The notes beneath the pieces are model-generated. The model was not told the origin of the DNA. It ran no database searches and saw only the letters and a list, made by a program, of their open reading frames with translations. The position numbers and the translations under genes are program-made. Shown in pieces: positions 1 through 64,000 of a DNA stretch of 64,000 nt; within the stretch, counting starts at the first letter, position 1, and the number at the start of each line of letters is the position of its first letter. This stretch comes from Bacteroidia bacterium (lineage in GTDB: Bacteria; Bacteroidota; Bacteroidia; Flavobacteriales; Flavobacteriaceae), in the NCBI GenBank assembly GCA_030425285.1, contig JAUIAY010000006.1, positions 62,001 to 126,000 on the forward strand. The letters run 5' to 3'.

Positions 1-35
1 AATTGACCAAATATGCTCTTTTAGAAAATCAATCA

Positions 36-965
36 TCAAGGATTGGTAGAGTAATAGCCTTCTTTAGGTATTTCAATAAAATATTGTTTTCTAGAACTAT
101 TGTTTAAATGTGGTTCACGTAGCCAAGGGTTATGCAACTTCAATATTTTATAGTTGATATTGAATTTTTTGGCAAAAGCTGTGAAATCAGTTACAGCAGT
201 GTCTACCTCTACTTTGTAAGTAGGTACTTCCTTGTACAAATCTTTGTCCCTAAAATTAAAGCCGTATTTGTCTGGGTGTGAAAGGATTTCTTTTAAGGCA
301 ACTATTCTAAACATATACCTCCCTGTTTCCTCTCCCAATAATAAATCGTAATAATCAGCAACCTGCTGTTCTTCCAATCGTCTGGCTATTCCTGACATCC
401 CAGCATTATATGCAGCTGCTGCCAAGGTCCAAGAACCAAGTCTTTCTTTAGATTCCTTCAAATACTTACAAGCTACTTCAGTAGCCAATTCTAAATGATA
501 ACGTTCATCAACATTATCATTAACCTCCAGTCCAAACTCACGTCCAGTTGTTTTCATTATTTGCCAAACGCCTCTTGCTCCTGCAGGAGAAACGGCATTG
601 GTTAAACCGCTTTCAATAACTGCCAGATATTTAAAATCATCTGGAACTCCGTTCTTTTTCAAAATAGGTTCAATTACAGGGAAATACTTATGTGCTCTTT
701 TGAACATCAACAGACCATTGGACTGCCAGTAAGTATTTACCAACAACTCGCGATCCATACGCTCCAATATATCTGGATTGTTCAATGGCAAAGGCTCTCC
801 CGCAAATTCAAGATTTTCTGGAACCTGCAAAGCATAAACGTTATAATCATTTATGAGTTTTTTTTCAAAATTTTCATCGGTTGGAGCGTCCTGTAAGGCA
901 AATATAAAGAGGCCTGCAAATGACATTAATCCGAATAAGGCCAACGAATTTTTAATAATTTTCAT
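36..965 (-). CDS. Lytic transglycosylase (MltD/SLT family)
   Basis: A 309-aa exported murein lytic transglycosylase that would cleave the glycan backbone of peptidoglycan in the periplasm. Residues 1-25 form a hydrophobic signal/anchor segment. The SLT domain covers about 95-225: the catalytic glutamate is E118 in the motif AVIESG, followed by SPAGARGVWQIM and the diagnostic AYNAG at 185-189. The C-terminal 60 residues look like a degenerate LysM-type module (inference). It lies 42 nt downstream of the hydrolase gene on the same strand, so the two may be co-transcribed. The family is clear; the exact subtype (MltD-like) is an inference from length and domain order. Confidence 0.9.
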   Translation of the reverse strand: MKIIKNSLALFGLMSFAGLFIFALQDAPTDENFEKKLINDYNVYALQVPENLEFAGEPLPLNNPDILERMDRELLVNTYWQSNGLLMFKRAHKYFPVIEPILKKNGVPDDFKYLAVIESGLTNAVSPAGARGVWQIMKTTGREFGLEVNDNVDERYHLELATEVACKYLKESKERLGSWTLAAAAYNAGMSGIARRLEEQQVADYYDLLLGEETGRYMFRIVALKEILSHPDKYGFNFRDKDLYKEVPTYKVEVDTAVTDFTAFAKKFNINYKILKLHNPWLREPHLNNSSRKQYFIEIPKEGYYSTNP

Positions 966-1007
966 AAGAATTAGTTTTTGCTTAAAGTTATAAAAAAAAG
1001 CGACACG

Positions 1008-1682
1008 TTATATCGCATTGCCATTTAAAATTAATGAAGGTAAATGCTCATTAAACCATCGAAACTTATTGATAATCATAATATGTGTTCCGCCTTTTAT
1101 CTTAATACAATTATGGATATGGCTACAAGGAAAAACCATGTCTTTGTCACCATGAATATGTATAGCATTGGGTATTGGTTTGTCCTGGTTCCAGCAAACC
1201 ATGTTCTTTATTGCCCAATCTAGATAGCGCTTGTCATTAACCGACAAATACTTCCTATATAATTCAATACGCTTTTTTACATTCGCTCCAAAGGCATATT
1301 TGGCAAAAGTATCTATCTGACTCGCCAAACTTGTTGGTGCCAAAGAATATGCCTTTGTTTTACGGGCAATTTTCATGCGTTTTGGTAACTCGTGTTTTGA
1401 ACTGACACTGGAAATAATAATCAGTCTTTTTAAATTCAAATGATTACTCATTTCCTGAACCAATACACCACCAAAAGATACACCTATTAAAGCAATATTA
1501 TCATGCTCAATGTTTTTGGCCATTCTTATCGCGTAATCAGACAAAGCCTCATTTTTTTCGGGAATCAACCATTCTAAAAAGTGCATTTTAAATTGATTTT
1601 CAGGCAATTGAATATTTTCAAATATTTTTGGACTTGCCGCCATTCCTGGCATGAAATACACATGTATTATATCTTGATTCAT
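1008..1682 (-). CDS. Alpha/beta hydrolase
   Basis: A 224-aa cytoplasmic protein (no signal peptide) of the alpha/beta-hydrolase fold. The nucleophile elbow is GVSFGG with S69; the acid is probably in HGDKD at 178-182, and the histidine is H200 in GGTH. The early MPGMAAS stretch would shape the oxyanion hole. The substrate cannot be told from sequence. It is divergent from the GNAT gene at 1797, with about 115 nt between the starts, and is followed on the same strand by the lytic transglycosylase gene. Confidence 0.85.
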   Translation of the reverse strand: MNQDIIHVYFMPGMAASPKIFENIQLPENQFKMHFLEWLIPEKNEALSDYAIRMAKNIEHDNIALIGVSFGGVLVQEMSNHLNLKRLIIISSVSSKHELPKRMKIARKTKAYSLAPTSLASQIDTFAKYAFGANVKKRIELYRKYLSVNDKRYLDWAIKNMVCWNQDKPIPNAIHIHGDKDMVFPCSHIHNCIKIKGGTHIMIINKFRWFNEHLPSLILNGNAI

Positions 1683-1727
1683 AGGGTTTTATAGGAACAT
1701 TATGTTTAAAAACACAATATTTTTTCG

Positions 1728-1735
1728 TAAATTTG
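1728..1735 (+). promoter_or_regulatory. Bacteroidetes -7 box (TAAATTTG)
   Basis: TAAATTTG is an exact match to the Bacteroidetes -7 consensus TAnnTTTG. It lies 61 nt before the ATG at 1797 of the GNAT-like gene. No convincing -33 TTG element was found. Confidence 0.6.
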
Positions 1736-1796
1736 CGTTACAAAGCTATATAAAATAGTCCTACTCGTTATAGTTCCATTGAATAAAAAAGATATT

Positions 1797-2093
1797 ATGA
1801 TAGAAGCACATGAACTCGTTGACAATGACTTTTTACGTCAGTTTGAATTAAAAATTGATAATGAACTTGCGAAAATTGAATACTCCCTTCAAGAGCGTAA
1901 AATATTTTTAACCAAATTAATTATTCCAGAAGCTATTTTTTCTGAAGCATTTCAGAATGAGTTTATTAAAACGGTTTTTGAACACATTGAAGAACGCAAC
2001 TTAAGCGTAGTCCCTACAAGTCCTGAAATAGCAAAATTTATTAGGCGAAATAGACAATATAAAAGTATGCTGCCGGTTGGGGTAAGAATTTAA
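1797..2093 (+). CDS. GNAT-like N-acetyltransferase (YidJ/Gcn5-related small type)
   Basis: A 98-aa protein resembling the small Gcn5-related acetyltransferase family (PF14542 type). The features seen are the N-terminal segment with ELAKIEYSLQERKIFL, the strand-helix SEAFQNEFIKTVFEHIEE, and the terminal VPTSPEIAKFIRRN with a basic end, typical of the truncated GNAT fold that keeps the acetyl-CoA site. I chose ATG at 1797; an in-frame TTG at 1779 would add six residues, but small family members normally begin just before this point. A terminator hairpin follows at 2121. The substrate is unknown. Confidence 0.8.
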   Translation: MIEAHELVDNDFLRQFELKIDNELAKIEYSLQERKIFLTKLIIPEAIFSEAFQNEFIKTVFEHIEERNLSVVPTSPEIAKFIRRNRQYKSMLPVGVRI

Positions 2094-2120
2094 TACTTTG
2101 ATATAAGAAAAATCAATATC

Positions 2121-2152
2121 AAATCCGAAGTTCTTGAACTTTGGATTTTTTT
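2121..2152 (+). terminator. Rho-independent terminator
   Basis: A 13-bp stem (2121-2133 with 2136-2148, one G-U pair) with a 2-nt sequence loop is followed by a T run. It lies 28 nt after the GNAT gene. Confidence 0.8.
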
Positions 2153-2163
2153 GTATAGAGAGT

Positions 2164-2556
2164 TTAGTAATAGTCCAATGTCGTGTCAGAGATTTTATCA
2201 AATGGCAATGTATCTAAATCTTCCGAAACAAGCTGTCCTTCAGAATTTAAGGAGTAGACACCAACAATCTCGTTGTCTTCTTCATAAATTGTCACCACAT
2301 TGTCTTCTACATACCAAGAATATGATTTTACAGTAGAAATAACTCCTTCTTCATCCGTTTTTCTATATATTTTTAGACCTGAATAATCTGACGCGAATAC
2401 TAACCTATGACCAGAAGTCTCCATAAAGCCTTCCTGTTCCCAAACACCTACAATTGAAGAAGAGCGATCTACAACATTATCATCATGGTCAGTAGAGCAT
2501 GAAGTAACAGAAACCGTCAGGATGACAAAAAATAATGATGAAATAAAATGGCGCAT
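2164..2556 (-). CDS. Lipocalin-like lipoprotein
   Basis: A 130-aa predicted outer-membrane or periplasmic lipoprotein. It begins with a short signal sequence ending in the lipobox VTSC (C20). The mature part starts with an acidic, Ser-rich linker, then IVGVWEQEG, the typical first strand of lipocalin-like (Lipocalin_4/DUF-type) Bacteroidetes lipoproteins, followed by alternating beta strands. I chose ATG at 2556; an upstream in-frame start at 2622 would add 22 residues that do not look like a signal peptide. It is downstream of mtaB on the same strand (110-nt gap) and faces the GNAT terminator. No function can be assigned. Confidence 0.7.
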   Translation of the reverse strand: MRHFISSLFFVILTVSVTSCSTDHDDNVVDRSSSIVGVWEQEGFMETSGHRLVFASDYSGLKIYRKTDEEGVISTVKSYSWYVEDNVVTIYEEDNEIVGVYSLNSEGQLVSEDLDTLPFDKISDTTLDYY

Positions 2557-2666
2557 AAGTAGGTGATTTTGAGATAAAAGTAACCCTATAATTATCTGCC
2601 TGTATAAAAAAGAGACGAACAACTCTTAAAATCGTTAAAATGCTCAACAAATTTAAAATGAGCGTG

Positions 2667-3995
2667 CTAAAATACTGTAGATTCTTTCTGAAAATCAAAC
2701 CTTACAATACCATCTTCATCAATATTCGTTAATTCAACCTGATGAATGGTATTGACTAATTCAGGGTTCCAAGGTGTTTTAACCTTTACGTAGTTTTCTG
2801 TGAAACCGTGAATATATCCTTCTTTATTTTCGCTCTCAAACAGTACTTCTCGAGAAGAGCCAATTTGACTTTCATAAAATGCCCGACGCTTTTTTACTGA
2901 TAAACCTCTTAACATTTTACTACGCTTTGATCGTACATTTTTCGGGATTACACCATCCATTCTTGAGGCTTCGGTATTATCACGTTCAGAATAGGTAAAG
3001 ACATGCAGATAGGAAATGTCCAGTTGATTCAGAAAATTATAAGTCTCTAAAAAATGGTCATCGGTTTCACCAGGGAATCCAACAATAACATCCACACCAA
3101 TACAAGCATCTGGTAAAACTTCCTTTATTTTTTCTACCCTATCCACATAAAGTTCACGCATGTAACGTCGCTTCATACGCTTCAAAATATCATTGCTTCC
3201 ACTCTGCAAAGGCACATGAAAATGAGGTACAAAACTATCGGAATTTGCTACCACATCTATGGTTTCATTTTTAAGTAGATTTGGTTCTATAGATGAAATT
3301 CGCAATCGTTCAATGCCATCAACCTGATCCAATTCTTTCACCAAATCTAAAAAAGTATGGTCATGGCGCTTGTTACCAAACTCGCCTTTACCATAATCAC
3401 CGATATTAACACCTGTTAGTACAATTTCTTTAATATCTTTAGCGGCAATCTCCTTGGCATTGGCAATTACATTCTCAACGGTATCACTTCTAGAAATACC
3501 CCTAGCAAGTGGAATAGTGCAATAGGTACATTTATAATCGCAACCGTCTTGGACTTTCAAAAATGCACGGGTTCTATCGCCAAAAGAATAACTTCCTACA
3601 TAAAAATCAGCTTCTTGAATGTCGCAGGAATGAACAGCCCCAAAATCATTTTTAGCCAGATCATTGATATAACTGGTTATCTTAAACTTTTCGGTTGCTC
3701 CCAAAACCAAATCAACACCATGCACATCAGCCAATTCCTGCGGTTTTAATTGTGCATAACAACCTACAGCTGCTATAAAGGCTTCTGGATTGTTCTTTTG
3801 GGCTTGCTTAACAATGGTTTTAAAGCGCTTATCAGCATTTTCAGTAACCGAACAGGTATTGATAACATAGATATCGGCATAATCTGAAAAATCAACACGA
3901 TCAAAGCCTTCTTGTTTAAATGACCTTGCTATGGTTGATGTTTCTGAAAAATTCAGCTTACAGCCCAATGTATAAAATGCTACTTTTTTACGCAC
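2667..3995 (-). CDS. mtaB: tRNA threonylcarbamoyladenosine methylthiotransferase MtaB
   Basis: A 442-aa radical-SAM methylthiotransferase that converts t6A37 to ms2t6A37 in ANN-decoding tRNAs. The N-terminal UPF0004 domain has the three cluster cysteines C12, C48 and C79; the radical-SAM CxxxCxxC is C152, C156, C159; a C-terminal TRAM-like domain follows from about 370. The order and motifs (YTLGCKLN, NTCSVT) fit MtaB rather than MiaB or RimO. The start is a GTG at 3995, and the protein begins MRKKVAFYTLGCK as usual for the family. A TACCTTTG -7 box lies 24 nt upstream. Confidence 0.95.
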   Translation of the reverse strand: MRKKVAFYTLGCKLNFSETSTIARSFKQEGFDRVDFSDYADIYVINTCSVTENADKRFKTIVKQAQKNNPEAFIAAVGCYAQLKPQELADVHGVDLVLGATEKFKITSYINDLAKNDFGAVHSCDIQEADFYVGSYSFGDRTRAFLKVQDGCDYKCTYCTIPLARGISRSDTVENVIANAKEIAAKDIKEIVLTGVNIGDYGKGEFGNKRHDHTFLDLVKELDQVDGIERLRISSIEPNLLKNETIDVVANSDSFVPHFHVPLQSGSNDILKRMKRRYMRELYVDRVEKIKEVLPDACIGVDVIVGFPGETDDHFLETYNFLNQLDISYLHVFTYSERDNTEASRMDGVIPKNVRSKRSKMLRGLSVKKRRAFYESQIGSSREVLFESENKEGYIHGFTENYVKVKTPWNPELVNTIHQVELTNIDEDGIVRFDFQKESTVF

Positions 3996-4018
3996 AACAC
4001 TTTTTTATTTTGAAAGCG

Positions 4019-4026
4019 CAAAGGTA
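4019..4026 (-). promoter_or_regulatory. -7 box of mtaB (TACCTTTG)
   Basis: Read on the minus strand, TACCTTTG matches the TAnnTTTG consensus exactly. It lies between the upstream terminator (4028-4055) and the GTG start of mtaB at 3995, so mtaB probably has its own promoter. Confidence 0.65.
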
Positions 4027-4027
4027 C

Positions 4028-4055
4028 AAAAAAGGCACTTACCTAAGTAAGCGCC
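4028..4055 (-). terminator. Rho-independent terminator
   Basis: A 9-bp stem (4034-4042 with 4047-4055; one G-U/A-C position) with a CTAA loop is followed on the minus strand by a run of T. It ends the T9SS-protein transcript just before the mtaB promoter. Confidence 0.8.
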
Positions 4056-4087
4056 TTTTTATAACCATATATTAGTAAAACAATCTT

Positions 4088-4978
4088 TTACTTTTTTACA
4101 ATACGTTTAGAAACAACTCCATTATCAGTTTTGACTCGTAAGATGTAAACACCAGATTTAATTTTCGAAATATCCATAGTCTTTTCATTATACTTTTGCA
4201 TAACTTGTTTACCAGTTATATCATATAACTGCGAAGTGAAATTAGATGGGTTATTAGGGATATCAAGTGTTATATAGTTGTTAGCTGGATTAGGGCTTAC
4301 AGATATTTGATCCATATTATATTCATCAATTGAAAGAGAAGATTCTTCAATTTTAAATGCTAATGAACTCCAACCTACTAAACCACTTAATGACGTCCAA
4401 GAAGTTGCTCCTGCACCAAAAACATCTCCTGGATCAATTAATTGAGCTTGAGATAAGGTTCCGTCAGTTGATTGATACCAATTCCAACGATCAGCTCCAG
4501 TTGTCCCAACATAGGGAGCAACAACCAACCAATAAGTCCCAGCATTAAGTGAAAAAGTTGAGCCATAAGCATCAGCTACATCAATGACTATATCATAACC
4601 GCCAGTTCCATTGGCAACAATATCTACGGATGAACCATTAGGATCAAGATTTACAAGTTCAAGCAACCCTGTTCCAGATAAGGTTGGATTAGAGCTAGGG
4701 ACTCCTCCTGCATCAGCATAAATAAAAACATCTATTCCTGTTGTAAATGTATCAAAATCCATATTGTTTTGAAAACCATAAGCGGTAATCAGGTCAATAT
4801 TACTGGTTGCTGTTAAATTAAAATCGTCTGCTGAATACACACTTGCTGTGCCATCGCTAAAGTTATCACTCACTATACCATTTGTTCCATCAATTGGCTG
4901 TTCAAACAAAGTTGTTTGACTATTTACCAAAAAGGTGGTTGTGAGAAAAACAAAAAATAAGAGGTAATTTTTTTTCAT
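4088..4978 (-). CDS. Secreted protein with T9SS sorting domain
   Basis: A 296-aa exported protein. The signal peptide covers about 1-21 (hydrophobic core, ending VNSQ). The middle (about 30-210) is beta-rich with many Asp/Gly/Thr and no motif I recognise. Residues 226-296 are a type IX secretion C-terminal sorting domain: VSPNPANN, LYDITGKQV, IKSGVYILRV and a basic end KRIVKK. I chose ATG at 4978, where the signal peptide begins; an in-frame ATG at 5008 adds ten non-signal residues. It is divergent from the binding-protein gene at 5035. The product would be exported by T9SS and attached to or released from the cell surface; its ligand is unknown. Confidence 0.8.
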   Translation of the reverse strand: MKKNYLLFFVFLTTTFLVNSQTTLFEQPIDGTNGIVSDNFSDGTASVYSADDFNLTATSNIDLITAYGFQNNMDFDTFTTGIDVFIYADAGGVPSSNPTLSGTGLLELVNLDPNGSSVDIVANGTGGYDIVIDVADAYGSTFSLNAGTYWLVVAPYVGTTGADRWNWYQSTDGTLSQAQLIDPGDVFGAGATSWTSLSGLVGWSSLAFKIEESSLSIDEYNMDQISVSPNPANNYITLDIPNNPSNFTSQLYDITGKQVMQKYNEKTMDISKIKSGVYILRVKTDNGVVSKRIVKK

Positions 4979-5034
4979 ATGAATTAAATTTGTTAATTGA
5001 TTTAGCACTAAAAGTATAACATCCGCTCTACATT

Positions 5035-6621
5035 ATGAAATATATTTTAATATTTTTCCTACTTATTGTTAGTTGTGACTCAAAGAAAATTAATAATGAG
5101 AGCGTTTTTAGATACAACGAACATAAGAACATTGGCTCATTAGATCCTGCTTTCTCTAAAGACTTGGCTGACATTTGGGCAACCAACCAACTTTTTAATG
5201 GGTTGGTTGAAATGGATGATTCACTTAATGTGAAACCTTCTTTAGCGAAAAACTGGCAAATTTCGAACGATGCGCTTACATATACCTTTACACTTCGCGA
5301 TGATGTTACCTTTCACAATCATGTTTTATTTGGTAAAGATTCTACACGTACTGTTACTTCAGAGGATTTCTTATATAGCTTCAATAGACTAAAAGATAAA
5401 AAAATAGCCTCGCCAGGAAGCTGGGTTCTTAACAAAGTAGAAACGTTTTACCCAGTAAATGATTCGATTTTTGAAATAAAACTAAAACAACCTTTTCCTG
5501 CTTTTTTAGGACTGTTGACAATGAAATATTGTTCGGTTGTACCTAAAGAAATAGTAGAACATTATGGTAATGATTTCCGATCGAATCCCATAGGCACTGG
5601 GCCCTTTCAATTTAAAAGATGGGAAGAAAACCTAAAACTGGTATTTCGAAAAAATCCTGATTATTTTGAAGTGGATGAAGATGGTAACCAACTTCCCTAC
5701 CTTGAAGCTGTAGCCATTACTTTTTTACCAGATAAGCAAAGTGAATTTTTACAATTTGCCCAAGGAAACATTGACTATGTTTCTGGTTTAGATGCCTCTT
5801 ACAAAGACGAAATTTTGACATCAGATGGCAAACTTCGAGATGCTTATGTTTCAGATGTTAATATGATTAGAGGTCCTTATTTAAACACTGAATATCTGGC
5901 CTTCTATATGGAATCAGACGCTTCTGAAATACAATCCGATTTAATTCGTCAAGCCATCAACTACGGTTTTGATAAAGAAAAAATGATGATTTATTTACGG
6001 AATGGTATTGGCATTCCAGCTCACGGTGGTTTTATCCCAAAAGGCTTACCAGGTTTTGACAATACTATTGGGTTTGATTATCAACCTGAAAAGTCCAAAC
6101 AACTTGTTAAACAGTTTATGGATGAAACAGGTAACAGAAACCCTGAAATAACCATAACTACTACCAGTAATTATTTAAGCTTTTGCGAATACATCCAACG
6201 AGAAATTCAAAAAACCGGATTGATTGTTAATGTAGATGTTATTCCGGCTTCTAGCTTAAAAGATGCCAAAGCAAATGGAAAATTAGACTTGTTTAGAGCC
6301 AGTTGGGTGGCAGACTATCCAGATGCTGAAAACTATTTGTCGCTTTATTACAGTAAGAATTTTGCACCAAATGGTCCTAACTACACACATTTTAAGAATG
6401 AGCAATTTGATAATTGGTACGAGCAGGCTTTTATGGAAACCGATATTAAAAAACGTCAAAAGTTATACACAAAAATGGACTCCCTTGTTATGAGTCAAAC
6501 TCCCATAATCCCTATGTTTTATGACGAAGTGGTTCGTTTTACTAGAAAAAACGTCAAAGGATTGGGCATTAACCCCACAAACCTATTGGAGTTGAAACGT
6601 GTTAGAAAGACCGAACAATAG
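5035..6621 (+). CDS. Peptide ABC transporter substrate-binding lipoprotein (SBP_bac_5)
   Basis: A 528-aa extracytoplasmic binding protein of the OppA/DppA class. The signal sequence ends in a lipobox IVSC (C14), so it is a lipoprotein. The family hallmarks are the early GSLDPAF stretch, LAKNWQISNDALTYTFTLRDDVTFH, and the terminal part with ASWVADYPDAENYLSLYYS. The ligand is probably a short peptide or other oligomer. No permease or ATPase genes are adjacent, so its partners lie elsewhere. The stop codon overlaps the GTG start of the next gene by one base. Confidence 0.88.
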   Translation: MKYILIFFLLIVSCDSKKINNESVFRYNEHKNIGSLDPAFSKDLADIWATNQLFNGLVEMDDSLNVKPSLAKNWQISNDALTYTFTLRDDVTFHNHVLFGKDSTRTVTSEDFLYSFNRLKDKKIASPGSWVLNKVETFYPVNDSIFEIKLKQPFPAFLGLLTMKYCSVVPKEIVEHYGNDFRSNPIGTGPFQFKRWEENLKLVFRKNPDYFEVDEDGNQLPYLEAVAITFLPDKQSEFLQFAQGNIDYVSGLDASYKDEILTSDGKLRDAYVSDVNMIRGPYLNTEYLAFYMESDASEIQSDLIRQAINYGFDKEKMMIYLRNGIGIPAHGGFIPKGLPGFDNTIGFDYQPEKSKQLVKQFMDETGNRNPEITITTTSNYLSFCEYIQREIQKTGLIVNVDVIPASSLKDAKANGKLDLFRASWVADYPDAENYLSLYYSKNFAPNGPNYTHFKNEQFDNWYEQAFMETDIKKRQKLYTKMDSLVMSQTPIIPMFYDEVVRFTRKNVKGLGINPTNLLELKRVRKTEQ

Positions 6622-7268
6622 TGACACAAGAATTGTATTATATTAGAGGAAATTTCAATTATCAGATCGATATTTTAATCGAATCATATGATAACAATTC
6701 TATAATTTTAAATAAAAAAAATGACAATCTAAACAATAAAGTAAAAAAGACACCATTTGATAGTGATGATTTCATGTCCACTATAATTGAACAAATTAGA
6801 TTAGAGAATGATTTTAAACCACTTGTTATTAATTCTATTTTTATAATGAGTTTTTCTTTGTTCGAAATTGTATTAAAAAAAACATGTGATTTATTAAATA
6901 GATCTAACCCAAAAGTTTTAACTTTAAATGACATCAAAGGAAATGGAGAAATAGATAAATTCAGAAAATATTTATTTAAAGTTCAATCAATCGAAAAAGC
7001 AAATCCGAATACTCTACAATGGAAAAAAATATTAGCATTCAAAAATATTAGAAATGCAATAATTCATAACCATAATAAACTTCAAAACACTTCAAAGAAA
7101 AATTATAAGTCCACGAAAGAATTTATGCTACTTAATGATTACCAAATAAAGTTTGAAGAAGAGGAGTTAAGTTTTAAGATTTATGACAAGAGTTTTCTTG
7201 AGGACTTTAAAGCAAACTGTAATGATTTTATACAAATGATTTATTTTGACATTTTAAGTAATAACTAA
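6621..7268 (+). CDS. HEPN-like domain protein
   Basis: A 215-aa cytoplasmic protein, mostly alpha-helical. FKNIRNAIIHNHNKL contains the RNxxxH motif of HEPN ribonuclease/nucleotide-binding domains (R144, N145, H149), preceded by a helix with FIMSFSLFEIVLKK at about 74-87 that fits the first HEPN helix. The start is GTG at 6621, overlapping the previous stop (TAGTG), so it is translationally coupled to the binding-protein gene. It is very Lys/Asn/Ile rich and AT-richer than its neighbours, hinting at recent gain. No MNT nucleotidyltransferase or other antitoxin is next to it. Role unknown; RNase toxin, abortive-infection factor or structural HEPN are all possible. Confidence 0.6.
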   Translation: MTQELYYIRGNFNYQIDILIESYDNNSIILNKKNDNLNNKVKKTPFDSDDFMSTIIEQIRLENDFKPLVINSIFIMSFSLFEIVLKKTCDLLNRSNPKVLTLNDIKGNGEIDKFRKYLFKVQSIEKANPNTLQWKKILAFKNIRNAIIHNHNKLQNTSKKNYKSTKEFMLLNDYQIKFEEEELSFKIYDKSFLEDFKANCNDFIQMIYFDILSNN

Positions 7269-8440
7269 TCTCTTCTAAATTTTTTGGTTTCCTCAAAAAC
7301 GTGCTCTAATATAGCAGCATCTTGATCGGTGAATTCTATATTTCTTCGTGACATCACAACTTTGGCAACCTCAAAAGCTTTTTTGGTTAAATAGGTTGTG
7401 AATCCACTACTACCACCCCAAGAAAAACTTGGTACAAAATTTCTTGGAAAACCACTTCCAAAAATATTGGCACTCACACCTACAACTGTTCCTGTATTAA
7501 ACATGGTATTAATACCGCATTTACTGTGATCTCCCATCATAAGACCACAAAACTGCAAGCCTGTTCTTGCAAAACTTTCAGTGTCATAATTCCAAAGTCG
7601 AACCTCTGCATAGTTATTTTTTAAATTGGAATTATTGGTGTCTGCACCCAAATTACACCATTCCCCTAAAACAGAATTTCCCAAATAGCCATCATGACCT
7701 TTGTTTGAATATCCAAAAATAACTGAATTAGTAATCTCTCCTCCTACTTTACTATAAGGCCCAACTGTAGTTGGTCCATAGATTTTAGCACTCATCTTAA
7801 CAGCTGCACCTTCACATAATGCAAAAGGGCCTCTTATCATACTACCTTCCATAATTTCGGCATTCTTACCAATATAAATCGGACCGTTTTCAGCATTCAG
7901 TGAACATAGCGGTAATTTGGCACCTTCTTCAATAAAAATATCCTTTCGATTAAAAGCCACAGTCATCTCTGGAATAGCTTGTGACTGTCTTCCTTTGGTT
8001 AAGAGTTCAAAATCATCCTCAATGGCTTCTCCATTTTTACTAAAAATATCCCAGGTATTTTCAATTCTTAAAATATCATCCAGATATTCAATGGCTTCAA
8101 ATGTTTCCAAATCTATGTCTTCCTGATTTTCCTTTGTGTAGAAAGCAACAACATCTTCATCTTTAAACACAGCCTGATTTTCCTCAAGTCCTTTGATAAT
8201 TTCCACCAACTCTTTGTTGGGTAAAAAGGAGGCGTTAATCATGATATTGCTTTCCATTTCAACCATTGGATATTTTTCAGCCAAATAATCTTCGGTAATG
8301 GTCGTCGTGGTATATTCTAAATAATTCTCCCATTTTTCGCGAATGGTTAAAATACCAACGCGAATATCTGCCACTGGTCTTGTATAGGTAAATGGCAACA
8401 GGTTGTTTCTGGAAGGACCGTCAAAAAGTATGTAATTCAT
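7265..8440 (-). CDS. GlmU-family sugar nucleotidyltransferase/acyltransferase
   Basis: A 391-aa protein of the Bacteroidetes GlmU-like family (TIGR03991 type). The N-terminal part opens with MNYILFDGPSRNNLLPFTYTRP, a divergent nucleotidyltransferase segment; from about 180 to 350 there are hexapeptide repeats of a left-handed beta helix (for example IGKNAEIMEGSMIRGPFALC and ILGEW..LGADTNNSNLKN-like turns). Its presumed role is UDP-GlcNAc or a related nucleotide-sugar synthesis for the cell envelope. It converges on the HEPN gene with a 4-nt tail overlap and no terminator between. The L31 gene lies upstream on the same strand behind a terminator. Confidence 0.85.
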   Translation of the reverse strand: MNYILFDGPSRNNLLPFTYTRPVADIRVGILTIREKWENYLEYTTTTITEDYLAEKYPMVEMESNIMINASFLPNKELVEIIKGLEENQAVFKDEDVVAFYTKENQEDIDLETFEAIEYLDDILRIENTWDIFSKNGEAIEDDFELLTKGRQSQAIPEMTVAFNRKDIFIEEGAKLPLCSLNAENGPIYIGKNAEIMEGSMIRGPFALCEGAAVKMSAKIYGPTTVGPYSKVGGEITNSVIFGYSNKGHDGYLGNSVLGEWCNLGADTNNSNLKNNYAEVRLWNYDTESFARTGLQFCGLMMGDHSKCGINTMFNTGTVVGVSANIFGSGFPRNFVPSFSWGGSSGFTTYLTKKAFEVAKVVMSRRNIEFTDQDAAILEHVFEETKKFRRD

Positions 8441-8462
8441 GAGAATGCTTTTGGTAAAAATA

Positions 8463-8490
8463 AAAAAAGCCTTTCAACAATTGAAAGGCT
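8463..8490 (-). terminator. Rho-independent terminator after L31
   Basis: A perfect 10-bp stem (8468-8477 with 8481-8490) with a 3-nt loop is flanked by A/T runs on both sides. On the minus strand it ends the L31 transcript. Confidence 0.85.
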
Positions 8491-8514
8491 TTTTAGAATA
8501 TATTTTAAACTAAA

Positions 8515-8766
8515 TTATTTTTTGAATTTAGCATATTTAGTCTTGAACTTATCAATACGTCCAGCAGTATCTACCAATTTAGATTTACCAGTGTAATAAG
8601 GATGAGATGTTCTAGAGATTTCCATTTTCACTAAAGGATACTCAACACCATCAACTTCAATAGTTTCATTGGTATTTGCAGTAGATTTTGTTAAAAACAC
8701 ATCGTCATTAGACATATCTTTAAAGGCTACCATTCTATAATTTTCTGGGTGTATATCTTTTTTCAT
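8515..8766 (-). CDS. rpmE2: 50S ribosomal protein L31, type B
   Basis: An 83-aa ribosomal protein. It begins [19 protein letters not shown] and contains [11 protein letters not shown] and a basic C-terminus [11 protein letters not shown], all typical of type B L31. It lacks the four zinc-binding cysteines of type A, which is the normal state for this paralogue and the usual single L31 of Flavobacteria. It has its own -7 box (8805-8812) and terminator (8463-8490). Confidence 0.96.
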
Positions 8767-8804
8767 CGCTTTACGCTTTAAATATCTTTACTTTTTTCGA
8801 GGTG

Positions 8805-8812
8805 CAAATTTA
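8805..8812 (-). promoter_or_regulatory. -7 box of L31 gene (TAAATTTG)
   Basis: On the minus strand TAAATTTG matches TAnnTTTG exactly and is 39 nt before the L31 start codon. Confidence 0.65.
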
Positions 8813-8881
8813 AGCAATTTTAATAAATCCACAATACTTTTTTGTTTTTTTTATTATTTACTAATTTCTGTAACGTTTTGG

Positions 8882-8889
8882 TATATTTG
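8882..8889 (+). promoter_or_regulatory. -7 box (TATATTTG)
   Basis: TATATTTG matches TAnnTTTG exactly and lies 38 nt upstream of the DUF4199-type gene. Confidence 0.6.
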
Positions 8890-8926
8890 TTTACTAACCA
8901 ACTATAATTAACTAAACTATCAAACA

Positions 8927-9454
8927 ATGGAAAAATCTTTAAAATCAATTTCAATAAACAACGGTCTTATTTTAGGTCTTATTCTATCAGTTATAACTGT
9001 AGCTGTTTATGCTATAAATTTAGAATTATTTACAGAATGGTGGCTTGGAATTATATTACTGTTAATAGCAATAGGATATGGAGCCTATTCTGGAATAACC
9101 TTCAAGAAACAACAAGGTTACCTGACATTCAAAGAAGCTTTTAGCTCTTACTTTATAACCATCGCTATTGGAACTCTTATTGCTACCATAGTGAGTATCG
9201 TTATTTTCACATTTGTGGATACTGAAGCAGCTAAACATTTAAATGAATTAATACTAATAAGCACAAAAGAAACTATGGAAAGTTTTGGTGCACCTCAAGA
9301 GGCTATTCAACAGGCACTTATTGAAGCTGAAAAGAAAGATAACTTTTCAATTGGCTCTCAAATTCAAGCCTATGTAATTAGACTAATTGTATACTGTATT
9401 TTAGGACTTATAGTTTCTCTAATAATTAAGAAAAATAATCCTGCCGAAGAATAA
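8927..9454 (+). CDS. DUF4199-type membrane protein
   Basis: A 175-aa integral inner-membrane protein with four hydrophobic segments at about 14-33, 37-56, 74-99 and 146-167. The central polar part contains GYLTFKEAFSSYF and a conserved-looking helix before the last segment. This pattern is that of the Bacteroidetes DUF4199 family, whose function is not known. The gene precedes a glycosyltransferase that has its own -7 box, so co-transcription is possible but not required. Confidence 0.75.
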   Translation: MEKSLKSISINNGLILGLILSVITVAVYAINLELFTEWWLGIILLLIAIGYGAYSGITFKKQQGYLTFKEAFSSYFITIAIGTLIATIVSIVIFTFVDTEAAKHLNELILISTKETMESFGAPQEAIQQALIEAEKKDNFSIGSQIQAYVIRLIVYCILGLIVSLIIKKNNPAEE

Positions 9455-9460
9455 TTTCTG

Positions 9461-9468
9461 TACATTTG
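9461..9468 (+). promoter_or_regulatory. -7 box (TACATTTG)
   Basis: TACATTTG matches TAnnTTTG exactly and is 23 nt before the glycosyltransferase ATG. Confidence 0.6.
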
Positions 9469-9491
9469 AATCAGAATAAGAAATTATTTGA

Positions 9492-10454
9492 ATGAATATA
9501 TCAGTAGTCATACCACTACTTAACGAAAAAGACTCTTTACAAGAATTACATGATTGGATTGCAAAAGTTATGCAATCCAATCATTTTTCATATGAAATCA
9601 TTTTTATTGATGATGGTAGTACCGATGGCTCTTGGGAAACCATTTGTCAACTTTCCAAAAACAACCCTAACGTTAAAGGTATTCGGTTTTTAGCCAATTT
9701 TGGCAAGTCTCAAGCCTTACACGCGGGTTTTGAAAAGGCACAAGGCAATGTCGTCATTACAATGGACGCAGACCTTCAGGACAACCCTGAAGAAATTCCT
9801 GAACTGTGCGCTATGATTCTTAAAGAGAATTATGATATGGTCTCTGGTTGGAAAAAAAAGCGCTACGATTCTGTTTTGACTAAAAATATGCCCTCCAAGC
9901 TATTTAATTGGGCAGCTCGAAAAACTTCTGGTGTTAAGCTCAATGATTTTAATTGCGGATTAAAAGCCTATAAGCTTAATGTTGTCAAAAATATTGATGT
10001 CAATGGTGAGATGCACCGCTACATTCCTGTTTTGGCTAAAAATGCTGGTTTTTCAAAAATTGGTGAAAAAGTTGTTCAGCATCAGGCACGTAAATATGGT
10101 GAAACCAAGTTTGGAATGGATCGCTTTATACATGGATTTCTAGACCTGATTACCATTTGGTTTTTATCGCGTTTTGGCAAAAGACCTATGCATTTATTTG
10201 GTGCATTAGGCGTTTTAATGTTTGCTATTGGGTTTATGTTTGCTCTGTATTTAGGCATAGACAAGCTTTTTTTAAACAAATCAGGCAGACTCATCACTGA
10301 ACGACCGCAATTTTATTTGTCATTAGCAACCATGATTATAGGTACTCAATTTTTTGTGGCTGGATTTCTAGGCGAAATCATGTTACGCTCTAAACAGGAT
10401 AAAAAACGCTACCTAGTAAAAGAATCCCTTAATTTAGATTTAAAGGGTGATTAA
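9492..10454 (+). CDS. Family 2 glycosyltransferase (DPM1/GtrB-like)
   Basis: A 320-aa membrane-bound GT-A glycosyltransferase. The nucleotide-binding FIDDGSTD is at 38-45 and the metal-binding DADLQD at 92-97; two C-terminal membrane helices lie at about 234-256 and 275-297. This layout is that of polyprenyl-phosphate sugar transferases of the GtrB/DPM1/ArnC group, which move a sugar from a nucleotide to undecaprenyl phosphate at the inner leaflet. The exact sugar is not predictable. The phosphohexomutase and lipid-exporter-like ABC genes that follow suggest an envelope-glycan context. Confidence 0.88.
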   Translation: MNISVVIPLLNEKDSLQELHDWIAKVMQSNHFSYEIIFIDDGSTDGSWETICQLSKNNPNVKGIRFLANFGKSQALHAGFEKAQGNVVITMDADLQDNPEEIPELCAMILKENYDMVSGWKKKRYDSVLTKNMPSKLFNWAARKTSGVKLNDFNCGLKAYKLNVVKNIDVNGEMHRYIPVLAKNAGFSKIGEKVVQHQARKYGETKFGMDRFIHGFLDLITIWFLSRFGKRPMHLFGALGVLMFAIGFMFALYLGIDKLFLNKSGRLITERPQFYLSLATMIIGTQFFVAGFLGEIMLRSKQDKKRYLVKESLNLDLKGD

Positions 10455-10489
10455 TACTTAAATAGTCCATTTCATTTTTTTGATTTACT

Positions 10490-10497
10490 TATTTTTG
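10490..10497 (+). promoter_or_regulatory. -7 box (TATTTTTG)
   Basis: TATTTTTG matches TAnnTTTG and lies 19 nt before the phosphohexomutase ATG. Confidence 0.55.
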
Positions 10498-10516
10498 CAT
10501 ACAATTTAATTATAGC

Positions 10517-12244
10517 ATGATATACATTGAACCTGAATTATTAGACCGTGTAAACTCTTGGTTAACAACAGCTTTTGATACAGAAACACAAGACTACATA
10601 AAAAACCTAATCGCAAGCAATCCTAAAGAACTCAAAGAAGCATTTTACAAAGATTTAGAGTTTGGAACTGGTGGTATGCGTGGTATAATGGGCATTGGGA
10701 CTAATAGAATTAATAAATATACATTAGGAAAAAACACACAAGGTTTAAGTAATTACCTTCACAAGGAATTTCCTGGTGAAACCATAAAAGTTGCCATAGC
10801 CTATGATTGCAGACATAATAGCAAAACATTGGCCAAAGTTGTAGCCGATGTTTTTTCGGCCAACAATATTGAGGTATTTTTATTTGAAGATTTAAGAACA
10901 ACACCCGAACTATCTTTTTCCGTTAAGCATTTAGATTGTCACTGTGGTATTGTTTTAACCGCTTCCCACAATCCGCCAGAATACAATGGGTATAAGGTTT
11001 ATTGGCAAGATGGCGGTCAATTGGTACCACCACAGGATGCTGCCATTATTTCGGAAATTGAAAATTTAGATTATTCGGAAATCAAATTCGAGGCAAACGA
11101 TAACCTTATCCAGCTCGTTGGCAAAGAAGTAGATGACGCTTTTATTGACGCTTCAGTAAAAAATGGAAGTTTTACTTCACAGAATGCAAAAGACCAGCTA
11201 ACTATTGTTTTTACCTCTTTGCATGGCACCTCAATTACAACAATCCCAGAAACACTGAAACGTGCTGGTTATAAAAATGTACACATTGTTGAAGAACAGC
11301 GCGAACCCAATGGTGATTTCCCTACAGTAAAATCCCCAAATCCAGAGGAGCCTGAAGCACTTAAAATGGCACTAGATTTAGCTAATAAAGTACAGGCTGA
11401 TATCGTCATTGGTACCGATCCAGACAGTGACCGATTAGGAGTGGCTGTAAGAAACAATAACAACGATTTGGTCTTGCTCAATGGAAATCAAACCATGGTA
11501 GTTATGACAGACTTTTTACTGCAACAATGGCAGAAAAATGGCAAATTGGATGGCAATGAGTTTATTGGCTCGACTATTGTGTCTACACCAATGATGCAAG
11601 AACTGGCAAACGCTTATGATGTAGAGTGCAAAATAGGCTTAACAGGTTTTAAATGGATTGCCAAAATGATAAAAGATTTCCCAAATCAAGATTTTGTTGG
11701 TGGTGGCGAAGAAAGTTTTGGCTTTATGGTTGGTGATTTTGTGCGTGATAAAGATGCGGTAACCTCTACCCTTTTAGCTTGTGAGATTGCTGCACAAGCC
11801 AAAGTTAATGGCAGTTCTTTTTATAAGGAATTATTGAACTTATATGTTAAGCATGGTCTTTACAAAGAACGATTAATTTCTATAACAAAAAAAGGTATTG
11901 AAGGCGCCAAGGAAATTAAGCAAATGATGATTGACGCTAGAGAGAATCCTTTAAAAGTAGTAAACGAATCTAAAGTAGTCAGGTTAGAAGACTATCAGAG
12001 TTCCATTTCAAAAGATATGGTTACAGGTAAAGAATCACAAATAACAATTCCAAAATCTAACGTTTTGATTTATTACACCGAGGACGGTAGTAAAATAGCT
12101 TTAAGACCCAGTGGCACTGAACCCAAGATTAAGTTCTATATTAGTGTGAACTCAAAACTGGATATTGTTGAAAGCTATCAGGAAGCTGAATCACTTTTGG
12201 AATTACGTATTGATGCCATTTTAAAGGACATGAATTTAAGTTAA
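10517..12244 (+). CDS. Phosphoglucomutase/phosphomannomutase
   Basis: A 575-aa cytoplasmic alpha-D-phosphohexomutase interconverting hexose 1- and 6-phosphates. The catalytic phosphoserine loop is TASHNP (148-153, S150), the Mg-binding loop DPDSDR (301-306), the sugar-binding loop GGGEES (395-400) and the phosphate-binding loop RPSGTEP (530-536). All four domains are present at normal length for the 570-580-aa phospho-sugar mutase group. It overlaps the next gene by one base (TAATG), so it is probably co-translated with the ABC exporter. Glucose versus mannose preference cannot be decided. Confidence 0.93.
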
Positions 12245-14070
12245 TGGAATATTTAAAAAAACTTTCAAGGTTTGTAATTCCTTACAAGCGTTTTGGCATA
12301 CTGAATATTATTTGTAATATTTTTTACGCCTTATTCAGTACATTGGCCATGGTTTCATTGATGCCCATGATTAACGTTTTGTTTGGTGAAACCGAAAAAG
12401 TTTTTGTTAAACCAGAGTACCAAGGCTTTAAGCACATTAAATCCTACGCCGAAAATTCGCTTAATTATTTAATAACATCAACAACAGACACCTATGGCCC
12501 ACAACGCGCCTTGTTGTATATGATTTTTTTGATAATTGGTCTTTTTCTACTAAAAAACATTTTCAACTATCTAGCCCTTTATTTTATTACATTTTTAAGA
12601 AATGGTGTGTTAAAGGATATTCGAAATGAAATCTATGATAGAGTCCTGCATTTGCCCATTTCTTATTATTCTGAAAAGAAAAAAGGTGATATAATCGCAC
12701 GAATCTCAAATGATGTTGCCGAGGTAAAGAATTCTCTTTTGGCCATTTTAGAATTAATAGTCAAAGAGCCTTTAACTATTTTATTTGCAATAATTGCGAT
12801 GTTCACTATTAGTTTTAAGCTAACTATTTTTGTTTTTATCTTCATACCTATTTCAGGTTTGATTATTTCAAGAATTGGAAAAAGCCTCAAGCGAAAATCA
12901 GCCAATGTACAACGTGAACAAGGTATTTTCCTGTCGACTTTGGAAGAAACCCTAGGAGGACTCAAGGTTATTAAAGGCTATAATGCCGAAAAACGATTCA
13001 ACGACAAATTTCAAGATTCAACTAATAGGTTTTATCACTTCTCAAACATTCTTTTAAATAGACAAAATTTAGCTTCACCAACAAGTGAGTTTTTAGGCAT
13101 TGCTACCATTGCAGCCCTACTATGGTATGGAGGCAGTATGGTTTTAATTGACAAAACGCTTTCGGGAGGTGCCTTTATTGGTTACATGGCATTAGCCTAT
13201 CAAATATTAACACCGGCTAAAGCAATCAGTAAAGCTAGTTATTTGGTAAAGGCAGGAAATGCAGCTGCTGATCGTGTTCTTGAAATACTTGAAACCAAAT
13301 CACCAATTGCTGACTTACCCAATGCTTCAATCAAATCTTCATTTGATTCTGATATCAGCATCAATAATATTTCCTTTAAATATGAAGACGATTTGGTGTT
13401 AAAAGATTTCAGTCTCAAAGTAGCTAAAGGGAAAAGCGTAGCCCTTGTAGGGCAATCAGGAAGTGGGAAAAGTACTATAGCCAATCTTGTCACACGTTTT
13501 TATGATGTCAATGCAGGTAGTATTACCGTTGATGGACAGAACATAAAGGATATTACAAAGAATTCTTTGCGAGGTCTTATGGGATTGGTTACCCAAGATT
13601 CTATTTTATTCAATGACAGCATAAAAAACAATGTGCTTCTAGGCAAACAAGATGCTACAGATGAAGAAATCATTGAAGCCCTTAAAATAGCCAATGCATG
13701 GGAATTTGTCAAAAACCTACCTAATGGCATCGAAACCAATATTGGTGATTCAGGAAACAAACTATCAGGTGGTCAAAAACAACGTTTGAGTATTGCGAGA
13801 GCAGTTCTCAAAAACCCACCAATCATGATTTTAGATGAAGCCACATCAGCATTGGACACGGAAAGTGAGCGTTTAGTTCAAGACGCACTGGAAAACATGA
13901 TGAAGAACAGAACTTCTATTGTTATAGCTCACAGGTTATCTACCATTCAAAATGCTGACACTATTGTGGTCATGCATAAAGGAGAAATTGCCGAGCAAGG
14001 TACCCACAACGAATTAATTGCTAAAAACGGTACTTATAAAAAGCTTGTGGATATGCAGAGTTTTGAATAG
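12244..14070 (+). CDS. ABC exporter, permease-ATPase fusion (MsbA type)
   Basis: A 608-aa half-transporter that would work as a homodimer in the inner membrane. Six membrane helices span about 20-335. The ATPase domain follows with Walker A GQSGSGKST (403-411), signature LSGGQ (507-511) and Walker B with D531-E532, then the switch H in IVIAHRLST. The MsbA/lipid A exporter type is the nearest match by architecture, but the substrate is unknown. Overlap with the mutase gene and the terminator immediately after it (14086) mark the end of this operon. Confidence 0.92.
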   Translation: MEYLKKLSRFVIPYKRFGILNIICNIFYALFSTLAMVSLMPMINVLFGETEKVFVKPEYQGFKHIKSYAENSLNYLITSTTDTYGPQRALLYMIFLIIGLFLLKNIFNYLALYFITFLRNGVLKDIRNEIYDRVLHLPISYYSEKKKGDIIARISNDVAEVKNSLLAILELIVKEPLTILFAIIAMFTISFKLTIFVFIFIPISGLIISRIGKSLKRKSANVQREQGIFLSTLEETLGGLKVIKGYNAEKRFNDKFQDSTNRFYHFSNILLNRQNLASPTSEFLGIATIAALLWYGGSMVLIDKTLSGGAFIGYMALAYQILTPAKAISKASYLVKAGNAAADRVLEILETKSPIADLPNASIKSSFDSDISINNISFKYEDDLVLKDFSLKVAKGKSVALVGQSGSGKSTIANLVTRFYDVNAGSITVDGQNIKDITKNSLRGLMGLVTQDSILFNDSIKNNVLLGKQDATDEEIIEALKIANAWEFVKNLPNGIETNIGDSGNKLSGGQKQRLSIARAVLKNPPIMILDEATSALDTESERLVQDALENMMKNRTSIVIAHRLSTIQNADTIVVMHKGEIAEQGTHNELIAKNGTYKKLVDMQSFE

Positions 14071-14085
14071 GAACTGAAAAAATAA

Positions 14086-14115
14086 AAAGGGCTGAATTAA
14101 TACAGCCCTTTTTTT
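14086..14115 (+). terminator. Rho-independent terminator
   Basis: A 9-bp stem AAAGGGCTG / CAGCCCTTT with an 8-nt loop and a T run, 15 nt after the ABC exporter. The following 227 nt to the sigma gene show no gene. Confidence 0.85.
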
Positions 14116-14342
14116 AGCTATTGTTAGACTTGGGGACGACTAACAAACATAAGTAGGTTAGTTGGTGTAAACATAGAACAAAAAAACATAACAACCAAGA
14201 AAAAAATGCATTTTGTCGATATTTTTTGCTTTTTATCGATATAATTTCATGTAACAACCTGTAAATCAGTTAATTAAAAATATAACTGTTTTATCATTAA
14301 ACCTTTAATCAAAAAAAGAGTCTTATTAACCAACTAGTGTAC

Positions 14343-14885
14343 ATGAGTCAAGAATCCATTTTATTGGCCAATTTAAAGACCGAAAGCAAAAAAGAAATTG
14401 CCTTTAGTGAGTTGGTATCGCTTTATAAAGAGCGATTATATTGGCATATACGTAATATAGTCAAATCTCATGATGATGCTGATGATGTGCTACAAAATAC
14501 CTTTATAAAGGTTTATAAAAATATAGGTTCATTTAAAGGTGATAGCAAATTGTACTCCTGGATGTACCGAATAGCAACAAATGAAGCTATTACATTTATA
14601 AACAAACGAGCCAAGCAAATGCAGATTAGCAGTGAAGAACTTCAAAGTCTGGCAATTGACAATTTGAAATCGGATGTGTATTTTGAAGGCGATGAAATTC
14701 AGATTAAATTACAACGAGCCATTGCTACTTTGCCAGAAAAACAGCAATTGGTTTTCAATATGAAGTATTTTCAAGACTTGAAATATAAAGATATGTCCGA
14801 AATTTTAGAAACGAGTGAAGGCGCTTTAAAAGCTTCCTATCACATAGCCATAAAAAAAATTGAAGCCTTTTTATTAAACCAATAA
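14343..14885 (+). CDS. ECF-type RNA polymerase sigma factor
   Basis: A 180-aa sigma-70 family factor. Region 2 is seen in YKERLYWHIRNIV and DADDVLQNTFIKVYKNI, the RNA-polymerase-binding and -10 recognition helices; region 4 in LPEKQQLVFNMKYFQDLKY followed by the HTH. I chose ATG at 14343 over a GTG two codons upstream. It heads a three-gene cassette with a membrane protein and a small periplasmic sensor-like protein, so the downstream genes probably control it. Its regulon is unknown. Confidence 0.9.
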   Translation: MSQESILLANLKTESKKEIAFSELVSLYKERLYWHIRNIVKSHDDADDVLQNTFIKVYKNIGSFKGDSKLYSWMYRIATNEAITFINKRAKQMQISSEELQSLAIDNLKSDVYFEGDEIQIKLQRAIATLPEKQQLVFNMKYFQDLKYKDMSEILETSEGALKASYHIAIKKIEAFLLNQ

Positions 14886-14910
14886 CCCATTTGTTAGTCT
14901 AATAATTGAA

Positions 14911-15411
14911 ATGAAAAAATTAAACAAACATAACGTCTCTGAAACTGGTTTTAAAACACCTGATGATTATTTTGCTTCTTTTGAGGAAAATTTACTTTCT
15001 GAAATCAACCTTAAAGAAAAAGTAAATGCTACAGGTTTTAAAACACCAGATGGTTATTTTGACAACTTTAAGGTAACAATCTCTGAAAATGGTAAGCAAA
15101 AATCAGAACCTAAAGTTATCTCGCTATTCAGAAATAAAAAATGGTTGGCTGCTGCCAGTATCGCTGCTGTTTTTATTGTATTGATAAGCTTTCCAAAAGA
15201 AACGGACAACTCCTTGGATTTTGCCTCATTAGATAGTGATAGTATTGAAACCTATCTCCTAAACAATGATTTTGATTCAGCCGAATTAAACAATTTAATA
15301 GTAAACACAACTGATTTTGAGAGCAGTATTTTAGAAGAAACATTAAACGATGTACATCTAGAGGACTATTTGTACAACAATATGGAACTGGAAGATTTAA
15401 ATTTAGAATAA
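14911..15411 (+). CDS. Single-pass membrane protein, putative anti-sigma partner
   Basis: A 166-aa protein with a cytoplasmic N-terminus, one membrane helix at about 72-90 (WLAAASIAAVFIVLISF) and an acidic, Leu/Asn-rich periplasmic C-terminus. The N-terminal part has the same short motif twice, TGFKTPDDYF and TGFKTPDGYF, about 32 residues apart. The position, immediately downstream of an ECF sigma gene and before a Spy-like gene, suggests an anti-sigma function; this is inference, since no known anti-sigma motif is recognisable. Confidence 0.65.
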   Translation: MKKLNKHNVSETGFKTPDDYFASFEENLLSEINLKEKVNATGFKTPDGYFDNFKVTISENGKQKSEPKVISLFRNKKWLAAASIAAVFIVLISFPKETDNSLDFASLDSDSIETYLLNNDFDSAELNNLIVNTTDFESSILEETLNDVHLEDYLYNNMELEDLNLE

Positions 15412-15421
15412 ACAACATAAC

Positions 15422-15871
15422 ATGAAACACATACTTATTATAATTTTTTGCCTGACTCTTGGAGCAAATTCTTTTGCTCAAGACCGTATGGACAGAAATG
15501 ATAAAATAAAGGCTCTTAAAGTTGCTTACATCACAGATGAGCTAGATCTTACTAAAGCCGAAGCCGAAAAATTTTGGCCCATCTATAATACTTTTGATGA
15601 GAAGATGCATGAATTGCGTAAAGAAGCTTATGAAGATCGCAAAGCTATCAACTATGAAACCCTAACCGATGCTCAAGCTGATGCATTGATACAGAAATTT
15701 AAAGTATCAAATACTAAAAAAAATGAATTATTCAATAAATACGTCAGTGATTTACAAAAAGTAATTCCTTCAAAGAAAATTGTACTACTCAAAAAAGTGG
15801 AAGACGATTTTAAACGCAAAATGTTTGAGGAGTACAAAAAAAGACGTCACGATAAAAAAGAAAGACCTTAA
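15422..15871 (+). CDS. Spy/CpxP-like periplasmic sensor
   Basis: A 149-aa exported, charged, helical protein. The signal peptide covers about 1-19 (ending SFAQ). The mature part has ELDLTKAEAEKFWPIYN, the typical pattern of small Bacteroidetes proteins annotated as sensors of ECF-type sigma factors and resembling the Spy/CpxP fold, with a very basic end. It sits 10 nt after the membrane protein and ends at a terminator, completing the sigma cassette. The signal it senses is unknown. Confidence 0.75.
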   Translation: MKHILIIIFCLTLGANSFAQDRMDRNDKIKALKVAYITDELDLTKAEAEKFWPIYNTFDEKMHELRKEAYEDRKAINYETLTDAQADALIQKFKVSNTKKNELFNKYVSDLQKVIPSKKIVLLKKVEDDFKRKMFEEYKKRRHDKKERP

Positions 15872-15880
15872 ATATAGGAA

Positions 15881-15900
15881 AGAGCCACTGGCTCTTTTTT
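15881..15900 (+). terminator. Rho-independent terminator
   Basis: A 6-bp stem AGAGCC / GGCTCT with ACT loop and a T run, 10 nt after the Spy-like gene. It lies at the 3' end of the convergent BNR lipoprotein gene. Confidence 0.7.
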
Positions 15901-16955
15901 TATTCCCTAAACGTTAGTTTAGCTATCCTGTCTGCTCCAGCTGCATAGGCCACACTGTCATTTAAAAATCGAATGGTATAAAACCCCTCATCACTTAAAT
16001 GTTTCCAGGTGTTTCCGGAATCATGACTATAGTCAATGCCCTTAAACCCGATAGCCACCAACTCTTTACCTTCACCATTCGGCACATACTGTACACAACT
16101 CCTATAGCCCGGACTTTTATTTTCAGCAACCAATTGCCAAGTTTTACCGCCATCCTGAGTTCTAATTTTATTAGCTGAACTATCGGCTGGTTTAGTATAG
16201 TCACCTCCTATTCCAAAACCATTCAGCTCATCATAAAAATCAAGTGAATAAATGCCTTCGGTTTCTTTGTCTTTAACTATTGGAGTGTCAATAATTTCCC
16301 AAGTATTTCCTTTATCTTCTGAATAATATATACGCCCTGCTGTTGTACCAACCCAAGTTTTATTGCCAACAATAGCAATATTGGTGTCACTGGCCGCAAA
16401 GGCTCCCTCTCCTTCTGCGACAGGTGGTAATTTGTCACACGGTAACTTGCTCCAAGTACTCCCACTGTCTCTTGTAATTATGACACTTAAGCAACCATCT
16501 ACAGCATCGCCAATGGCAATACCCTCCTCATCGTTCCAAAATTCCATAGAATCGTAGAAAACGTTTGGATGGCTTTCTCGATAAACAAGTTTTGTTCTAT
16601 TAGGTGCTTCAGATTTATAAAGTAATGCTGGACTTCCTATACAAATAGTAAACAAACCACAACTTTTATGAGATAAGGATCTGAAATTTGGGACAATAGA
16701 ATCCAATTTCAACTCTTCTTTTTCAACTACATACTTTGTAGTTTCATTATCAAAAAAAATAATTCCAATCTCTCCTTTAGAAGATGCAAAACTTACTTCA
16801 CCAGAAAGCCCAATTTCCAAAGCCCTAACATTCAACAAAGAATCTTCTAACAAAACCTCAATTTCTACTTTAGAAAAATCTCGTGTGTTTTTTATAGGCT
16901 CTTTTTTACAGGCTAATAAACAAAAGGCAATAGTAAGTACAAATAGAATCCGCAT
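15900..16955 (-). CDS. BNR/YCF48-like beta-propeller lipoprotein
   Basis: A 351-aa predicted lipoprotein with lipobox LLAC (C16). The mature part is built of repeats with Asp-box signatures: TRDSGSTW, SEDKGNTW, TQDGGKTW and SHDSGNTW, each spaced by 40-60 residues. This is the pattern of sortilin/YCF48-like beta-propellers, here labelled oxidoreductase or glycosyl hydrolase in many genomes without good evidence. No catalytic residues can be assigned. It is convergent with the sigma cassette and divergent from the rRNA methyltransferase gene. Confidence 0.75.
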   Translation of the reverse strand: MRILFVLTIAFCLLACKKEPIKNTRDFSKVEIEVLLEDSLLNVRALEIGLSGEVSFASSKGEIGIIFFDNETTKYVVEKEELKLDSIVPNFRSLSHKSCGLFTICIGSPALLYKSEAPNRTKLVYRESHPNVFYDSMEFWNDEEGIAIGDAVDGCLSVIITRDSGSTWSKLPCDKLPPVAEGEGAFAASDTNIAIVGNKTWVGTTAGRIYYSEDKGNTWEIIDTPIVKDKETEGIYSLDFYDELNGFGIGGDYTKPADSSANKIRTQDGGKTWQLVAENKSPGYRSCVQYVPNGEGKELVAIGFKGIDYSHDSGNTWKHLSDEGFYTIRFLNDSVAYAAGADRIAKLTFRE

Positions 16956-17075
16956 AATTTCAAAATTTCATTAAAAATAGAAAACTTCTTAATACAATTT
17001 GCTTTTTAACAACCAATCAAATCAACGAAAGTCAAATAATCATCTAAACGATTCTACAAATCAACATATTAAACC

Positions 17076-17083
17076 TATCTTTG
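17076..17083 (+). promoter_or_regulatory. -7 box (TATCTTTG)
   Basis: TATCTTTG matches TAnnTTTG exactly. It overlaps a possible TTG start at 17081, which argues for the ATG at 17102 as the real start of the methyltransferase. Confidence 0.65.
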
Positions 17084-17101
17084 CACGCTATTCAAAACGA
17101 T

Positions 17102-18313
17102 ATGAGATTACATCGAAATTTATGCTTTGCAACCGTTGATGGATTACTAAAAATCTTCAATGAAGGCGAGTATGCCGATAAGGTTATTCAGCAATTGCTT
17201 AAACGTGATAAACGCTGGGGAAGCCGTGACCGTGCTTTTGTAGCCGAAACCACCTACGATATAGTTAGATGGAAGCGCCTCTATGCAGAAATAGCTGAAG
17301 TGAAAGAACCGTTTAGTCGTGATGATATCTGGCGCATGTTTGCTGTTTGGGCAACATTAAAAGGCATTAGATTACCAGATTGGAAATACTTTGAAAACAC
17401 ACCAACACGAAAAATTAAAGGCCGTTTTGATGAACTTTCTAAAATTAGAAAGTATCGTGAATCCATACCTGATTGGATTGACAATTTGGGAGAAAAAGAA
17501 CTTGGCAACAGCATTTGGACCAAAGAAATCCATGCCCTTAATGAACAAGCCGATGTCATTTTAAGAGTCAATACTCTTAAAACAACTAAAGAAAAACTAC
17601 AAGCTGAATTATTTGATTTAGATATTGAAACTGAATTTATAAAAGGCTATCCAAATGCTTTAAAATTGAAAGAACGTGCCAATGTCTTTCAAACTGAAGC
17701 TTTTAAGAATGGTCTATTTGAAGTGCAAGATGCTTCCTCACAATTGGTTGCCGATTTTCTGGATGTTAAACCAGGCATGCGTGTTGTAGATACTTGTGCT
17801 GGAGCTGGTGGCAAAGCGTTGCATTTAGCTGCTTTAATGGAAAATAAGGGTCAGGTTATTGCTTTGGATATTTACGCCAACAAATTACATGAACTCAAAC
17901 GCAGAGCGAAACGTAATAGTGCCCATAATATTGAAACCAGACATATTGATTCAACAAAAGTGATTAAAAAGCTTCATAGCAAAGCCGATAGGGTTTTAAT
18001 TGATGCACCATGTTCCGGTTTGGGTGTTTTAAGAAGAAATCCCGATGCCAAATGGAAACTTGAAGAATCATTTTTAAACAAAATAAAGGAAACCCAACAG
18101 GACATTTTACAACAATATTCTAAAATCGTAAAAGATGGCGGACAGTTAGTTTATGCAACCTGTTCCGTCTTACCATCTGAAAACCAAGAACAAGTTGATA
18201 AATTCTTAACTTCAGAGTTCGGAAAAGATTTTACCTTTGTCAAAGACATTAAAATATTATCCCATAAATCTGGCTACGACGGATTTTATATGGCTTTATT
18301 GAAAAAAAATTAA
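17102..18313 (+). CDS. RsmB-like RNA (cytosine-5) methyltransferase
   Basis: A 403-aa SAM-dependent m5C methyltransferase of the NOL1/NOP2/Sun family, probably acting on 16S rRNA. The SAM motif DTCAGAGGKALHLA is followed by motif IV DAPCSGLGVLRRNPD with C304 and motif VI YATCSVLP with C354, the release and nucleophile cysteines of the family. An N-terminal helical RNA-binding domain (about 1-140) resembles the NusB-like part of RsmB, though weakly. The start at ATG 17102 is supported by the overlapping promoter box upstream. It is one base ahead of the endonuclease gene. Confidence 0.88.
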   Translation: MRLHRNLCFATVDGLLKIFNEGEYADKVIQQLLKRDKRWGSRDRAFVAETTYDIVRWKRLYAEIAEVKEPFSRDDIWRMFAVWATLKGIRLPDWKYFENTPTRKIKGRFDELSKIRKYRESIPDWIDNLGEKELGNSIWTKEIHALNEQADVILRVNTLKTTKEKLQAELFDLDIETEFIKGYPNALKLKERANVFQTEAFKNGLFEVQDASSQLVADFLDVKPGMRVVDTCAGAGGKALHLAALMENKGQVIALDIYANKLHELKRRAKRNSAHNIETRHIDSTKVIKKLHSKADRVLIDAPCSGLGVLRRNPDAKWKLEESFLNKIKETQQDILQQYSKIVKDGGQLVYATCSVLPSENQEQVDKFLTSEFGKDFTFVKDIKILSHKSGYDGFYMALLKKN

Positions 18314-18314
18314 G

Positions 18315-20114
18315 ATGAAACAATTTTACACGATTATTTTTTTACTGATATCACTAACCACTTTTGCCCAAATACCCGCTGGCTATTACGATACGGCAAC
18401 AGGAACAGGATATACCTTAAAAACACAACTTCACAATATCATTGATGACCATAATGATCAAGGTTATGATGCCATTGATGCCTTCATTGGTAATTATGAT
18501 TTAGATAATTATTATGAAACAACCAGCAACACGATTCTGGATATTTATTCCGAAAACCCAACTGGGAATGATCCTTACAATTTCACACCAGTTACTGATG
18601 AATGTGGTGAGTATGACAGCGAGGGCGATTGTTACAACAAGGAACACGTAATCCCACAGTCCTTTTTCAACTCCAATTCACCTATGCGAGGTGATGCACA
18701 CCAATTATTGCCTTCAGATGGACGTGTTAATGGATTTAGAAACAATGCGCCTTATGGACGAGTTGATGATAGTCAATTAAGTAGTCAAAGTGGTATTTCG
18801 AACCCAACTCAAAATGGTTCCAAATTGGGGAATAACTTGAACAGTGGTTATTCAGCTGGTTATAGTGATGAAGTTTTTGAACCTATTGACGAGTTTAAAG
18901 GCGATATTGCTCGTATCTATTTTTACTTTGTAACGCGATATGAAGATCAAATTAGTGCCTGGTCTGCTTATGAAATGTTTGACGGCAGTAGTGACAAAGC
19001 CATAGCCGATCCGTTTTTAAACATTTTAAGAATCTGGCACGAAATGGACCCTGTTTCGCAAAAGGAAATTGACAGAAACAATAATATTTACTACAACCAC
19101 CAAGGTAACCGAAATCCATTTGTTGACCATCCGGAATGGGTCGCTACAGTTTGGGATACCGATCCAGATACCGAGAGCCCTACTGCTCCAACCAATTTAG
19201 TAGCTTCAAATCCTACTTTTAACTCTATTGATTTAGATTGGAATGCATCTACTGATAATATTGGCGTGGTAGGTTATAACTATTACATTGATGATGTTTA
19301 TTCGGCAACAGTTCTGAGCACAACTCCTTCTAATACAGTTTTAGGTTTATCACCAAATACAACATACTGTTTCAAAATAACAGCTATCGATGCTGCTGGA
19401 AATGAATCAGCATTTAGTAATGAAGCTTGCGAAACTACTTTAGAGAACACCAATCTTCTTTGTATTGATGAAAGTTTTGAAAACATGCCTGCAAGTTCAA
19501 GTTCTTATTCAGATAGAAACTGGACTGGAGATGATGGATATACATGGGCGGCAACAGACGCTCGAACTGATCAAACACTAAACGGAAGCCGAGCCATAAC
19601 GATTAGAAATGGAGAATTAATCCTAAATGACTCAAATTTTCCAATAGAAGAATTAACAGTCACTACTCAACGTGTTTTCTCTGGAGATTCTGGCACCTTT
19701 GATTTAGTGATTAATGGAAATGTCATTGGGACTATCCCTTACGGTGATTCCCCTGTAACCACAACAATACCATGTAATATTAATAATGTTGTTGATTTAT
19801 CAATAAACAATAATAGCAATCCATCAAACCGTGTTATGTTTGATGATTTAAAATGGACTTGTTTTTTATTAAGTAACGAAGAATTCACTCAAAAAACAAT
19901 TACCATATATCCTAACCCGGTTTCAGGAAATCACATCACAGTCAATACAACTGAATCACTGGATTTCGAAATCTATAATTTATTAGGAAAGTTGACTTTA
20001 AAAGGAACGTCTCAAAACGGGCAAATTAATGTAGCCAATCTCACAAAAGGTATCTACCTGATTAAGCTCAAAACAGGCAACAGGACGATCACCAAAAAAT
20101 TAATAAAACAATAA
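18315..20114 (+). CDS. Secreted endonuclease I with FN3 and T9SS sorting domain
   Basis: A 599-aa exported nuclease. The signal peptide covers 1-18. The EndA/NucM-type endonuclease domain spans about 20-280, with the catalytic segment NKEHVIPQSFF and later HQLLPSDGRVNGFRNN. A fibronectin type III domain follows at about 286-376, then a beta-sandwich-like segment to about 520. Residues 529-599 are a T9SS sorting tail (IYPNPVSGN, IYNLLGKL, KGIYLIKLK, KKLIKQ). It would degrade extracellular DNA or RNA for nutrition. It starts one base after the methyltransferase stop. Confidence 0.9.
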   Translation: MKQFYTIIFLLISLTTFAQIPAGYYDTATGTGYTLKTQLHNIIDDHNDQGYDAIDAFIGNYDLDNYYETTSNTILDIYSENPTGNDPYNFTPVTDECGEYDSEGDCYNKEHVIPQSFFNSNSPMRGDAHQLLPSDGRVNGFRNNAPYGRVDDSQLSSQSGISNPTQNGSKLGNNLNSGYSAGYSDEVFEPIDEFKGDIARIYFYFVTRYEDQISAWSAYEMFDGSSDKAIADPFLNILRIWHEMDPVSQKEIDRNNNIYYNHQGNRNPFVDHPEWVATVWDTDPDTESPTAPTNLVASNPTFNSIDLDWNASTDNIGVVGYNYYIDDVYSATVLSTTPSNTVLGLSPNTTYCFKITAIDAAGNESAFSNEACETTLENTNLLCIDESFENMPASSSSYSDRNWTGDDGYTWAATDARTDQTLNGSRAITIRNGELILNDSNFPIEELTVTTQRVFSGDSGTFDLVINGNVIGTIPYGDSPVTTTIPCNINNVVDLSINNNSNPSNRVMFDDLKWTCFLLSNEEFTQKTITIYPNPVSGNHITVNTTESLDFEIYNLLGKLTLKGTSQNGQINVANLTKGIYLIKLKTGNRTITKKLIKQ

Positions 20115-20119
20115 TTATA

Positions 20120-20168
20120 AAAAAAGCGACTGGTCACACTGAGGTTCTCGAAGTGCAGTCGCTTTTTT
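20120..20168 (+). terminator. Terminator with a palindromic-repeat loop
   Basis: A 13-bp stem (20120-20132 with 20156-20168) flanked by A and T runs, strong on both strands. The loop is unusually long (23 nt) and holds a repeat-family sequence (see 20133-20155). Confidence 0.8.
20133..20155. repeat. Palindromic repeat fragment in terminator loop
   Basis: The loop includes ACTGAGGTTCTCGAAGTG, which matches with three changes the segment ATTGAGGTTCTCGAAATG read on the minus strand near 63265-63290. It belongs to the short repeat family scattered through this window. Confidence 0.5.
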
Positions 20169-20240
20169 GTTGGTTAATAACAAGGTGGATAACTAAAATT
20201 TTTCAATAGGATAAATACATACTATTACGACGAAAAAAAG

Positions 20241-20248
20241 TAAATTTG
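20241..20248 (+). promoter_or_regulatory. -7 box of purL (TAAATTTG)
   Basis: TAAATTTG matches TAnnTTTG exactly and is 31 nt before the purL ATG. Confidence 0.65.
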
Positions 20249-20279
20249 CATTTTCTTAAACAACTATAACAAACATATA

Positions 20280-23200
20280 ATGATTCATTTCTTTGGAAAC
20301 CAAAACAGCAAGGTCTTTGCTGTTCAAGCAACAAAAGAATTATCAACCGACACCATTACTAAATTAGTATGGGTTTTTGGCAACCAGCCTAAAATAGAAC
20401 AAGCATCTTTGGATGCTTTTTTTGTTGGCCCACGTGCTGCCATGATAACGCCTTGGAGTACAAATGCTGTTGAAATCACCCAGAATATGGGTATTGAAGG
20501 CATTATTCGTATTGAAGAATTTCAAACTGTTTCTGAAGGTTTCAAAGATTACGACCCTATGATTTCTCAAAAATACAAGGGGTTGAATCAAGATAGTTTT
20601 ACCATCAATATAGAACCTGAAGCTATAAAAAATATTGAGGATATTGCTACTTACAATAAACAAGAAGGTTTAGCCCTAAATGATGAAGAGGTTGAATACC
20701 TAAACAACCTTTCCAAAAAATTAGGCAGACCACTTACAGACTCTGAAGTATATGGTTTTGCTCAAATCAATTCAGAGCACTGTCGCCACAAAATATTTAA
20801 CGGTACGTTTGTTATTGATGGCGAGGAAAAACCGATGTCGCTCTTCAAAATGATTAGAGAAACATCAAACAAAAATCCTAACGATATTGTTTCGGCCTAT
20901 AAAGATAATGTGGCTTTTATAAAAGGTCCAAAAGTGGAACAATTTGCACCTAAACGTGCCGATGTTCCAGATTTTTACGCAACTAAAGATTTTGATTCGG
21001 TAATTTCTATAAAAGCCGAAACACATAACTTCCCTACTACGGTTGAGCCTTTTAACGGTGCTGCAACAGGTTCTGGTGGTGAAATTCGCGACCGTTTAGC
21101 TGGCGGAAAAGGGTCTATTCCTTTAGCCGGAACTGCGGTTTACATGACATCTTACTCGCGTTTAGAAGAAAACCGTCCTTGGGAACAAGCGGTTAAAGAG
21201 CGTGATTGGTTATACCAAACTCCAATGGACATTTTAATAAAAGCCAGTAATGGTGCTTCAGATTTTGGTAACAAATTCGGACAACCACTTATTACAGGTT
21301 CGGTTCTAACATTCGAACACGACGAGGCTAATGACTCTAACGATGTCACCCTGAGCGCGTCATCTCGAGCGCAGTCGAGAGGCGAAGGGTCTCAACCACG
21401 AAAATTAGGCTTCGACAAAGTCATCATGCTTGCAGGTGGTATTGGTTATGGTAAAGCTGACCAAGCCCTTAAAGACACACCAAAAAAAGACGACAAAGTC
21501 GTTATTCTTGGTGGTGAAAACTACCGTATTGGTATGGGTGGCGCAGCAGTTTCTAGTGCCGACACAGGCGAGTTTGAATCGGGTATTGAGCTTAATGCCG
21601 TACAACGTTCTAACCCAGAAATGCAAAAACGTGCTGCAAATGCGGTTCGTGGTATGGTAGAAAGTGACGAAAACTTTATCGTTTCTATTCACGATCATGG
21701 TGCTGGTGGTCACTTAAACTGTTTAAGTGAATTGGTTGAAGATACTGGTGGACACATTGATTTAGATAAATTACCAGTTGGAGACCCAACACTTTCTGAT
21801 AAAGAAATTATTGGTAACGAGTCGCAAGAGCGTATGGGATTGGTAATTGCTGAAAAGCATTTAGAAACCTTACAAAAAATTGCTGATAGAGAGCGTTCGC
21901 CAATGTACACCGTTGGTACAGTTACAGGCGATCATAGATTTACATTCGAGTCTAAAACCAAAGGCAACAAACCTATGGATTTAGCTATGGAAGATATGTT
22001 TGGCAGCTCGCCAAAAACAATAATGACAGATAACACGGTTACACGAAACTATACCGATGTAGCTTACAATAAAGATAAATTTTACGATTATTTAGATCAA
22101 TTGTTACAATTAGAAGCCGTAGCTTGTAAAGATTGGTTAACAAACAAAGTAGACCGCTGCGTTGGTGGTAAAGTAGCCAAACAACAATGTGTTGGCCCAT
22201 TACAAATACCATTAAACAACGTAGGTGTCATGGCTTTAGACTTTAAAGGAAAAGAAGGTATTGCTACATCTATTGGGCACTCGCCTATTTCTGGATTAAT
22301 AGATCCGGTTGCAGGTAGTAGAAATTCTATCACCGAAGCCTTAACCAACATTATTTGGGCGCCTTTAAAAGACGGTTTAAAAAATGTATCACTTTCTGCA
22401 AACTGGATGTGGCCTTGTAAAAACGAAGGTGAAGATGCGCGTTTATACGAAGCTGTTCAAGCAGTTTCTGAATTTGCTATTGGTTTAGGTGTGAATGTTC
22501 CAACAGGGAAAGATTCCCTATCTATGAAGCAAAAATATGCTAATGAAGAAGTTATTTCTCCTGGAACAGTTATCATTTCTGCTGGTGCAAACTGTACGGA
22601 TATTACCAAAATAGTTGAACCTGTTTTACAAAAAAATGCTGGTGATATTTATTACATCAACTTATCACAAGACAACTTTAAATTAGGTGGTAGCTCATTT
22701 GCTCAAGTAGTAAATAAAATTGGTAACGAAGCGCCAACGGTTAAGAGTGCCGATTATGTAAAAACTGTTTTTAACACCATTCAACAATTAATTTTAGATG
22801 AAAAAATTGTTGCAGGGCATGATGTAGCTTCAGGTGGATTAATAACGACACTTCTTGAATTATGCTTTGCTGATAATAATTTAGGTGCCGAATTAGATTT
22901 ATCTGCTTTAGCTGAAAATGATTCGTTTAAATTATTATTTGCTGAAAATGCAGGGCTTGTTATTCAAGCTGCTGATGCGTCTATTGAAACAGTTTTAACT
23001 GAAGCTAATATTGAGTTTTTCAACATAGGAAAGGTAACGGATGCTGATTTATTGAGCATCATTAACGGCACTGATGTCTTTACCATGACCATCTCACGTT
23101 TGCGTGATATGTGGTATAAAACCTCTTTCCTACTCGACCAAAAACAAACAGCAAACGGTTTAGCAAAAGACCGTTTTGATAATTACAAAAACCAACCACT

Positions 23201-24029
23201 TCAATATAAATTCCCTGCACATTTTACGGGAAAACTACCTGATGTCACTTCGAGTGATTCGCCTAAAGCGAATCGTATCGAGAAGCCAAAAGCCGCCATC
23301 CTCCGCGAAAAAGGCAGCAACTCCGAACGCGAAATGGCAAACGCCATGTATCTAGCTGGTTTTGATGTAAAAGATGTGCACATGACCGATTTAATCTCGG
23401 GGCGTGAAACATTAGAAGACATTCAATTTTTAGGTGCTGTTGGTGGTTTCTCTAACTCCGATGTGTTAGGCTCTGCAAAAGGTTGGGCTGGCGCCATTAA
23501 ATACAACGAAAAAGCCAATGAAGTTATTAAAAACTTCTTTGAAAGAGAAGACACGCTTTCTGTGGGTATTTGCAACGGTTGCCAATTGTGGATGGAGTTA
23601 GATTTAATAAACCCAGAGCACGAGCAGCATGGTAAAATGACTTATAACGACTCCCATAAACACGAAAGTGCCTTTACGTCTGTAAAAGTTCAAGAGAACA
23701 ATTCAGTGATGTTAGCATCATTGGCAGGTAGCACGTTAGGAGTTTGGATTTCGCATGGCGAAGGTAAATTCAGTTTACCATATGCTGAAGACAAGTATCA
23801 CATAGTAGCTAAATATGGTTATGAAGGCTATCCGCACAACCCAAATGGCTCCGATTTTAACACCGCCATGATGTGTGATAAAACAGGCCGTCATTTAGTA
23901 ACCATGCCGCATATAGAGCGTTCTACCTTCCAATGGAACTGGGCTAACTACCCTAAAGGCAGAAAAGACCAAGTCTCCCCTTGGTTGGAAGCCTTTGTGA
24001 ATGCTAGAAAATGGATTGAGAATAGATAA
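20280..24029 (+). CDS. purL: Phosphoribosylformylglycinamidine synthase PurL
   Basis: A 1249-aa single-chain FGAM synthase (large PurL), step four of purine synthesis: FGAR + Gln + ATP to FGAM. The N-terminal domain is followed by the synthetase half with NSEHCRHKIFNG and KAETHNFPTTVEPFNGAATG, and the C-terminal class-I glutaminase domain (from about 1003) with nucleophile C1098 in GICNGCQLW. Two in-frame inserts encode peptides absent from the usual sequence: residues about 355-372 (VTLSASSRAQSRGEG) and 988-1003 (DVTSSDSPKANRIEKP), both made of palindromic repeats. They fall in variable linkers, so the enzyme is probably active. A terminator follows directly. Confidence 0.96.
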   Translation: MIHFFGNQNSKVFAVQATKELSTDTITKLVWVFGNQPKIEQASLDAFFVGPRAAMITPWSTNAVEITQNMGIEGIIRIEEFQTVSEGFKDYDPMISQKYKGLNQDSFTINIEPEAIKNIEDIATYNKQEGLALNDEEVEYLNNLSKKLGRPLTDSEVYGFAQINSEHCRHKIFNGTFVIDGEEKPMSLFKMIRETSNKNPNDIVSAYKDNVAFIKGPKVEQFAPKRADVPDFYATKDFDSVISIKAETHNFPTTVEPFNGAATGSGGEIRDRLAGGKGSIPLAGTAVYMTSYSRLEENRPWEQAVKERDWLYQTPMDILIKASNGASDFGNKFGQPLITGSVLTFEHDEANDSNDVTLSASSRAQSRGEGSQPRKLGFDKVIMLAGGIGYGKADQALKDTPKKDDKVVILGGENYRIGMGGAAVSSADTGEFESGIELNAVQRSNPEMQKRAANAVRGMVESDENFIVSIHDHGAGGHLNCLSELVEDTGGHIDLDKLPVGDPTLSDKEIIGNESQERMGLVIAEKHLETLQKIADRERSPMYTVGTVTGDHRFTFESKTKGNKPMDLAMEDMFGSSPKTIMTDNTVTRNYTDVAYNKDKFYDYLDQLLQLEAVACKDWLTNKVDRCVGGKVAKQQCVGPLQIPLNNVGVMALDFKGKEGIATSIGHSPISGLIDPVAGSRNSITEALTNIIWAPLKDGLKNVSLSANWMWPCKNEGEDARLYEAVQAVSEFAIGLGVNVPTGKDSLSMKQKYANEEVISPGTVIISAGANCTDITKIVEPVLQKNAGDIYYINLSQDNFKLGGSSFAQVVNKIGNEAPTVKSADYVKTVFNTIQQLILDEKIVAGHDVASGGLITTLLELCFADNNLGAELDLSALAENDSFKLLFAENAGLVIQAADASIETVLTEANIEFFNIGKVTDADLLSIINGTDVFTMTISRLRDMWYKTSFLLDQKQTANGLAKDRFDNYKNQPLQYKFPAHFTGKLPDVTSSDSPKANRIEKPKAAILREKGSNSEREMANAMYLAGFDVKDVHMTDLISGRETLEDIQFLGAVGGFSNSDVLGSAKGWAGAIKYNEKANEVIKNFFEREDTLSVGICNGCQLWMELDLINPEHEQHGKMTYNDSHKHESAFTSVKVQENNSVMLASLAGSTLGVWISHGEGKFSLPYAEDKYHIVAKYGYEGYPHNPNGSDFNTAMMCDKTGRHLVTMPHIERSTFQWNWANYPKGRKDQVSPWLEAFVNARKWIENR
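21345..21390. repeat. In-frame nested palindromic repeat in purL
   Basis: The outer arms CACCCTGAGCG and CGAAGGGT enclose TCTCGAGCGCAGTCGAGAGG (21363-21382), itself an inverted repeat. It is translated in frame without a stop. The inner 20-mer aligns without gaps to the D-arm insert of the tRNA-derived copies at 24.2-24.6 kb. Confidence 0.7.
23244..23285. repeat. In-frame palindromic repeat in purL linker
   Basis: The core GATTCGC-CTAAA-GCGAATC is a perfect 7-bp hairpin flanked by GTCACTTCGAGT and GTATCGAGAAG. It is the same family as the inverted pair at 24867-24982. It encodes the linker before the glutaminase domain. Confidence 0.7.
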
Positions 24030-24033
24030 TAAA

Positions 24034-24060
24034 AAAGGAGCTTAAAATAAGCTCCTTTTT
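24034..24060 (+). terminator. Rho-independent terminator after purL
   Basis: A perfect 10-11-bp stem AAAGGAGCTTA / TAAGCTCCTTT with a short loop and T run, 5 nt after purL. It also lies just beyond the 3' end of the convergent tRNA-Pro gene. Confidence 0.88.
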
Positions 24061-24064
24061 TTCG

Positions 24065-24139
24065 TCGGGATGACAGGATTTGAACCTGCGACCACACGGC
24101 CCCCAGCCGTGTACGCTAACCGGACTGCGCCACATCCCG
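24065..24139 (-). tRNA. tRNA-Pro (GGG)
   Basis: A complete 75-nt cloverleaf on the minus strand. The acceptor stem is CGGGATG / CATCCCG with discriminator A; the anticodon arm is CACGG-CTGGGGG-CCGTG, giving anticodon GGG; the T arm is GCAGG-TTCAAAT-CCTGT (one G-U). CCA is not encoded, as is usual in this group. Its 5' flank AATTAATT and 5' two-thirds are repeated, in altered form, three times just upstream (24153-24660). Confidence 0.95.
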
Positions 24140-24152
24140 AATTAATTATCTA

Positions 24153-24238
24153 CTGCGACCATTCCGCCTCTAGCGGAATACGCTAACCGGACGGAGCCTG
24201 TCTCGAGCATCGCCGAGAGACCACATCCCGAATTAATT
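24153..24238 (-). repeat. Partial tRNA-Pro copy 1, remodelled
   Basis: Read on the minus strand: flank AATTAATT, tRNA 5' acceptor CGGGATGTGG, then a 28-nt insert replacing the first D-stem strand, then GTCCGGTTAGCGT identical to the tRNA, then a 19-nt anticodon arm of the same length but different sequence (TTCCG-CTAGAGG-CGGAA), then GGTCGCAG. The T loop and 3' acceptor are missing, so it cannot fold as a tRNA. It lies 5 nt from the flank of the true tRNA. Confidence 0.85.
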
Positions 24239-24469
24239 CTCTTCGAGAAATCTTTTAATTCCTCGTTTCTTTATTTTGCTTTCAAGTCTCCTTGCTTCTG
24301 TTCGATTGGAAACTTCTATAACTTTAACCAACTGCCACGGAATGCCCTTTGTAGTATACTTGTTTCCTCCTTTATTATGGACTAAAAGCCTATTTTCAAC
24401 ATCTTTCGATTCACCACAATAATATCTACCTAACAACTCACTCCAAAGTATGTATACATAATGTCTCAT
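24233..24469 (-). CDS. GIY-YIG nuclease, small single-domain
   Basis: A 78-aa protein consisting only of a GIY-YIG nuclease core. VYI (5-7) and YCG (17-19) stand for the two signature tripeptides; R27 in ENRL is the catalytic arginine, H31 and E63 (in RRLESKIKK) fit the conserved His and metal-binding Glu. It has no DNA-binding domain. The ATG lies directly after the tRNA-derived sequence GGTCGCAGGTT of copy 2, and the stop codon is inside the AATTAATT flank of copy 1, so the gene fills the space between two tRNA fragments. Small GIY-YIG genes of this type are common in Flavobacteria; their role is unknown. A homing or repeat-spreading role is inference. Confidence 0.85.
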   Translation of the reverse strand: MRHYVYILWSELLGRYYCGESKDVENRLLVHNKGGNKYTTKGIPWQLVKVIEVSNRTEARRLESKIKKRGIKRFLEEN

Positions 24470-24558
24470 AACCTGCGACCATTCCGCTTCTAGCGGAATA
24501 CGCTAACCGGACGGAGCCTGTCTCGAGCATTGCCGAGAGGCCACATCCCGAATTAATT
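24470..24558 (-). repeat. Partial tRNA-Pro copy 2, remodelled
   Basis: The same layout as copy 1, with three base changes (one in the anticodon-arm loop, two in the D-arm insert). It extends 3 nt further into the T arm (GGTCGCAGGTT) before the sequence becomes the GIY-YIG start codon. Its upstream flank AAACAATTAATT is shared with copy 3. Confidence 0.85.
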
Positions 24559-24574
24559 GTTTATTGTACTTCTT

Positions 24575-24660
24575 CTGCGACCATTCCGCCTCTAGCGGAA
24601 TACGCTAACCGGACGGAGCCTGTCTCGAGCATCGCCGAGAGACCACATCCCGAATTAATT
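24575..24660 (-). repeat. Partial tRNA-Pro copy 3, remodelled
   Basis: 86 bp, identical in sequence to copy 1, separated from copy 2 by a 16-nt spacer. It is the outermost copy. With copies 1 and 2 it has the same breakpoint after GGTCGCAG. Confidence 0.85.
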
Positions 24661-25086
24661 GTTTGAACTCACAAAAATAAAACATTAAATGAATTTCAAT
24701 TCTATTTACAGCCTTTCTTTTTGAACAATTATCCAATCTTCAAGAAGTTAAAACCTACTCTGATAAAATGAACTTCTTTATTGGGTTACGTTGTCATTCA
24801 GAATGAGGCACGAAGAGGAATCTCATTATTTTAGATTTCTGACCCGTTGTGCATTTTGAAAAATTCGTCAATTCGAGTGGATTTTTCGATTGAAATGAGA
24901 AAAATTTGTATCGAGAATTAGAATTTTGGTAACCAAAAGTTCTCGATACGATTTTTCGTACCTCAAAATCACTCGAACTGACGCTCAAACTAAATTTTAT
25001 GCTCAAAATACACAACAGGTTAAATAAAGTTTTGAATTATCTTCAGTAATTTTATATTTTGCCAATGACTTTTTCCCTAATTCAAA
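24661..25086. other. Gene-free region between tRNA array and acyl-CoA synthetase
   Basis: No supported gene. The first 180 nt are plain AT-rich sequence with a repeat-like start near 24788 (GTCATTCAGAATGAGG). The rest is the composite inverted repeat at 24842-25021, then 65 nt leading into the acyl-CoA synthetase gene. Confidence 0.6.
24842..25021. repeat. 180-bp composite inverted repeat
   Basis: The outer arms are ACCCGTTGTGCATTTTGAA (24842-24860) and, on the other strand, AACCTGTTGTGTATTTTGAG (25002-25021). Inside are two head-to-head copies of the GTCAnTTCGAGTG...GTATCGAGAA repeat (24867-24917 and 24939-24982 inverted), the same family as the second purL insert. No ORF is present. Confidence 0.75.
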
Positions 25087-26853
25087 ATGACAAAAATTAC
25101 AAGACTTTTTGATTTCCCATACCATCAGTTAGAGACTTACAATCTTGATAAAGCCTTTACTACTAAATATAATGGAACTTGGAAATCTATATCTTCCAAA
25201 GAATTTATTGATCAAGCAAACGCTATTAGCCGTGGTTTACTCCGACTGGGTGTAAAGCCAAATGATAAGATTGCTGTTATATCAACCAACAATAGAACCG
25301 AATGGAATATAGTTGACACAGGCATTCTTCAAATTGGCGCTCAAAATGTGCCCATTTATCCAACAATTGCCAAAGAAGATTACGAGTATATATTAAATCA
25401 TTCGGAGTCTATTTACTGTTTTGTATCCGACGAGACTATTTTAGAGAAACTAAATGTCATAAAAGGTAACACGAAATTAAAAGCGGTTTATACGTTTAAC
25501 GATATTTCAAATGAATCCAGTTGGAAAGACGTATTGGAACTGGGGAAAGATGAATCCAATCAAGATGTTGTAGAAGACAGAAAAAACCAAGTTAAACCTG
25601 ATGATCTGGCGACATTGATATATACATCAGGAACAACAGGCACGCCTAAAGGTGTGATGCTTTCGCACAACAATATTGTTTCAAATGTACTGGATAGCGA
25701 AAAACGGGTTCCTTTTGATTATGGAAAATCTAAATCCTTAAGTTTTCTTCCCGTTTGTCATGTTTTTGAACGCATGATTTTATATCTATATCAATTCTGT
25801 GGCGTCGAAGTGTATTTCGCTGAATCCATTGAAGCCATGAGTGATAATTTAAAGGAGGTCAAACCGAATGTCATGACGGCAGTTCCGCGTTTATATGAAA
25901 AAGTCTATGATAAAATTGTTGCCAAAGGCACTGAACTGTCCGGTTTAAAAAAGACCTTATTTTTCTGGGCAATTGAACTGGGTTTAAAATATGAACCTTA
26001 TGGCGCTAATGGTTGGTGGTACGAAAAGCAGCTACAATTGGCACGGAAACTTATATTTAGTAAATGGCAGGAAGGCCTTGGCGGAAATTTGGAACTCATG
26101 GTTTCCGGTAGTGCAGCTTTACAGCCACGTCTCACAAGAATGTTTGCAGCAGCAGGAATGCCGATAATGGAAGGTTATGGCCTAACGGAAACATCGCCTG
26201 TAATATCTGTTAATGATCAAAGACATGGCGGATTTAAAATTGGAACCGTTGGCCGCATTATAGATAATGTAGAAGTTAAAATTGCTGATGATGGTGAAAT
26301 TTTGGTAAAAGGCCCAAATGTCATGCAAGGCTACTATAAAGATCCTGAAAAAACAGCTGAAGTCATGACTAATGATTATTTCCATACAGGAGATATTGGA
26401 GAGATTGATTCAGAAGGGTTTCTCAAGATAACCGACAGAAAAAAGGAAATGTTTAAGACTTCTGGAGGAAAATATGTGGCTCCAGCCATATTGGAAAACG
26501 AATTTAAGCAATCCCGTTTCATTGAACAGATAATGGTCATTGGTGAAGGTGAAAAAATGCCAGCTGCACTCATTCAAATAAATTATGAGTTTGTTCAAGA
26601 GTGGGCTAAACGTCATAAAATCAATTACTCTAAAGAAACTATTATTGACAATCAACAATTAAAAGATAGAATCCAAGAAGAAATTGATACGGCAAATCAA
26701 AAATTTGGACATTGGGAACAAATTAAAAAGTTCGAAATAACACCTAATGTGTGGTCTATTGAAGAAGGCCACCTGACTCCTACCATGAAGATGAAGCGTA
26801 AAGTAATTAAGGAAAAATACCACGACCTTATAGATAAAATATACCGCCCTTAA
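25087..26853 (+). CDS. fadD: Long-chain fatty-acid-CoA ligase
   Basis: A 588-aa AMP-forming acyl-CoA synthetase that activates long-chain fatty acids for beta-oxidation or lipid synthesis. The P-loop-like motif YTSGTTGTPKGV starts at Y179; later motifs are GYGLTETSPVIS, and YFHTGDIGEID followed by TDRKKEMFKTSGGKYVAP with the A10-type lysine region. Length and motifs fit the FadD15/long-chain group. It is immediately upstream of the MarR-fadNAE operon but has its own terminator at 26861, so it forms a separate unit. fadD is used here by role, not as a proven orthologue. Confidence 0.93.
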   Translation: MTKITRLFDFPYHQLETYNLDKAFTTKYNGTWKSISSKEFIDQANAISRGLLRLGVKPNDKIAVISTNNRTEWNIVDTGILQIGAQNVPIYPTIAKEDYEYILNHSESIYCFVSDETILEKLNVIKGNTKLKAVYTFNDISNESSWKDVLELGKDESNQDVVEDRKNQVKPDDLATLIYTSGTTGTPKGVMLSHNNIVSNVLDSEKRVPFDYGKSKSLSFLPVCHVFERMILYLYQFCGVEVYFAESIEAMSDNLKEVKPNVMTAVPRLYEKVYDKIVAKGTELSGLKKTLFFWAIELGLKYEPYGANGWWYEKQLQLARKLIFSKWQEGLGGNLELMVSGSAALQPRLTRMFAAAGMPIMEGYGLTETSPVISVNDQRHGGFKIGTVGRIIDNVEVKIADDGEILVKGPNVMQGYYKDPEKTAEVMTNDYFHTGDIGEIDSEGFLKITDRKKEMFKTSGGKYVAPAILENEFKQSRFIEQIMVIGEGEKMPAALIQINYEFVQEWAKRHKINYSKETIIDNQQLKDRIQEEIDTANQKFGHWEQIKKFEITPNVWSIEEGHLTPTMKMKRKVIKEKYHDLIDKIYRP

Positions 26854-26860
26854 AATTTAA

Positions 26861-26885
26861 GCCTGATTAACCAATCAGGCTTTTT
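26861..26885 (+). terminator. Rho-independent terminator
   Basis: An 8-bp stem GCCTGATT / AATCAGGC with AACC loop and a T run, 7 nt after the acyl-CoA synthetase gene. Confidence 0.85.
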
Positions 26886-26911
26886 AATTATTACAATGTT
26901 AAATTTCATAC

Positions 26912-26935
26912 ATTTATTATGCATGCATAATAAAT
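26912..26935. promoter_or_regulatory. Perfect 24-bp palindrome, probable MarR operator
   Basis: The core TTATTATGCATGCATAATAA is extended by two more paired bases on each side, giving a perfect 24-bp palindrome. It ends 5 nt before the -7 box and so covers the -33 region of the MarR-fadNAE promoter. Size and position fit an operator of the MarR protein encoded next. Confidence 0.7.
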
Positions 26936-26940
26936 TTTCA

Positions 26941-26948
26941 TATATTTG
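26941..26948 (+). promoter_or_regulatory. -7 box of the MarR-fadNAE operon (TATATTTG)
   Basis: TATATTTG matches TAnnTTTG exactly and lies 19 nt before the MarR ATG, directly after the 24-bp palindrome. Confidence 0.7.
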
Positions 26949-26967
26949 AAACACTAAATTTCCATCC

Positions 26968-27423
26968 ATGAAAGACAAAACCATTGATTATGTATTCAGA
27001 ACCACATGGTTAGCTATCAATAAAATGTACAACGAAGAAGCTGCGCAATTTGGAACCACTATGGCCACAGGATTTGCCTTGTTGAGTATTGACCCTGAAA
27101 ATGGGACACCTTCAACGTCTCTTGGCCCTAAAATGGGCATGGAAGCTACTAGTCTTTCAAGAACATTGAAATCTATGGAAGAAAAAGGATTGATAGAGCG
27201 CAAACCCAATCCAGAAGATGGTCGTGGTGTCATCATTCACCTAACAGAATTTGGTCGTGAGAAACGGGCTTATTCAAGAGAAAAAGTTTTGACTTTTAAT
27301 GAAACCATCAAAAAGAATCTTTCCCCAGAGAAACTCGACCATTTTTATGAAGTTGCCGAACTCATAAATAATATGATATCAAACAAAAAAATATATAACC
27401 AAAAAGAACACATACTTAAATAA
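26968..27423 (+). CDS. MarR-family transcriptional regulator
   Basis: A 151-aa winged-helix dimeric regulator. The DNA-recognition part is seen in MGMEATSLSRTLKSMEEKGLIERKPNPEDGRGVIIHLTEFG, i.e. recognition helix plus the wing with the DGR turn typical of MarR. As first gene of the beta-oxidation operon (2-nt gap to fadN) behind a perfect palindrome, it probably represses the operon and responds to acyl-CoA or fatty acid; the ligand is inference. Confidence 0.9.
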   Translation: MKDKTIDYVFRTTWLAINKMYNEEAAQFGTTMATGFALLSIDPENGTPSTSLGPKMGMEATSLSRTLKSMEEKGLIERKPNPEDGRGVIIHLTEFGREKRAYSREKVLTFNETIKKNLSPEKLDHFYEVAELINNMISNKKIYNQKEHILK

Positions 27424-27425
27424 AT

Positions 27426-29834
27426 ATGAGTAAACGTAGAATAAACAAAGTAGCTGTTATTGGTTCTGGAATAATGGGAAGCGGTATTGCATGCCATTTT
27501 GCCAATATTGGTGTAGATGTACTTCTTCTCGATATTGTCCCCAGAGAACTAAACGAAAATGAAAAAGCCAAAGGCTTGACATTAGAAAATAAAATAGTTA
27601 GAAATCGTATTGTTAATGATTCTTTACAGGGAGCATTAAAATCAAAGCCCTCTCCTATTTATCATCAAAAATTTGCCAATAGAATAACGACGGGGAATTT
27701 AGAAGATGATATTGCTAAAGTTAAAGATGTCGATTGGATTATTGAGGTTGTTGTTGAACGTTTGGATATTAAAAAACAGGTGTTCGAAAATCTTGAAAAA
27801 CACAGAACTCCAGGAACACTTATTACATCCAATACATCAGGTATTCCAATTAAATTTATGAGTGAAGGCCGTAGTGATGATTTCCAAAAACATTTCTGTG
27901 GAACACACTTTTTCAATCCAGCACGTTACTTAAAGCTTTTTGAAATTATCCCAGGTCCTAAAACAGATTCAGATGTTTTGGACTTCTTAAATAATTATGG
28001 TGAACAATTCCTTGGAAAAACATCAGTTGTTGCTAAAGATACACCAGCATTTATTGGAAACCGTATTGGGATTTTTGGGATTCAGTCCTTATTCCATCAA
28101 GTAAAAGAATTAGGGCTCACCATTGAAGAAGTTGATAAATTAACAGGTCCTGTAATCGGCCGACCAAAATCGGCAACATTTAGAACCGTTGACGTTGTTG
28201 GCTTGGACACATTGGTGCATGTTGCTAACGGTATCTATGACAATTGCCCTAACGATGAAGCGCATGAATTATTTAAGCTTCCGGACTTTATCAACACCAT
28301 GATGGAGAACAAGTGGTTAGGTAGTAAAACAGGTCAAGGTTTCTACAAAAAAGTTAAAGACGATAAAGGTCAAAGCGATATCCTATCGTTGGATTTAGAC
28401 ACATTAGAGTATCGACCTAAAAAGCGAGCACAGTTTGCAACTTTGGAATTAACCAAGACAATAGACAAAGTAATTGATCGTTTTCCTATTCTAGCTTCTG
28501 GAAAAGACAAAGCTGGTGAATTCTATCGTAAGAATTTTGCAGCCATGTTTGCTTATGTATCCAATAGAATTCCAGAAATATCTGATGATTTATACAAGAT
28601 TGACGATGCTATGAAAGCTGGCTTTGGATGGGAACATGGTCCATTCCAAATATGGGATGCTGTAGGTGTTGAAAAAGGATTGGAGCTAATAAAAGCTGAA
28701 GGTCATCAAGTAGCCGATTGGGTAAATGACATGCTAGCATCAGGTAGTAAATCATTTTATTCAGTAAAAGATGGTGCTACGTACTTCTACGATATTCCAT
28801 CTAAAACGCAAACTAAAATCCCAGGTCAAGATGCCTTTATTATATTAGACAACATTAGAAAATCGAACGAAGTGTTCAAAAATTCAGGTGTTGTTATTGA
28901 GGACTTGGGTGATGGTATTTTGAATTGTGAATTCCAATCCAAAATGAACACGATTGGTGGTGATGTATTAGCTGGATTAAATAAAGCGGTTGATCTTGCC
29001 GAAAAAGATTTTGAAGGATTAGTAATCGGAAATCAAGCCGCTAATTTCTCGGTAGGTGCCAATATAGGTATGATTTTTATGATGGCTGCCGAACAAGAAT
29101 ACGACGAACTGAACATGGCAATCAAGTATTTCCAAGATACTATGATGCGTATGCGCTACTCTTCTATTCCAACTGTAGCTGCGCCGCATGGAATGGCTCT
29201 AGGTGGTGGTTGCGAGTTATCAATGCATGCCGATAAAGTTGTTGCAGCCGCAGAGACCTACATTGGACTCGTTGAGTTTGGAGTTGGAGTAATTCCTGGT
29301 GGTGGTGGCTCTAAAGAAATGGCTTTAAGAGCATCGGATACGTTTAGAAAAGGAGATGTTGAATTAAACGTATTACAAGAATACTTCCTAACAATTGGAA
29401 TGGCTAAAGTATCCACTTCAGCTTATGAAGCTTTTGATTTAGGAATCCTACAAAAAGGAAAAGATATTATTGTTGTAAACAAAGATCGCCAAATTGCAAC
29501 TGCAAAAGCCCATGCCAAATTATTGGCTGACGCAGGATATACCAAACCTGTTAAAAGAACAGACGTTAAAGTGTTAGGTAAACAAGCTTTGGGAATGTTT
29601 TTAGTGGGAACAGATTCTATGGAAGCTTCAAATTACATTAGTGAGCATGATCATAAAATCGCCAACAAACTAGCATACGTTATGGCTGGTGGTGACTTGT
29701 CAGAACCTACAATGGTATCTGAACAATATCTTTTAGATCTCGAACGCGAAGCATTTTTATCGTTGTGTACGGAAAGAAAAACTTTAGAACGCATCCAACA
29801 CATGTTAAAAACAGGAAAACCACTACGTAATTAG
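27426..29834 (+). CDS. fadN: 3-hydroxyacyl-CoA dehydrogenase / enoyl-CoA hydratase FadN
   Basis: An 802-aa bifunctional beta-oxidation enzyme. The N-terminal NAD-binding Rossmann motif AVIGSGIMGSGIACHFA (9-25) and the two 3HCDH C-terminal domains (to about 470) come first; the enoyl-CoA hydratase/crotonase domain is C-terminal (about 480-700), with GMALGGGCELSMHAD and the oxyanion region FGVGVIPGGGGSKE. This order is that of Bacillus FadN, opposite to E. coli FadB. It would work with FadA and FadE encoded downstream. Confidence 0.93.
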   Translation: MSKRRINKVAVIGSGIMGSGIACHFANIGVDVLLLDIVPRELNENEKAKGLTLENKIVRNRIVNDSLQGALKSKPSPIYHQKFANRITTGNLEDDIAKVKDVDWIIEVVVERLDIKKQVFENLEKHRTPGTLITSNTSGIPIKFMSEGRSDDFQKHFCGTHFFNPARYLKLFEIIPGPKTDSDVLDFLNNYGEQFLGKTSVVAKDTPAFIGNRIGIFGIQSLFHQVKELGLTIEEVDKLTGPVIGRPKSATFRTVDVVGLDTLVHVANGIYDNCPNDEAHELFKLPDFINTMMENKWLGSKTGQGFYKKVKDDKGQSDILSLDLDTLEYRPKKRAQFATLELTKTIDKVIDRFPILASGKDKAGEFYRKNFAAMFAYVSNRIPEISDDLYKIDDAMKAGFGWEHGPFQIWDAVGVEKGLELIKAEGHQVADWVNDMLASGSKSFYSVKDGATYFYDIPSKTQTKIPGQDAFIILDNIRKSNEVFKNSGVVIEDLGDGILNCEFQSKMNTIGGDVLAGLNKAVDLAEKDFEGLVIGNQAANFSVGANIGMIFMMAAEQEYDELNMAIKYFQDTMMRMRYSSIPTVAAPHGMALGGGCELSMHADKVVAAAETYIGLVEFGVGVIPGGGGSKEMALRASDTFRKGDVELNVLQEYFLTIGMAKVSTSAYEAFDLGILQKGKDIIVVNKDRQIATAKAHAKLLADAGYTKPVKRTDVKVLGKQALGMFLVGTDSMEASNYISEHDHKIANKLAYVMAGGDLSEPTMVSEQYLLDLEREAFLSLCTERKTLERIQHMLKTGKPLRN

Positions 29835-29867
29835 ATTGTAGACAAGTAGAACCTAGATACTAGACTT

Positions 29868-30227
29868 ATGGCTAGACATAATTTTAAAAAATTAAAAATA
29901 TGGCAAGATGGTATTGAACTTGTTAGCGAAAATTATAAACTCACAAGAACATTTCCAGATTTAGAAAGGTTCAATTTAATAAGCCAAATGAATAGATGTG
30001 CTGTATCTATCCCTTCCAATATTTCTGAAGGATCAAGTAAAAGTACTGATAGACATTTTAAAAAGTTTTTAGAAAATAGTCTTGGTTCAGCATTTGAATG
30101 GGAAACACAATTAATAGTTTCTTTTAATGAAGGCTACTTAAGCAAGGATAAATTCGAAAAATTAGAAAATAAGATATTACAAATTCAAAAAATGTTAGGG
30201 AAGTTTATTGATAACCTTGGAGATTAG
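29868..30227 (+). CDS. Four-helix-bundle protein (S23/TIGR02436 family)
   Basis: A 119-aa helical protein of the family first known from 23S rRNA intervening sequences. The diagnostic pattern is KLKIWQDGIELV near the start, FNLISQMNRCAVSIPSNISEGSSKS in the middle and the C-terminal helix LQIQKMLGKFIDNL. It sits inside the fadN-fadA gap, where operons of this type normally have no gene, and is flanked by TAGA/TCTAG-rich spacers. No function is established for stand-alone members; it looks like an insertion. Confidence 0.88.
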   Translation: MARHNFKKLKIWQDGIELVSENYKLTRTFPDLERFNLISQMNRCAVSIPSNISEGSSKSTDRHFKKFLENSLGSAFEWETQLIVSFNEGYLSKDKFEKLENKILQIQKMLGKFIDNLGD

Positions 30228-30283
30228 TCTATTTTCTAATCGTATAAACTCTAGACTCTCAATTACAAAAAACTATTTAAATT

Positions 30284-31477
30284 ATGAACAAAACCGCATA
30301 TATAGTAAAAGCATATAGAACATCTGTTGGTAAAGCACCAAAAGGCGTGTTCCGTTTTAAAAGAACCGATGAGTTGGCTGCTGAAACCATAGCCCATATG
30401 ATGAAAGAGCTGCCCGATTTTGATAAAAAACGCATAGATGATGTGATTGTAGGTAACGCCATGCCAGAAGGTTCCCAAGGGTTAAATATGGGAAGACTTA
30501 TCTCATTAATGGGATTGGACATTGTAGATGTTCCAGGCGTGACGGTAAATAGATTTTGCTCTTCTGGAATTGAAACTATAGGAATTGCAACGGCAAAAAT
30601 TCAAGCTGGAATGGCCGACTGTATTATCGCAGGTGGTGCTGAAAGTATGAGTGCTGTTCCTATGACAGGATTCAAACCAGAATTAAATTATGATATCGTT
30701 AAAGCTGGTCATGAAGAATACTATTGGGGAATGGGTAATACCGCAGAAGCTGTAGCCAATCAGTTCAAAGTATCTCGTGAAGACCAAGATGAGTTCGCCT
30801 ATAATTCACACATGAAAGCTTTAAAAGCTCAAGCCGAGAATCGTTTTCAAGATCAAATTGTGCCTATTGAAGTAGAGCAAACTTATATTGATGAAAACGG
30901 TAAAAAAGCAACAAAAAATTATACCGTAACCAAAGATGAAGGCCCTCGTAAAGGAACAAATTTAGAAGCTCTAGCAAAACTTCGACCTGTTTTTGCTCAA
31001 GGTGGTAGTGTTACTGCTGGAAATTCTTCTCAAATGAGTGATGGTGCTGCATTCGTAATGGTTATGAGTGAAGATTTAGTAAAAGAATTGAATTTAGAAC
31101 CTATTGCCAGATTAGTAAACTATGCTGCTGCTGGTGTTGAACCACGAATTATGGGAATTGGACCTGTGAAAGCCATTCCAAAAGCCTTAAAACAAGCAGG
31201 CCTAAAACAATCTGATTTGGAACTAATAGAACTTAATGAAGCCTTTGCTTCACAATCATTAGCAGTTATCAGAGAATTGGACCTAAACAACGATATTGTT
31301 AATGTTAATGGTGGCGCCATTGCATTGGGACACCCACTAGGCTGTACAGGCGCTAAACTTTCAGTGCAACTGTTTGATGAAATGCGTAAGCGTAACATGA
31401 AAGGAAAATATGGTGCCGTTACCATGTGCGTAGGAACTGGTCAAGGTGCTTGTGGAATTTTCGAATTTCTTAATTAA
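30284..31477 (+). CDS. fadA: Acetyl-CoA acyltransferase (3-ketoacyl-CoA thiolase) FadA
   Basis: A 397-aa thiolase that cleaves 3-ketoacyl-CoA to acetyl-CoA. The nucleophile is C92 in NRFCSSG; H350 is in GGAIALGHPLGCTGA and the second cysteine C382 in TMCVGTGQG. Full length. It follows fadN (with the four-helix-bundle gene between) and precedes fadE, the fadNAE order. Confidence 0.95.
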   Translation: MNKTAYIVKAYRTSVGKAPKGVFRFKRTDELAAETIAHMMKELPDFDKKRIDDVIVGNAMPEGSQGLNMGRLISLMGLDIVDVPGVTVNRFCSSGIETIGIATAKIQAGMADCIIAGGAESMSAVPMTGFKPELNYDIVKAGHEEYYWGMGNTAEAVANQFKVSREDQDEFAYNSHMKALKAQAENRFQDQIVPIEVEQTYIDENGKKATKNYTVTKDEGPRKGTNLEALAKLRPVFAQGGSVTAGNSSQMSDGAAFVMVMSEDLVKELNLEPIARLVNYAAAGVEPRIMGIGPVKAIPKALKQAGLKQSDLELIELNEAFASQSLAVIRELDLNNDIVNVNGGAIALGHPLGCTGAKLSVQLFDEMRKRNMKGKYGAVTMCVGTGQGACGIFEFLN

Positions 31478-31493
31478 GAATATAGATAAATAG

Positions 31494-31572
31494 AGTCTAG
31501 AAAATAGACTTAAATAAATATCAATCCAATAAAACACAGTCTAGAATCTAGTATCTAGCTGTCTAGAATCTA
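31494..31572. repeat. TCTAGA-rich spacer repeats
   Basis: The fadA-fadE gap holds several copies of TCTAGA and the inverted block CTAGAATCTAGTATCTAG. Related words (CTAGATACTAGAC, CTCTAGACTC) stand before and after the four-helix-bundle gene at 29853-29865 and 30250-30260. Confidence 0.55.
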
Positions 31573-31580
31573 AATAAACA

Positions 31581-33389
31581 ATGGAAACAAAAGAAAAAGA
31601 ATTATTAAGAGGCGGTCAGTTTTTGGTAAAAGAAACTAACTGCGAGGATGTGTTTACACCTGAAGATTTTTCAGAAGAACAAAACATGATGAAAGAAGCG
31701 GTTATGGAATTCAATGACCGTGAAATCATTCCACACAAGAATAGATTTGAAGCAAAAGATTATGCGTTAACTGAAGAGTGCATGCGTAAAGCTGGTGAAC
31801 TCGGATTCTTGGGGGTAGCCGTTCCTGAAGCCTATGGTGGATTAGGAATGGGATTTGTATCAACTGTATTAACCTGTGATTACATTTCCAGTGGTACAGG
31901 TTCATTCAGTACAGCTTTTGGAGCGCATACAGGTATTGGAACGATGCCAATAACCTTATACGGTACCGAAGAACAAAAACAAAAATATGTACCGAAGTTA
32001 GCTTCAGGTGAATGGTTTGGTTCTTATTGCTTAACAGAGCCAGGAGCTGGTAGTGATGCCAATTCAGGTAAAACAACTGCCGAGCTTTCTGCTGACGGTA
32101 AAACATACAAAATTAACGGTCAAAAAATGTGGATTTCCAATGCTGGATTTTGCCGCTTAATGATTGTTTTCGCGCGTATTGAAGATGATAAAAATATTAC
32201 TGGCTTTATCGTGGAATATGATCCTGAAAATCCAAATGGTATTACTTTAGGTGAAGAAGAACATAAGCTTGGTATCCATGCCTCTTCAACAAGACAAGTA
32301 TTCTTCAATGACACAGTTGTGCCTGTTGAGAATATGTTGGCTGGTCGTGGCGAAGGTTTTAAAATTGCTATGAATGCGCTTAATGTTGGGCGTATCAAAT
32401 TAGCAGCTGCTTGTTTGGATTCACAAAGACGTATTACAACTACAGCGGTTGAATATGCCAATGAGCGTAAACAATTCAAAACTAGAATATCTGATTTTGG
32501 TGCTATCAAGAAGAAGTTGGCTGAAATGGCTGCAAGTGCCTATGCTGGTGAATCTGCAACTTATCGTGCATCAAAAAATATTGAAGACCGTATAGCCTTA
32601 AGAGAAGCCGCTGGAAATTCACATCAAGAAGCTGAATTAAAAGGTGTTGAAGAATACGCCATTGAATGTTCTATACTAAAAGTGGCCGTTTCTGAAGATG
32701 TTCAAAACTGTGCTGATGAAGGCATTCAAATATTTGGTGGAATGGGATTCTCTAAAGAAACTCCTATGGAAGCTGCCTGGAGAGATGCCAGAATTGCTAG
32801 AATTTATGAAGGAACCAATGAAATAAACCGTATGCTATCTGTAGGTATGCTTGTCAAAAAAGCCATGAAAGGTCATGTGGATTTATTAGGTCCTGCCCAA
32901 GCAGTCCAAGAGGAGTTAATGGGTATTCCATCGTTTGAAACACCTGATTATTCTGAATTGTTTTCAGAAGAGAAAGAAATGATTAAAAAGTTAAAGAAAA
33001 CCTTTTTAATGGTTGCTGGTGGTGCTGTTCAAAAATTTGGTCCGGATTTAGAAGGCCATCAACAATTATTGGTAGCTGCTGCAGATATTCTTATTGAAAT
33101 CTATATGGCTGAATCTGCTATTTTAAGAACAGAAAAGAATGCGAAACGATTTGGAGAGAAGGAACAATCCGTTCAAATTGCTATGGCAAAATTATACTTG
33201 TACAATGCTGTAAATATTGTAGAAGACAAAGGAAAAGAAAGTATCATTTCATTTGCCGAAGGCGATGAACAGCGCATGATGCTTATGGGTCTTAAGCGAT
33301 TTACAAAATATCAGAATTATCCGGATATCGTAGACTTAAGAAACGAAATAGCTGAAAAAGTAAAAGCTGAAAATAAGTACTGCTTTTAA
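31581..33389 (+). CDS. fadE: Acyl-CoA dehydrogenase FadE
   Basis: A 602-aa FAD-dependent acyl-CoA dehydrogenase for the first step of beta-oxidation. The signatures are CLTEPGAGSDAN and, later, QIFGGMGFSKETPMEAAWRDARIARIYEGTNEINR; the extra C-terminal domain (about 440-602) is typical of the long (600-aa) FadE class as in Bacillus. It closes the operon, with a terminator 25 nt downstream. Confidence 0.95.
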   Translation: METKEKELLRGGQFLVKETNCEDVFTPEDFSEEQNMMKEAVMEFNDREIIPHKNRFEAKDYALTEECMRKAGELGFLGVAVPEAYGGLGMGFVSTVLTCDYISSGTGSFSTAFGAHTGIGTMPITLYGTEEQKQKYVPKLASGEWFGSYCLTEPGAGSDANSGKTTAELSADGKTYKINGQKMWISNAGFCRLMIVFARIEDDKNITGFIVEYDPENPNGITLGEEEHKLGIHASSTRQVFFNDTVVPVENMLAGRGEGFKIAMNALNVGRIKLAAACLDSQRRITTTAVEYANERKQFKTRISDFGAIKKKLAEMAASAYAGESATYRASKNIEDRIALREAAGNSHQEAELKGVEEYAIECSILKVAVSEDVQNCADEGIQIFGGMGFSKETPMEAAWRDARIARIYEGTNEINRMLSVGMLVKKAMKGHVDLLGPAQAVQEELMGIPSFETPDYSELFSEEKEMIKKLKKTFLMVAGGAVQKFGPDLEGHQQLLVAAADILIEIYMAESAILRTEKNAKRFGEKEQSVQIAMAKLYLYNAVNIVEDKGKESIISFAEGDEQRMMLMGLKRFTKYQNYPDIVDLRNEIAEKVKAENKYCF

Positions 33390-33413
33390 TTGTAGTTAAG
33401 TTTAGTTAGAAGT

Positions 33414-33445
33414 AAAAAGCCGTTTCTGTATGAAACGGCTTTTTA
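33414..33445 (+). terminator. Rho-independent terminator
   Basis: A perfect 14-bp stem AAAAAGCCGTTTCT-type (33414-33427 region paired with GAAACGGCTTTTT) followed by T. It ends the fad operon and, on the other strand, lies after the GH15 gene. Confidence 0.88.
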
Positions 33446-33465
33446 TATTTAAATCAAAAAACTTA

Positions 33466-35268
33466 TTATTCAATCAACTCTTTGATTTTTTCTTCATTCG
33501 TTATTTTCGACAAATTAATCGCTGTTTCAATCAATGCTAAATGTGAATAAGCTTGTGGAAAGTTTCCAAGTAAACGCTTTGTCTTAAAGTCAATATCTTC
33601 ACTGAACAGGCCTAAATGATTACTATAAGTCAGTAACTTATCAAACATACGTTTAGCTTTTTGCACCTCTCCTATTTTGTACAAACTGTTTATAAACCAG
33701 AAGGTACAGATAGTAAACGAAGATGATGGCAGACCAAAATCGTCTTGATTTTTGTAACGGTACAATAATCCGTCATTACTTAACTCTCGCTCAATAGCAT
33801 TTACTGTACTTACATATTTAGGGTCCTTAGCATCGATAAAACCATAAGGTTCCATTAATAACACTGAGGCGTCCAAGTCACTCGAACCGTAAGATTGTGT
33901 GAATGCTTTTACGTCATTATTCCAGGCATGTTCCATAATGTCTTCACGTATTTCGCTTTCTATCAATTTCCACTTGGATATTTTTGATGTTTTACCTAAT
34001 AATTCTGCAACTTTTATAGCTTTATCTACAGCTACCCAACACAATACTTTAGAGAAAGTAAAATGCCTGTCTTCGGTTCTAAATTCCCAAATACCCTTAT
34101 CAGGTTCTTTCCAATGCTTATTGACAACCCAAACAATGCCTTTTGTAATGGTCCAAAGCTCTTCGGTGTTTTCAATGTCATTAGAAAAGTTAATAAACTG
34201 CTGATGGATAACATCCATTAAAATACCATAAATATCATTCTGCTTTTGCTTATATGCCGCATTTCCAACACGAACAGGACTTGAATTATGATAACCACTC
34301 AAATGCTCAAGCGTTTCTTCGGTGAGTTTCTTTTCTTTATTAATACCATACATGATTTGGAGCTTCTCATCTTTATCAGGTATTAAATCCATGATAAAAC
34401 TTAAGTAACGTTTAGCTATATTTTTATGCCCTAGTTGAGATACTACTTTTATAACCATGGAAGCGTCACGAATCCAACAAAAACGGTAATCCCAATTCCT
34501 GACTTCACCTATGGTTTCTGGTAACGATGTTGTTGCCGCAGCTAAAACAGCTCCTGTTTTATCATACGTAAGTAATTTAAGAGTCATAGCGCTTCGCGCT
34601 ATTTCTTTGTTGTATAAATTGTATGAAGGTGTTCTATCCATCCAGTTCAACCAATATACCTTGGTACGCTGATGTTCTAGAAACATATTTTCTACAGTTG
34701 TTTCAAATACTTTTTCATTATAACCAATTAAGAAATAACCATCTGAAGTTAACTCAATAGTTTCACTGTTTAATACTTTCTGTTTATCAAAGCTTGTGTA
34801 AAGAAATAAGGTATCAAACTTTTCACCATAGGTCAAACTAACAATAAAGTGTTCTTTTGCATATATTTCTGTTTTGCCTTTGGCATATTCCAATTTAGGA
34901 TCGTAAAGAACTTTAAATGTTGGCTTTCCTGAAATATATTTAAAGTATCTAATGATTTCTGGAGGTGCTTGATAGCCGCCATTGGGCTTGTAGTAGCGAG
35001 GCATGAAATCATGTACTTCAAACGTATCTATACCATTACTAAATCTTGTTACCAATATAGTCGTGTTATCTATATATTTTTGAGTGATCTGAAAGCTTTC
35101 ATCAGTAATTATTTCAAAACTTCCACCAATTTTTTCATCTAATAGTTTTGCAAAAACCGAAGACGAATCAAACTCTGGCAAACAACACCAATCTATAGAT
35201 CCCGTTTTTGATATTATGGCAGCACTTCTACAATTCCCTATGATTCCGTAGTCTAAATTATTTGTCAA
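33466..35268 (-). CDS. Glycoside hydrolase family 15 (glucoamylase/trehalase-like)
   Basis: A 600-aa cytoplasmic protein with the typical opening YGIIGNCRSAAIISKTGSIDWCCLPEFDSSSVFA of bacterial GH15 proteins, the N-terminal beta-sandwich, then the (alpha/alpha)6 barrel with RNWDYRFCWIRDASM and, near the end, GLFSEDIDFKTKRLLGNFPQAYSHLALI. The substrate is glucoamylase- or trehalase-type; the divergent trehalose-6-phosphate synthase gene makes trehalose breakdown plausible. The only suitable start is a TTG at 35268. Confidence 0.88.
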   Translation of the reverse strand: MTNNLDYGIIGNCRSAAIISKTGSIDWCCLPEFDSSSVFAKLLDEKIGGSFEIITDESFQITQKYIDNTTILVTRFSNGIDTFEVHDFMPRYYKPNGGYQAPPEIIRYFKYISGKPTFKVLYDPKLEYAKGKTEIYAKEHFIVSLTYGEKFDTLFLYTSFDKQKVLNSETIELTSDGYFLIGYNEKVFETTVENMFLEHQRTKVYWLNWMDRTPSYNLYNKEIARSAMTLKLLTYDKTGAVLAAATTSLPETIGEVRNWDYRFCWIRDASMVIKVVSQLGHKNIAKRYLSFIMDLIPDKDEKLQIMYGINKEKKLTEETLEHLSGYHNSSPVRVGNAAYKQKQNDIYGILMDVIHQQFINFSNDIENTEELWTITKGIVWVVNKHWKEPDKGIWEFRTEDRHFTFSKVLCWVAVDKAIKVAELLGKTSKISKWKLIESEIREDIMEHAWNNDVKAFTQSYGSSDLDASVLLMEPYGFIDAKDPKYVSTVNAIERELSNDGLLYRYKNQDDFGLPSSSFTICTFWFINSLYKIGEVQKAKRMFDKLLTYSNHLGLFSEDIDFKTKRLLGNFPQAYSHLALIETAINLSKITNEEKIKELIE

Positions 35269-35322
35269 ATCGAATAGTTTATAATGGTTCCGAATTAATT
35301 TTCATTAAATTAACGAAAATCC

Positions 35323-35330
35323 TATCTTTA
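35323..35330 (+). promoter_or_regulatory. -7-like box (TATCTTTA)
   Basis: TATCTTTA differs from TAnnTTTG at the last base and is 15 nt before the trehalose synthase/phosphatase ATG. Confidence 0.4.
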
Positions 35331-35345
35331 AACCAAAGCATTTCT

Positions 35346-37562
35346 ATGAGTAAGACCATAATAGTATCCAACCGACTTCCATTACAAATTAAACTTGAAA
35401 ACAATCAATTAGAGGTAGTTCCAAGTGTTGGTGGGCTGGCAACAGGCATGAAATCGGTTCACGAAGATGGAAATGGCCTATGGATAGGCTGGTCAGGACT
35501 TACTGAAGAAGAGTTAGATAACGATTTAAGTGTCAAAGTTAAAGAGGCTGCGTCTAAACAAAACTGTGCAACCGTTCCATTGACCGAAGACGATATTGAG
35601 AATTACTATTTAGGATTTAGCAATAAAACATTGTGGCCGCTATTCCATTATTTTATGGAGTATACCGAGTTTGAAAACAGCCAGTGGGAATCCTACAAAT
35701 TGGTGAATCAAAAATTTGCCGATGTTGTTTTAGAACATATTGAAGATGGCGATACCGTTTGGGTGCATGATTACCAATTGTTGTTGCTTCCCAAGCTCAT
35801 TAAAGACCAAAAACCCGACGTCACTATTGGTTTTTTCCTGCACATCCCCTATCCTTCTTATGAAATTTTCAGAATATTCCCATGGCGTGAAGAATTATTG
35901 CACGGTATGTTGGGTTCAGACTTATTAGGATTTCACACCTATGATTACGAGCGGCATTTTTTAAGCTCTGTAAAACGTATTTTGAGATTGGAAGTCAAAT
36001 TCAATGAAATTACCTATCACGACCGTGTTATTAAGGTAGATTCATTCCCAATGGGAATTGATTACAATAAATTTCATGATGCAGCCTTAAAACATAAAAA
36101 CCTCAAGGCTAATGAAAAATCAGAATTACAAAGACGTTTGGACGATCATATTCAATCTGGTTCAGAAGCCAAATTAATACTCTCCATTGACCGAATGGAT
36201 TATACCAAAGGTATTCCCAATCGCATTAGGGCATTTGAATATTTCTTGAATAAATATCCGCAGTTCAAGGAAAAAGTCAGGCTTATCATGCTTGCTGTAC
36301 CGTCTAGATCGGATGTTCCGCAATACAAAAAACTAAAACGGGAAACGGATGAATTGGTTGGAAGAATCAATGGTCAGTTTGCAACGGTAAGCTGGACACC
36401 AATCTGGTATTTTTATAGGTCTATGCCTTTTGATAATTTAATAGACCTGTATACCTCATCTGATATTGCGTTGATAACACCCATTCGTGACGGTATGAAT
36501 TTAGTTGCCAAAGAGTACGTAGCCACACGAACTGATATGAATGGTGTTTTAATTTTGAGTGAAATGGCTGGTGCATCAAAAGAAATGAACGAAGCCATCT
36601 TAATCAATCCCAATAATTTTGAAGAAGTTGCCAATGCGCTTAAAAATGCCATTGAAATGCCTGAAGATGAACAGGAAAAGCGACTGAAATTTCTTCAAAA
36701 ACGGTTAAAACGCTACAGTGTTGAAAAATGGGCTTCTGAATTTATGAAATCCCTTAATGCTACAAAAAGTACAAAGACGGCTATCATAGCAAAAAAACTT
36801 GATAGTGACAGAACAAGTAAAATGATGGACTCCTTCCAGTCTTCAAAAAAAAGATTGTTGTTGCTTGACTACGATGGTACATTGGTTGGATTTCAAAACA
36901 ACCCTCAAGACGCGAAACCAGACAACCAATTAATCTCTTTATTAGATTCCTTAAACCAACAAAAAAATACGGACGTCGTTATTATTAGCGGAAGGGGCAA
37001 AGAAACCTTTGAAAATTGGTTTGGCAATAAAGATTACAACCTTATAACCGATCATGGTGTTTGGCTAAAAACAAAAGCTAGTGATTGGAAAATGTTGGAG
37101 CGCCTAAAAACCGATTGGATGAAAAACATTAAACCCATTCTAGAAACATTTGTAGATAGAACACCGGGAACATTCATTGAACAAAAAAAATACTCGCTTG
37201 CCTGGCATTATAGACAAGCCGATCCAGAACTGGCAAAAATAAGGACCATAGAATTGAATACCGTACTGACCAGTTTAATTTCCAATAACGATTTATCAGT
37301 CTTACAAGGCAATAAAGTAATAGAAATCAAAAGCAGCAATGTTAACAAAGGTCGAGCAACCGCTACATGGTTGGTAGAGAACAGTTATGATTTTATATTT
37401 GCGGCAGGCGATGATTGGACCGATGAATATATGTTTGAAGAATTACCAGAAAGTGCCTTTTCGGTAAAAGTTGGCCTAAAAAAAACCAAAGCCAAGTATT
37501 ATGTAAAAAACACTGAAAATATTAGAGATATATTATTAAATTTCACTTCACACCATAAATAA
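35346..37562 (+). CDS. otsAB: Trehalose-6-phosphate synthase/phosphatase fusion
   Basis: A 738-aa bifunctional enzyme. The N-terminal GT20 synthase (1 to about 480) has VSNRLPLQ, VWVHDYQLLLLP, GFFLHIPYPS and the nucleotide-binding RDGMNLVAKEY; the C-terminal HAD phosphatase (about 495-738) has DYDGTLVG with nucleophile D508 and general acid D510. Together they make trehalose from UDP-glucose and glucose-6-P. I chose ATG at 35346; the frame stays open for 28 more codons upstream, but these do not match the family and would overlap the GH15 gene. It is one base ahead of the M1 peptidase. Confidence 0.94.
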   Translation: MSKTIIVSNRLPLQIKLENNQLEVVPSVGGLATGMKSVHEDGNGLWIGWSGLTEEELDNDLSVKVKEAASKQNCATVPLTEDDIENYYLGFSNKTLWPLFHYFMEYTEFENSQWESYKLVNQKFADVVLEHIEDGDTVWVHDYQLLLLPKLIKDQKPDVTIGFFLHIPYPSYEIFRIFPWREELLHGMLGSDLLGFHTYDYERHFLSSVKRILRLEVKFNEITYHDRVIKVDSFPMGIDYNKFHDAALKHKNLKANEKSELQRRLDDHIQSGSEAKLILSIDRMDYTKGIPNRIRAFEYFLNKYPQFKEKVRLIMLAVPSRSDVPQYKKLKRETDELVGRINGQFATVSWTPIWYFYRSMPFDNLIDLYTSSDIALITPIRDGMNLVAKEYVATRTDMNGVLILSEMAGASKEMNEAILINPNNFEEVANALKNAIEMPEDEQEKRLKFLQKRLKRYSVEKWASEFMKSLNATKSTKTAIIAKKLDSDRTSKMMDSFQSSKKRLLLLDYDGTLVGFQNNPQDAKPDNQLISLLDSLNQQKNTDVVIISGRGKETFENWFGNKDYNLITDHGVWLKTKASDWKMLERLKTDWMKNIKPILETFVDRTPGTFIEQKKYSLAWHYRQADPELAKIRTIELNTVLTSLISNNDLSVLQGNKVIEIKSSNVNKGRATATWLVENSYDFIFAAGDDWTDEYMFEELPESAFSVKVGLKKTKAKYYVKNTENIRDILLNFTSHHK

Positions 37563-37563
37563 C

Positions 37564-39204
37564 ATGAAAACATTTATAATACTTTGTACTGCGCTATTTT
37601 GTATAGGCTACACATGTCAAGCGCAAGGATTACTCGAAGAAAAAACACACTTCACGCATCAAGATACTTTAAGGGGAACCATCACTCCTGAACGTGAATG
37701 GTGGGATTTAACGTATTATCATTTAGACGTTTCGGTTAATCCAGACGAAAAATATATTTCAGGAAAAAATATCATAAATTATAAAGTTTTAAAGCCCTAC
37801 TCTACCATTCAAATCGATTTGCAAGAGCCTTTAGTGATAACAAAGGCAACCCAAAACGGCAAAGAATTATCAGTAAAACGTGATGGCAATGCCCATTTTA
37901 TTTCACTTATTGACAAACAAATTCCAAACACTATCAATTCTTTGGAAATACATTATCAAGGTAATCCCAAAGAAGCTGTGAGAGCACCTTGGGATGGTGG
38001 TCTATCATGGAAAAAAGATAGTAATGGCAACCACTTTGTAGCAACATCTTGTCAAGGACTAGGTGCAAGTGTTTGGTGGCCCAACAAAGACCACATGTAC
38101 GATGAAGTAGACAGTATGCTCATAAGTGTTACAAACCCAAAAGGCTTAAGCAATATTTCAAATGGGCGTTTAAGGTCTGTTAAGGAAAATAATGATGGAA
38201 CCGTTACCTCCAATTGGTTTGTGCACAACCCTATTAATAATTATGGTGTTAATGTGAACATTGGTGATTATGTCCATTTTTCAGAAGTCTATCAAGGTGA
38301 AAAAGGGCCATTGGATTTAGATTATTATGTATTGAGTTATAACCTTGATAAAGCAAAAGAACACTTTAAGGACACGCCAAAAATGATGAAAGCTTTTGAA
38401 CATTGGTTTGGCCCATATCCTTTTTACGAAGACGGTTTTAAACTTGTTGAAGTACCGTACTTGGGTATGGAGCATCAAAGTTCAGTTACCTATGGTAATC
38501 AATACAAAAAAGGGTATTTAGGAAGGGATATTTCAGGATCTGGTTGGGGTTTGAAATTTGACTATATCATTATCCACGAAGCCGGACATGAATGGTTTGC
38601 CAATAATATCACCTATAAAGATATCGCAGATATGTGGATTCATGAAAGCTTCACCACGTATTCCGAAAATTTGTTTGTTGAATATTACTATGGAAAAGAA
38701 GCTGGTTCGGAATATGTTATCGGTCAACGTCGAGGAATTGGAAACAAAAGCCCTATCATAGGTTATTACAACGTGAACAAGGAAGGCTCTGGTGATATGT
38801 ATGCAAAAGGTGCTAACATATTGCACACTTTAAGACAGTTAATCGAAGATGATGAAAAGTGGCGACAAATTTTAAGAGGTCTCAATAGCACTTTCTATCA
38901 TCAAACAGTGACTACGGAGCAGGTTGAAAATTATATCAGTCAACAAACAGGTATCGATTTAACCGAGTTCTTCAATCAATATTTAAGAACAACTATGATT
39001 CCAACTTTAGAATATGAGATTACAGATGAAAATTTAAAATACCGTTGGACAAATATTGTTGAGAATTTTGACATGCCTATTCAAGTTACCATTGATGATA
39101 AAGAAAAATGGCTGTTTCCAAAAGCCGAATGGAAAACCTTGACAATAAGTGCAAAGGACATAGAAATAAACCCAAATTTTTATGTGTACAGCAAAAAACT
39201 ATAA
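37564..39204 (+). CDS. M1-family zinc aminopeptidase, exported
   Basis: A 546-aa protein with a signal peptide (1-21, ending CQAQ). The gluzincin motif is HEAGH (338-342) with third zinc ligand E361, as in M1 aminopeptidases. The exopeptidase signature GAMEN appears as GMEHQ, a variant that is common in this Bacteroidetes subgroup but may alter specificity. It would act in the periplasm on peptides. It is coupled to otsAB by a 1-bp gap, without an obvious functional link. Confidence 0.9.
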   Translation: MKTFIILCTALFCIGYTCQAQGLLEEKTHFTHQDTLRGTITPEREWWDLTYYHLDVSVNPDEKYISGKNIINYKVLKPYSTIQIDLQEPLVITKATQNGKELSVKRDGNAHFISLIDKQIPNTINSLEIHYQGNPKEAVRAPWDGGLSWKKDSNGNHFVATSCQGLGASVWWPNKDHMYDEVDSMLISVTNPKGLSNISNGRLRSVKENNDGTVTSNWFVHNPINNYGVNVNIGDYVHFSEVYQGEKGPLDLDYYVLSYNLDKAKEHFKDTPKMMKAFEHWFGPYPFYEDGFKLVEVPYLGMEHQSSVTYGNQYKKGYLGRDISGSGWGLKFDYIIIHEAGHEWFANNITYKDIADMWIHESFTTYSENLFVEYYYGKEAGSEYVIGQRRGIGNKSPIIGYYNVNKEGSGDMYAKGANILHTLRQLIEDDEKWRQILRGLNSTFYHQTVTTEQVENYISQQTGIDLTEFFNQYLRTTMIPTLEYEITDENLKYRWTNIVENFDMPIQVTIDDKEKWLFPKAEWKTLTISAKDIEINPNFYVYSKKL

Positions 39205-39207
39205 CCT

Positions 39208-39774
39208 GTGGAATATCCCGAATTGTATTTTAAATCAGATTCTGAATGGCGCGAATGGTTACATGTGAATCACGATAAACATTCAGGTATTTATCTGATA
39301 TTCTACAAAGTTGATCACCCCAAAGAAAGTATGCGTTGGGAAGAAGCTGTAAAAGTGGCTTTATGCTATGGGTGGATAGACTCTACAGTAAAAAGCTTGG
39401 GCAATGGGAAACGTCGGCAATATTTCACGCCCAGAAATCCAAAAAGTGTTTGGAGTGCCCTGAACAAAAAATACATCAAAGAGCTTCTTGCTGAAAATCT
39501 TATGCACAACAGCGGGCTGGAAAAAATTGAAACTGCCAAACAAAATGGCAGCTGGTCCGTTCTTGACGATGTTGAAAGCGGCATCATTCCTGAAGATCTT
39601 CAAGTTGCATTTGACAAAATACCCAGAGCTTTTGAAAATTACCAAAATTTTGCACCCTCTTATCAGAAAAGTTATTTGTATTGGCTCAAGCAAGCCAAAC
39701 GATCCGAAACCCGCCAAAAGCGTATTGCAGAAATAATTTCATGCTGTGTTAAAAATATGAAATCGCGAAACTAA
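39208..39774 (+). CDS. YdeI/OmpD-associated family protein
   Basis: A 188-aa cytoplasmic protein. The features are the opening YFKSDSEWREWLHVNH, WEEAVKVALCYGWIDS, the FTPRNPKSVWSALNKKYI segment and the C-terminal basic helix with YLYWLKQAKRSETRQKRI, all typical of the YdeI / bacteriocin-protection family (PF13376). Its molecular role is not established. The start is GTG at 39208, 3 nt after the M1 peptidase stop. Confidence 0.82.
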   Translation: MEYPELYFKSDSEWREWLHVNHDKHSGIYLIFYKVDHPKESMRWEEAVKVALCYGWIDSTVKSLGNGKRRQYFTPRNPKSVWSALNKKYIKELLAENLMHNSGLEKIETAKQNGSWSVLDDVESGIIPEDLQVAFDKIPRAFENYQNFAPSYQKSYLYWLKQAKRSETRQKRIAEIISCCVKNMKSRN

Positions 39775-39818
39775 CCAGTACTTTTTACTTATTTTTAATG
39801 TTTAACAAACCGAACCGA

Positions 39819-42800
39819 ATGAAAAAAATAGTGACCCTTGTCATGCTTTTATGCATGGCCTTTGTATTTCCTCAACAAGAATTCTCTTTAGATTTAGTAA
39901 AAAACATGAAACCGCGTAATATTGGACCAGGTGGTATGTCTGGTCGTGTTACAGCCATAGATGTTGTTCAAAGTGATCCTGATGTTATGTATGTTGGTAC
40001 TGCTTCAGGTGGGTTGTGGAAATCAACTTCAGGAGGCATTAAATGGGAGCCTATTTTTGACAATGAGGTTACAGCTTCTATCGGTGCCGTAGCTATTCAG
40101 CAATCCAACCCTAGTGTGATTTGGGTGGGAACAGGAGAAGGAAACCCAAGAAACAGTCTCAATGGTGGCTATGGTATTTACAAGTCTTTAGATGGCGGTA
40201 AAAACTGGCAACTAATGGGTCTTGAAAAAACGAGGCATATCCATCGCGTTATTATCGACCCGACTAATCCTAATGTGGTTTATGCTGGTGCTATTGGGTC
40301 ACCTTGGGGGGAACATCCAGAACGTGGTGTTTTCAAAACGACTGATGGCGGCAAAACTTGGAAGAAAATTCTATTTGCCAATAACAAAACAGGTGCTGCC
40401 GATCTAATAATGGATCCCACCAATCCCAACAAACTAATTGCTGCCATGTGGGAACACAAACGTGACCCTTGGTTTTTTAATTCAGGTGGTGAAGGTTCTG
40501 GCTTACATATAACTTATGACGGTGGTGAAACCTGGAAAAAAGTAACTTCAGACGATGGTTTTCCAGAAGGAAACCTAGGTCGAATAGGCGTTGCCATAGC
40601 TGCTAACAAGCCCAACATAATTTATGCCTTGGTTGAAGCCAAGAAGAATGCACTGTACAAAAGTGAAGATGGCGGATTTAAGTGGCAAAAAATCAATGAT
40701 AAAAATGATATTGGAAACAGGCCTTTTTATTACTCCGAAATCTATGTAGACCCTCAAAACGAAAATCGCGTATACTCGGTATTTACCTATGTAAACGTGA
40801 GTGAAGATGGCGGTAAAAACTTTCACCAACTCATGCCAGCTTATGGTGTTGACAATGGTATTCATCCAGACCACCATGCCTGGTGGATTCATCCAAAAGA
40901 TGGTAGTTTTATGATTGACGGTAATGATGGTGGGATGAACATTACGCACGATGGTGGAAAAACCTGGCGCTTCATTGGTAATTTGCCAGTCGCGCAATTT
41001 TATCACATTAATGTAGACAATGAATTTCCTTATAATGTATATGGTGGTATGCAAGACAATGGGTCTTGGCGAGGACCAGCTTATGTTTGGCGCTCTCAAG
41101 GTATTCGCAATTCTTACTGGCAGGAAATCAGCTTTGGAGATGGTTTTGACGTAGTTCCAGACAGAGACGATTCCAGATTTGGTTGGACCATGAGTCAGCA
41201 AGGTTATGTTTCACGTTACGATTGGGAAACAGGCAATAATTTTTTGGTGAGACCTGTAGCTTTGGATGTTGATACCGAATTACGATTCAATTGGAATGCA
41301 GCTATCAATATTGATCCTTTTGACAACAATACTATTTATTTTGGAAGCCAATTTGTACATAAATCAACCGATAAAGGCGAAACATGGACTTTAATTTCAG
41401 ATGATTTAACTACTAACGACCCCGAAAAATTGAAACAGTCTGAAAGTGGCGGACTTACCATGGATGCTACTGGTGCCGAAAATCACTGTACCATTTTAGT
41501 CATTGAACCTTCTCCTGTTGAAAAAGACATGCTTTGGGTTGGCACTGATGATGGTCGTGTACACATAACCCAAAATGGAGGAGAAACCTGGATTGATGTA
41601 TCTAAAAACATTAAAGGCCTACCTACTGGCAGTTGGATTCCGCAAATAAAAGCTTCAAATAAAAACAAAGGTGAAGCCTTGCTAATCGCAAATGATTACA
41701 GACGTTTCAACTACACACCTTATGCTTACAGAACAAAGGATTATGGTAAAACTTGGACACGCATTGTAGATGAAAATGACGTGGAAAGTTATACCCTTGC
41801 TATTGTTGAAGATATTGAAGAACCAAACCTACTCTTTTTAGGTACTGATGACGGGCTCTACATATCGTTGGATGCTGGCAGCAAATGGATTAAATGGACC
41901 GAAGGTTTCCCGACAGTATCGGTTAAAGATTTAGTCATCCACCCAAGAGAACACGATTTAGTTATTGGTACTTTTGGACGTGCTGCTTGGGTTTTAGATG
42001 ATATTAGACCCTTGCGAGCCATGGCAAAAAGCAATTCTGTGATTAATTCAAAATTAGAATTATTTGAACCTCCAACCGCTTACCAAGCTGCTTATCAGCA
42101 ACCAACTGGCAGTCGTTTTGGAGCAGATGCCATGTATCATGGTGATAATAGAGGTTATGGTGCGCAATTAACGTACTTCGTAACGATTGAGGACAAGAAA
42201 AAATCTGATAAAGAAGAAGACGATAAAGACAAAGATGATAAAGACAAAGATGAAAATGGAGACGAAGAAGAAAATGAGGATAATTCTAATGAAGAAAACA
42301 ATGATACAAAAGAGTCCGAAAGCAATGAAATTAAATGGGATTCCTTAATCATGAAAATTTATGATGGTGATCGATTGATACGTACTTTAAAACAACCTGC
42401 TCCAAAGGAAACAGGTATTCACAAATGGACCTGGTATATGGATGAAGCTGGTGTCTCCAGACCATCACGTAGTATTAGAGAATCAAGGAATGAGCCAAGT
42501 GGTGTAAGCGTTAAGCCTGGTAATTACCGAGTGGTTATGAGTTTTGGAGATCAACAATCTGAACAAACCATAAGCGTCAAGTCTGATCCAAGACTCGACG
42601 TATCAACTAAAAATACCAATGAAGTTTACGCAACTCTCAAAGAATTAGAAACTGCACAAGAAACCGTGGCTAAAGCTGTGAAACAATTGGTTGAAAGCAA
42701 AAATATTGCAAAAAAATACCAATCTGATTTAAAGAAATTGGATAATGAAAAATACAAAGACGAAATAAAGTTATCTGATGAAACTGTAAAAAAAATAGAC

Positions 42801-43091
42801 ACGCTTATCAATACGTATTTTGGTAAAATTGATAAACGACAAGGCATCACCCGAAATCAAGAAGTTACGGTCAATCAACGTTTAGGATTAGCCCGAAGTT
42901 ATGTGAGTTCGTCTCAAAATGGAATAACCAGTACTGAGACCAAACTTATTGAATTGGCATATGATGCTATTTCAAAAGCTCTTGATGAAACCAATACCTT
43001 TTTCAAAAATGATTGGTCCGACTATCAAACACAAATGGAACAATTAAATATCAATCCTTTTAAAGAAACGAAGACCTTCAAAATCGATTAA
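39819..43091 (+). CDS. Sortilin-like BNR-repeat beta-propeller protein
   Basis: A 1090-aa exported protein. The signal peptide begins at MKKIVTLVMLLCMAF (ATG 39819); an in-frame ATG at 39798 adds seven residues. The N-terminal 730 residues carry many Asp-box/BNR repeats (STSGGIKW, SLDGGKNW, TTDGGKTW, TYDGGETW, SEDGGFKW) as in VPS10/sortilin propellers, often labelled glycosyl hydrolase without catalytic evidence. A very acidic Asp/Glu/Lys stretch occurs at about 795-835 (42205-42310), then a helical C-terminal domain. It is followed by an S9 peptidase, a pairing suggestive of secreted protein turnover. Function not known. Confidence 0.78.
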   Translation: MKKIVTLVMLLCMAFVFPQQEFSLDLVKNMKPRNIGPGGMSGRVTAIDVVQSDPDVMYVGTASGGLWKSTSGGIKWEPIFDNEVTASIGAVAIQQSNPSVIWVGTGEGNPRNSLNGGYGIYKSLDGGKNWQLMGLEKTRHIHRVIIDPTNPNVVYAGAIGSPWGEHPERGVFKTTDGGKTWKKILFANNKTGAADLIMDPTNPNKLIAAMWEHKRDPWFFNSGGEGSGLHITYDGGETWKKVTSDDGFPEGNLGRIGVAIAANKPNIIYALVEAKKNALYKSEDGGFKWQKINDKNDIGNRPFYYSEIYVDPQNENRVYSVFTYVNVSEDGGKNFHQLMPAYGVDNGIHPDHHAWWIHPKDGSFMIDGNDGGMNITHDGGKTWRFIGNLPVAQFYHINVDNEFPYNVYGGMQDNGSWRGPAYVWRSQGIRNSYWQEISFGDGFDVVPDRDDSRFGWTMSQQGYVSRYDWETGNNFLVRPVALDVDTELRFNWNAAINIDPFDNNTIYFGSQFVHKSTDKGETWTLISDDLTTNDPEKLKQSESGGLTMDATGAENHCTILVIEPSPVEKDMLWVGTDDGRVHITQNGGETWIDVSKNIKGLPTGSWIPQIKASNKNKGEALLIANDYRRFNYTPYAYRTKDYGKTWTRIVDENDVESYTLAIVEDIEEPNLLFLGTDDGLYISLDAGSKWIKWTEGFPTVSVKDLVIHPREHDLVIGTFGRAAWVLDDIRPLRAMAKSNSVINSKLELFEPPTAYQAAYQQPTGSRFGADAMYHGDNRGYGAQLTYFVTIEDKKKSDKEEDDKDKDDKDKDENGDEEENEDNSNEENNDTKESESNEIKWDSLIMKIYDGDRLIRTLKQPAPKETGIHKWTWYMDEAGVSRPSRSIRESRNEPSGVSVKPGNYRVVMSFGDQQSEQTISVKSDPRLDVSTKNTNEVYATLKELETAQETVAKAVKQLVESKNIAKKYQSDLKKLDNEKYKDEIKLSDETVKKIDTLINTYFGKIDKRQGITRNQEVTVNQRLGLARSYVSSSQNGITSTETKLIELAYDAISKALDETNTFFKNDWSDYQTQMEQLNINPFKETKTFKID

Positions 43092-43123
43092 ATAACCTGC
43101 ACCACTTAAAATATATTCAATCA

Positions 43124-45073
43124 ATGAAAAAACTATTAGTAATTTGCTTTATTGGTGCTTTTTTATCCTGTAAAAAAGACGCTAAAGAACCAGTAGTCGA
43201 GCTGGCACCCGATATTAAACAGTATACCATTGAACAGTTTATGGACAATGAAGCTGTAGGCAACGGCAGTTTTTCACCAGACAATTCTAAATTATTGGTA
43301 CATAGCAACCGTTCTGGAATCTATAATTTGTATGAAGTCCCTGTAAAAGGCGGTGAATTAAAACCCTTGACACAATCGGACAGCTCCTCTATTTTTGCTA
43401 TTTCGTACTTTCCAAAAGATGAACGCATGCTTTTTTCAGCAGATGGCAACGGAGATGAAATCAATCATATCTACTTGAGAGATACTACAGGAACTGTAAC
43501 TGATCTTACTCCTGAAAAGGGAGCTAAATCCTCATTCTATGGCTGGAATACTGATAAATCAGGATTTTATTATGGTTCCAACAAAAGAGATCCTCGCTAT
43601 TTTGATGTATACGAAATGTCGCTTGAGGACTTCACATCTGATTTAATTTATCAGAACAATGACGGACTTAACTTTAGCGGAATTTCAAAAAACAAACAGT
43701 TCATTGCCCTTTCCCAATCACTAAATACAAATGACTCTGATTTATTTATCTATAACAACGAAACAAAGGAAAAGATTAAGATAAATGATAGCTTAAGCGG
43801 TAACTCTGCACAAGATTTTTCTTTAGACAGTAATACATTTTACTATACTACCGATGATGGTGCGGAGCTTGCCTATTTAATGTCTTATGACTTAAATTCA
43901 GGAGAGAAAACAAAAGTTTTGGAAAGGAATTGGGACATATTGGGAGCAAGCTTCACTGATAAGGGTAATTATATGACTGTTTTTGTAAATGATGACGGCA
44001 AAAATGCCATAGAGGTGTTTGATTCAAAAACCATGAAACCGATTAGCATGCCTGATTTTGGCTCACAAAGTATTACCAGTGTATCATTTTCAGATGATGA
44101 AAGTTGGATGCGTATGTATGTTGGCGGTTCCAACTCACCTTCAGATTTATATACCTATAATTTTTCAACTAAAGAGCAGCATAAATTAACCAATGTTCTC
44201 AACAAAGAGATCAATCCAGATGATTTGGTCACAGCCAAGGTTATTCGCTACAAATCGTTTGACGGTGTTGAAATCCCAGCCATTTATTACTTACCGCATC
44301 AAGCTACTGAAACCAACAAAGTACCTGCAATGGTTTGGGTGCATGGTGGTCCTGGAGGTCAATCACGTCAAAATTTTAGTTCACTAATTCAGTATATGGT
44401 GAATCATGGGTATGCTGTTTTGGCCGTCAATAATCGTGGCAGTAACGGTTATGGTAAAACCTTCTATCAAATGGATGACTTAAATCATGGTGAAAAAGAT
44501 TTACAGGACTGTGTAGAGGGCAAAAATTGGTTAGCCACCCAACCAGAAATTGACGGTAGTAAAATTGGTATTATTGGTGGTTCTTATGGCGGTTATATGA
44601 CTATGGCTGCCCTAACATATGCGCCGGAAGAATTTGACGTAGGTGTCAACATTTTTGGTGTAACCAATTGGTTACGAACCTTAAAAAGCATTCCGCCTTA
44701 TTGGGAATCATTTAGAAAATCATTGTATCTGGAATTGGGTGATCCTTATTCGCAAGATTCCGTGAGGCTTAAAAAAATATCGCCTTTATTCCATACTGAT
44801 AAAGTTACCAAGCCTTTGATTGTTTTACAAGGCGCCCAAGACCCAAGGGTCTTACAGGTTGAATCTGATGAGATTGTTGCAGGCGTTAAAGCCAATGGTG
44901 TTCCTGTTGAATATGTTCTGTTTGAAGATGAAGGGCATGGTTTTGTAAAAAAGGAAAACCAAATTGAAGCCTACAGTCGTGTCATCAAATTTTTGGACCA
45001 ATATTTAAAAGAAGTTGACAAACCAGTGGATGGTGAACTACCAGATACAGAAATTGAAGCTGAAAACCAATAA
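43124..45073 (+). CDS. S9 prolyl oligopeptidase-family peptidase, lipoprotein
   Basis: A 649-aa serine peptidase. A lipobox FLSC (C16) makes it a predicted lipoprotein. The N-terminal half is a beta-propeller (WD40-like PD40 repeats such as NGSFSPDNSKLLVHSNRSG); the C-terminal hydrolase has S487 in GGSYGGY, D573 in GAQDPRV and H605 in EDEGHGF. It most resembles the acylaminoacyl-peptidase/DPP subgroup. It ends at a bidirectional terminator before the convergent Fnr-like gene. Confidence 0.92.
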   Translation: MKKLLVICFIGAFLSCKKDAKEPVVELAPDIKQYTIEQFMDNEAVGNGSFSPDNSKLLVHSNRSGIYNLYEVPVKGGELKPLTQSDSSSIFAISYFPKDERMLFSADGNGDEINHIYLRDTTGTVTDLTPEKGAKSSFYGWNTDKSGFYYGSNKRDPRYFDVYEMSLEDFTSDLIYQNNDGLNFSGISKNKQFIALSQSLNTNDSDLFIYNNETKEKIKINDSLSGNSAQDFSLDSNTFYYTTDDGAELAYLMSYDLNSGEKTKVLERNWDILGASFTDKGNYMTVFVNDDGKNAIEVFDSKTMKPISMPDFGSQSITSVSFSDDESWMRMYVGGSNSPSDLYTYNFSTKEQHKLTNVLNKEINPDDLVTAKVIRYKSFDGVEIPAIYYLPHQATETNKVPAMVWVHGGPGGQSRQNFSSLIQYMVNHGYAVLAVNNRGSNGYGKTFYQMDDLNHGEKDLQDCVEGKNWLATQPEIDGSKIGIIGGSYGGYMTMAALTYAPEEFDVGVNIFGVTNWLRTLKSIPPYWESFRKSLYLELGDPYSQDSVRLKKISPLFHTDKVTKPLIVLQGAQDPRVLQVESDEIVAGVKANGVPVEYVLFEDEGHGFVKKENQIEAYSRVIKFLDQYLKEVDKPVDGELPDTEIEAENQ

Positions 45074-45074
45074 T

Positions 45075-45104
45075 AAAAGAGCCCTGAATATTCAGGGCTC
45101 TTTT
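45075..45104. terminator. Bidirectional terminator
   Basis: A stem AAAAGAGCCCTGAA / TTCAGGGCTCTTTT with a 2-4-nt loop, flanked by A and T runs. It serves the S9 peptidase and the convergent Fnr-like gene. Confidence 0.88.
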
Positions 45105-45780
45105 ATTCTACGCGTTTAAGACCTTCTATATCATCAATCTTTATCTGTTTCCCAGAGGTAGAAATGAATCCATCTTTTTTCAATTGAGAGAGTATTCTTA
45201 TAGCTGATTCCGTAGCAGTACCAACAACATTAGCATAATCCTCACGAGATAAAATAACACTCAAAAAACCATCTTTGTTGCTCCCAAAATGCTCATGAAT
45301 ATATAGCAATGTTTCAGCCATACGTTGTTTTACAGACTTTTGGGCCATGTTTACAATCACATTGTCACTTTCTTTTAAGTCATGCGCCATTTGCTGTAAC
45401 ACATCCATAGAGAAATTGGCATTGTTTTGAAGATCATTTATAATCTCGCTTCTTGGAATAAAACATACTTCCATGTCATTCAAGGCAACAGCACTTAAAT
45501 TTGCTGACTCGTTACCTATCAAAGATCGTTGACCTAACAAATCGCCTTTTACAACTAACTTGACAATTTGGTCTTTTCCATTAGCGCTTAATTTTGATAA
45601 TTTACAGATACCATCCTTAACACAGAATACACCATTTAATGTGTCACCTTCTTCAAAAATAACTTCTCCTTTTTTTATCACTTTAGATGTTTTACAAGCA
45701 GAAATCCTTAACAATTCATCTTTAGTCAGTGCCTTAAGGGAATTAAATTGCCTAATAATACATTGTTCACATTTGTTCAT
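45103..45780 (-). CDS. Crp/Fnr-family regulator, Fnr-like
   Basis: A 225-aa regulator with an N-terminal cyclic-nucleotide-binding fold and a C-terminal winged HTH (LSREDYANVVGTATESAIRILSQLKKDG). Cysteines C4, C7, C29, C53 and C59 in the first 60 residues could hold an oxygen-sensitive 4Fe-4S cluster as in Fnr, though the spacing differs from E. coli. It is divergent from the cbb3 oxidase operon, and two Fnr-type palindromes lie before that operon and before hemN. A microaerobic activator role is a strong inference. Confidence 0.85.
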   Translation of the reverse strand: MNKCEQCIIRQFNSLKALTKDELLRISACKTSKVIKKGEVIFEEGDTLNGVFCVKDGICKLSKLSANGKDQIVKLVVKGDLLGQRSLIGNESANLSAVALNDMEVCFIPRSEIINDLQNNANFSMDVLQQMAHDLKESDNVIVNMAQKSVKQRMAETLLYIHEHFGSNKDGFLSVILSREDYANVVGTATESAIRILSQLKKDGFISTSGKQIKIDDIEGLKRVE

Positions 45781-45815
45781 ACCTGTTTATTGACTTCAGT
45801 AAAATTAACTAAAAC

Positions 45816-45829
45816 ATGACAAATATCAT
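45816..45829. promoter_or_regulatory. Fnr-type operator before the cbb3 operon
   Basis: ATGACAAATATCAT is an inverted repeat of the Fnr type (xTGAy-N4-ATCAx). Its centre is 33 nt from the -7-like box at 45852-45859. On the other strand it overlaps GATATTTG, a possible -7 box for the Fnr-like gene itself. Confidence 0.65.
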
Positions 45830-45851
45830 ATTTTAAGTTCACTTCATTTGT

Positions 45852-45859
45852 GACTTTTG
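45852..45859 (+). promoter_or_regulatory. -7-like box of the cbb3 operon (GACTTTTG)
   Basis: GACTTTTG differs from TAnnTTTG at one base, which fits an activator-dependent promoter. It lies 25 nt before the ccoI ATG. Confidence 0.5.
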
Positions 45860-45884
45860 TTACAGGTATAAATGAGCAAATATT

Positions 45885-48329
45885 ATGGACAAGGTTTCTT
45901 GTTTCCACTGTGGTGATTTATGTAACTCTGAACAAATTACTTATGACAACAAATCATTCTGCTGTAATGGTTGTAAAACGGTCTATGAAATTTTTTCAGA
46001 AAACGATTTAACCTGCTATTACGATTTACAATCGGCACCAGGCAGTACTCCCAAAGGAATTCAAGGAAAATATGATTTCTTATCACAAGAAAACATTATT
46101 GAAAAACTCACGGAGTTTAACGACGGTCGCAACCAAATAGTAACACTCTATATTCCACATATACACTGTAGCTCTTGTATTTGGATATTGGAAAATCTGA
46201 ATAAGTTAAACACAAACATCAGTGCTTCACAGGTTAACTTTGGAAAAAAAACTGTACGAGTTACATATAACAGCACTAATTTTTCATTAAAGGATTTGGT
46301 TCTTTTGTTAAGTTCTATTGGCTATGAGCCCTATATCTCTTTAGAAGATTTTCAAACGGGAAAAAAATCTATTAATAGACAACTGATTTATAAACTAGGT
46401 GTTGCTGGTTTTGCATTTGGCAATGTCATGTTTTTATCATTTCCAGAATACTTTGAAGTTGGTGAATATTGGCTGGAACAATACAAACATCTCTTCCGTT
46501 GGCTTATGTTCGCTTTTTCCTTACCTGTAGTTTTTTATGCGGGACAAGATTATTTTATTTCAGCTTTCAAAGGTCTTCGTTCAAAACTTCTGAACATTGA
46601 TGTTCCCATTGCATTAGGAATAGCAGTTTTATTCATAAGAAGTACTGTTGAGATAATGTTTGATTTAGGGTCTGGTTTTTTTGACAGCCTTACTGGTTTA
46701 GTATTCTTTTTGTTACTTGGAAAATTCTTTCAACAGAAAACTTACTCATTTTTATCTTTTGAACGAGACTATAAATCCTACTTCCCAATTGCCGTAACTA
46801 AATTAGAGCAAGGTGAAGAAATTCCAACCCAGGTTTATGATATTAAGAAAGGTGACAGATTACTCATTAGAAATGAAGAATTAATCCCTGTTGATGGGAT
46901 TCTTATAAATGGTAAAGCACGTATTGATTATAGTTTTGTAACTGGTGAATCGGAAACTGTTAGCAAACAATCTGGTGACAAGCTTTTTGCTGGTGGCAAA
47001 CAAACGTCTGGTGTTATTGAGATGGAGACTCTCAAGTCTGTTGAACAAAGCTATTTAACTCAATTGTGGAGTAATGACGTCTTCAATAAAAATAAGGAAA
47101 GTGGTTTTACAACACTCACTAACGCCATAAGTAAGCGGTTTACAATTGCAGTTTTAACAATCGCTATCTTGGCTACATCTTACTGGTTAATTGTTGACGC
47201 ATCAAAGGCTATGAATGTCTTTACTGCTGTGTTGATCATTGCTTGCCCATGTGCTATTGCCTTATCAGCACCTTTTACTTATGGTAACTTACTGCGTATT
47301 TTCGGAAAGTTAAAATTCTATGTCAAGAATGCTTCGGTTATTGAACAATTGGCTCATATCAATACCATTATTTTCGATAAAACGGGTACTATCACCTCCA
47401 ACAAAAAAAGCACCGCTACATATGAAGGTGATACCCTATCCCCTTCTGAAGAAATTCTTTTAAAGAATACCTTACGTAGTTCTAATCATCCATTAAGCAG
47501 AACGCTTTACGACATTTTAGATGAACATAATATTATTTCCTTAAATCATTTTCAGGAATATGTGGGTAAAGGCATTGAAGCAACATATAATAACGATTCT
47601 ATTAAAATAGGTTCGGCGGCGTTTGTTGGGCAAATGGATACTTCTGTTTTAAACACAACTGTTCATATTAGTTCTAATAACCAATATAAAGGCAAATACA
47701 CCTTTTACAATAGCTATAGAAAAGGTATTTCTAAACTTTTTAATAAACTGAAGAAACATTTTGATTTGGTGATTTTATCTGGAGATAATGAAGGGGAATT
47801 AGAAAATCTAAAAAAATTATTGCCTTCAAAGACCAAATTGATTTTCAACCAGAAACCAGACGATAAATTGGAATACATAAAGTACCATCAAACTGAAGGT
47901 GCCAAAGTCCTTATGGTTGGAGATGGATTAAATGATGCTGGAGCTTTAGCACAAAGTGATGTGGGAATAGCCATATCAGAAAATGTCAATGTATTTTCTC
48001 CAGCGTGCGATGCTATTTTAGACGCTTCTAAGTTTGATAAACTATATCATTTTATCAAGACTTCAAAGCAAGCTATCACCATTATTAAATGGAGCTTTCT
48101 CCTATCATTTATTTATAACATTATAGGCTTATACTTTGCTGTTACTGGTCAACTAGCACCTGTTATCGCAGCCATATTAATGCCTTTGAGCTCTATAAGT
48201 ATTGTTGTATTTACAACTATAGCTACAAACATTTTAGGAAAAAGATTAAGAAAACCCAAACATGATAAAAATCATATTTTAAAAAATCAATCGCACGTAA
48301 TTTTGAACCATAACTTCAAACAGGTATGA
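45885..48329 (+). CDS. ccoI: Copper-translocating P-type ATPase (CcoI/FixI type)
   Basis: An 814-aa membrane ATPase that delivers copper for cbb3 oxidase assembly. The N-terminal Cys-rich domain has C6, C9, C13 and C26, C27, C30; an HMA-type CSSC is at 95-98. The membrane metal site is CPC (454-456) and the phosphorylated aspartate D498 in DKTGT. First gene of the cco operon; its stop overlaps the ccoS start by 4 nt (ATGA). Confidence 0.93.
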   Translation: MDKVSCFHCGDLCNSEQITYDNKSFCCNGCKTVYEIFSENDLTCYYDLQSAPGSTPKGIQGKYDFLSQENIIEKLTEFNDGRNQIVTLYIPHIHCSSCIWILENLNKLNTNISASQVNFGKKTVRVTYNSTNFSLKDLVLLLSSIGYEPYISLEDFQTGKKSINRQLIYKLGVAGFAFGNVMFLSFPEYFEVGEYWLEQYKHLFRWLMFAFSLPVVFYAGQDYFISAFKGLRSKLLNIDVPIALGIAVLFIRSTVEIMFDLGSGFFDSLTGLVFFLLLGKFFQQKTYSFLSFERDYKSYFPIAVTKLEQGEEIPTQVYDIKKGDRLLIRNEELIPVDGILINGKARIDYSFVTGESETVSKQSGDKLFAGGKQTSGVIEMETLKSVEQSYLTQLWSNDVFNKNKESGFTTLTNAISKRFTIAVLTIAILATSYWLIVDASKAMNVFTAVLIIACPCAIALSAPFTYGNLLRIFGKLKFYVKNASVIEQLAHINTIIFDKTGTITSNKKSTATYEGDTLSPSEEILLKNTLRSSNHPLSRTLYDILDEHNIISLNHFQEYVGKGIEATYNNDSIKIGSAAFVGQMDTSVLNTTVHISSNNQYKGKYTFYNSYRKGISKLFNKLKKHFDLVILSGDNEGELENLKKLLPSKTKLIFNQKPDDKLEYIKYHQTEGAKVLMVGDGLNDAGALAQSDVGIAISENVNVFSPACDAILDASKFDKLYHFIKTSKQAITIIKWSFLLSFIYNIIGLYFAVTGQLAPVIAAILMPLSSISIVVFTTIATNILGKRLRKPKHDKNHILKNQSHVILNHNFKQV

Positions 48330-48514
48330 GTGTTATATATATTTTATTAAGCATCAGTGTTATTGTTGCTATTGTATTTTTTGCTGCATTTATTCTTGCG
48401 GTAAAGAAAGGACAATATGATGACAGTTACACGCCTTCAGTAAGAATGCTCTTTGAAGACGAATTAATAAAAGAGCAAAAAAAACCATCTATTAAAACCA
48501 AAAAGACTAATTAA
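48326..48514 (+). CDS. ccoS: cbb3 oxidase assembly protein CcoS
   Basis: A 62-aa protein with one N-terminal membrane helix (about 2-26) followed by a short charged tail with [18 protein letters not shown], the family signature. CcoS is needed for cofactor insertion into CcoN. It lies between ccoI and ccoNO, and overlaps ccoI by 4 nt. Confidence 0.9.
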
Positions 48515-48519
48515 TTATT

Positions 48520-50715
48520 ATGGAAGTTCAACAGTTTCATTACGATAACAAAATCGTTAAAAATTTCCTTTATGCAACCATGCTTTGGGGAGTTGTAGGT
48601 ATGTTGGTAGGATTACTACTGGCATTTATGTTTTTATTTCCAAACCTCACTGACGGCATTTCCTGGTTGAGTTTTGGACGATTAAGACCATTACATACTA
48701 ACGCGGTTATTTTTGCATTTGTGGGTAATGCCATTTTTGCGGGTGTTTATTATTCTTCTCAACGCTTATTAAAAGCCCGTATGGCCAGTGACCTATTGAG
48801 TAAAATTAACTTTTGGGGTTGGCAGCTCATTATTGTAGGAGCTGCAATAACACTACCTTTAGGTTACACCACATCAAAGGAATATGCTGAACTGGAATGG
48901 CCATTTGATATCGCCATAGCTTTGGTTTGGGTAGTTTTTGGCTGGAACTTAATTGCTACCATTTTAAAACGAAGACAACGCCATTTGTATGTAGCACTTT
49001 GGTTTTACATTGCTACGTTTGTAACAGTTGCCGTACTTCACATATTCAACAGTTTAGAATTACCTGTTAATGCCTTGAAAAGTTATTCGGTGTATGCTGG
49101 TGTCCAAGATGCTTTGGTTCAATGGTGGTACGGTCATAACGCCGTAGCATTCTTTTTAACAACACCTTTTTTAGGTTTGATGTACTACTTTGTTCCAAAG
49201 GCAGCGAATAGACCTATATATTCCTACAGACTGTCTATTGTACATTTTTGGTCATTAATATTTATCTATATCTGGGCTGGGCCTCACCATCTATTATACA
49301 CAGCACTTCCTGAATGGGCTCAAAACTTAGGTGTTGCTTTTTCAGTGATGTTGTTAATGCCTTCTTGGGGTGGTATGATAAATGGTCTATTAACATTACG
49401 TGGTGCTTGGGATAAAGTTCGTACAGATCCTGTTTTAAAGTTTATGGTCGTCGCTATTACAGGTTATGGTATGGCAACCTTTGAAGGTCCCATGCTTTCA
49501 TTAAAAACCATGAATGCCATGGCGCATTTTACTGATTGGATTATTGCACACGTACACGTTGGTGCCTTGGCGTGGAATGGCTTCCTAACCTTTGGTATGA
49601 TATACTATTTAGTGCCTCGATTATTTAAAACTAAACTTCATTCTACAGCTTTGGCCAATTTACACTTCTGGGTAGGCACCTTGGGTATTATTTTGTATGC
49701 CTTGCCAATGTATGTTGCTGGTTTTACTCAATGGGCTATGTGGAAACAATTTAATCCAGATGGTACATTGGTATATGGAAACTTTTTAGAAACCGTCACC
49801 GAAATCATCCCGATGTACTGGATGCGTGCTATAGGCGGGACACTTTTCATCACCGGAATGCTTATTATGATTTACAATGTGATTGTAACCATAAAATCAG
49901 GTAGTAAGGTATCAGACGAGCTAGCTGAAGCTCCTGCTCTACAACGTGTTTCAAAACACCGTGTTGCAGGCGAAGGATGGCATACGTGGTTAGAACGCAA
50001 ACCTATCAAATTGACTATTTGGGCAACCATTGCCATTTTAATTGGTGGTATTGTTCAAATTGTACCAACCATTATGGTTAAGTCCAACATTCCAACCATT
50101 ACTAGTGTGAAACCCTATACGCCTTTAGAGTTAGAAGGTCGTGATATTTATATCCGTGAAGGTTGCGTAGGTTGTCACTCACAGATGATTAGACCATTTA
50201 GGGATGAAGTAGAGCGCTATGGCGAATACTCCAAAGCTGGTGAATATGTTTATGACCATCCATTCTTGTGGGGAAGTAAACGTACAGGACCAGATCTACA
50301 TCGTGTTGGTGGTAAGTATTCTGACAATTGGCATTTAAACCACATGTACGATCCACAAAGTACCTCATCTGGTTCCATCATGCCAGCCTATCAGTGGTTA
50401 ATCCGAAATGAATTGGATAAATCGCAAACAGAAGCCAAGATGCGTGCTATGGTTAAACTAGGGGTTCCTTACAACGAAGAAGATATTGCTAATGCACAAT
50501 CAAATATGTTGGAACAGGGAACACAAATAGAGAAAAACCTATACAATGACCCTGATTTTGAAGAAACATACGAAGCCGACAAAAAAGCTGGAGGGCCTGA
50601 TTTTGTTGAAATGCGTAATCGTGAAATAGTAGCACTTATCGCCTATTTGCAGCGATTGGGAACGGACATTAAAGTAACCGATTTAAAAGAAACAGAAGCA
50701 ACCACTCAAAAATAA
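48520..50715 (+). CDS. ccoNO: cbb3 cytochrome c oxidase, fused CcoN-CcoO
   Basis: A 731-aa fusion of the catalytic subunit I (CcoN, about 1-470, twelve membrane helices with histidine ligands in [26 protein letters not shown] and [12 protein letters not shown]) and the monohaem subunit II (CcoO, from about 500). The haem c site is CVGCH (549-553) followed by SQMIRPF. The fused form is known in Bacteroidetes. It reduces oxygen at high affinity in the inner membrane. Confidence 0.96.
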
Positions 50716-50719
50716 GACT

Positions 50720-50905
50720 ATGCTGAAATTTGTAAAAAACCACATGGAGAGTATCACAGGAATAGAAATCTATCCCATTATCTCACTTTTGATCTTTTTC
50801 ATCTTTTTTGTCGTGTTATTTTGGTGGGTTTTCACCGCTAAAAAGGACTACATTAAGACTGTAAGCAACATTCCATTAGATAACCAAAACCAAACTGAAT
50901 TATGA
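50720..50905 (+). CDS. ccoQ: CcoQ-like small subunit
   Basis: A 61-aa protein with one membrane helix (about 16-40, ISLLIFFIFFVVLFWWVF) and a short charged C-terminus. Position between ccoNO and ccoP (4-nt overlap with ccoP) and size identify it as the CcoQ/FixQ-type stabilising subunit. Confidence 0.82.
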   Translation: MLKFVKNHMESITGIEIYPIISLLIFFIFFVVLFWWVFTAKKDYIKTVSNIPLDNQNQTEL

Positions 50906-51864
50906 AATCGTTATTCCCATCTTGGATAAGAGTTCCTGTTTTATTCTTTATAATTTTTGGACTCATTGAATATTTTATTGATTCAGGCGCGAAGCCTGCA
51001 TTCATGGAACAACCTGCCATTATGCTATTTCTGGTTTTGGTATTGGTTATTTTGGTGGCTATTGAAGCTATTGTTAGCTCAATGGATAACATCCTGTACC
51101 AAAGTCTTGATGAAGCTGGCAAAGCGCGCTACAAAGCAGAAAAAGAAAAACCATCAAAATTTGCCACGTGGATACAAAATACCTATAAAAAGTTATTGAG
51201 ACAAAAGCCTGTTGAAGAAGAACATGAAATAATTTTAGACCACAATTATGATGGCATACGTGAACTGGATAACGATTTACCACCATGGTGGCTTTATGGC
51301 TTTTACGCATCCATAATCTTTGGTGCTATTTATCTAATAAAGTATCATGTTTTCAATGGTGATAATCAATATGATGAACTGGAAACAGAGTACGCCGAAG
51401 CCAAAATTGCCATAGAAGAATATAAACGAACAGCCAAAGACTTGGTTGATATCAATACCGTAACAGTCTTAACCGATGCAGCCGACCTTAAAGCTGGTCA
51501 AGCTGTTTTTGAAACCAACTGTGTGGCCTGCCACATGACTGATGGTGGCGGTGGTATTGGTCCTAATCTTACTGACAAGTATTGGATACTAGGCGGTGGA
51601 ATTAAAAACATTTTCAATACTGTTTCCGAAGGCGGTCGTAATGGTAAAGGTATGATTGCTTGGAAACAAAGTCTAAAACCTTCAGAAATTGCACAGGTAT
51701 CTAGTTATGTATTACAATTTCAAGGCACTACACCAGCAAAACCAAAAGATCCTGAAGGTGATATTTGGGTTGATGAAAATGCCCCTGAAGCAGACATTCC
51801 TACTGAAGAAATGGAAATTAAAACCGACTCTGTCATTTCAATCGAAAAAGAACCTATTAATTAA
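50902..51864 (+). CDS. ccoP: cbb3 cytochrome c oxidase subunit III (CcoP)
   Basis: A 320-aa membrane-anchored cytochrome c. Two N-terminal hydrophobic segments (about 8-25 and 36-55) and one at about 130-150 (PPWWLYGFYASIIFGAIYLI) precede a single haem domain with CVACH (207-211). Canonical proteobacterial CcoP has two CxxCH motifs; only one is present here. The acidic C-terminal tail ends the protein. It feeds electrons to CcoNO. Confidence 0.93.
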   Translation: MKSLFPSWIRVPVLFFIIFGLIEYFIDSGAKPAFMEQPAIMLFLVLVLVILVAIEAIVSSMDNILYQSLDEAGKARYKAEKEKPSKFATWIQNTYKKLLRQKPVEEEHEIILDHNYDGIRELDNDLPPWWLYGFYASIIFGAIYLIKYHVFNGDNQYDELETEYAEAKIAIEEYKRTAKDLVDINTVTVLTDAADLKAGQAVFETNCVACHMTDGGGGIGPNLTDKYWILGGGIKNIFNTVSEGGRNGKGMIAWKQSLKPSEIAQVSSYVLQFQGTTPAKPKDPEGDIWVDENAPEADIPTEEMEIKTDSVISIEKEPIN

Positions 51865-51869
51865 AACAC

Positions 51870-53294
51870 GTGGAAACTCCAGAAAACGAATCATTTAGAG
51901 ATTCTATTGGTACCATCACAGAAGAAGGGAAACGTGCTTGGGTCTATCCCAAAAAACCCAGCGGTCCTTTGTATGAAAAACGCAAAATAGTGAGCTATTT
52001 TTTATTGGCTTTTCTATTTGCCGCACCTTTCATTAAAATTAATGGCAACCAATTTCTGATGTTCAATGTATTGGAGCGTCGCTTCAATATTTTTGGGTTT
52101 CCTTTTTGGCCACAGGACTTTCATCTTTTTGTAATCTCCATGATTATTGGTGTTGTCTTTGTCACTCTTTTCACTGTTGGCTTCGGCCGCATTTTTTGTG
52201 GTTGGATCTGCCCGCAAACTATTTTTATGGAAATGGTTTTTAGACGGATAGAATATTGGATTGAAGGTGACAGAAATAAACAACGTAAACTGGATAAGCA
52301 AAAATGGGATGCCGAAAAAATTAGAAAACGCTTATTAAAATGGTTTATCTTTTTAGTTATCTCATTCCTGATTGCTAATATCTTTCTAGCCTATTTAATT
52401 GGAAGTGATAAACTCCTGAAATATGTAACCGACGGACCTACACAACATTTAGGCACTTTATTGCCGTTGATTATTTTCACAGCCGTGTTCTACTTTGTAT
52501 TCGCTTGGTTCAGAGAACAGGTTTGTATTATAGCTTGCCCGTACGGACGACTACAAGGGGTGCTTTTGGACAACAAATCTATTGTTGTAGCTTATGATCA
52601 CAAGCGAGGTGAAGGCGAAAATGGTCGTAAGAAATTCAGAAAGAATGAAGACCGTGAAGCATTGGGTCATGGAGACTGTATTGATTGTTTGCAATGTGTT
52701 CACGTATGTCCAACAGGTATCGATATTAGAAATGGTACACAACTGGAATGTGTAAACTGTACCGCCTGTATTGATGAGTGTGACCATATTATGGAAAGTA
52801 TCAATTTACCAAAGGGTCTAATTCGTTATGCCAGTGAAGATGAAATTGAAAAGAAAGAGAAATTCAAGCTCACTGCACGAATGAAAGGATATATTGCTGT
52901 TTTGGTAATTTTAATAGGTGTTTTGATTGGCATGCTTTTAATTAGAAATGATGTGGAGGCCAGAGTGCTCCGCTTACCAGGTCAACTTTACGAGCACAAA
53001 GAAAACAATATAATCAGTAATGTATTTACATATAAACTTGTCAACAAAACGGTTCACGAAATTGAAAACGTACATTTCAAATTACGCAAATATGAAGGAA
53101 CCATTAATGTGGTATCCCATTCAGATAATATTGTGATACCCGAAGAAGGCCTTGCAGAAGGCACCTTATTTATTGAAATTAATAAAAATCAGCTATCTGG
53201 GGATAAAAACAAACTGTTTATTGATGTTTACAGTGGTGATAAACTCATTGAAACCACCACAGTAAACTTTTTAGGGCCTAGAAGTTATAATTAG
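51870..53294 (+). CDS. ccoG: Cytochrome oxidase accessory protein CcoG
   Basis: A 474-aa membrane ferredoxin-like protein implicated in copper reduction during cbb3 assembly. N-terminal membrane helices with GRIFCGWICPQTIFMEMVFR are followed by two 4Fe-4S sites, C270/273/276/280 and C294/297/300/304; the C-terminal part is an immunoglobulin-like periplasmic domain. The start is a GTG at 51870, 5 nt after ccoP. Confidence 0.94.
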   Translation: METPENESFRDSIGTITEEGKRAWVYPKKPSGPLYEKRKIVSYFLLAFLFAAPFIKINGNQFLMFNVLERRFNIFGFPFWPQDFHLFVISMIIGVVFVTLFTVGFGRIFCGWICPQTIFMEMVFRRIEYWIEGDRNKQRKLDKQKWDAEKIRKRLLKWFIFLVISFLIANIFLAYLIGSDKLLKYVTDGPTQHLGTLLPLIIFTAVFYFVFAWFREQVCIIACPYGRLQGVLLDNKSIVVAYDHKRGEGENGRKKFRKNEDREALGHGDCIDCLQCVHVCPTGIDIRNGTQLECVNCTACIDECDHIMESINLPKGLIRYASEDEIEKKEKFKLTARMKGYIAVLVILIGVLIGMLLIRNDVEARVLRLPGQLYEHKENNIISNVFTYKLVNKTVHEIENVHFKLRKYEGTINVVSHSDNIVIPEEGLAEGTLFIEINKNQLSGDKNKLFIDVYSGDKLIETTTVNFLGPRSYN

Positions 53295-53301
53295 AACTAT
53301 T

Positions 53302-53748
53302 ATGAAAATTAATTGGGGAACAGGCATTGTCATTGCTTTTATAGGCTTTATTGGTTTTATCATGTATTTCGTGATTAACATGAACACCAATAAAAAGTAT
53401 GATACTGATTTAGTAACAGAAGATTACTATAGACAAGAATTGGAATTTCAAAATGATATCAATAAAGTTGCGAATTCTAAAAATTTAGAAAAAAACATCC
53501 GTTATAAAAAAACGGATGAAGGCTTAATCATTGAATTTCCTGAAACACTTAAAGCAGAAAACATTACAGGAAAAGTGTTCCTATACAGACCATCTAATAA
53601 ACAATTTGACTTCGAAACAGACATTTCCTTGTCAAACCACAATTTGCTCATACCTGACAAACGTTTATTGGATGGTCGCTGGAACATTAAAGTAGATTGG
53701 CAATATAACAGAAAATCATATCTATTCAAAAAAGAAATTGTTTACTAA
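53302..53748 (+). CDS. FixH-family protein
   Basis: A 148-aa protein with one N-terminal membrane helix (about 7-27) and a periplasmic beta-rich domain, ending GRWNIKVDWQYNRKSYLFKKEIVY, typical of FixH/CcoH-like proteins that help cbb3 assembly. It is 7 nt after ccoG and directly abuts the next gene. Confidence 0.85.
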   Translation: MKINWGTGIVIAFIGFIGFIMYFVINMNTNKKYDTDLVTEDYYRQELEFQNDINKVANSKNLEKNIRYKKTDEGLIIEFPETLKAENITGKVFLYRPSNKQFDFETDISLSNHNLLIPDKRLLDGRWNIKVDWQYNRKSYLFKKEIVY

Positions 53749-54450
53749 ATGCTATGGTCTGCTATCATATTAGGGTTGTTGGGCAGTTTTCATTGCGTGG
53801 GCATGTGTGGTCCTATTGCATTTATGCTACCAGTAGACCGTAGTAATTCTATTAAGAAAATATCACAAATCACAACCTATCACATTGGTCGTATTATAGC
53901 ATATAGCCTTATTGGGCTGTTTTTTGGTTTAGTGGGTAAAAGCCTATATATTTTTGGCATACAGCAACAATTATCAATAGTGATTGGTGTATTAATGATT
54001 TTAGTGGTACTGATTCCCATAAACACTTTTAACAAATACAATTTATCTAAACCCGTTTATAGAGTTATTTCTAAAGTAAAATCATCGCTGGGTCAAGCAT
54101 TAAAAAAGAAAACAACCGATACTTTTTTAACCATCGGTTTTTTAAATGGTTTTTTACCTTGCGGATTGGTCTATATGGCTGTTTTTGCTGCCATTGCTAT
54201 GCAAAGTATATGGCAAAGTAGTTTGTATATGGCGCTTTTTGGATTAGGAACCATCCCATTAATGACCACAGCTATTTACTTTGGTAAATTTTTGAATGCC
54301 CAGGCTAAACAACGTATTCAAAACGCTATTCCCGTATTTGTTATTATTATTGGTTTATTATTCATTATTAGAGGACTTGGATTAGGAATTCCTTACCTCT
54401 CTCCTGCTCCAATAACCGAAATAGCTACTAGTGCTATAGATTGTCATTAA
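53749..54450 (+). CDS. SafE/TauE-like membrane protein (cbb3-linked)
   Basis: A 233-aa protein with about six membrane helices. It opens with LGLLGSFHCVGMCGPIAFML and repeats the internal motif GFLNGFLPCGLVYMA; the FHCVGMCGP cysteines are typical of the cbb3-associated sulfite-exporter-like family (a DsbD/CcdA-like fold) thought to act in copper or thiol handling. It is the last gene of the cco operon; a terminator follows. Confidence 0.87.
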   Translation: MLWSAIILGLLGSFHCVGMCGPIAFMLPVDRSNSIKKISQITTYHIGRIIAYSLIGLFFGLVGKSLYIFGIQQQLSIVIGVLMILVVLIPINTFNKYNLSKPVYRVISKVKSSLGQALKKKTTDTFLTIGFLNGFLPCGLVYMAVFAAIAMQSIWQSSLYMALFGLGTIPLMTTAIYFGKFLNAQAKQRIQNAIPVFVIIIGLLFIIRGLGLGIPYLSPAPITEIATSAIDCH

Positions 54451-54471
54451 TACTTAAAGTATCTACATAAG

Positions 54472-54505
54472 AAAAGGCGTTGAATATTGATTTCAACGCC
54501 TTTTT
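54472..54505. terminator. Bidirectional terminator
   Basis: A stem AAAAGGCGTTGA / TCAACGCCTTTT with A and T runs on either side, between the cco operon and the convergent universal stress gene. Confidence 0.87.
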
Positions 54506-54533
54506 ATATGAAACTTAAACTAAACTTATGGAT

Positions 54534-55367
54534 TTAAATTTTGAAAGTCATAACTGGCAATGTAGCATGATTAGCCAAATCCTCTGAAATACTGCCTTCA
54601 AAGAAATGCGCCAAGCCTTTTCTACCGTGCGTAGCAATGGCTATTAAATCGGCTCCTACTAGGTTTGAAAAATTGGTGATTCCTTTTTCAACCGTGTAGT
54701 CATTTACATAGGTAACATGGGACAAACTATCTAAATTACCATCAGCTTTTTTTAAGAAATTAGTTACTTTGGCTTCCATTTCTGCAGTACTTTTAAAGCT
54801 CTCACTTGGCAAGTTTACATAAACAATATTCATTTTAGCATTTAGACTATCAAACATCCGTTTGGCTTTTAAATAGGCAGCCACAGAATCCTCTGAAAAA
54901 TCACAGGCAAAGACCACGTTGTCAAATTCTGTAAGTATGGGGTTATGTTTAATAACCAAAACAGGTATCTCGGCATATCTCACAACTTTTTCGGTATTAG
55001 ACCCTACAAAAAACTCCTTAATACCACTAGATCCGTGAGAACCCATTACAATTAAGTCTGCCTGTTGCTCTTTAGCCACTTCGTTAACCTCACTAAACAC
55101 TTTAAAATGCTTTACAATAGGCGTTACAGAGAGTCCTGCCAAATAATCCTTGTCCAAAAACTCCTCAAAACGCTTTTCGGCTAGTTTTAAATAGAAAACA
55201 GTTTCTTGGTGCATATCGTTTTCTCCTTTGGTCAATACAGCTTCAGACATTTCCAACATGTGCAATGCTAATATTTCGGCCTTATTTTTTTTAGCCAACA
55301 ACGCAGCTGTTTCAAGAGCGAAATCTGAATATTCAGAAAAATCTATAGGGACTATGATCTTTTTCAT
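54534..55367 (-). CDS. Universal stress protein, tandem UspA domains
   Basis: A 277-aa cytoplasmic protein of two UspA folds. The ATP-binding-type motifs are MGSHGSSGIKEFFVGSNTEKV (first half, end at about 135) and ATHGRKGLAHFFEGSISEDL (second half, about 250-270). Such proteins respond to stress and often to low oxygen; its place between the cbb3 operon and hemN fits a microaerobic role. No Fnr-type site is seen in its upstream region. Confidence 0.9.
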   Translation of the reverse strand: MKKIIVPIDFSEYSDFALETAALLAKKNKAEILALHMLEMSEAVLTKGENDMHQETVFYLKLAEKRFEEFLDKDYLAGLSVTPIVKHFKVFSEVNEVAKEQQADLIVMGSHGSSGIKEFFVGSNTEKVVRYAEIPVLVIKHNPILTEFDNVVFACDFSEDSVAAYLKAKRMFDSLNAKMNIVYVNLPSESFKSTAEMEAKVTNFLKKADGNLDSLSHVTYVNDYTVEKGITNFSNLVGADLIAIATHGRKGLAHFFEGSISEDLANHATLPVMTFKI

Positions 55368-55475
55368 AACTTGATATTTTGGTTAAACAAATTCTTTCTT
55401 ATGGGTACATTAATTTACGATTTTTTTCGGTCAAAACCCACCATTTTTCAGAGTTTAATCTTTTATTAACACCAC

Positions 55476-56840
55476 TTAAACAGTCATTGAAAACAACTGT
55501 GTTTCGGGCTGTTTGCGCTGTAAACGCCTATCAAATGCCATACACACATTGCGTACAAATGGCTGTCCTTTTTCGGTGACCCGAATAGCCTTTGAATGTA
55601 TGGCGATCAAGCCGTCCGTTTCCATTTCTTGGAGTTTGATTAAGACATCGGGCAATTCATCAAAGCGCAAAGCATCATCTTGCCAAGAGGTTTCAAAATG
55701 ACACATCAAATTTAAAATGTGTGTTCTTACAACAACATCTTCTTGGGTCAATATATGACCTCTGTACACCGGAATCTGATTCTTATCCAACAACTGGTAA
55801 TAAGAGGTAATATCCTTCACATTTTGAGCAAAGCCATACCAACTGTCACTAATAGCCGATACCCCCAACCCGATCATCATTTGGGTTTTAGAGGCCGTAT
55901 AGCCCATAAAATTACGATGTAGGGTTTTGGTCTGCATGGCTTGGTATAACGAGTCCGTAGGCAATGCAAAATGGTCCATGCCTATTTCATGATAACCCAT
56001 TTCAGATAGTAACTGTTTTCCCAATTCATATTGTTGGCGCTTTACGGTTGCCGTTGGTAAATCGGAATCATGAAAACCGCGTTGCCCATTCCCTTTAATC
56101 CATGGCACATGGGCATAGCTATAAAATGCTATTCGGTCTGGTTGTAACAACTTGGTTTTTTCTATGGTTTCCTGCACGTGTGCAATAGTTTGAAAAGGCA
56201 AGCCAAAAATGATATCGTGCCCTACGGACGTATAGCCAATCTCTCGCGCCATGTTGGTAACCGTCTGGACATTTTCAAAAGGCTGAATGCGATGAATGGC
56301 CATTTGCACCTGGAGGTTATAATCCTGAACGCCAAAACTCACCCGTCTAAATCCTAAATCATACAAGGTCTGTAAATGTTCCCGAGTCGTGTTATTAGGA
56401 TGCCCTTCAAAACTAAATTCATACTTTGAAGCTAAGGTGCTTTTTTTCAGAATGCCGTTAATTAACGTTTGTAAGTTTTCAGGTGAAAAAAACGTGGGCG
56501 TACCACCACCCAAATGTAATTCCTTAATATGAGGCTTACCCTCAAACAAATCACAGTATAAAGCCCATTCCTTTAAAACATAATTAATGTAGGGTTCTTC
56601 AACCTCATGACGTTTGGTAATGCGCTTGTTGCACCCACAAAAAGTGCACAGGCTCTCACAAAACGGTAAATGAATGTAAATGCTCAAACCTTCTTGAGCA
56701 TTGCTTTCTGTAAATGAGGTTTGCACACTGTCCTGCCACGCATGGGCCGAAAACGTATCGGCTTCCCAATAGGGCACTGTGGGATAACTGGTATAGCGCG
56801 GTCCCGCAATATTATATTTATGTATCAATTTGCTAGTCAT
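55476..56840 (-). CDS. hemN: Oxygen-independent coproporphyrinogen III oxidase
   Basis: A 454-aa radical-SAM enzyme that forms protoporphyrinogen IX without oxygen, supplying haem under low oxygen. The cluster cysteines are C61, C65, C68 with the extra C70 of true HemN (CxxxCxxCxC); GGGTPTFFS follows. Full length with the C-terminal HemN domain. An Fnr-type palindrome (56887-56900) lies upstream, centred 33 nt from its TACTTTTG -7 box. Confidence 0.95.
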   Translation of the reverse strand: MTSKLIHKYNIAGPRYTSYPTVPYWEADTFSAHAWQDSVQTSFTESNAQEGLSIYIHLPFCESLCTFCGCNKRITKRHEVEEPYINYVLKEWALYCDLFEGKPHIKELHLGGGTPTFFSPENLQTLINGILKKSTLASKYEFSFEGHPNNTTREHLQTLYDLGFRRVSFGVQDYNLQVQMAIHRIQPFENVQTVTNMAREIGYTSVGHDIIFGLPFQTIAHVQETIEKTKLLQPDRIAFYSYAHVPWIKGNGQRGFHDSDLPTATVKRQQYELGKQLLSEMGYHEIGMDHFALPTDSLYQAMQTKTLHRNFMGYTASKTQMMIGLGVSAISDSWYGFAQNVKDITSYYQLLDKNQIPVYRGHILTQEDVVVRTHILNLMCHFETSWQDDALRFDELPDVLIKLQEMETDGLIAIHSKAIRVTEKGQPFVRNVCMAFDRRLQRKQPETQLFSMTV

Positions 56841-56856
56841 ACCTATTAACTATATT

Positions 56857-56864
56857 CAAAAGTA
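56857..56864 (-). promoter_or_regulatory. -7 box of hemN (TACTTTTG)
   Basis: On the minus strand TACTTTTG matches TAnnTTTG exactly, 16 nt before the hemN start. Confidence 0.65.
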
Positions 56865-56886
56865 TGGTTAAGGGATTAAACAGAAT

Positions 56887-56900
56887 ATGATAATTGTCAT
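56887..56900. promoter_or_regulatory. Fnr-type operator before hemN
   Basis: ATGATAATTGTCAT is nearly palindromic and matches the cbb3 operator (ATGATATTTGTCAT on its minus strand) at 13 of 14 positions. It lies about -41 from the presumed hemN start site and between hemN and the divergent SOD gene. Confidence 0.7.
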
Positions 56901-56972
56901 ATTTGCGCTTCAGGTTTTCCTATGTCTTAAATTATGTGTAATTTTATAGTAACTAAAATTGAAATTAAACAC

Positions 56973-57572
56973 ATGAAAAAAATAAGCCTATTGGCAATCA
57001 TGGCACTTTTTGTAAGCGTGATGGCCTGTAAAAATGACAAAAAAGAAAATACAGAAACCGAAACGACTGAAACTACGGAAATGGCAGAACCTGCTGTGGT
57101 AGAAACCAAAACGGAAGAAGTTAAAAAAATAAAGGTAGCCTTAAACCCTAAAAGTGGCAGCAATGTGAGCGGTAACGCTGTTTTTAGAGAAGAGAATGGC
57201 ACTGTGCAATTTACCGCTATCATGTCTGGATTGGAACCAGGCAACCATGCTATTCATTTACATGAAACAGCCGATTGTTCCGCAGATGATGGTACTTCTA
57301 CTGGTGGCCATTGGAACCCTACATCGCAACCACATGGTAAATGGGGTGACGAAGCCGGTTATCACAAAGGCGATATCGGTAACTTTTATGCCGATGAGAA
57401 TGGCAATGGAACCGTTACTTTTTCTACCGATGAGTGGTGTATTGGCTGTGGCGACCCTGCCAAAGACATCATAGGCAAAGCCATTATTGTACACCAAGGT
57501 GTGGATGACTTTACCACACAACCTACAGGCGCGGCAGGAGGCCGTGTGAGTTGTGCCGGTATTATTGAATAA
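56973..57572 (+). CDS. sodC: Cu/Zn superoxide dismutase, lipoprotein
   Basis: A 199-aa predicted lipoprotein (lipobox VMAC, C19), followed by a Glu/Thr-rich linker and the SodC beta-barrel. Copper ligands H95 and H97 are in HLHE; GGHWNP, HGKWGDE and the C-terminal GRVSCAG with the disulfide cysteine complete the family signature. It would remove superoxide in the periplasm or outer envelope. I chose ATG at 56973, where the signal peptide begins, over an upstream ATG at 56934. It is divergent from hemN. Confidence 0.92.
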   Translation: MKKISLLAIMALFVSVMACKNDKKENTETETTETTEMAEPAVVETKTEEVKKIKVALNPKSGSNVSGNAVFREENGTVQFTAIMSGLEPGNHAIHLHETADCSADDGTSTGGHWNPTSQPHGKWGDEAGYHKGDIGNFYADENGNGTVTFSTDEWCIGCGDPAKDIIGKAIIVHQGVDDFTTQPTGAAGGRVSCAGIIE

Positions 57573-57596
57573 CACGTCAATTCAAAACAGATACAG

Positions 57597-57622
57597 AAAG
57601 CTACCAAACGGTAGCTTTTTTT
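57597..57622 (+). terminator. Rho-independent terminator
   Basis: A perfect 9-bp stem AAAGCTACC / GGTAGCTTT with AAAC loop and a T run, 24 nt after sodC. Confidence 0.87.
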
Positions 57623-57664
57623 ATTGGCTTTTATTGCCTATTTTGTATCCATAAAACACAGCCT

Positions 57665-58198
57665 ATGCAATTAGACCTTTTGGTTTCAAGATTTCAGGAA
57701 CGCGACGAAAAAGCTTTTGAAACCCTTTATGATATGTACAGTAACAGCATGCATGGGGTTATTTACAACATAGTCAGGGACTGCGATATTGCCGAAGAAG
57801 TCATGCAGGATGTGTTTATCAAAGCCTGGCACAATGCCGATAGTTATTCTGCTAAAAAAGGGCGTTTTTTCACCTGGCTCATAAATATTGCGCGCAATGC
57901 AGCCATAGATAAAACCCGTTCAAAAGCCTTTAAGAATTCTAAAAAAAACCTGCAAGCCGAATTTTTCGTAGATATTCTTGAAAACCAAGACAACCTAAAC
58001 AGCCAAACCGATGCCATTGGTATCCAAAAATTTGTAAAGAAACTAGCCAAAAAATGTATTGAAGTGATTGAGCTGTTGTACTTTAAAGGTTACACCCAAA
58101 AAGAAGCTTCTGAAACGTTAGACATGCCTGTGGGCACGATAAAAACACGCAATAGAAATTGTATTAAGGAATTACGCACCATGTTAGATGTAAACTAA
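57665..58198 (+). CDS. ECF-type RNA polymerase sigma factor (SigK-like)
   Basis: A 177-aa sigma factor. Region 2: FETLYDMYSNSMHGVIYNIV and AEEVMQDVFIKAWHNAD; region 4: CIEVIELLYFKGYTQKEASETLDMPVGTIKTRNRNC with a clear HTH. It directly abuts (0-nt gap) a gene of the RskA anti-sigma type, so the pair forms a sigma/anti-sigma unit of the SigK-RskA kind. Its target promoters are unknown. Confidence 0.92.
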   Translation: MQLDLLVSRFQERDEKAFETLYDMYSNSMHGVIYNIVRDCDIAEEVMQDVFIKAWHNADSYSAKKGRFFTWLINIARNAAIDKTRSKAFKNSKKNLQAEFFVDILENQDNLNSQTDAIGIQKFVKKLAKKCIEVIELLYFKGYTQKEASETLDMPVGTIKTRNRNCIKELRTMLDVN

Positions 58199-59029
58199 AT
58201 GACAAATCAAGAATACATAGAATCTGGAATATTGGAACTTTATGTGGCTGGTTCACTATCTGAAGCCGAAAACGAAGCCGTGTATAACCGCTTGTTAGAA
58301 AATCCCGATTTGTTGAGCGAGGTTCTAAATATAGAGGCTTCAGTTATAAAACTTACAGCAGCCGTAAGCCCAAGAGATTCCAAATACCTATTCCCAGCTG
58401 TTAAGCAAGCCTTGGGATTGCATAATGCCGAACCAAAAGTGATTCCAATAGATCGCAAACCACGTAACAATTGGTATACCTACACCGGTTGGGCAGCCTC
58501 GGTATTATTGGCTGGTGGTCTCATTTGGTTATTCAACCAAAAAACGACTTTAGAGTCCGAAATCCAAACTGTGGAGACCGAACTCAACCAGCAACTTATA
58601 GAAAACCAGTTATTGGAAGAACAAATAAGCAAGGCTCAAGTGAGTTTAGAAGAAGCCCAAAAACTGCTATCTGTATTGCGTGATAAAGACATGATTACCG
58701 TACCACTGGCAGGACAAGCCGTATATCCTGAAGCTTATGCTATGGTATATTGGGATAAAAAGACCAACAACATCTACCTAGATGCACAGGGCCTACCCGA
58801 ACCGCCTCGTGGCAAGGTATACCAGGTTTGGTCCTTAACATTGAATCCGCTTACACCTACCAATTTGGGCACTATAGATAGTTTTACTACCGATGAAAAT
58901 AAAATATTCACCATTAGCAATGCAAATGCTTCCGAAGCCTTTGGTATTACTCTAGAGCCTGCAGGTGGTAGTGCAAGTCCTACCCTGGAACAGTTATATG
59001 CTTTGGGTGCGTTACAGTCTGCGCCATAA
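58199..59029 (+). CDS. Anti-sigma factor, RskA-type
   Basis: A 276-aa single-pass membrane protein. The N-terminal cytoplasmic domain (SGILELYVAGSLSEAENEAV) resembles anti-sigma ASD domains but without zinc Cys; the membrane helix is at about 94-112, then a coiled-coil-like segment (115-160) and the RskA periplasmic domain with YWDKKTNNIYLDAQGLPEPP and VYQVWSL. It would hold the adjacent sigma factor until a periplasmic signal. Confidence 0.88.
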   Translation: MTNQEYIESGILELYVAGSLSEAENEAVYNRLLENPDLLSEVLNIEASVIKLTAAVSPRDSKYLFPAVKQALGLHNAEPKVIPIDRKPRNNWYTYTGWAASVLLAGGLIWLFNQKTTLESEIQTVETELNQQLIENQLLEEQISKAQVSLEEAQKLLSVLRDKDMITVPLAGQAVYPEAYAMVYWDKKTNNIYLDAQGLPEPPRGKVYQVWSLTLNPLTPTNLGTIDSFTTDENKIFTISNANASEAFGITLEPAGGSASPTLEQLYALGALQSAP

Positions 59030-59096
59030 AACACAACGTCCTTTTTACCTTATTCATTTTCTTTTACTAATTTAGAGGGGTAAATCATTATAATAA

Positions 59097-59933
59097 ATGG
59101 TTGAAGGTATCTTAAATATCATTTATGGGCTTGTAGCATCTGCCATATTTGTTGGTGTTGGTTTTATATATGGCCGATACCGCGAAAAAAAGAAAAGCCA
59201 AGGCAGCCCACTTGAAAATTATAAATCCTATCCCTTTACTTTGGACGACAACAATATGCTCCAATTTGATTTTGACCTGTTTAATGAAGCCGTAACAGCA
59301 TTACTTAAAAAAAAGGACCATCAGGCAGGACAACAATTGGTTTTAATTGGTGAGCAAAACAATGTACGTCAAGTTTTAAAGGCTAAAGCACTGCACAACT
59401 ACAACAAGTTATACAAGGTTTACGATGGCGATAAGGTATTAGACGACTCTACAGAGTTTCTGGAAAACTATAAACGCATTGTCCGACTTATAGGCGACAG
59501 TTTTCCAGATTGTGGTATAGAGATCTTGTTGCACAATCTAAGCAACCCCTCAAAAGCTTTATACCACATCAAAAACAACGTTACTGGTCGCAATGTTGAA
59601 GCCCCAGCTACCAATCTGGTTATGGACCTCAAAAGGCGGGACTCCAATAAAGAGGACAAATTAAACTACGAACTCAATATAGGTTCCAGGAAATTTAAAT
59701 GTACCACCATACCCATCTACAAAGATAAAATGGGATTGGTAGGCGCCATTTGTATCAATGTTGACTATCATTATTTTGATGAGAATGTCCGTCAGGACCC
59801 GAAATTGGTCAATAACCTCATAGATTCCATTTGTAAAGTAAATATGGTACTTGACGAAAATATCTTAAGTAAAAACGAATACGAAAAGGCTATAAAGGGC
59901 AAACGCCATTTTAGGGATTTCAGTATTAATTAA
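59097..59933 (+). CDS. Membrane-anchored YheO-type PAS protein
   Basis: A 278-aa protein with one N-terminal membrane helix (about 5-24) and a cytoplasmic domain. Residues about 125-225 match the YheO-like PAS domain (RLIGDSFPDCGIEILLHNLS, then KCTTIPIYKDKMGLVGAICINVD). Usual YheO proteins have a DNA-binding HTH at the C-terminus and no membrane helix; here no HTH is seen and the last 50 residues are unlike it. It may sense a small molecule at the membrane. Role unknown. Confidence 0.72.
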   Translation: MVEGILNIIYGLVASAIFVGVGFIYGRYREKKKSQGSPLENYKSYPFTLDDNNMLQFDFDLFNEAVTALLKKKDHQAGQQLVLIGEQNNVRQVLKAKALHNYNKLYKVYDGDKVLDDSTEFLENYKRIVRLIGDSFPDCGIEILLHNLSNPSKALYHIKNNVTGRNVEAPATNLVMDLKRRDSNKEDKLNYELNIGSRKFKCTTIPIYKDKMGLVGAICINVDYHYFDENVRQDPKLVNNLIDSICKVNMVLDENILSKNEYEKAIKGKRHFRDFSIN

Positions 59934-59961
59934 AAAACTAACTAAACCAAACTCAAACTAC

Positions 59962-60615
59962 ATGAACAACGAAATTGAAAGCACCAACCAAACTAAAACT
60001 TTAACCGACAAAGAACTATTTTACAATATTTGGACCAAACCCCGAGAAGTTTTTAAATACATCAACGAAAAACCTTTTGACAAGTATGTCAAAATACTAT
60101 TGGTTTTAGCTGGAATATCCAGAGCCCTAGACAGGGCATCCATGAAAGATATGGGCGATAACATGTCTTTATGGGGTATTTTAGGTATAAGTATTGTAGT
60201 TGGAGGTCTATTGGGCTGGATATCCTATTATATTTATGCCTCATTGTTAAGTTGGACTGGCGGTTGGTTAGATGGGCAAGGCGACACAAACGCATTGTTA
60301 CGTATACTGTCTTACGCCATGATCCCTTCAATAGTAGCCATGCTATTTCTCATTCCTCAAATTGCTATTTATGGAAATGAAATATTTAAAGCTGAAGGCG
60401 ATATTATCAGTGCTGGATTAATCCCCAATATTGTGGTTTATGGCTTTATGATTATACAAATTATTTTAGGTATTTGGACAATGGTTCTTTGTGTGATAGG
60501 TGTATCGGAAGTTCAAAAATTCTCTATTGGAAAGGCCATTTTAAATATATTGCTGCCCGTTTTAGTTTTTATTATACCTATTTTCATATTGGTATTTATC
60601 TTTATGGCAAACTAA
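59962..60615 (+). CDS. Yip1-family membrane protein
   Basis: A 217-aa integral membrane protein with a polar N-terminus (about 1-45, including KPREVFKYINEKPF, typical of Yip1-domain proteins) and five hydrophobic segments at about 48-58, 72-95, 110-133, 146-170 and 185-215. The function is unknown. It follows the PAS protein by 28 nt, so the two are probably co-transcribed. Confidence 0.78.
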   Translation: MNNEIESTNQTKTLTDKELFYNIWTKPREVFKYINEKPFDKYVKILLVLAGISRALDRASMKDMGDNMSLWGILGISIVVGGLLGWISYYIYASLLSWTGGWLDGQGDTNALLRILSYAMIPSIVAMLFLIPQIAIYGNEIFKAEGDIISAGLIPNIVVYGFMIIQIILGIWTMVLCVIGVSEVQKFSIGKAILNILLPVLVFIIPIFILVFIFMAN

Positions 60616-60824
60616 CTGCAACCTTGTAGAAACACACTAATATTGACTAACAGGAACAATAGGTGGATGCATAAAATCAACCTATTGCTTGACCAAAAGA
60701 ATTGTTTATTGCCGTTAGATAATTTCATCATTCACTAAAGGCTATTTGCCTTAAAATCACTATCTTTAGTACCGTACCCATCGTTTCTACGTGAACCTTT
60801 CCTATTTCATTTAACCATCTTAAA

Positions 60825-61634
60825 ATGAAAAAAGTAACACCTATTGCCCTACTTATTTTTCTGTTTGTGAGCCATCTGCAAGCCCAAAACACCATTACCT
60901 TTCAGGTTGATTTAACCGATGAAGAATCTGTGAACAAAGTGGGTGTTAGAGGTGGCCTGCAACCGCTTTCTTGGAACGAAAACCTAATAATGACCGATAA
61001 TGACAGCAACGGTATTTATACCCTAACGGTTACTTTTCCTGATTCCCTAACGGGAAAAGTCTTGGAATACAAGTTCCTTAAAGATGGTATCTGGGAAAGA
61101 AAAGATCTCAACAACCGTAAAATTGAACTCACGGGAAAAGAACAGATTCTCCCAACGGACAAGTGGAAAATACATAGCGAAGATTACCTTTTCAACAAGA
61201 TGAGTCGCTCCTATTTTGGGAAATTTGTTTTTATCTTTTATTCAGGAAAAAAGCAGGGCAAGACACCCGAGGAGGTTGTTTTGGAACTCATTGAATATTA
61301 TAACTGGAGCCCATGGCCCGACCAGCTTAAAGACATGTTTGACATTGTTCAATACGGGCAGGAAGGGCACAAAGGCGGGTATTTTGAAATATTGGAAGAC
61401 AAACCCAACCAAATCAAATTTGTCATGGGCCGGTATTGGAGAGTCTGGTTTGACTTATATGGCGACGGCTTTGGCATGGACAACAAAGGTGTTATTAAAG
61501 GCGTATCTAAAGACGACCTTGAAACCTATTACCGTACATGGATTGACCATTTCTGCAACTACAACAATTGGACCTACAAGATAGAAGACCAAAGCGAATC
61601 CAGATGGGTTGTAACCGTAACTAAAGGGGAATAA
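60825..61634 (+). CDS. Exported protein with CBM20-like domain
   Basis: A 269-aa protein with a signal peptide (1-20, ending LQAQ). The first 110 residues look like a starch-binding (CBM20-type) beta-sandwich: NTITFQVDLTDEE, VGVRGGLQPLSWNE, GIYTLTVTFPDS and YKFLKDGIWERKDLNNRKIEL. The C-terminal 150 residues (FYSGKKQGKTPEEV... WRVWFDLYGDG) have no recognisable family. Its ligand and role are unknown. A TATCTTTA -7-like box is at 60761. Confidence 0.65.
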   Translation: MKKVTPIALLIFLFVSHLQAQNTITFQVDLTDEESVNKVGVRGGLQPLSWNENLIMTDNDSNGIYTLTVTFPDSLTGKVLEYKFLKDGIWERKDLNNRKIELTGKEQILPTDKWKIHSEDYLFNKMSRSYFGKFVFIFYSGKKQGKTPEEVVLELIEYYNWSPWPDQLKDMFDIVQYGQEGHKGGYFEILEDKPNQIKFVMGRYWRVWFDLYGDGFGMDNKGVIKGVSKDDLETYYRTWIDHFCNYNNWTYKIEDQSESRWVVTVTKGE

Positions 61635-61677
61635 AGATTACTTCGTCGTTCTCTGCGCGCCAGCTGGCCCATTCGCT

Positions 61678-61702
61678 AAAACAGTTTACAAAACTGTTTT
61701 TT
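61678..61702 (+). terminator. Terminator-like hairpin
   Basis: A 9-10-bp stem AAAACAGTTT / AAACTGTTTT with ACA loop and a following T run, 44 nt after the CBM20-like gene. It may also be a repeat remnant. Confidence 0.5.
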
Positions 61703-61730
61703 ACGCTCTGTCCCGTAATGACAACCTACC

Positions 61731-61757
61731 TGTCATGCTGAACTTGTTTCAGCATCT
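61731..61757. repeat. Short palindromic repeat (GTCATGCTGAA family)
   Basis: GTCATGCTGAACTTGTTTCAGCATCT, a hairpin ATGCTGAA / TTCAGCAT, matches the copy at 63184-63210 with one change (broken for length: GTCATGCTGAAC, then TTGTTTCAGCATCT). Confidence 0.6.
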
Positions 61758-61874
61758 CTAACTCGATATGCCTAATATTGAAATTACAATTATTTTTTCA
61801 TCATTTTGACGCAACCATTTCATTATAATTGCATCTACTAAATAATTGCCTACAAAAACCAAAAAAATTAAACT

Positions 61875-62474
61875 ATGAAGTACCTATTAACCCTTGCGCT
61901 ATTAATAAATTGCTTGTTGTGTACTGGCCAAACAAGAGAAAAAGGGAATGTTGAATTAACCCCAATAGTTGGGTATAGTGCTTCTTTCGCTATTTTTGAT
62001 TCAGCAGTCCTTTCTGGAATTCATCTTGGTGGGTATGCCAGTTATTTTTTTAGTAACAGATGGAGTTTACGTTCCGGTGTACTATATCAAGAAATGGGAA
62101 TCAATGGCGTTGAATTGTTCTTTCTCACTAGTGAATATTCTGAAAGAACTGATTATTTTACGGTTCCGTTAACCTTAAACTTTCATTTTGGAACCAATAG
62201 AAATTGGTATGTTAATTACGGCGTTTGCCTAGGGTTTTTAACCCATGCAAAAGCCGATTACAATGACGGAAATGGCTATGTAGATATAAAGGATTTAGCA
62301 AATCCCCTGCAATTTGGATTGAACGCCGGCATAGGTTATAAATTTAAAATCTCGCCAAAATTTATTGTTGTTATTGAAAACTCAAATATGTTTGGCCTAA
62401 CCGATACCCGAAAAGATAGAACCGGCAAGAATTTTTATACGAGCTTTAATGTTGGAACAGTATTTAAAATTTAA
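61875..62474 (+). CDS. Outer-membrane beta-barrel protein
   Basis: A 199-aa exported protein: signal peptide 1-20 (ending CTGQ), then alternating amphipathic strands ending with an aromatic/hydrophobic C-terminal strand FNVGTVFKI. This is the pattern of the small PorT-like/OmpA-beta-barrel (PF13568-type) proteins of Bacteroidetes. No specific function can be assigned. Confidence 0.78.
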   Translation: MKYLLTLALLINCLLCTGQTREKGNVELTPIVGYSASFAIFDSAVLSGIHLGGYASYFFSNRWSLRSGVLYQEMGINGVELFFLTSEYSERTDYFTVPLTLNFHFGTNRNWYVNYGVCLGFLTHAKADYNDGNGYVDIKDLANPLQFGLNAGIGYKFKISPKFIVVIENSNMFGLTDTRKDRTGKNFYTSFNVGTVFKI

Positions 62475-62652
62475 TACATGTCCCGTAGTGGTATCTTCTT
62501 TTTCTGCATTTCTAACTTGATAGGTTGAATACACAGATTACTTCCTTGGCCGTACCTTATCAACAATCACTTGTTAAAAACTTGTATTATAGTGCTTTAT
62601 CAGTTTTTACATTAAGTACTACATTTAAGATACTAACTGTAATTTTACAAAT

Positions 62653-62916
62653 ATGGGAAAAAAACCAAACCCAGAGTATCCGCAGTCTGCAACCCTGATT
62701 ATGGATGCCCAAATGATTGCCAATGAAGAGTGGTTCACCATTAATGATGCCATGAAATTCTTCAACATCAGCCGGAGTAGTCTGTACAGGCTACGGATTA
62801 AAAACCAGCTTCCTTCACTTCAATTGGGTGGTACTGTTGTACTTCCCAAAAGCCTTATCAACAAGCTGCTTTTAGACAAAACTTTAAGCCAAAACAAAGG
62901 TTTTTTTGATAAGTGA
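62653..62916 (+). CDS. Excisionase-like helix-turn-helix protein
   Basis: An 87-aa DNA-binding protein. WFTINDAMKFFNISRSSLYRLRIKNQLPSLQLGGTVVLPKSL is the MerR/excisionase-type HTH (HTH_17): helix-turn-recognition helix, then the wing LGGTVV. It is common beside Bacteroidetes mobile or accessory genes. The gene starts 178 nt after the beta-barrel gene and has its own terminator. Its target is unknown. Confidence 0.85.
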   Translation: MGKKPNPEYPQSATLIMDAQMIANEEWFTINDAMKFFNISRSSLYRLRIKNQLPSLQLGGTVVLPKSLINKLLLDKTLSQNKGFFDK

Positions 62917-62968
62917 ACGCTTGGCCATCTATATGGTTTTCCCACATAACTAATAGTAATAGCAACAG

Positions 62969-62997
62969 GCCTTTACCCTATGGTAAAGGCTTTTTTT
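62969..62997 (+). terminator. Rho-independent terminator
   Basis: A perfect 9-bp stem GCCTTTACC / GGTAAAGGC with CTAT loop and a 7-T run, 53 nt after the HTH gene. Confidence 0.88.
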
Positions 62998-63078
62998 ATA
63001 CACGTCATTGCGAGGGCCTCATTACAGGTAGGCTCAATGAAGCAGTGTGGGATGACAAACCTTGTGCTGCTTTAATAG

Positions 63079-63102
63079 ATCCTGAACCAAGTTCAGGATG
63101 AC
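63079..63102. repeat. Short palindromic repeat (GTCATCCTGAAC family)
   Basis: A 9-bp stem ATCCTGAAC / GTTCAGGAT with CAA loop, followed by GAC. It is an inverted relative of the copy at 63184. Confidence 0.65.
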
Positions 63103-63183
63103 AAAACCTATGGTTTTTTTTAACCGTTCAATCCTGTAATGACCCACAAAGAAGTTGTGCATGGTTTGTTTTTACCAAAGACC

Positions 63184-63210
63184 TGTCATGCTGAACTTGG
63201 TTCAGCATCT
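63184..63210. repeat. Short palindromic repeat (GTCATGCTGAAC family)
   Basis: A 9-bp stem ATGCTGAAC / GTTCAGCAT-type hairpin (with TTG loop), preceded by GTC. Near-identical to the copy at 61731. Confidence 0.65.
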
Positions 63211-63307
63211 AAAAATTGGCAGTTGCTCCTTAATAGAATAGCAACGCGAATGCTTCGATTTCTGCAGGACATTTCGAGAACCTCAATGCCCGAGCACAAT
63301 GACCCAT

Positions 63308-63345
63308 AAAAAAAGGCCCTTGCCCTAACAGCAAAGACCTTTTTT
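63308..63345 (-). terminator. Terminator of the DUF6266 gene
   Basis: On the minus strand a 9-bp stem GGTCTTTGC / GCAAGGGCC forms with two G-U pairs, followed by a 7-T run. It lies 18 nt after the DUF6266 gene stop. Confidence 0.75.
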
Positions 63346-63363
63346 ATTAACTAGTCCTAGAGA

Positions 63364-64000
63364 TTACAACACCGTAACCACGCCTAAATAGGTACTAACG
63401 GCTGCCAGCTTACCGGTTTCGACAACAAAGGTAGCCCATACCTGTACCTCCTGCCCTGCCATAAAGGCCGGAAGGGTGAGCTGCACGGCGGTTTCCTCGC
63501 GGGTACCCACAAACTCAAATATTTGGTACAGTTGGGTAGCTGGTGCAAATACCACCGCCACCAGTTGGTCCAAGGGGTTGGCATTGCCCTGCCCACTGTT
63601 ATCAACCCAGCCCAAGTCTAGAACCTGGTTAGCTGCTGCTGCTAGGGTTGGTCTTTCAAGCCCTCTTAAATCGCCTTTACTAATAAGCACCTTGGCAAAG
63701 TCTATTTCAAAACCGCCCAGTACTTCAATAAGGGCCTCTTTCATGTGGTAAGAGGTTGCTAGATTGTAGGGTGACTTATCGCCCTGCTTTTTTCCATAAT
63801 ACTTGCTTACCACGCTCTTTATAGGGTTTAAAAACCTAATAACGGTTTTAAAACGTTCACGTTGTAGCAATTGCTCTTCAGTAGGTGTGTAGTTACCTCG
63901 TTGTGGTAAACTGCGCATCACGTTTTTACCTCTCCAGCGAGCGCCAACTACGTTGCCCACTTTTCCGGAAAAGCCACCTAGGATGCCTTTTTCAAATGTT
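63364..64000 (-). CDS. DUF6266-family protein, 5' end cut by window
   Basis: At least 211 aa, reading frame open to the window edge, so the N-terminus is missing. The visible part reads GILGGFSGKVGNVVGARWRGKNVMRSL, then helical and beta segments ending STYLGVVTVL; this is the Bacteroidetes DUF6266 pattern. The GTG at 63960 is internal, not the start, since the family motif continues upstream of it. The GC content is clearly higher than in most of the window, hinting at transfer. Function unknown. Confidence 0.8.
   Translation of the reverse strand, partial: TFEKGILGGFSGKVGNVVGARWRGKNVMRSLPQRGNYTPTEEQLLQRERFKTVIRFLNPIKSVVSKYYGKKQGDKSPYNLATSYHMKEALIEVLGGFEIDFAKVLISKGDLRGLERPTLAAAANQVLDLGWVDNSGQGNANPLDQLVAVVFAPATQLYQIFEFVGTREETAVQLTLPAFMAGQEVQVWATFVVETGKLAAVSTYLGVVTVL

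Follow-up and report, generated by a model that had tools for sequence, protein, structure and literature searches.

The nearest described system to the one considered here is that of phage SegB, a free-standing GIY-YIG homing endonuclease that adjoins tRNA genes in T-even phages; in the passages that describe it, SegB cleaves inside tRNA genes at the motif RAWTSGAAC, which we read as the T loop, and drives tandem amplification of tRNA segments with no favored tRNA isotype (PMC13096335). A second point of comparison is the REP/REPIN system, whose RAYT is characterized, again in the passages concerned, as an HUH/Y1 enzyme (PMC6006769). Among the open-license PMC papers listed, we recognized none that describes chromosomal GIY-YIG genes of bacteria accompanied by partial tRNA copies, and found none that treats UPF0213, GIY-YIG, and tRNA together. 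We know of no tRNA-gene association described for UPF0213. Synthetic home-and-rescue drives, which are engineered and belong to eukaryotes, cut an essential gene and carry a functional part.

The window, a 64,000-nucleotide stretch of a Flavobacteriaceae genome, contains an intact tRNA-Pro(GGG) gene (24064..24139, minus strand; called by ARAGORN and matched by RF00005), which we take to be the rescued gene, preceded on the same strand by three partial 5' tRNA copies. Copy 1 (24153..24238) is a 5' tRNA part with a remodeled D region and a hairpin arm (24161..24178) that replaces the anticodon arm; the 78-aa GIY-YIG nuclease ORF (24233..24469) abuts it with its final codons; copy 2 (24473..24558; hairpin arm, 24481..24498) lies immediately upstream of the ORF; and copy 3 (24575..24660; hairpin arm, 24583..24600) is outermost, all on the minus strand. 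No other ORF of at least 50 aa lies between tRNA-Pro(GGG) and copy 3. The 3' side of the tRNA is free of insert, and an inverted repeat in the interval between purL and the tRNA 3' end (24031..24061, no strand assigned) is probably a shared terminator. Copies 1 and 3 do not differ in any of their 86 nt, and copy 2 shares 96.5% identity with copy 1. Every remnant has the 5' acceptor strand and an enlarged D region, with the tRNA match ending soon past GGTCGCAG; at the anticodon position stands a new hairpin, TTCCGC..GCGGAA, from which copy 2 differs by one loop letter.

This layout bears out much of the original prediction, which was made from the sequence of the window and posited an intact tRNA-Pro(GGG) with three upstream fragments that share one breakpoint and a small GIY-YIG gene between two of them; the gene lies between copies 1 and 2. 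The anticodon-type arm that it described in the fragments is present; its nature as a recurring hairpin, and the mirrored 3' form found at other loci, had escaped notice. The sequence AATTAATT, which had been assigned to copy 1 as a tRNA flank, reads instead as the tail of the nuclease ORF, because the final codons (GAG AAT TAA TT) reach copy 1. The AATTAATT before tRNA-Pro(GGG) looks like the tail of an ORF-less unit, not the original tRNA leader, and the array as a whole looks like three units, of which one retains its ORF and two (copies 1 and 3) are units minus the ORF. The original prediction further proposed repeated entry into the tRNA gene. At this locus, the copies are too similar to demonstrate three separate entries, and their near-identity fits tandem amplification.

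Near-identity is also what would be expected of ordinary tandem tRNA duplication and decay beside an unrelated ORF, an explanation that we regard as very improbable. When copy 1 was searched against its own genome, all five matches fell within this locus, so the resemblance is not due to chance. Thirty of the 35 tRNA genes found in this genome were checked for partial copies within 500 bp (score, ≥16), and only three had one: Pro(GGG), Cys, and Gln. The score at tRNA-Trp (15) was just under the threshold, and neither of the two tRNA-Pro(TGG) genes has a partial copy. Such restriction to a few genes argues against duplication and decay, as do results from other genomes given below. The partial 3' copy downstream of tRNA-Cys (L246) has its T arm replaced by a hairpin, and that at tRNA-Gln (L241) also lies downstream.

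The window ORF product belongs to the GIY-YIG superfamily (PF01541; E, 6.4e-14). Four residues, Y6, Y17, R27, and E63, are invariant among 50 aligned relatives, and we take them to be the GIY-YIG catalytic Tyr, Tyr, Arg, and Glu. The predicted structure is a bare GIY-YIG domain (pLDDT, 94.8), and 78 aa leave no room for a separate DNA-binding domain. The nearest solved structures by both sequence and fold are UPF0213 (PDB 1zg2 and 1ywl) and SLX1, of which UPF0213 1zg2 alone passes E 0.001 in the fold search; the fold is closer to these than to intron homing enzymes. Three proteins scored 13.9 to 24.2 bits against the TIGR01453 group I intron endonuclease profile (cutoff, 56.05), the PADLOC HEase match had an E value of 0.013, and no PHROGs family matched the window protein at E 0.1. 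dN/dS was <1 in every close pair that yielded a value, mostly 0.14 to 0.41, with extremes of 0, 0.05, about 0.1, and 0.66 and one pair undefined.

A scan of a genome collection with six aligned homologues as the query matched 186 stretches, of which 161 code for a relative, and the top 80 were retained. The six query proteins had been picked up through their tRNA context, and the 80 were kept without regard to it. Flanks of 900 bp or more are available on each side for 55 of these best 80; in every one of the 55, ARAGORN calls a same-strand tRNA no more than 900 bp away (no more than 300 bp in 48), and these loci have no tRNA on the opposite strand. For rough comparison, the 35 tRNA genes in the 3.12 Mb of the window's own genome place at most about 2% of it within 900 bp of a tRNA. 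Among the 25 homologues with shorter flanks, a tRNA is present in 16 and absent in 9, for an overall count of 71 of 80. The nearby tRNA is tRNA-Pro in 53 of the 55 full-flank loci, and by chosen tRNA the 71 loci divide into Pro (66), Asn (2), Ser (2), and Ile (1), a Pro share that partly reflects lineage choice because the scan query was of the tRNA-Pro type. Both Ser loci (L096 and L119) have Pro-like remnants, and their sequence ends before any tRNA-Pro could appear. Downstream tRNAs start within 20 bp of the matched ORF in 44 of 56 cases, a count that is slightly high because ARAGORN calls some hairpin remnants tRNAs (L097 and L117, where the intact tRNA is 322 to 332 bp off). Enrichment of small GIY-YIG genes beside tRNA genes, as the original prediction expected, is strong elsewhere, and the 55 of 55 count is a second argument against tandem duplication beside an unrelated ORF.

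To survey for bias, 45 relatives were searched for the family; among the matches listed, we examined 92 small-ORF matches. A tRNA call lay within 300 bp in 21 of the 92, on the same strand in 20, one of which (the second ORF of L181) was counted via a remnant that ARAGORN calls a tRNA; the exception was L003, with tRNA-Cys on the opposite strand. Two classes emerged. Class A genes (mostly 78 to 96 aa) lie on the same strand as tRNA-Pro, Arg, Val, Asp, Asn, His, Met, or Leu and once at tRNA-Ser, there without a remnant; class B genes (mostly 92 to 117 aa) are seldom near a tRNA. One class B gene lies near tRNA-Cys in the window's own genome, in the opposite orientation. At two tRNA-Arg loci (L187 and L158), the ORF runs into the tRNA gene, and its last residues, RPRGATE, are encoded by the tRNA 5' end. 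The system extends beyond Bacteroidota: relatives in Desulfoferrobacter and a deltaproteobacterial MAG (L108 and L134) occur at tRNA-Asn and have a similar hairpin of the CCCG type.

On a tree of 188 nuclease proteins, tRNA type was clustered, with 19 changes compared to a shuffled mean of 35.3 (0 of 200 shuffles as low); the Pro label required 7 changes compared to 30.2 when shuffled, and the Ser, His, and Asp labels showed no clustering. This test used tRNA-labeled rows only; an earlier count, in which "none" and "edge" also served as labels, came to 38 changes. Few forks of the tree have good support, and near-copies add to the clustering. The position of the replaced arm together with polarity was clustered as well (6 changes versus 32; 73 labeled of 80 rows, some of the labels assigned by eye).

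Two mirrored arrangements recur, and the same plan is found at most other tRNA types. The 5' form runs from the remnant through the ORF to the intact tRNA; in the 3' form, the intact tRNA comes first, and a terminator-like repeat, the ORF, and a 3'-half remnant follow, often with the terminator-like repeat once more. Remnants were scored at 90 loci, 2 of which had too short a flank. The far-side flank matched the neighboring tRNA with a score of ≥16 in 72 of the remaining 88 loci (56 of 62 for the 5' form and 16 of 26 for the 3' form), compared to 1 of 88 for the reverse complement and 0 of 88 for the best of 20 shuffles; this count includes L066, which is L015 entered twice, L128 and L130, which share an ORF stretch, and some mis-set ORF ends (L106). 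Among the 16 loci scoring <16 (6 of 62 and 10 of 26, respectively), some remnants are decayed or were mis-delimited by the script. Class B flanks, compared with at most 30 tRNA-Pro sequences, matched in 1 of 66 cases. The partial tRNA expected next to such genes is thus common, which again speaks against duplication and decay beside an unrelated ORF.

The arm adjoining the breakpoint is the one replaced, and often the D arm is replaced too: the anticodon arm is replaced where the break falls after GGTCGCAG or in the D loop, and the T arm where it falls in the 3' acceptor strand. In the remnants that we inspected, a GC-rich hairpin whose stem bears compensatory changes usually takes the place of the breakpoint-side arm. 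Among 5'-form arms caught by our patterns, a perfect stem of at least 6 bp was present in 15 of 16 at the anticodon position (L062 has a T-G pair) and in 29 of 30 at the T position (L096 has a mismatch), and about 16 five-prime-type loci were missed by the patterns; left out of these counts were, from the 20 "AC5" rows, three natural arms (L071, L085, and L129) and the 3'-form L074, and from the 36 "T5" rows, five natural arms and L086, which has no tRNA in view. Arms of the 3' form were read by eye, since automatic extraction shortened most of them and was not used; they appear similar, except that L071 has a mismatch, the core differs in L074, and the stem of L134 is shorter. An attachment-site scar of an integrase-type element is an explanation to which we give almost no credence. 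Integrases frequently use tRNA genes, which speaks for it; the sole ORF of at least 50 aa in the window unit is the 78-aa nuclease, with no integrase, and a scar would account for neither the mirrored 5' and 3' forms nor the replaced arms.

The replaced arms keep their stems, with covarying changes, which counts against ordinary decay after duplication. In the 19 arms that fit 17 columns, the only ones used for this analysis, 99.1% of stem cells are paired, both sides have changed in 4 of 6 pairs, and the covariation score is 0.322 versus 0.112; none of 500 shuffles reached any of these values. One of five covariation measures, further pair types, was not above the shuffles (138 of 500 reached it).

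What the hairpin does is a separate matter. Shielding of intact tRNA folding in an unprocessed transcript has next to no support in 28 loci: the mean acceptor-pair probability was 0.019 with real remnants, 0.00003 with natural arms, 0.59 with no remnant, and 0.97 for the tRNA alone, and a paired folding test favored real remnants (P, 2e-5), with the gain exceeding 0.05 in L139 only; these values come from whole-transcript equilibrium folding, a poor model. Nor does the arm replacement serve merely against excision by recombination, because direct repeats of ~50 bp persist between remnant and tRNA at several tRNA-Pro(TGG) loci, as judged by eye.

The recurrence of hairpins brings up another way in which such units might move. 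A structure-specific nuclease like SLX1 or UPF0213 could act on the hairpins of a transposition-like unit: the hairpin at the end of the unit would change places with a tRNA arm extruded while the DNA is single stranded, and class B genes would do likewise with REP-like hairpins. That UPF0213 and SLX1 are the nearest solved relatives in sequence and fold fits this proposal, as does the CGC..GCG stem core often common to hairpins across tRNAs and phyla, and hairpins with 8-bp stems occur in 35 of 132 near flanks of class B genes versus 7 of 132 far flanks; stems of at least 9 bp, however, are not enriched there (0 versus 4 of 132). The tRNA-type hairpin, TCMCGC(3-7)GCGKGA, is not dispersed (0 to 6 per genome in 13 genomes; reversed control, 0 to 2), and recombination-driven homing accounts as well for the tRNA half that is retained and for transfer at the same locus. 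We consider hairpin-directed movement unlikely, without dismissing it. The same counts leave a REP origin of the tRNA-type hairpin unsupported.

Several observations concern class B genes and purL in their own right. In the window's genus, the pattern ATTCCTGC(3-6)GCAGGAAT occurs 10 to 20 times per genome (compared to 0 for the reversed control); a GIY-YIG gene stands between the members of some pairs, and others, without one, lie 46 to 48 nt apart in a REPIN-like manner. Class B loci among L142 to L221 (e.g., G004:C1:1097699-1098060 and G006:C10:6753-7095) often have flank hairpins with 8-bp stems. Two repeat-like palindromic stretches of the window (21330-21404 and 23244-23288) lie in frame within purL; where the second one falls, a further insert-like peptide is present in G001 and a short linker in G002 to G004.

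In 15 of 33 five-prime loci, the Bacteroidota promoter-like motif TAnnTTTG lies no more than 60 nt ahead of the remnant, and in 2 of 33 it precedes the closest downstream tRNA call; the control, placed 400 nt further up, gave 0, with loci too short counted as negative. Because the motif precedes the remnant and rarely the tRNA, the ORF and tRNA are probably cotranscribed. Such cotranscription, with the tight adjacency of ORF and tRNA, the stem covariation, and dN/dS values of <1, would suit a host function, in which a domesticated nuclease is coexpressed with tRNA-Pro and the tRNA-like remnant serves as a cis-acting RNA leader. Against it, the distribution is patchy: by our reading, the tRNA-Pro type occurs in 6 of 119 genomes, the window's own among them, and of 5 genomes in the genus, 1 carries the ORF at this locus. 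Tandem arrays, units that lack the ORF, and the mirrored form, whose hairpin lies downstream of the ORF, also tell against it; we judge a host function quite improbable.

The window locus differs among close relatives. The purL and AMP-ligase neighbors are kept in G000, G001, and G002; on the 5' side, G002 has no insert, G001 has one ORF-less unit, and G000 has three units, one of them with an ORF. The 3' side has no insert in G000, one in G001, and two in G002, and these inserts end in T-arm-replaced remnants; we saw no nuclease ORF in them. The original prediction held that copies in relatives lacking the nuclease would count against it, and taken literally, G001, with one copy and no nuclease there, is such a case; we read it as a unit after ORF loss because the AATTAATT tail is retained before the tRNA.

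At some loci, the ORF is younger than its surroundings. At the Arenibacter GGG locus, three pairs gave an ORF dS of 0.14, 0.16, and 0.04 versus 1.42, 1.53, and 1.20 for the neighboring gene. In Christiangramia (L092/L093), ORF dS was 0.05, compared to 1.13 to 1.42 upstream and 0.06 to 0.23 downstream, and the similar tract starts about 8 bp before the remnant; compared with L095, the ORF dS was 0.45 and the flanks were saturated. These values fit same-locus exchange, once with a one-sided tract. Elsewhere the ORF is not clearly young: 0.66 versus 0.55 to 1.04 for L117/L125, 0.92 versus 1.22 and saturated for L109/L097, 2.59 versus 2.75 for L131/L135, and 1.24 for L080/L104, which lacks a valid flank gene. 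Single dS values are rough because the ORF is short, 9 of 19 pairs had no flank gene for comparison, and flank matches with protein identity near 0.6 (all of those for L080/L104 and one for L117/L125) look like wrong frames. Presence and absence at one locus, together with transfer younger than the flanks, as expected of a homing gene, are thus found at some loci. Tandem growth is common as well: 23 of 80 loci have two or more ORF matches, some of them partial, and one locus (L013/L065) has three near-identical 304-bp units.

We think it probable, with real room for doubt, that the nuclease gene is a free-standing one of the homing type, which inserts into a tRNA gene and brings along the tRNA half by which that gene is restored. 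A 5' unit would consist of the hairpin, a few tRNA bases, the GIY-YIG ORF, and the tRNA 5' half through the natural arm; the mirror form would carry the tRNA 3' half and a terminator instead. The nuclease may recognize a tRNA arm and cut beside it, and repair off a unit-bearing copy would then insert the unit, so that the inserted half and the host's other half make an intact tRNA. The host's old half would be left beyond the ORF, where remnants do lie with the breakpoint-side arm swapped for the hairpin, and the hairpin could serve to remove the natural target from the remnant. Since the intact tRNA retains the presumed target arm, self-cutting must be limited somehow. The lack of space for a separate DNA-binding domain, the kinship of the fold with UPF0213 and SLX1, and the loci at which the ORF is not clearly young also weigh against this explanation. 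In the 5' form, the old promoter, which lies upstream of the remnant, would probably serve both ORF and tRNA, as the motif suggests. Tandem arrays might arise by re-entry or duplication, and ORF-less units may be deletion products. Of the original proposal that a nuclease-linked unit splits a tRNA gene and brings a replacement part, the layout and its enrichment elsewhere stand; entry by nuclease action is a step that we infer from them.

More tentatively, and as a possibility that we would not yet call probable, these hairpin-ended GIY-YIG units could form a new class of mobile elements that swap a tRNA arm for a hairpin and supply a rescuing half-tRNA. They would then amount to a naturally occurring home-and-rescue drive, whose lineages, each specific to a tRNA, are found in Bacteroidota and outside it, and the longer sister group may drive REPIN-like repeats in genomes that have no RAYT. 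If so, a selfish gene would persist in an essential gene by simultaneous cutting and repair with a protein of about 80 residues, bacteria would possess a natural home-and-rescue drive, and there would be an explanation for the odd partial tRNA copies that Bacteroidota carry next to small GIY-YIG genes.

Set against known systems, the synthetic home-and-rescue drives resemble this arrangement in that an essential gene is targeted and a functional part is carried; here the arrangement is natural and bacterial, and cutting is putative. UPF0213 shares the bare GIY-YIG domain and is both the closest solved sequence and the best fold match. The REP/REPIN-RAYT system, in the passages that describe it, likewise ties small hairpin repeats to a nuclease gene (PMC6006769), but the tRNA-type hairpin here is not dispersed; the HUH Y1 transposase profile (PF01797) had no match in five genomes of the genus (G000 to G004), so that no RAYT was found there that could act as the driver. 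SegB and the nuclease described here are both free-standing GIY-YIG proteins encoded beside tRNA genes, with cutting seen for SegB and presumed here. SegB is encoded by phage genes, whereas the present units lie in bacterial chromosomes and combine a bare 78-aa domain, lineages clustered by tRNA, and a hairpin arm; the passages on SegB mention no split tRNA with a hairpin remnant and a rescue half (PMC13096335).
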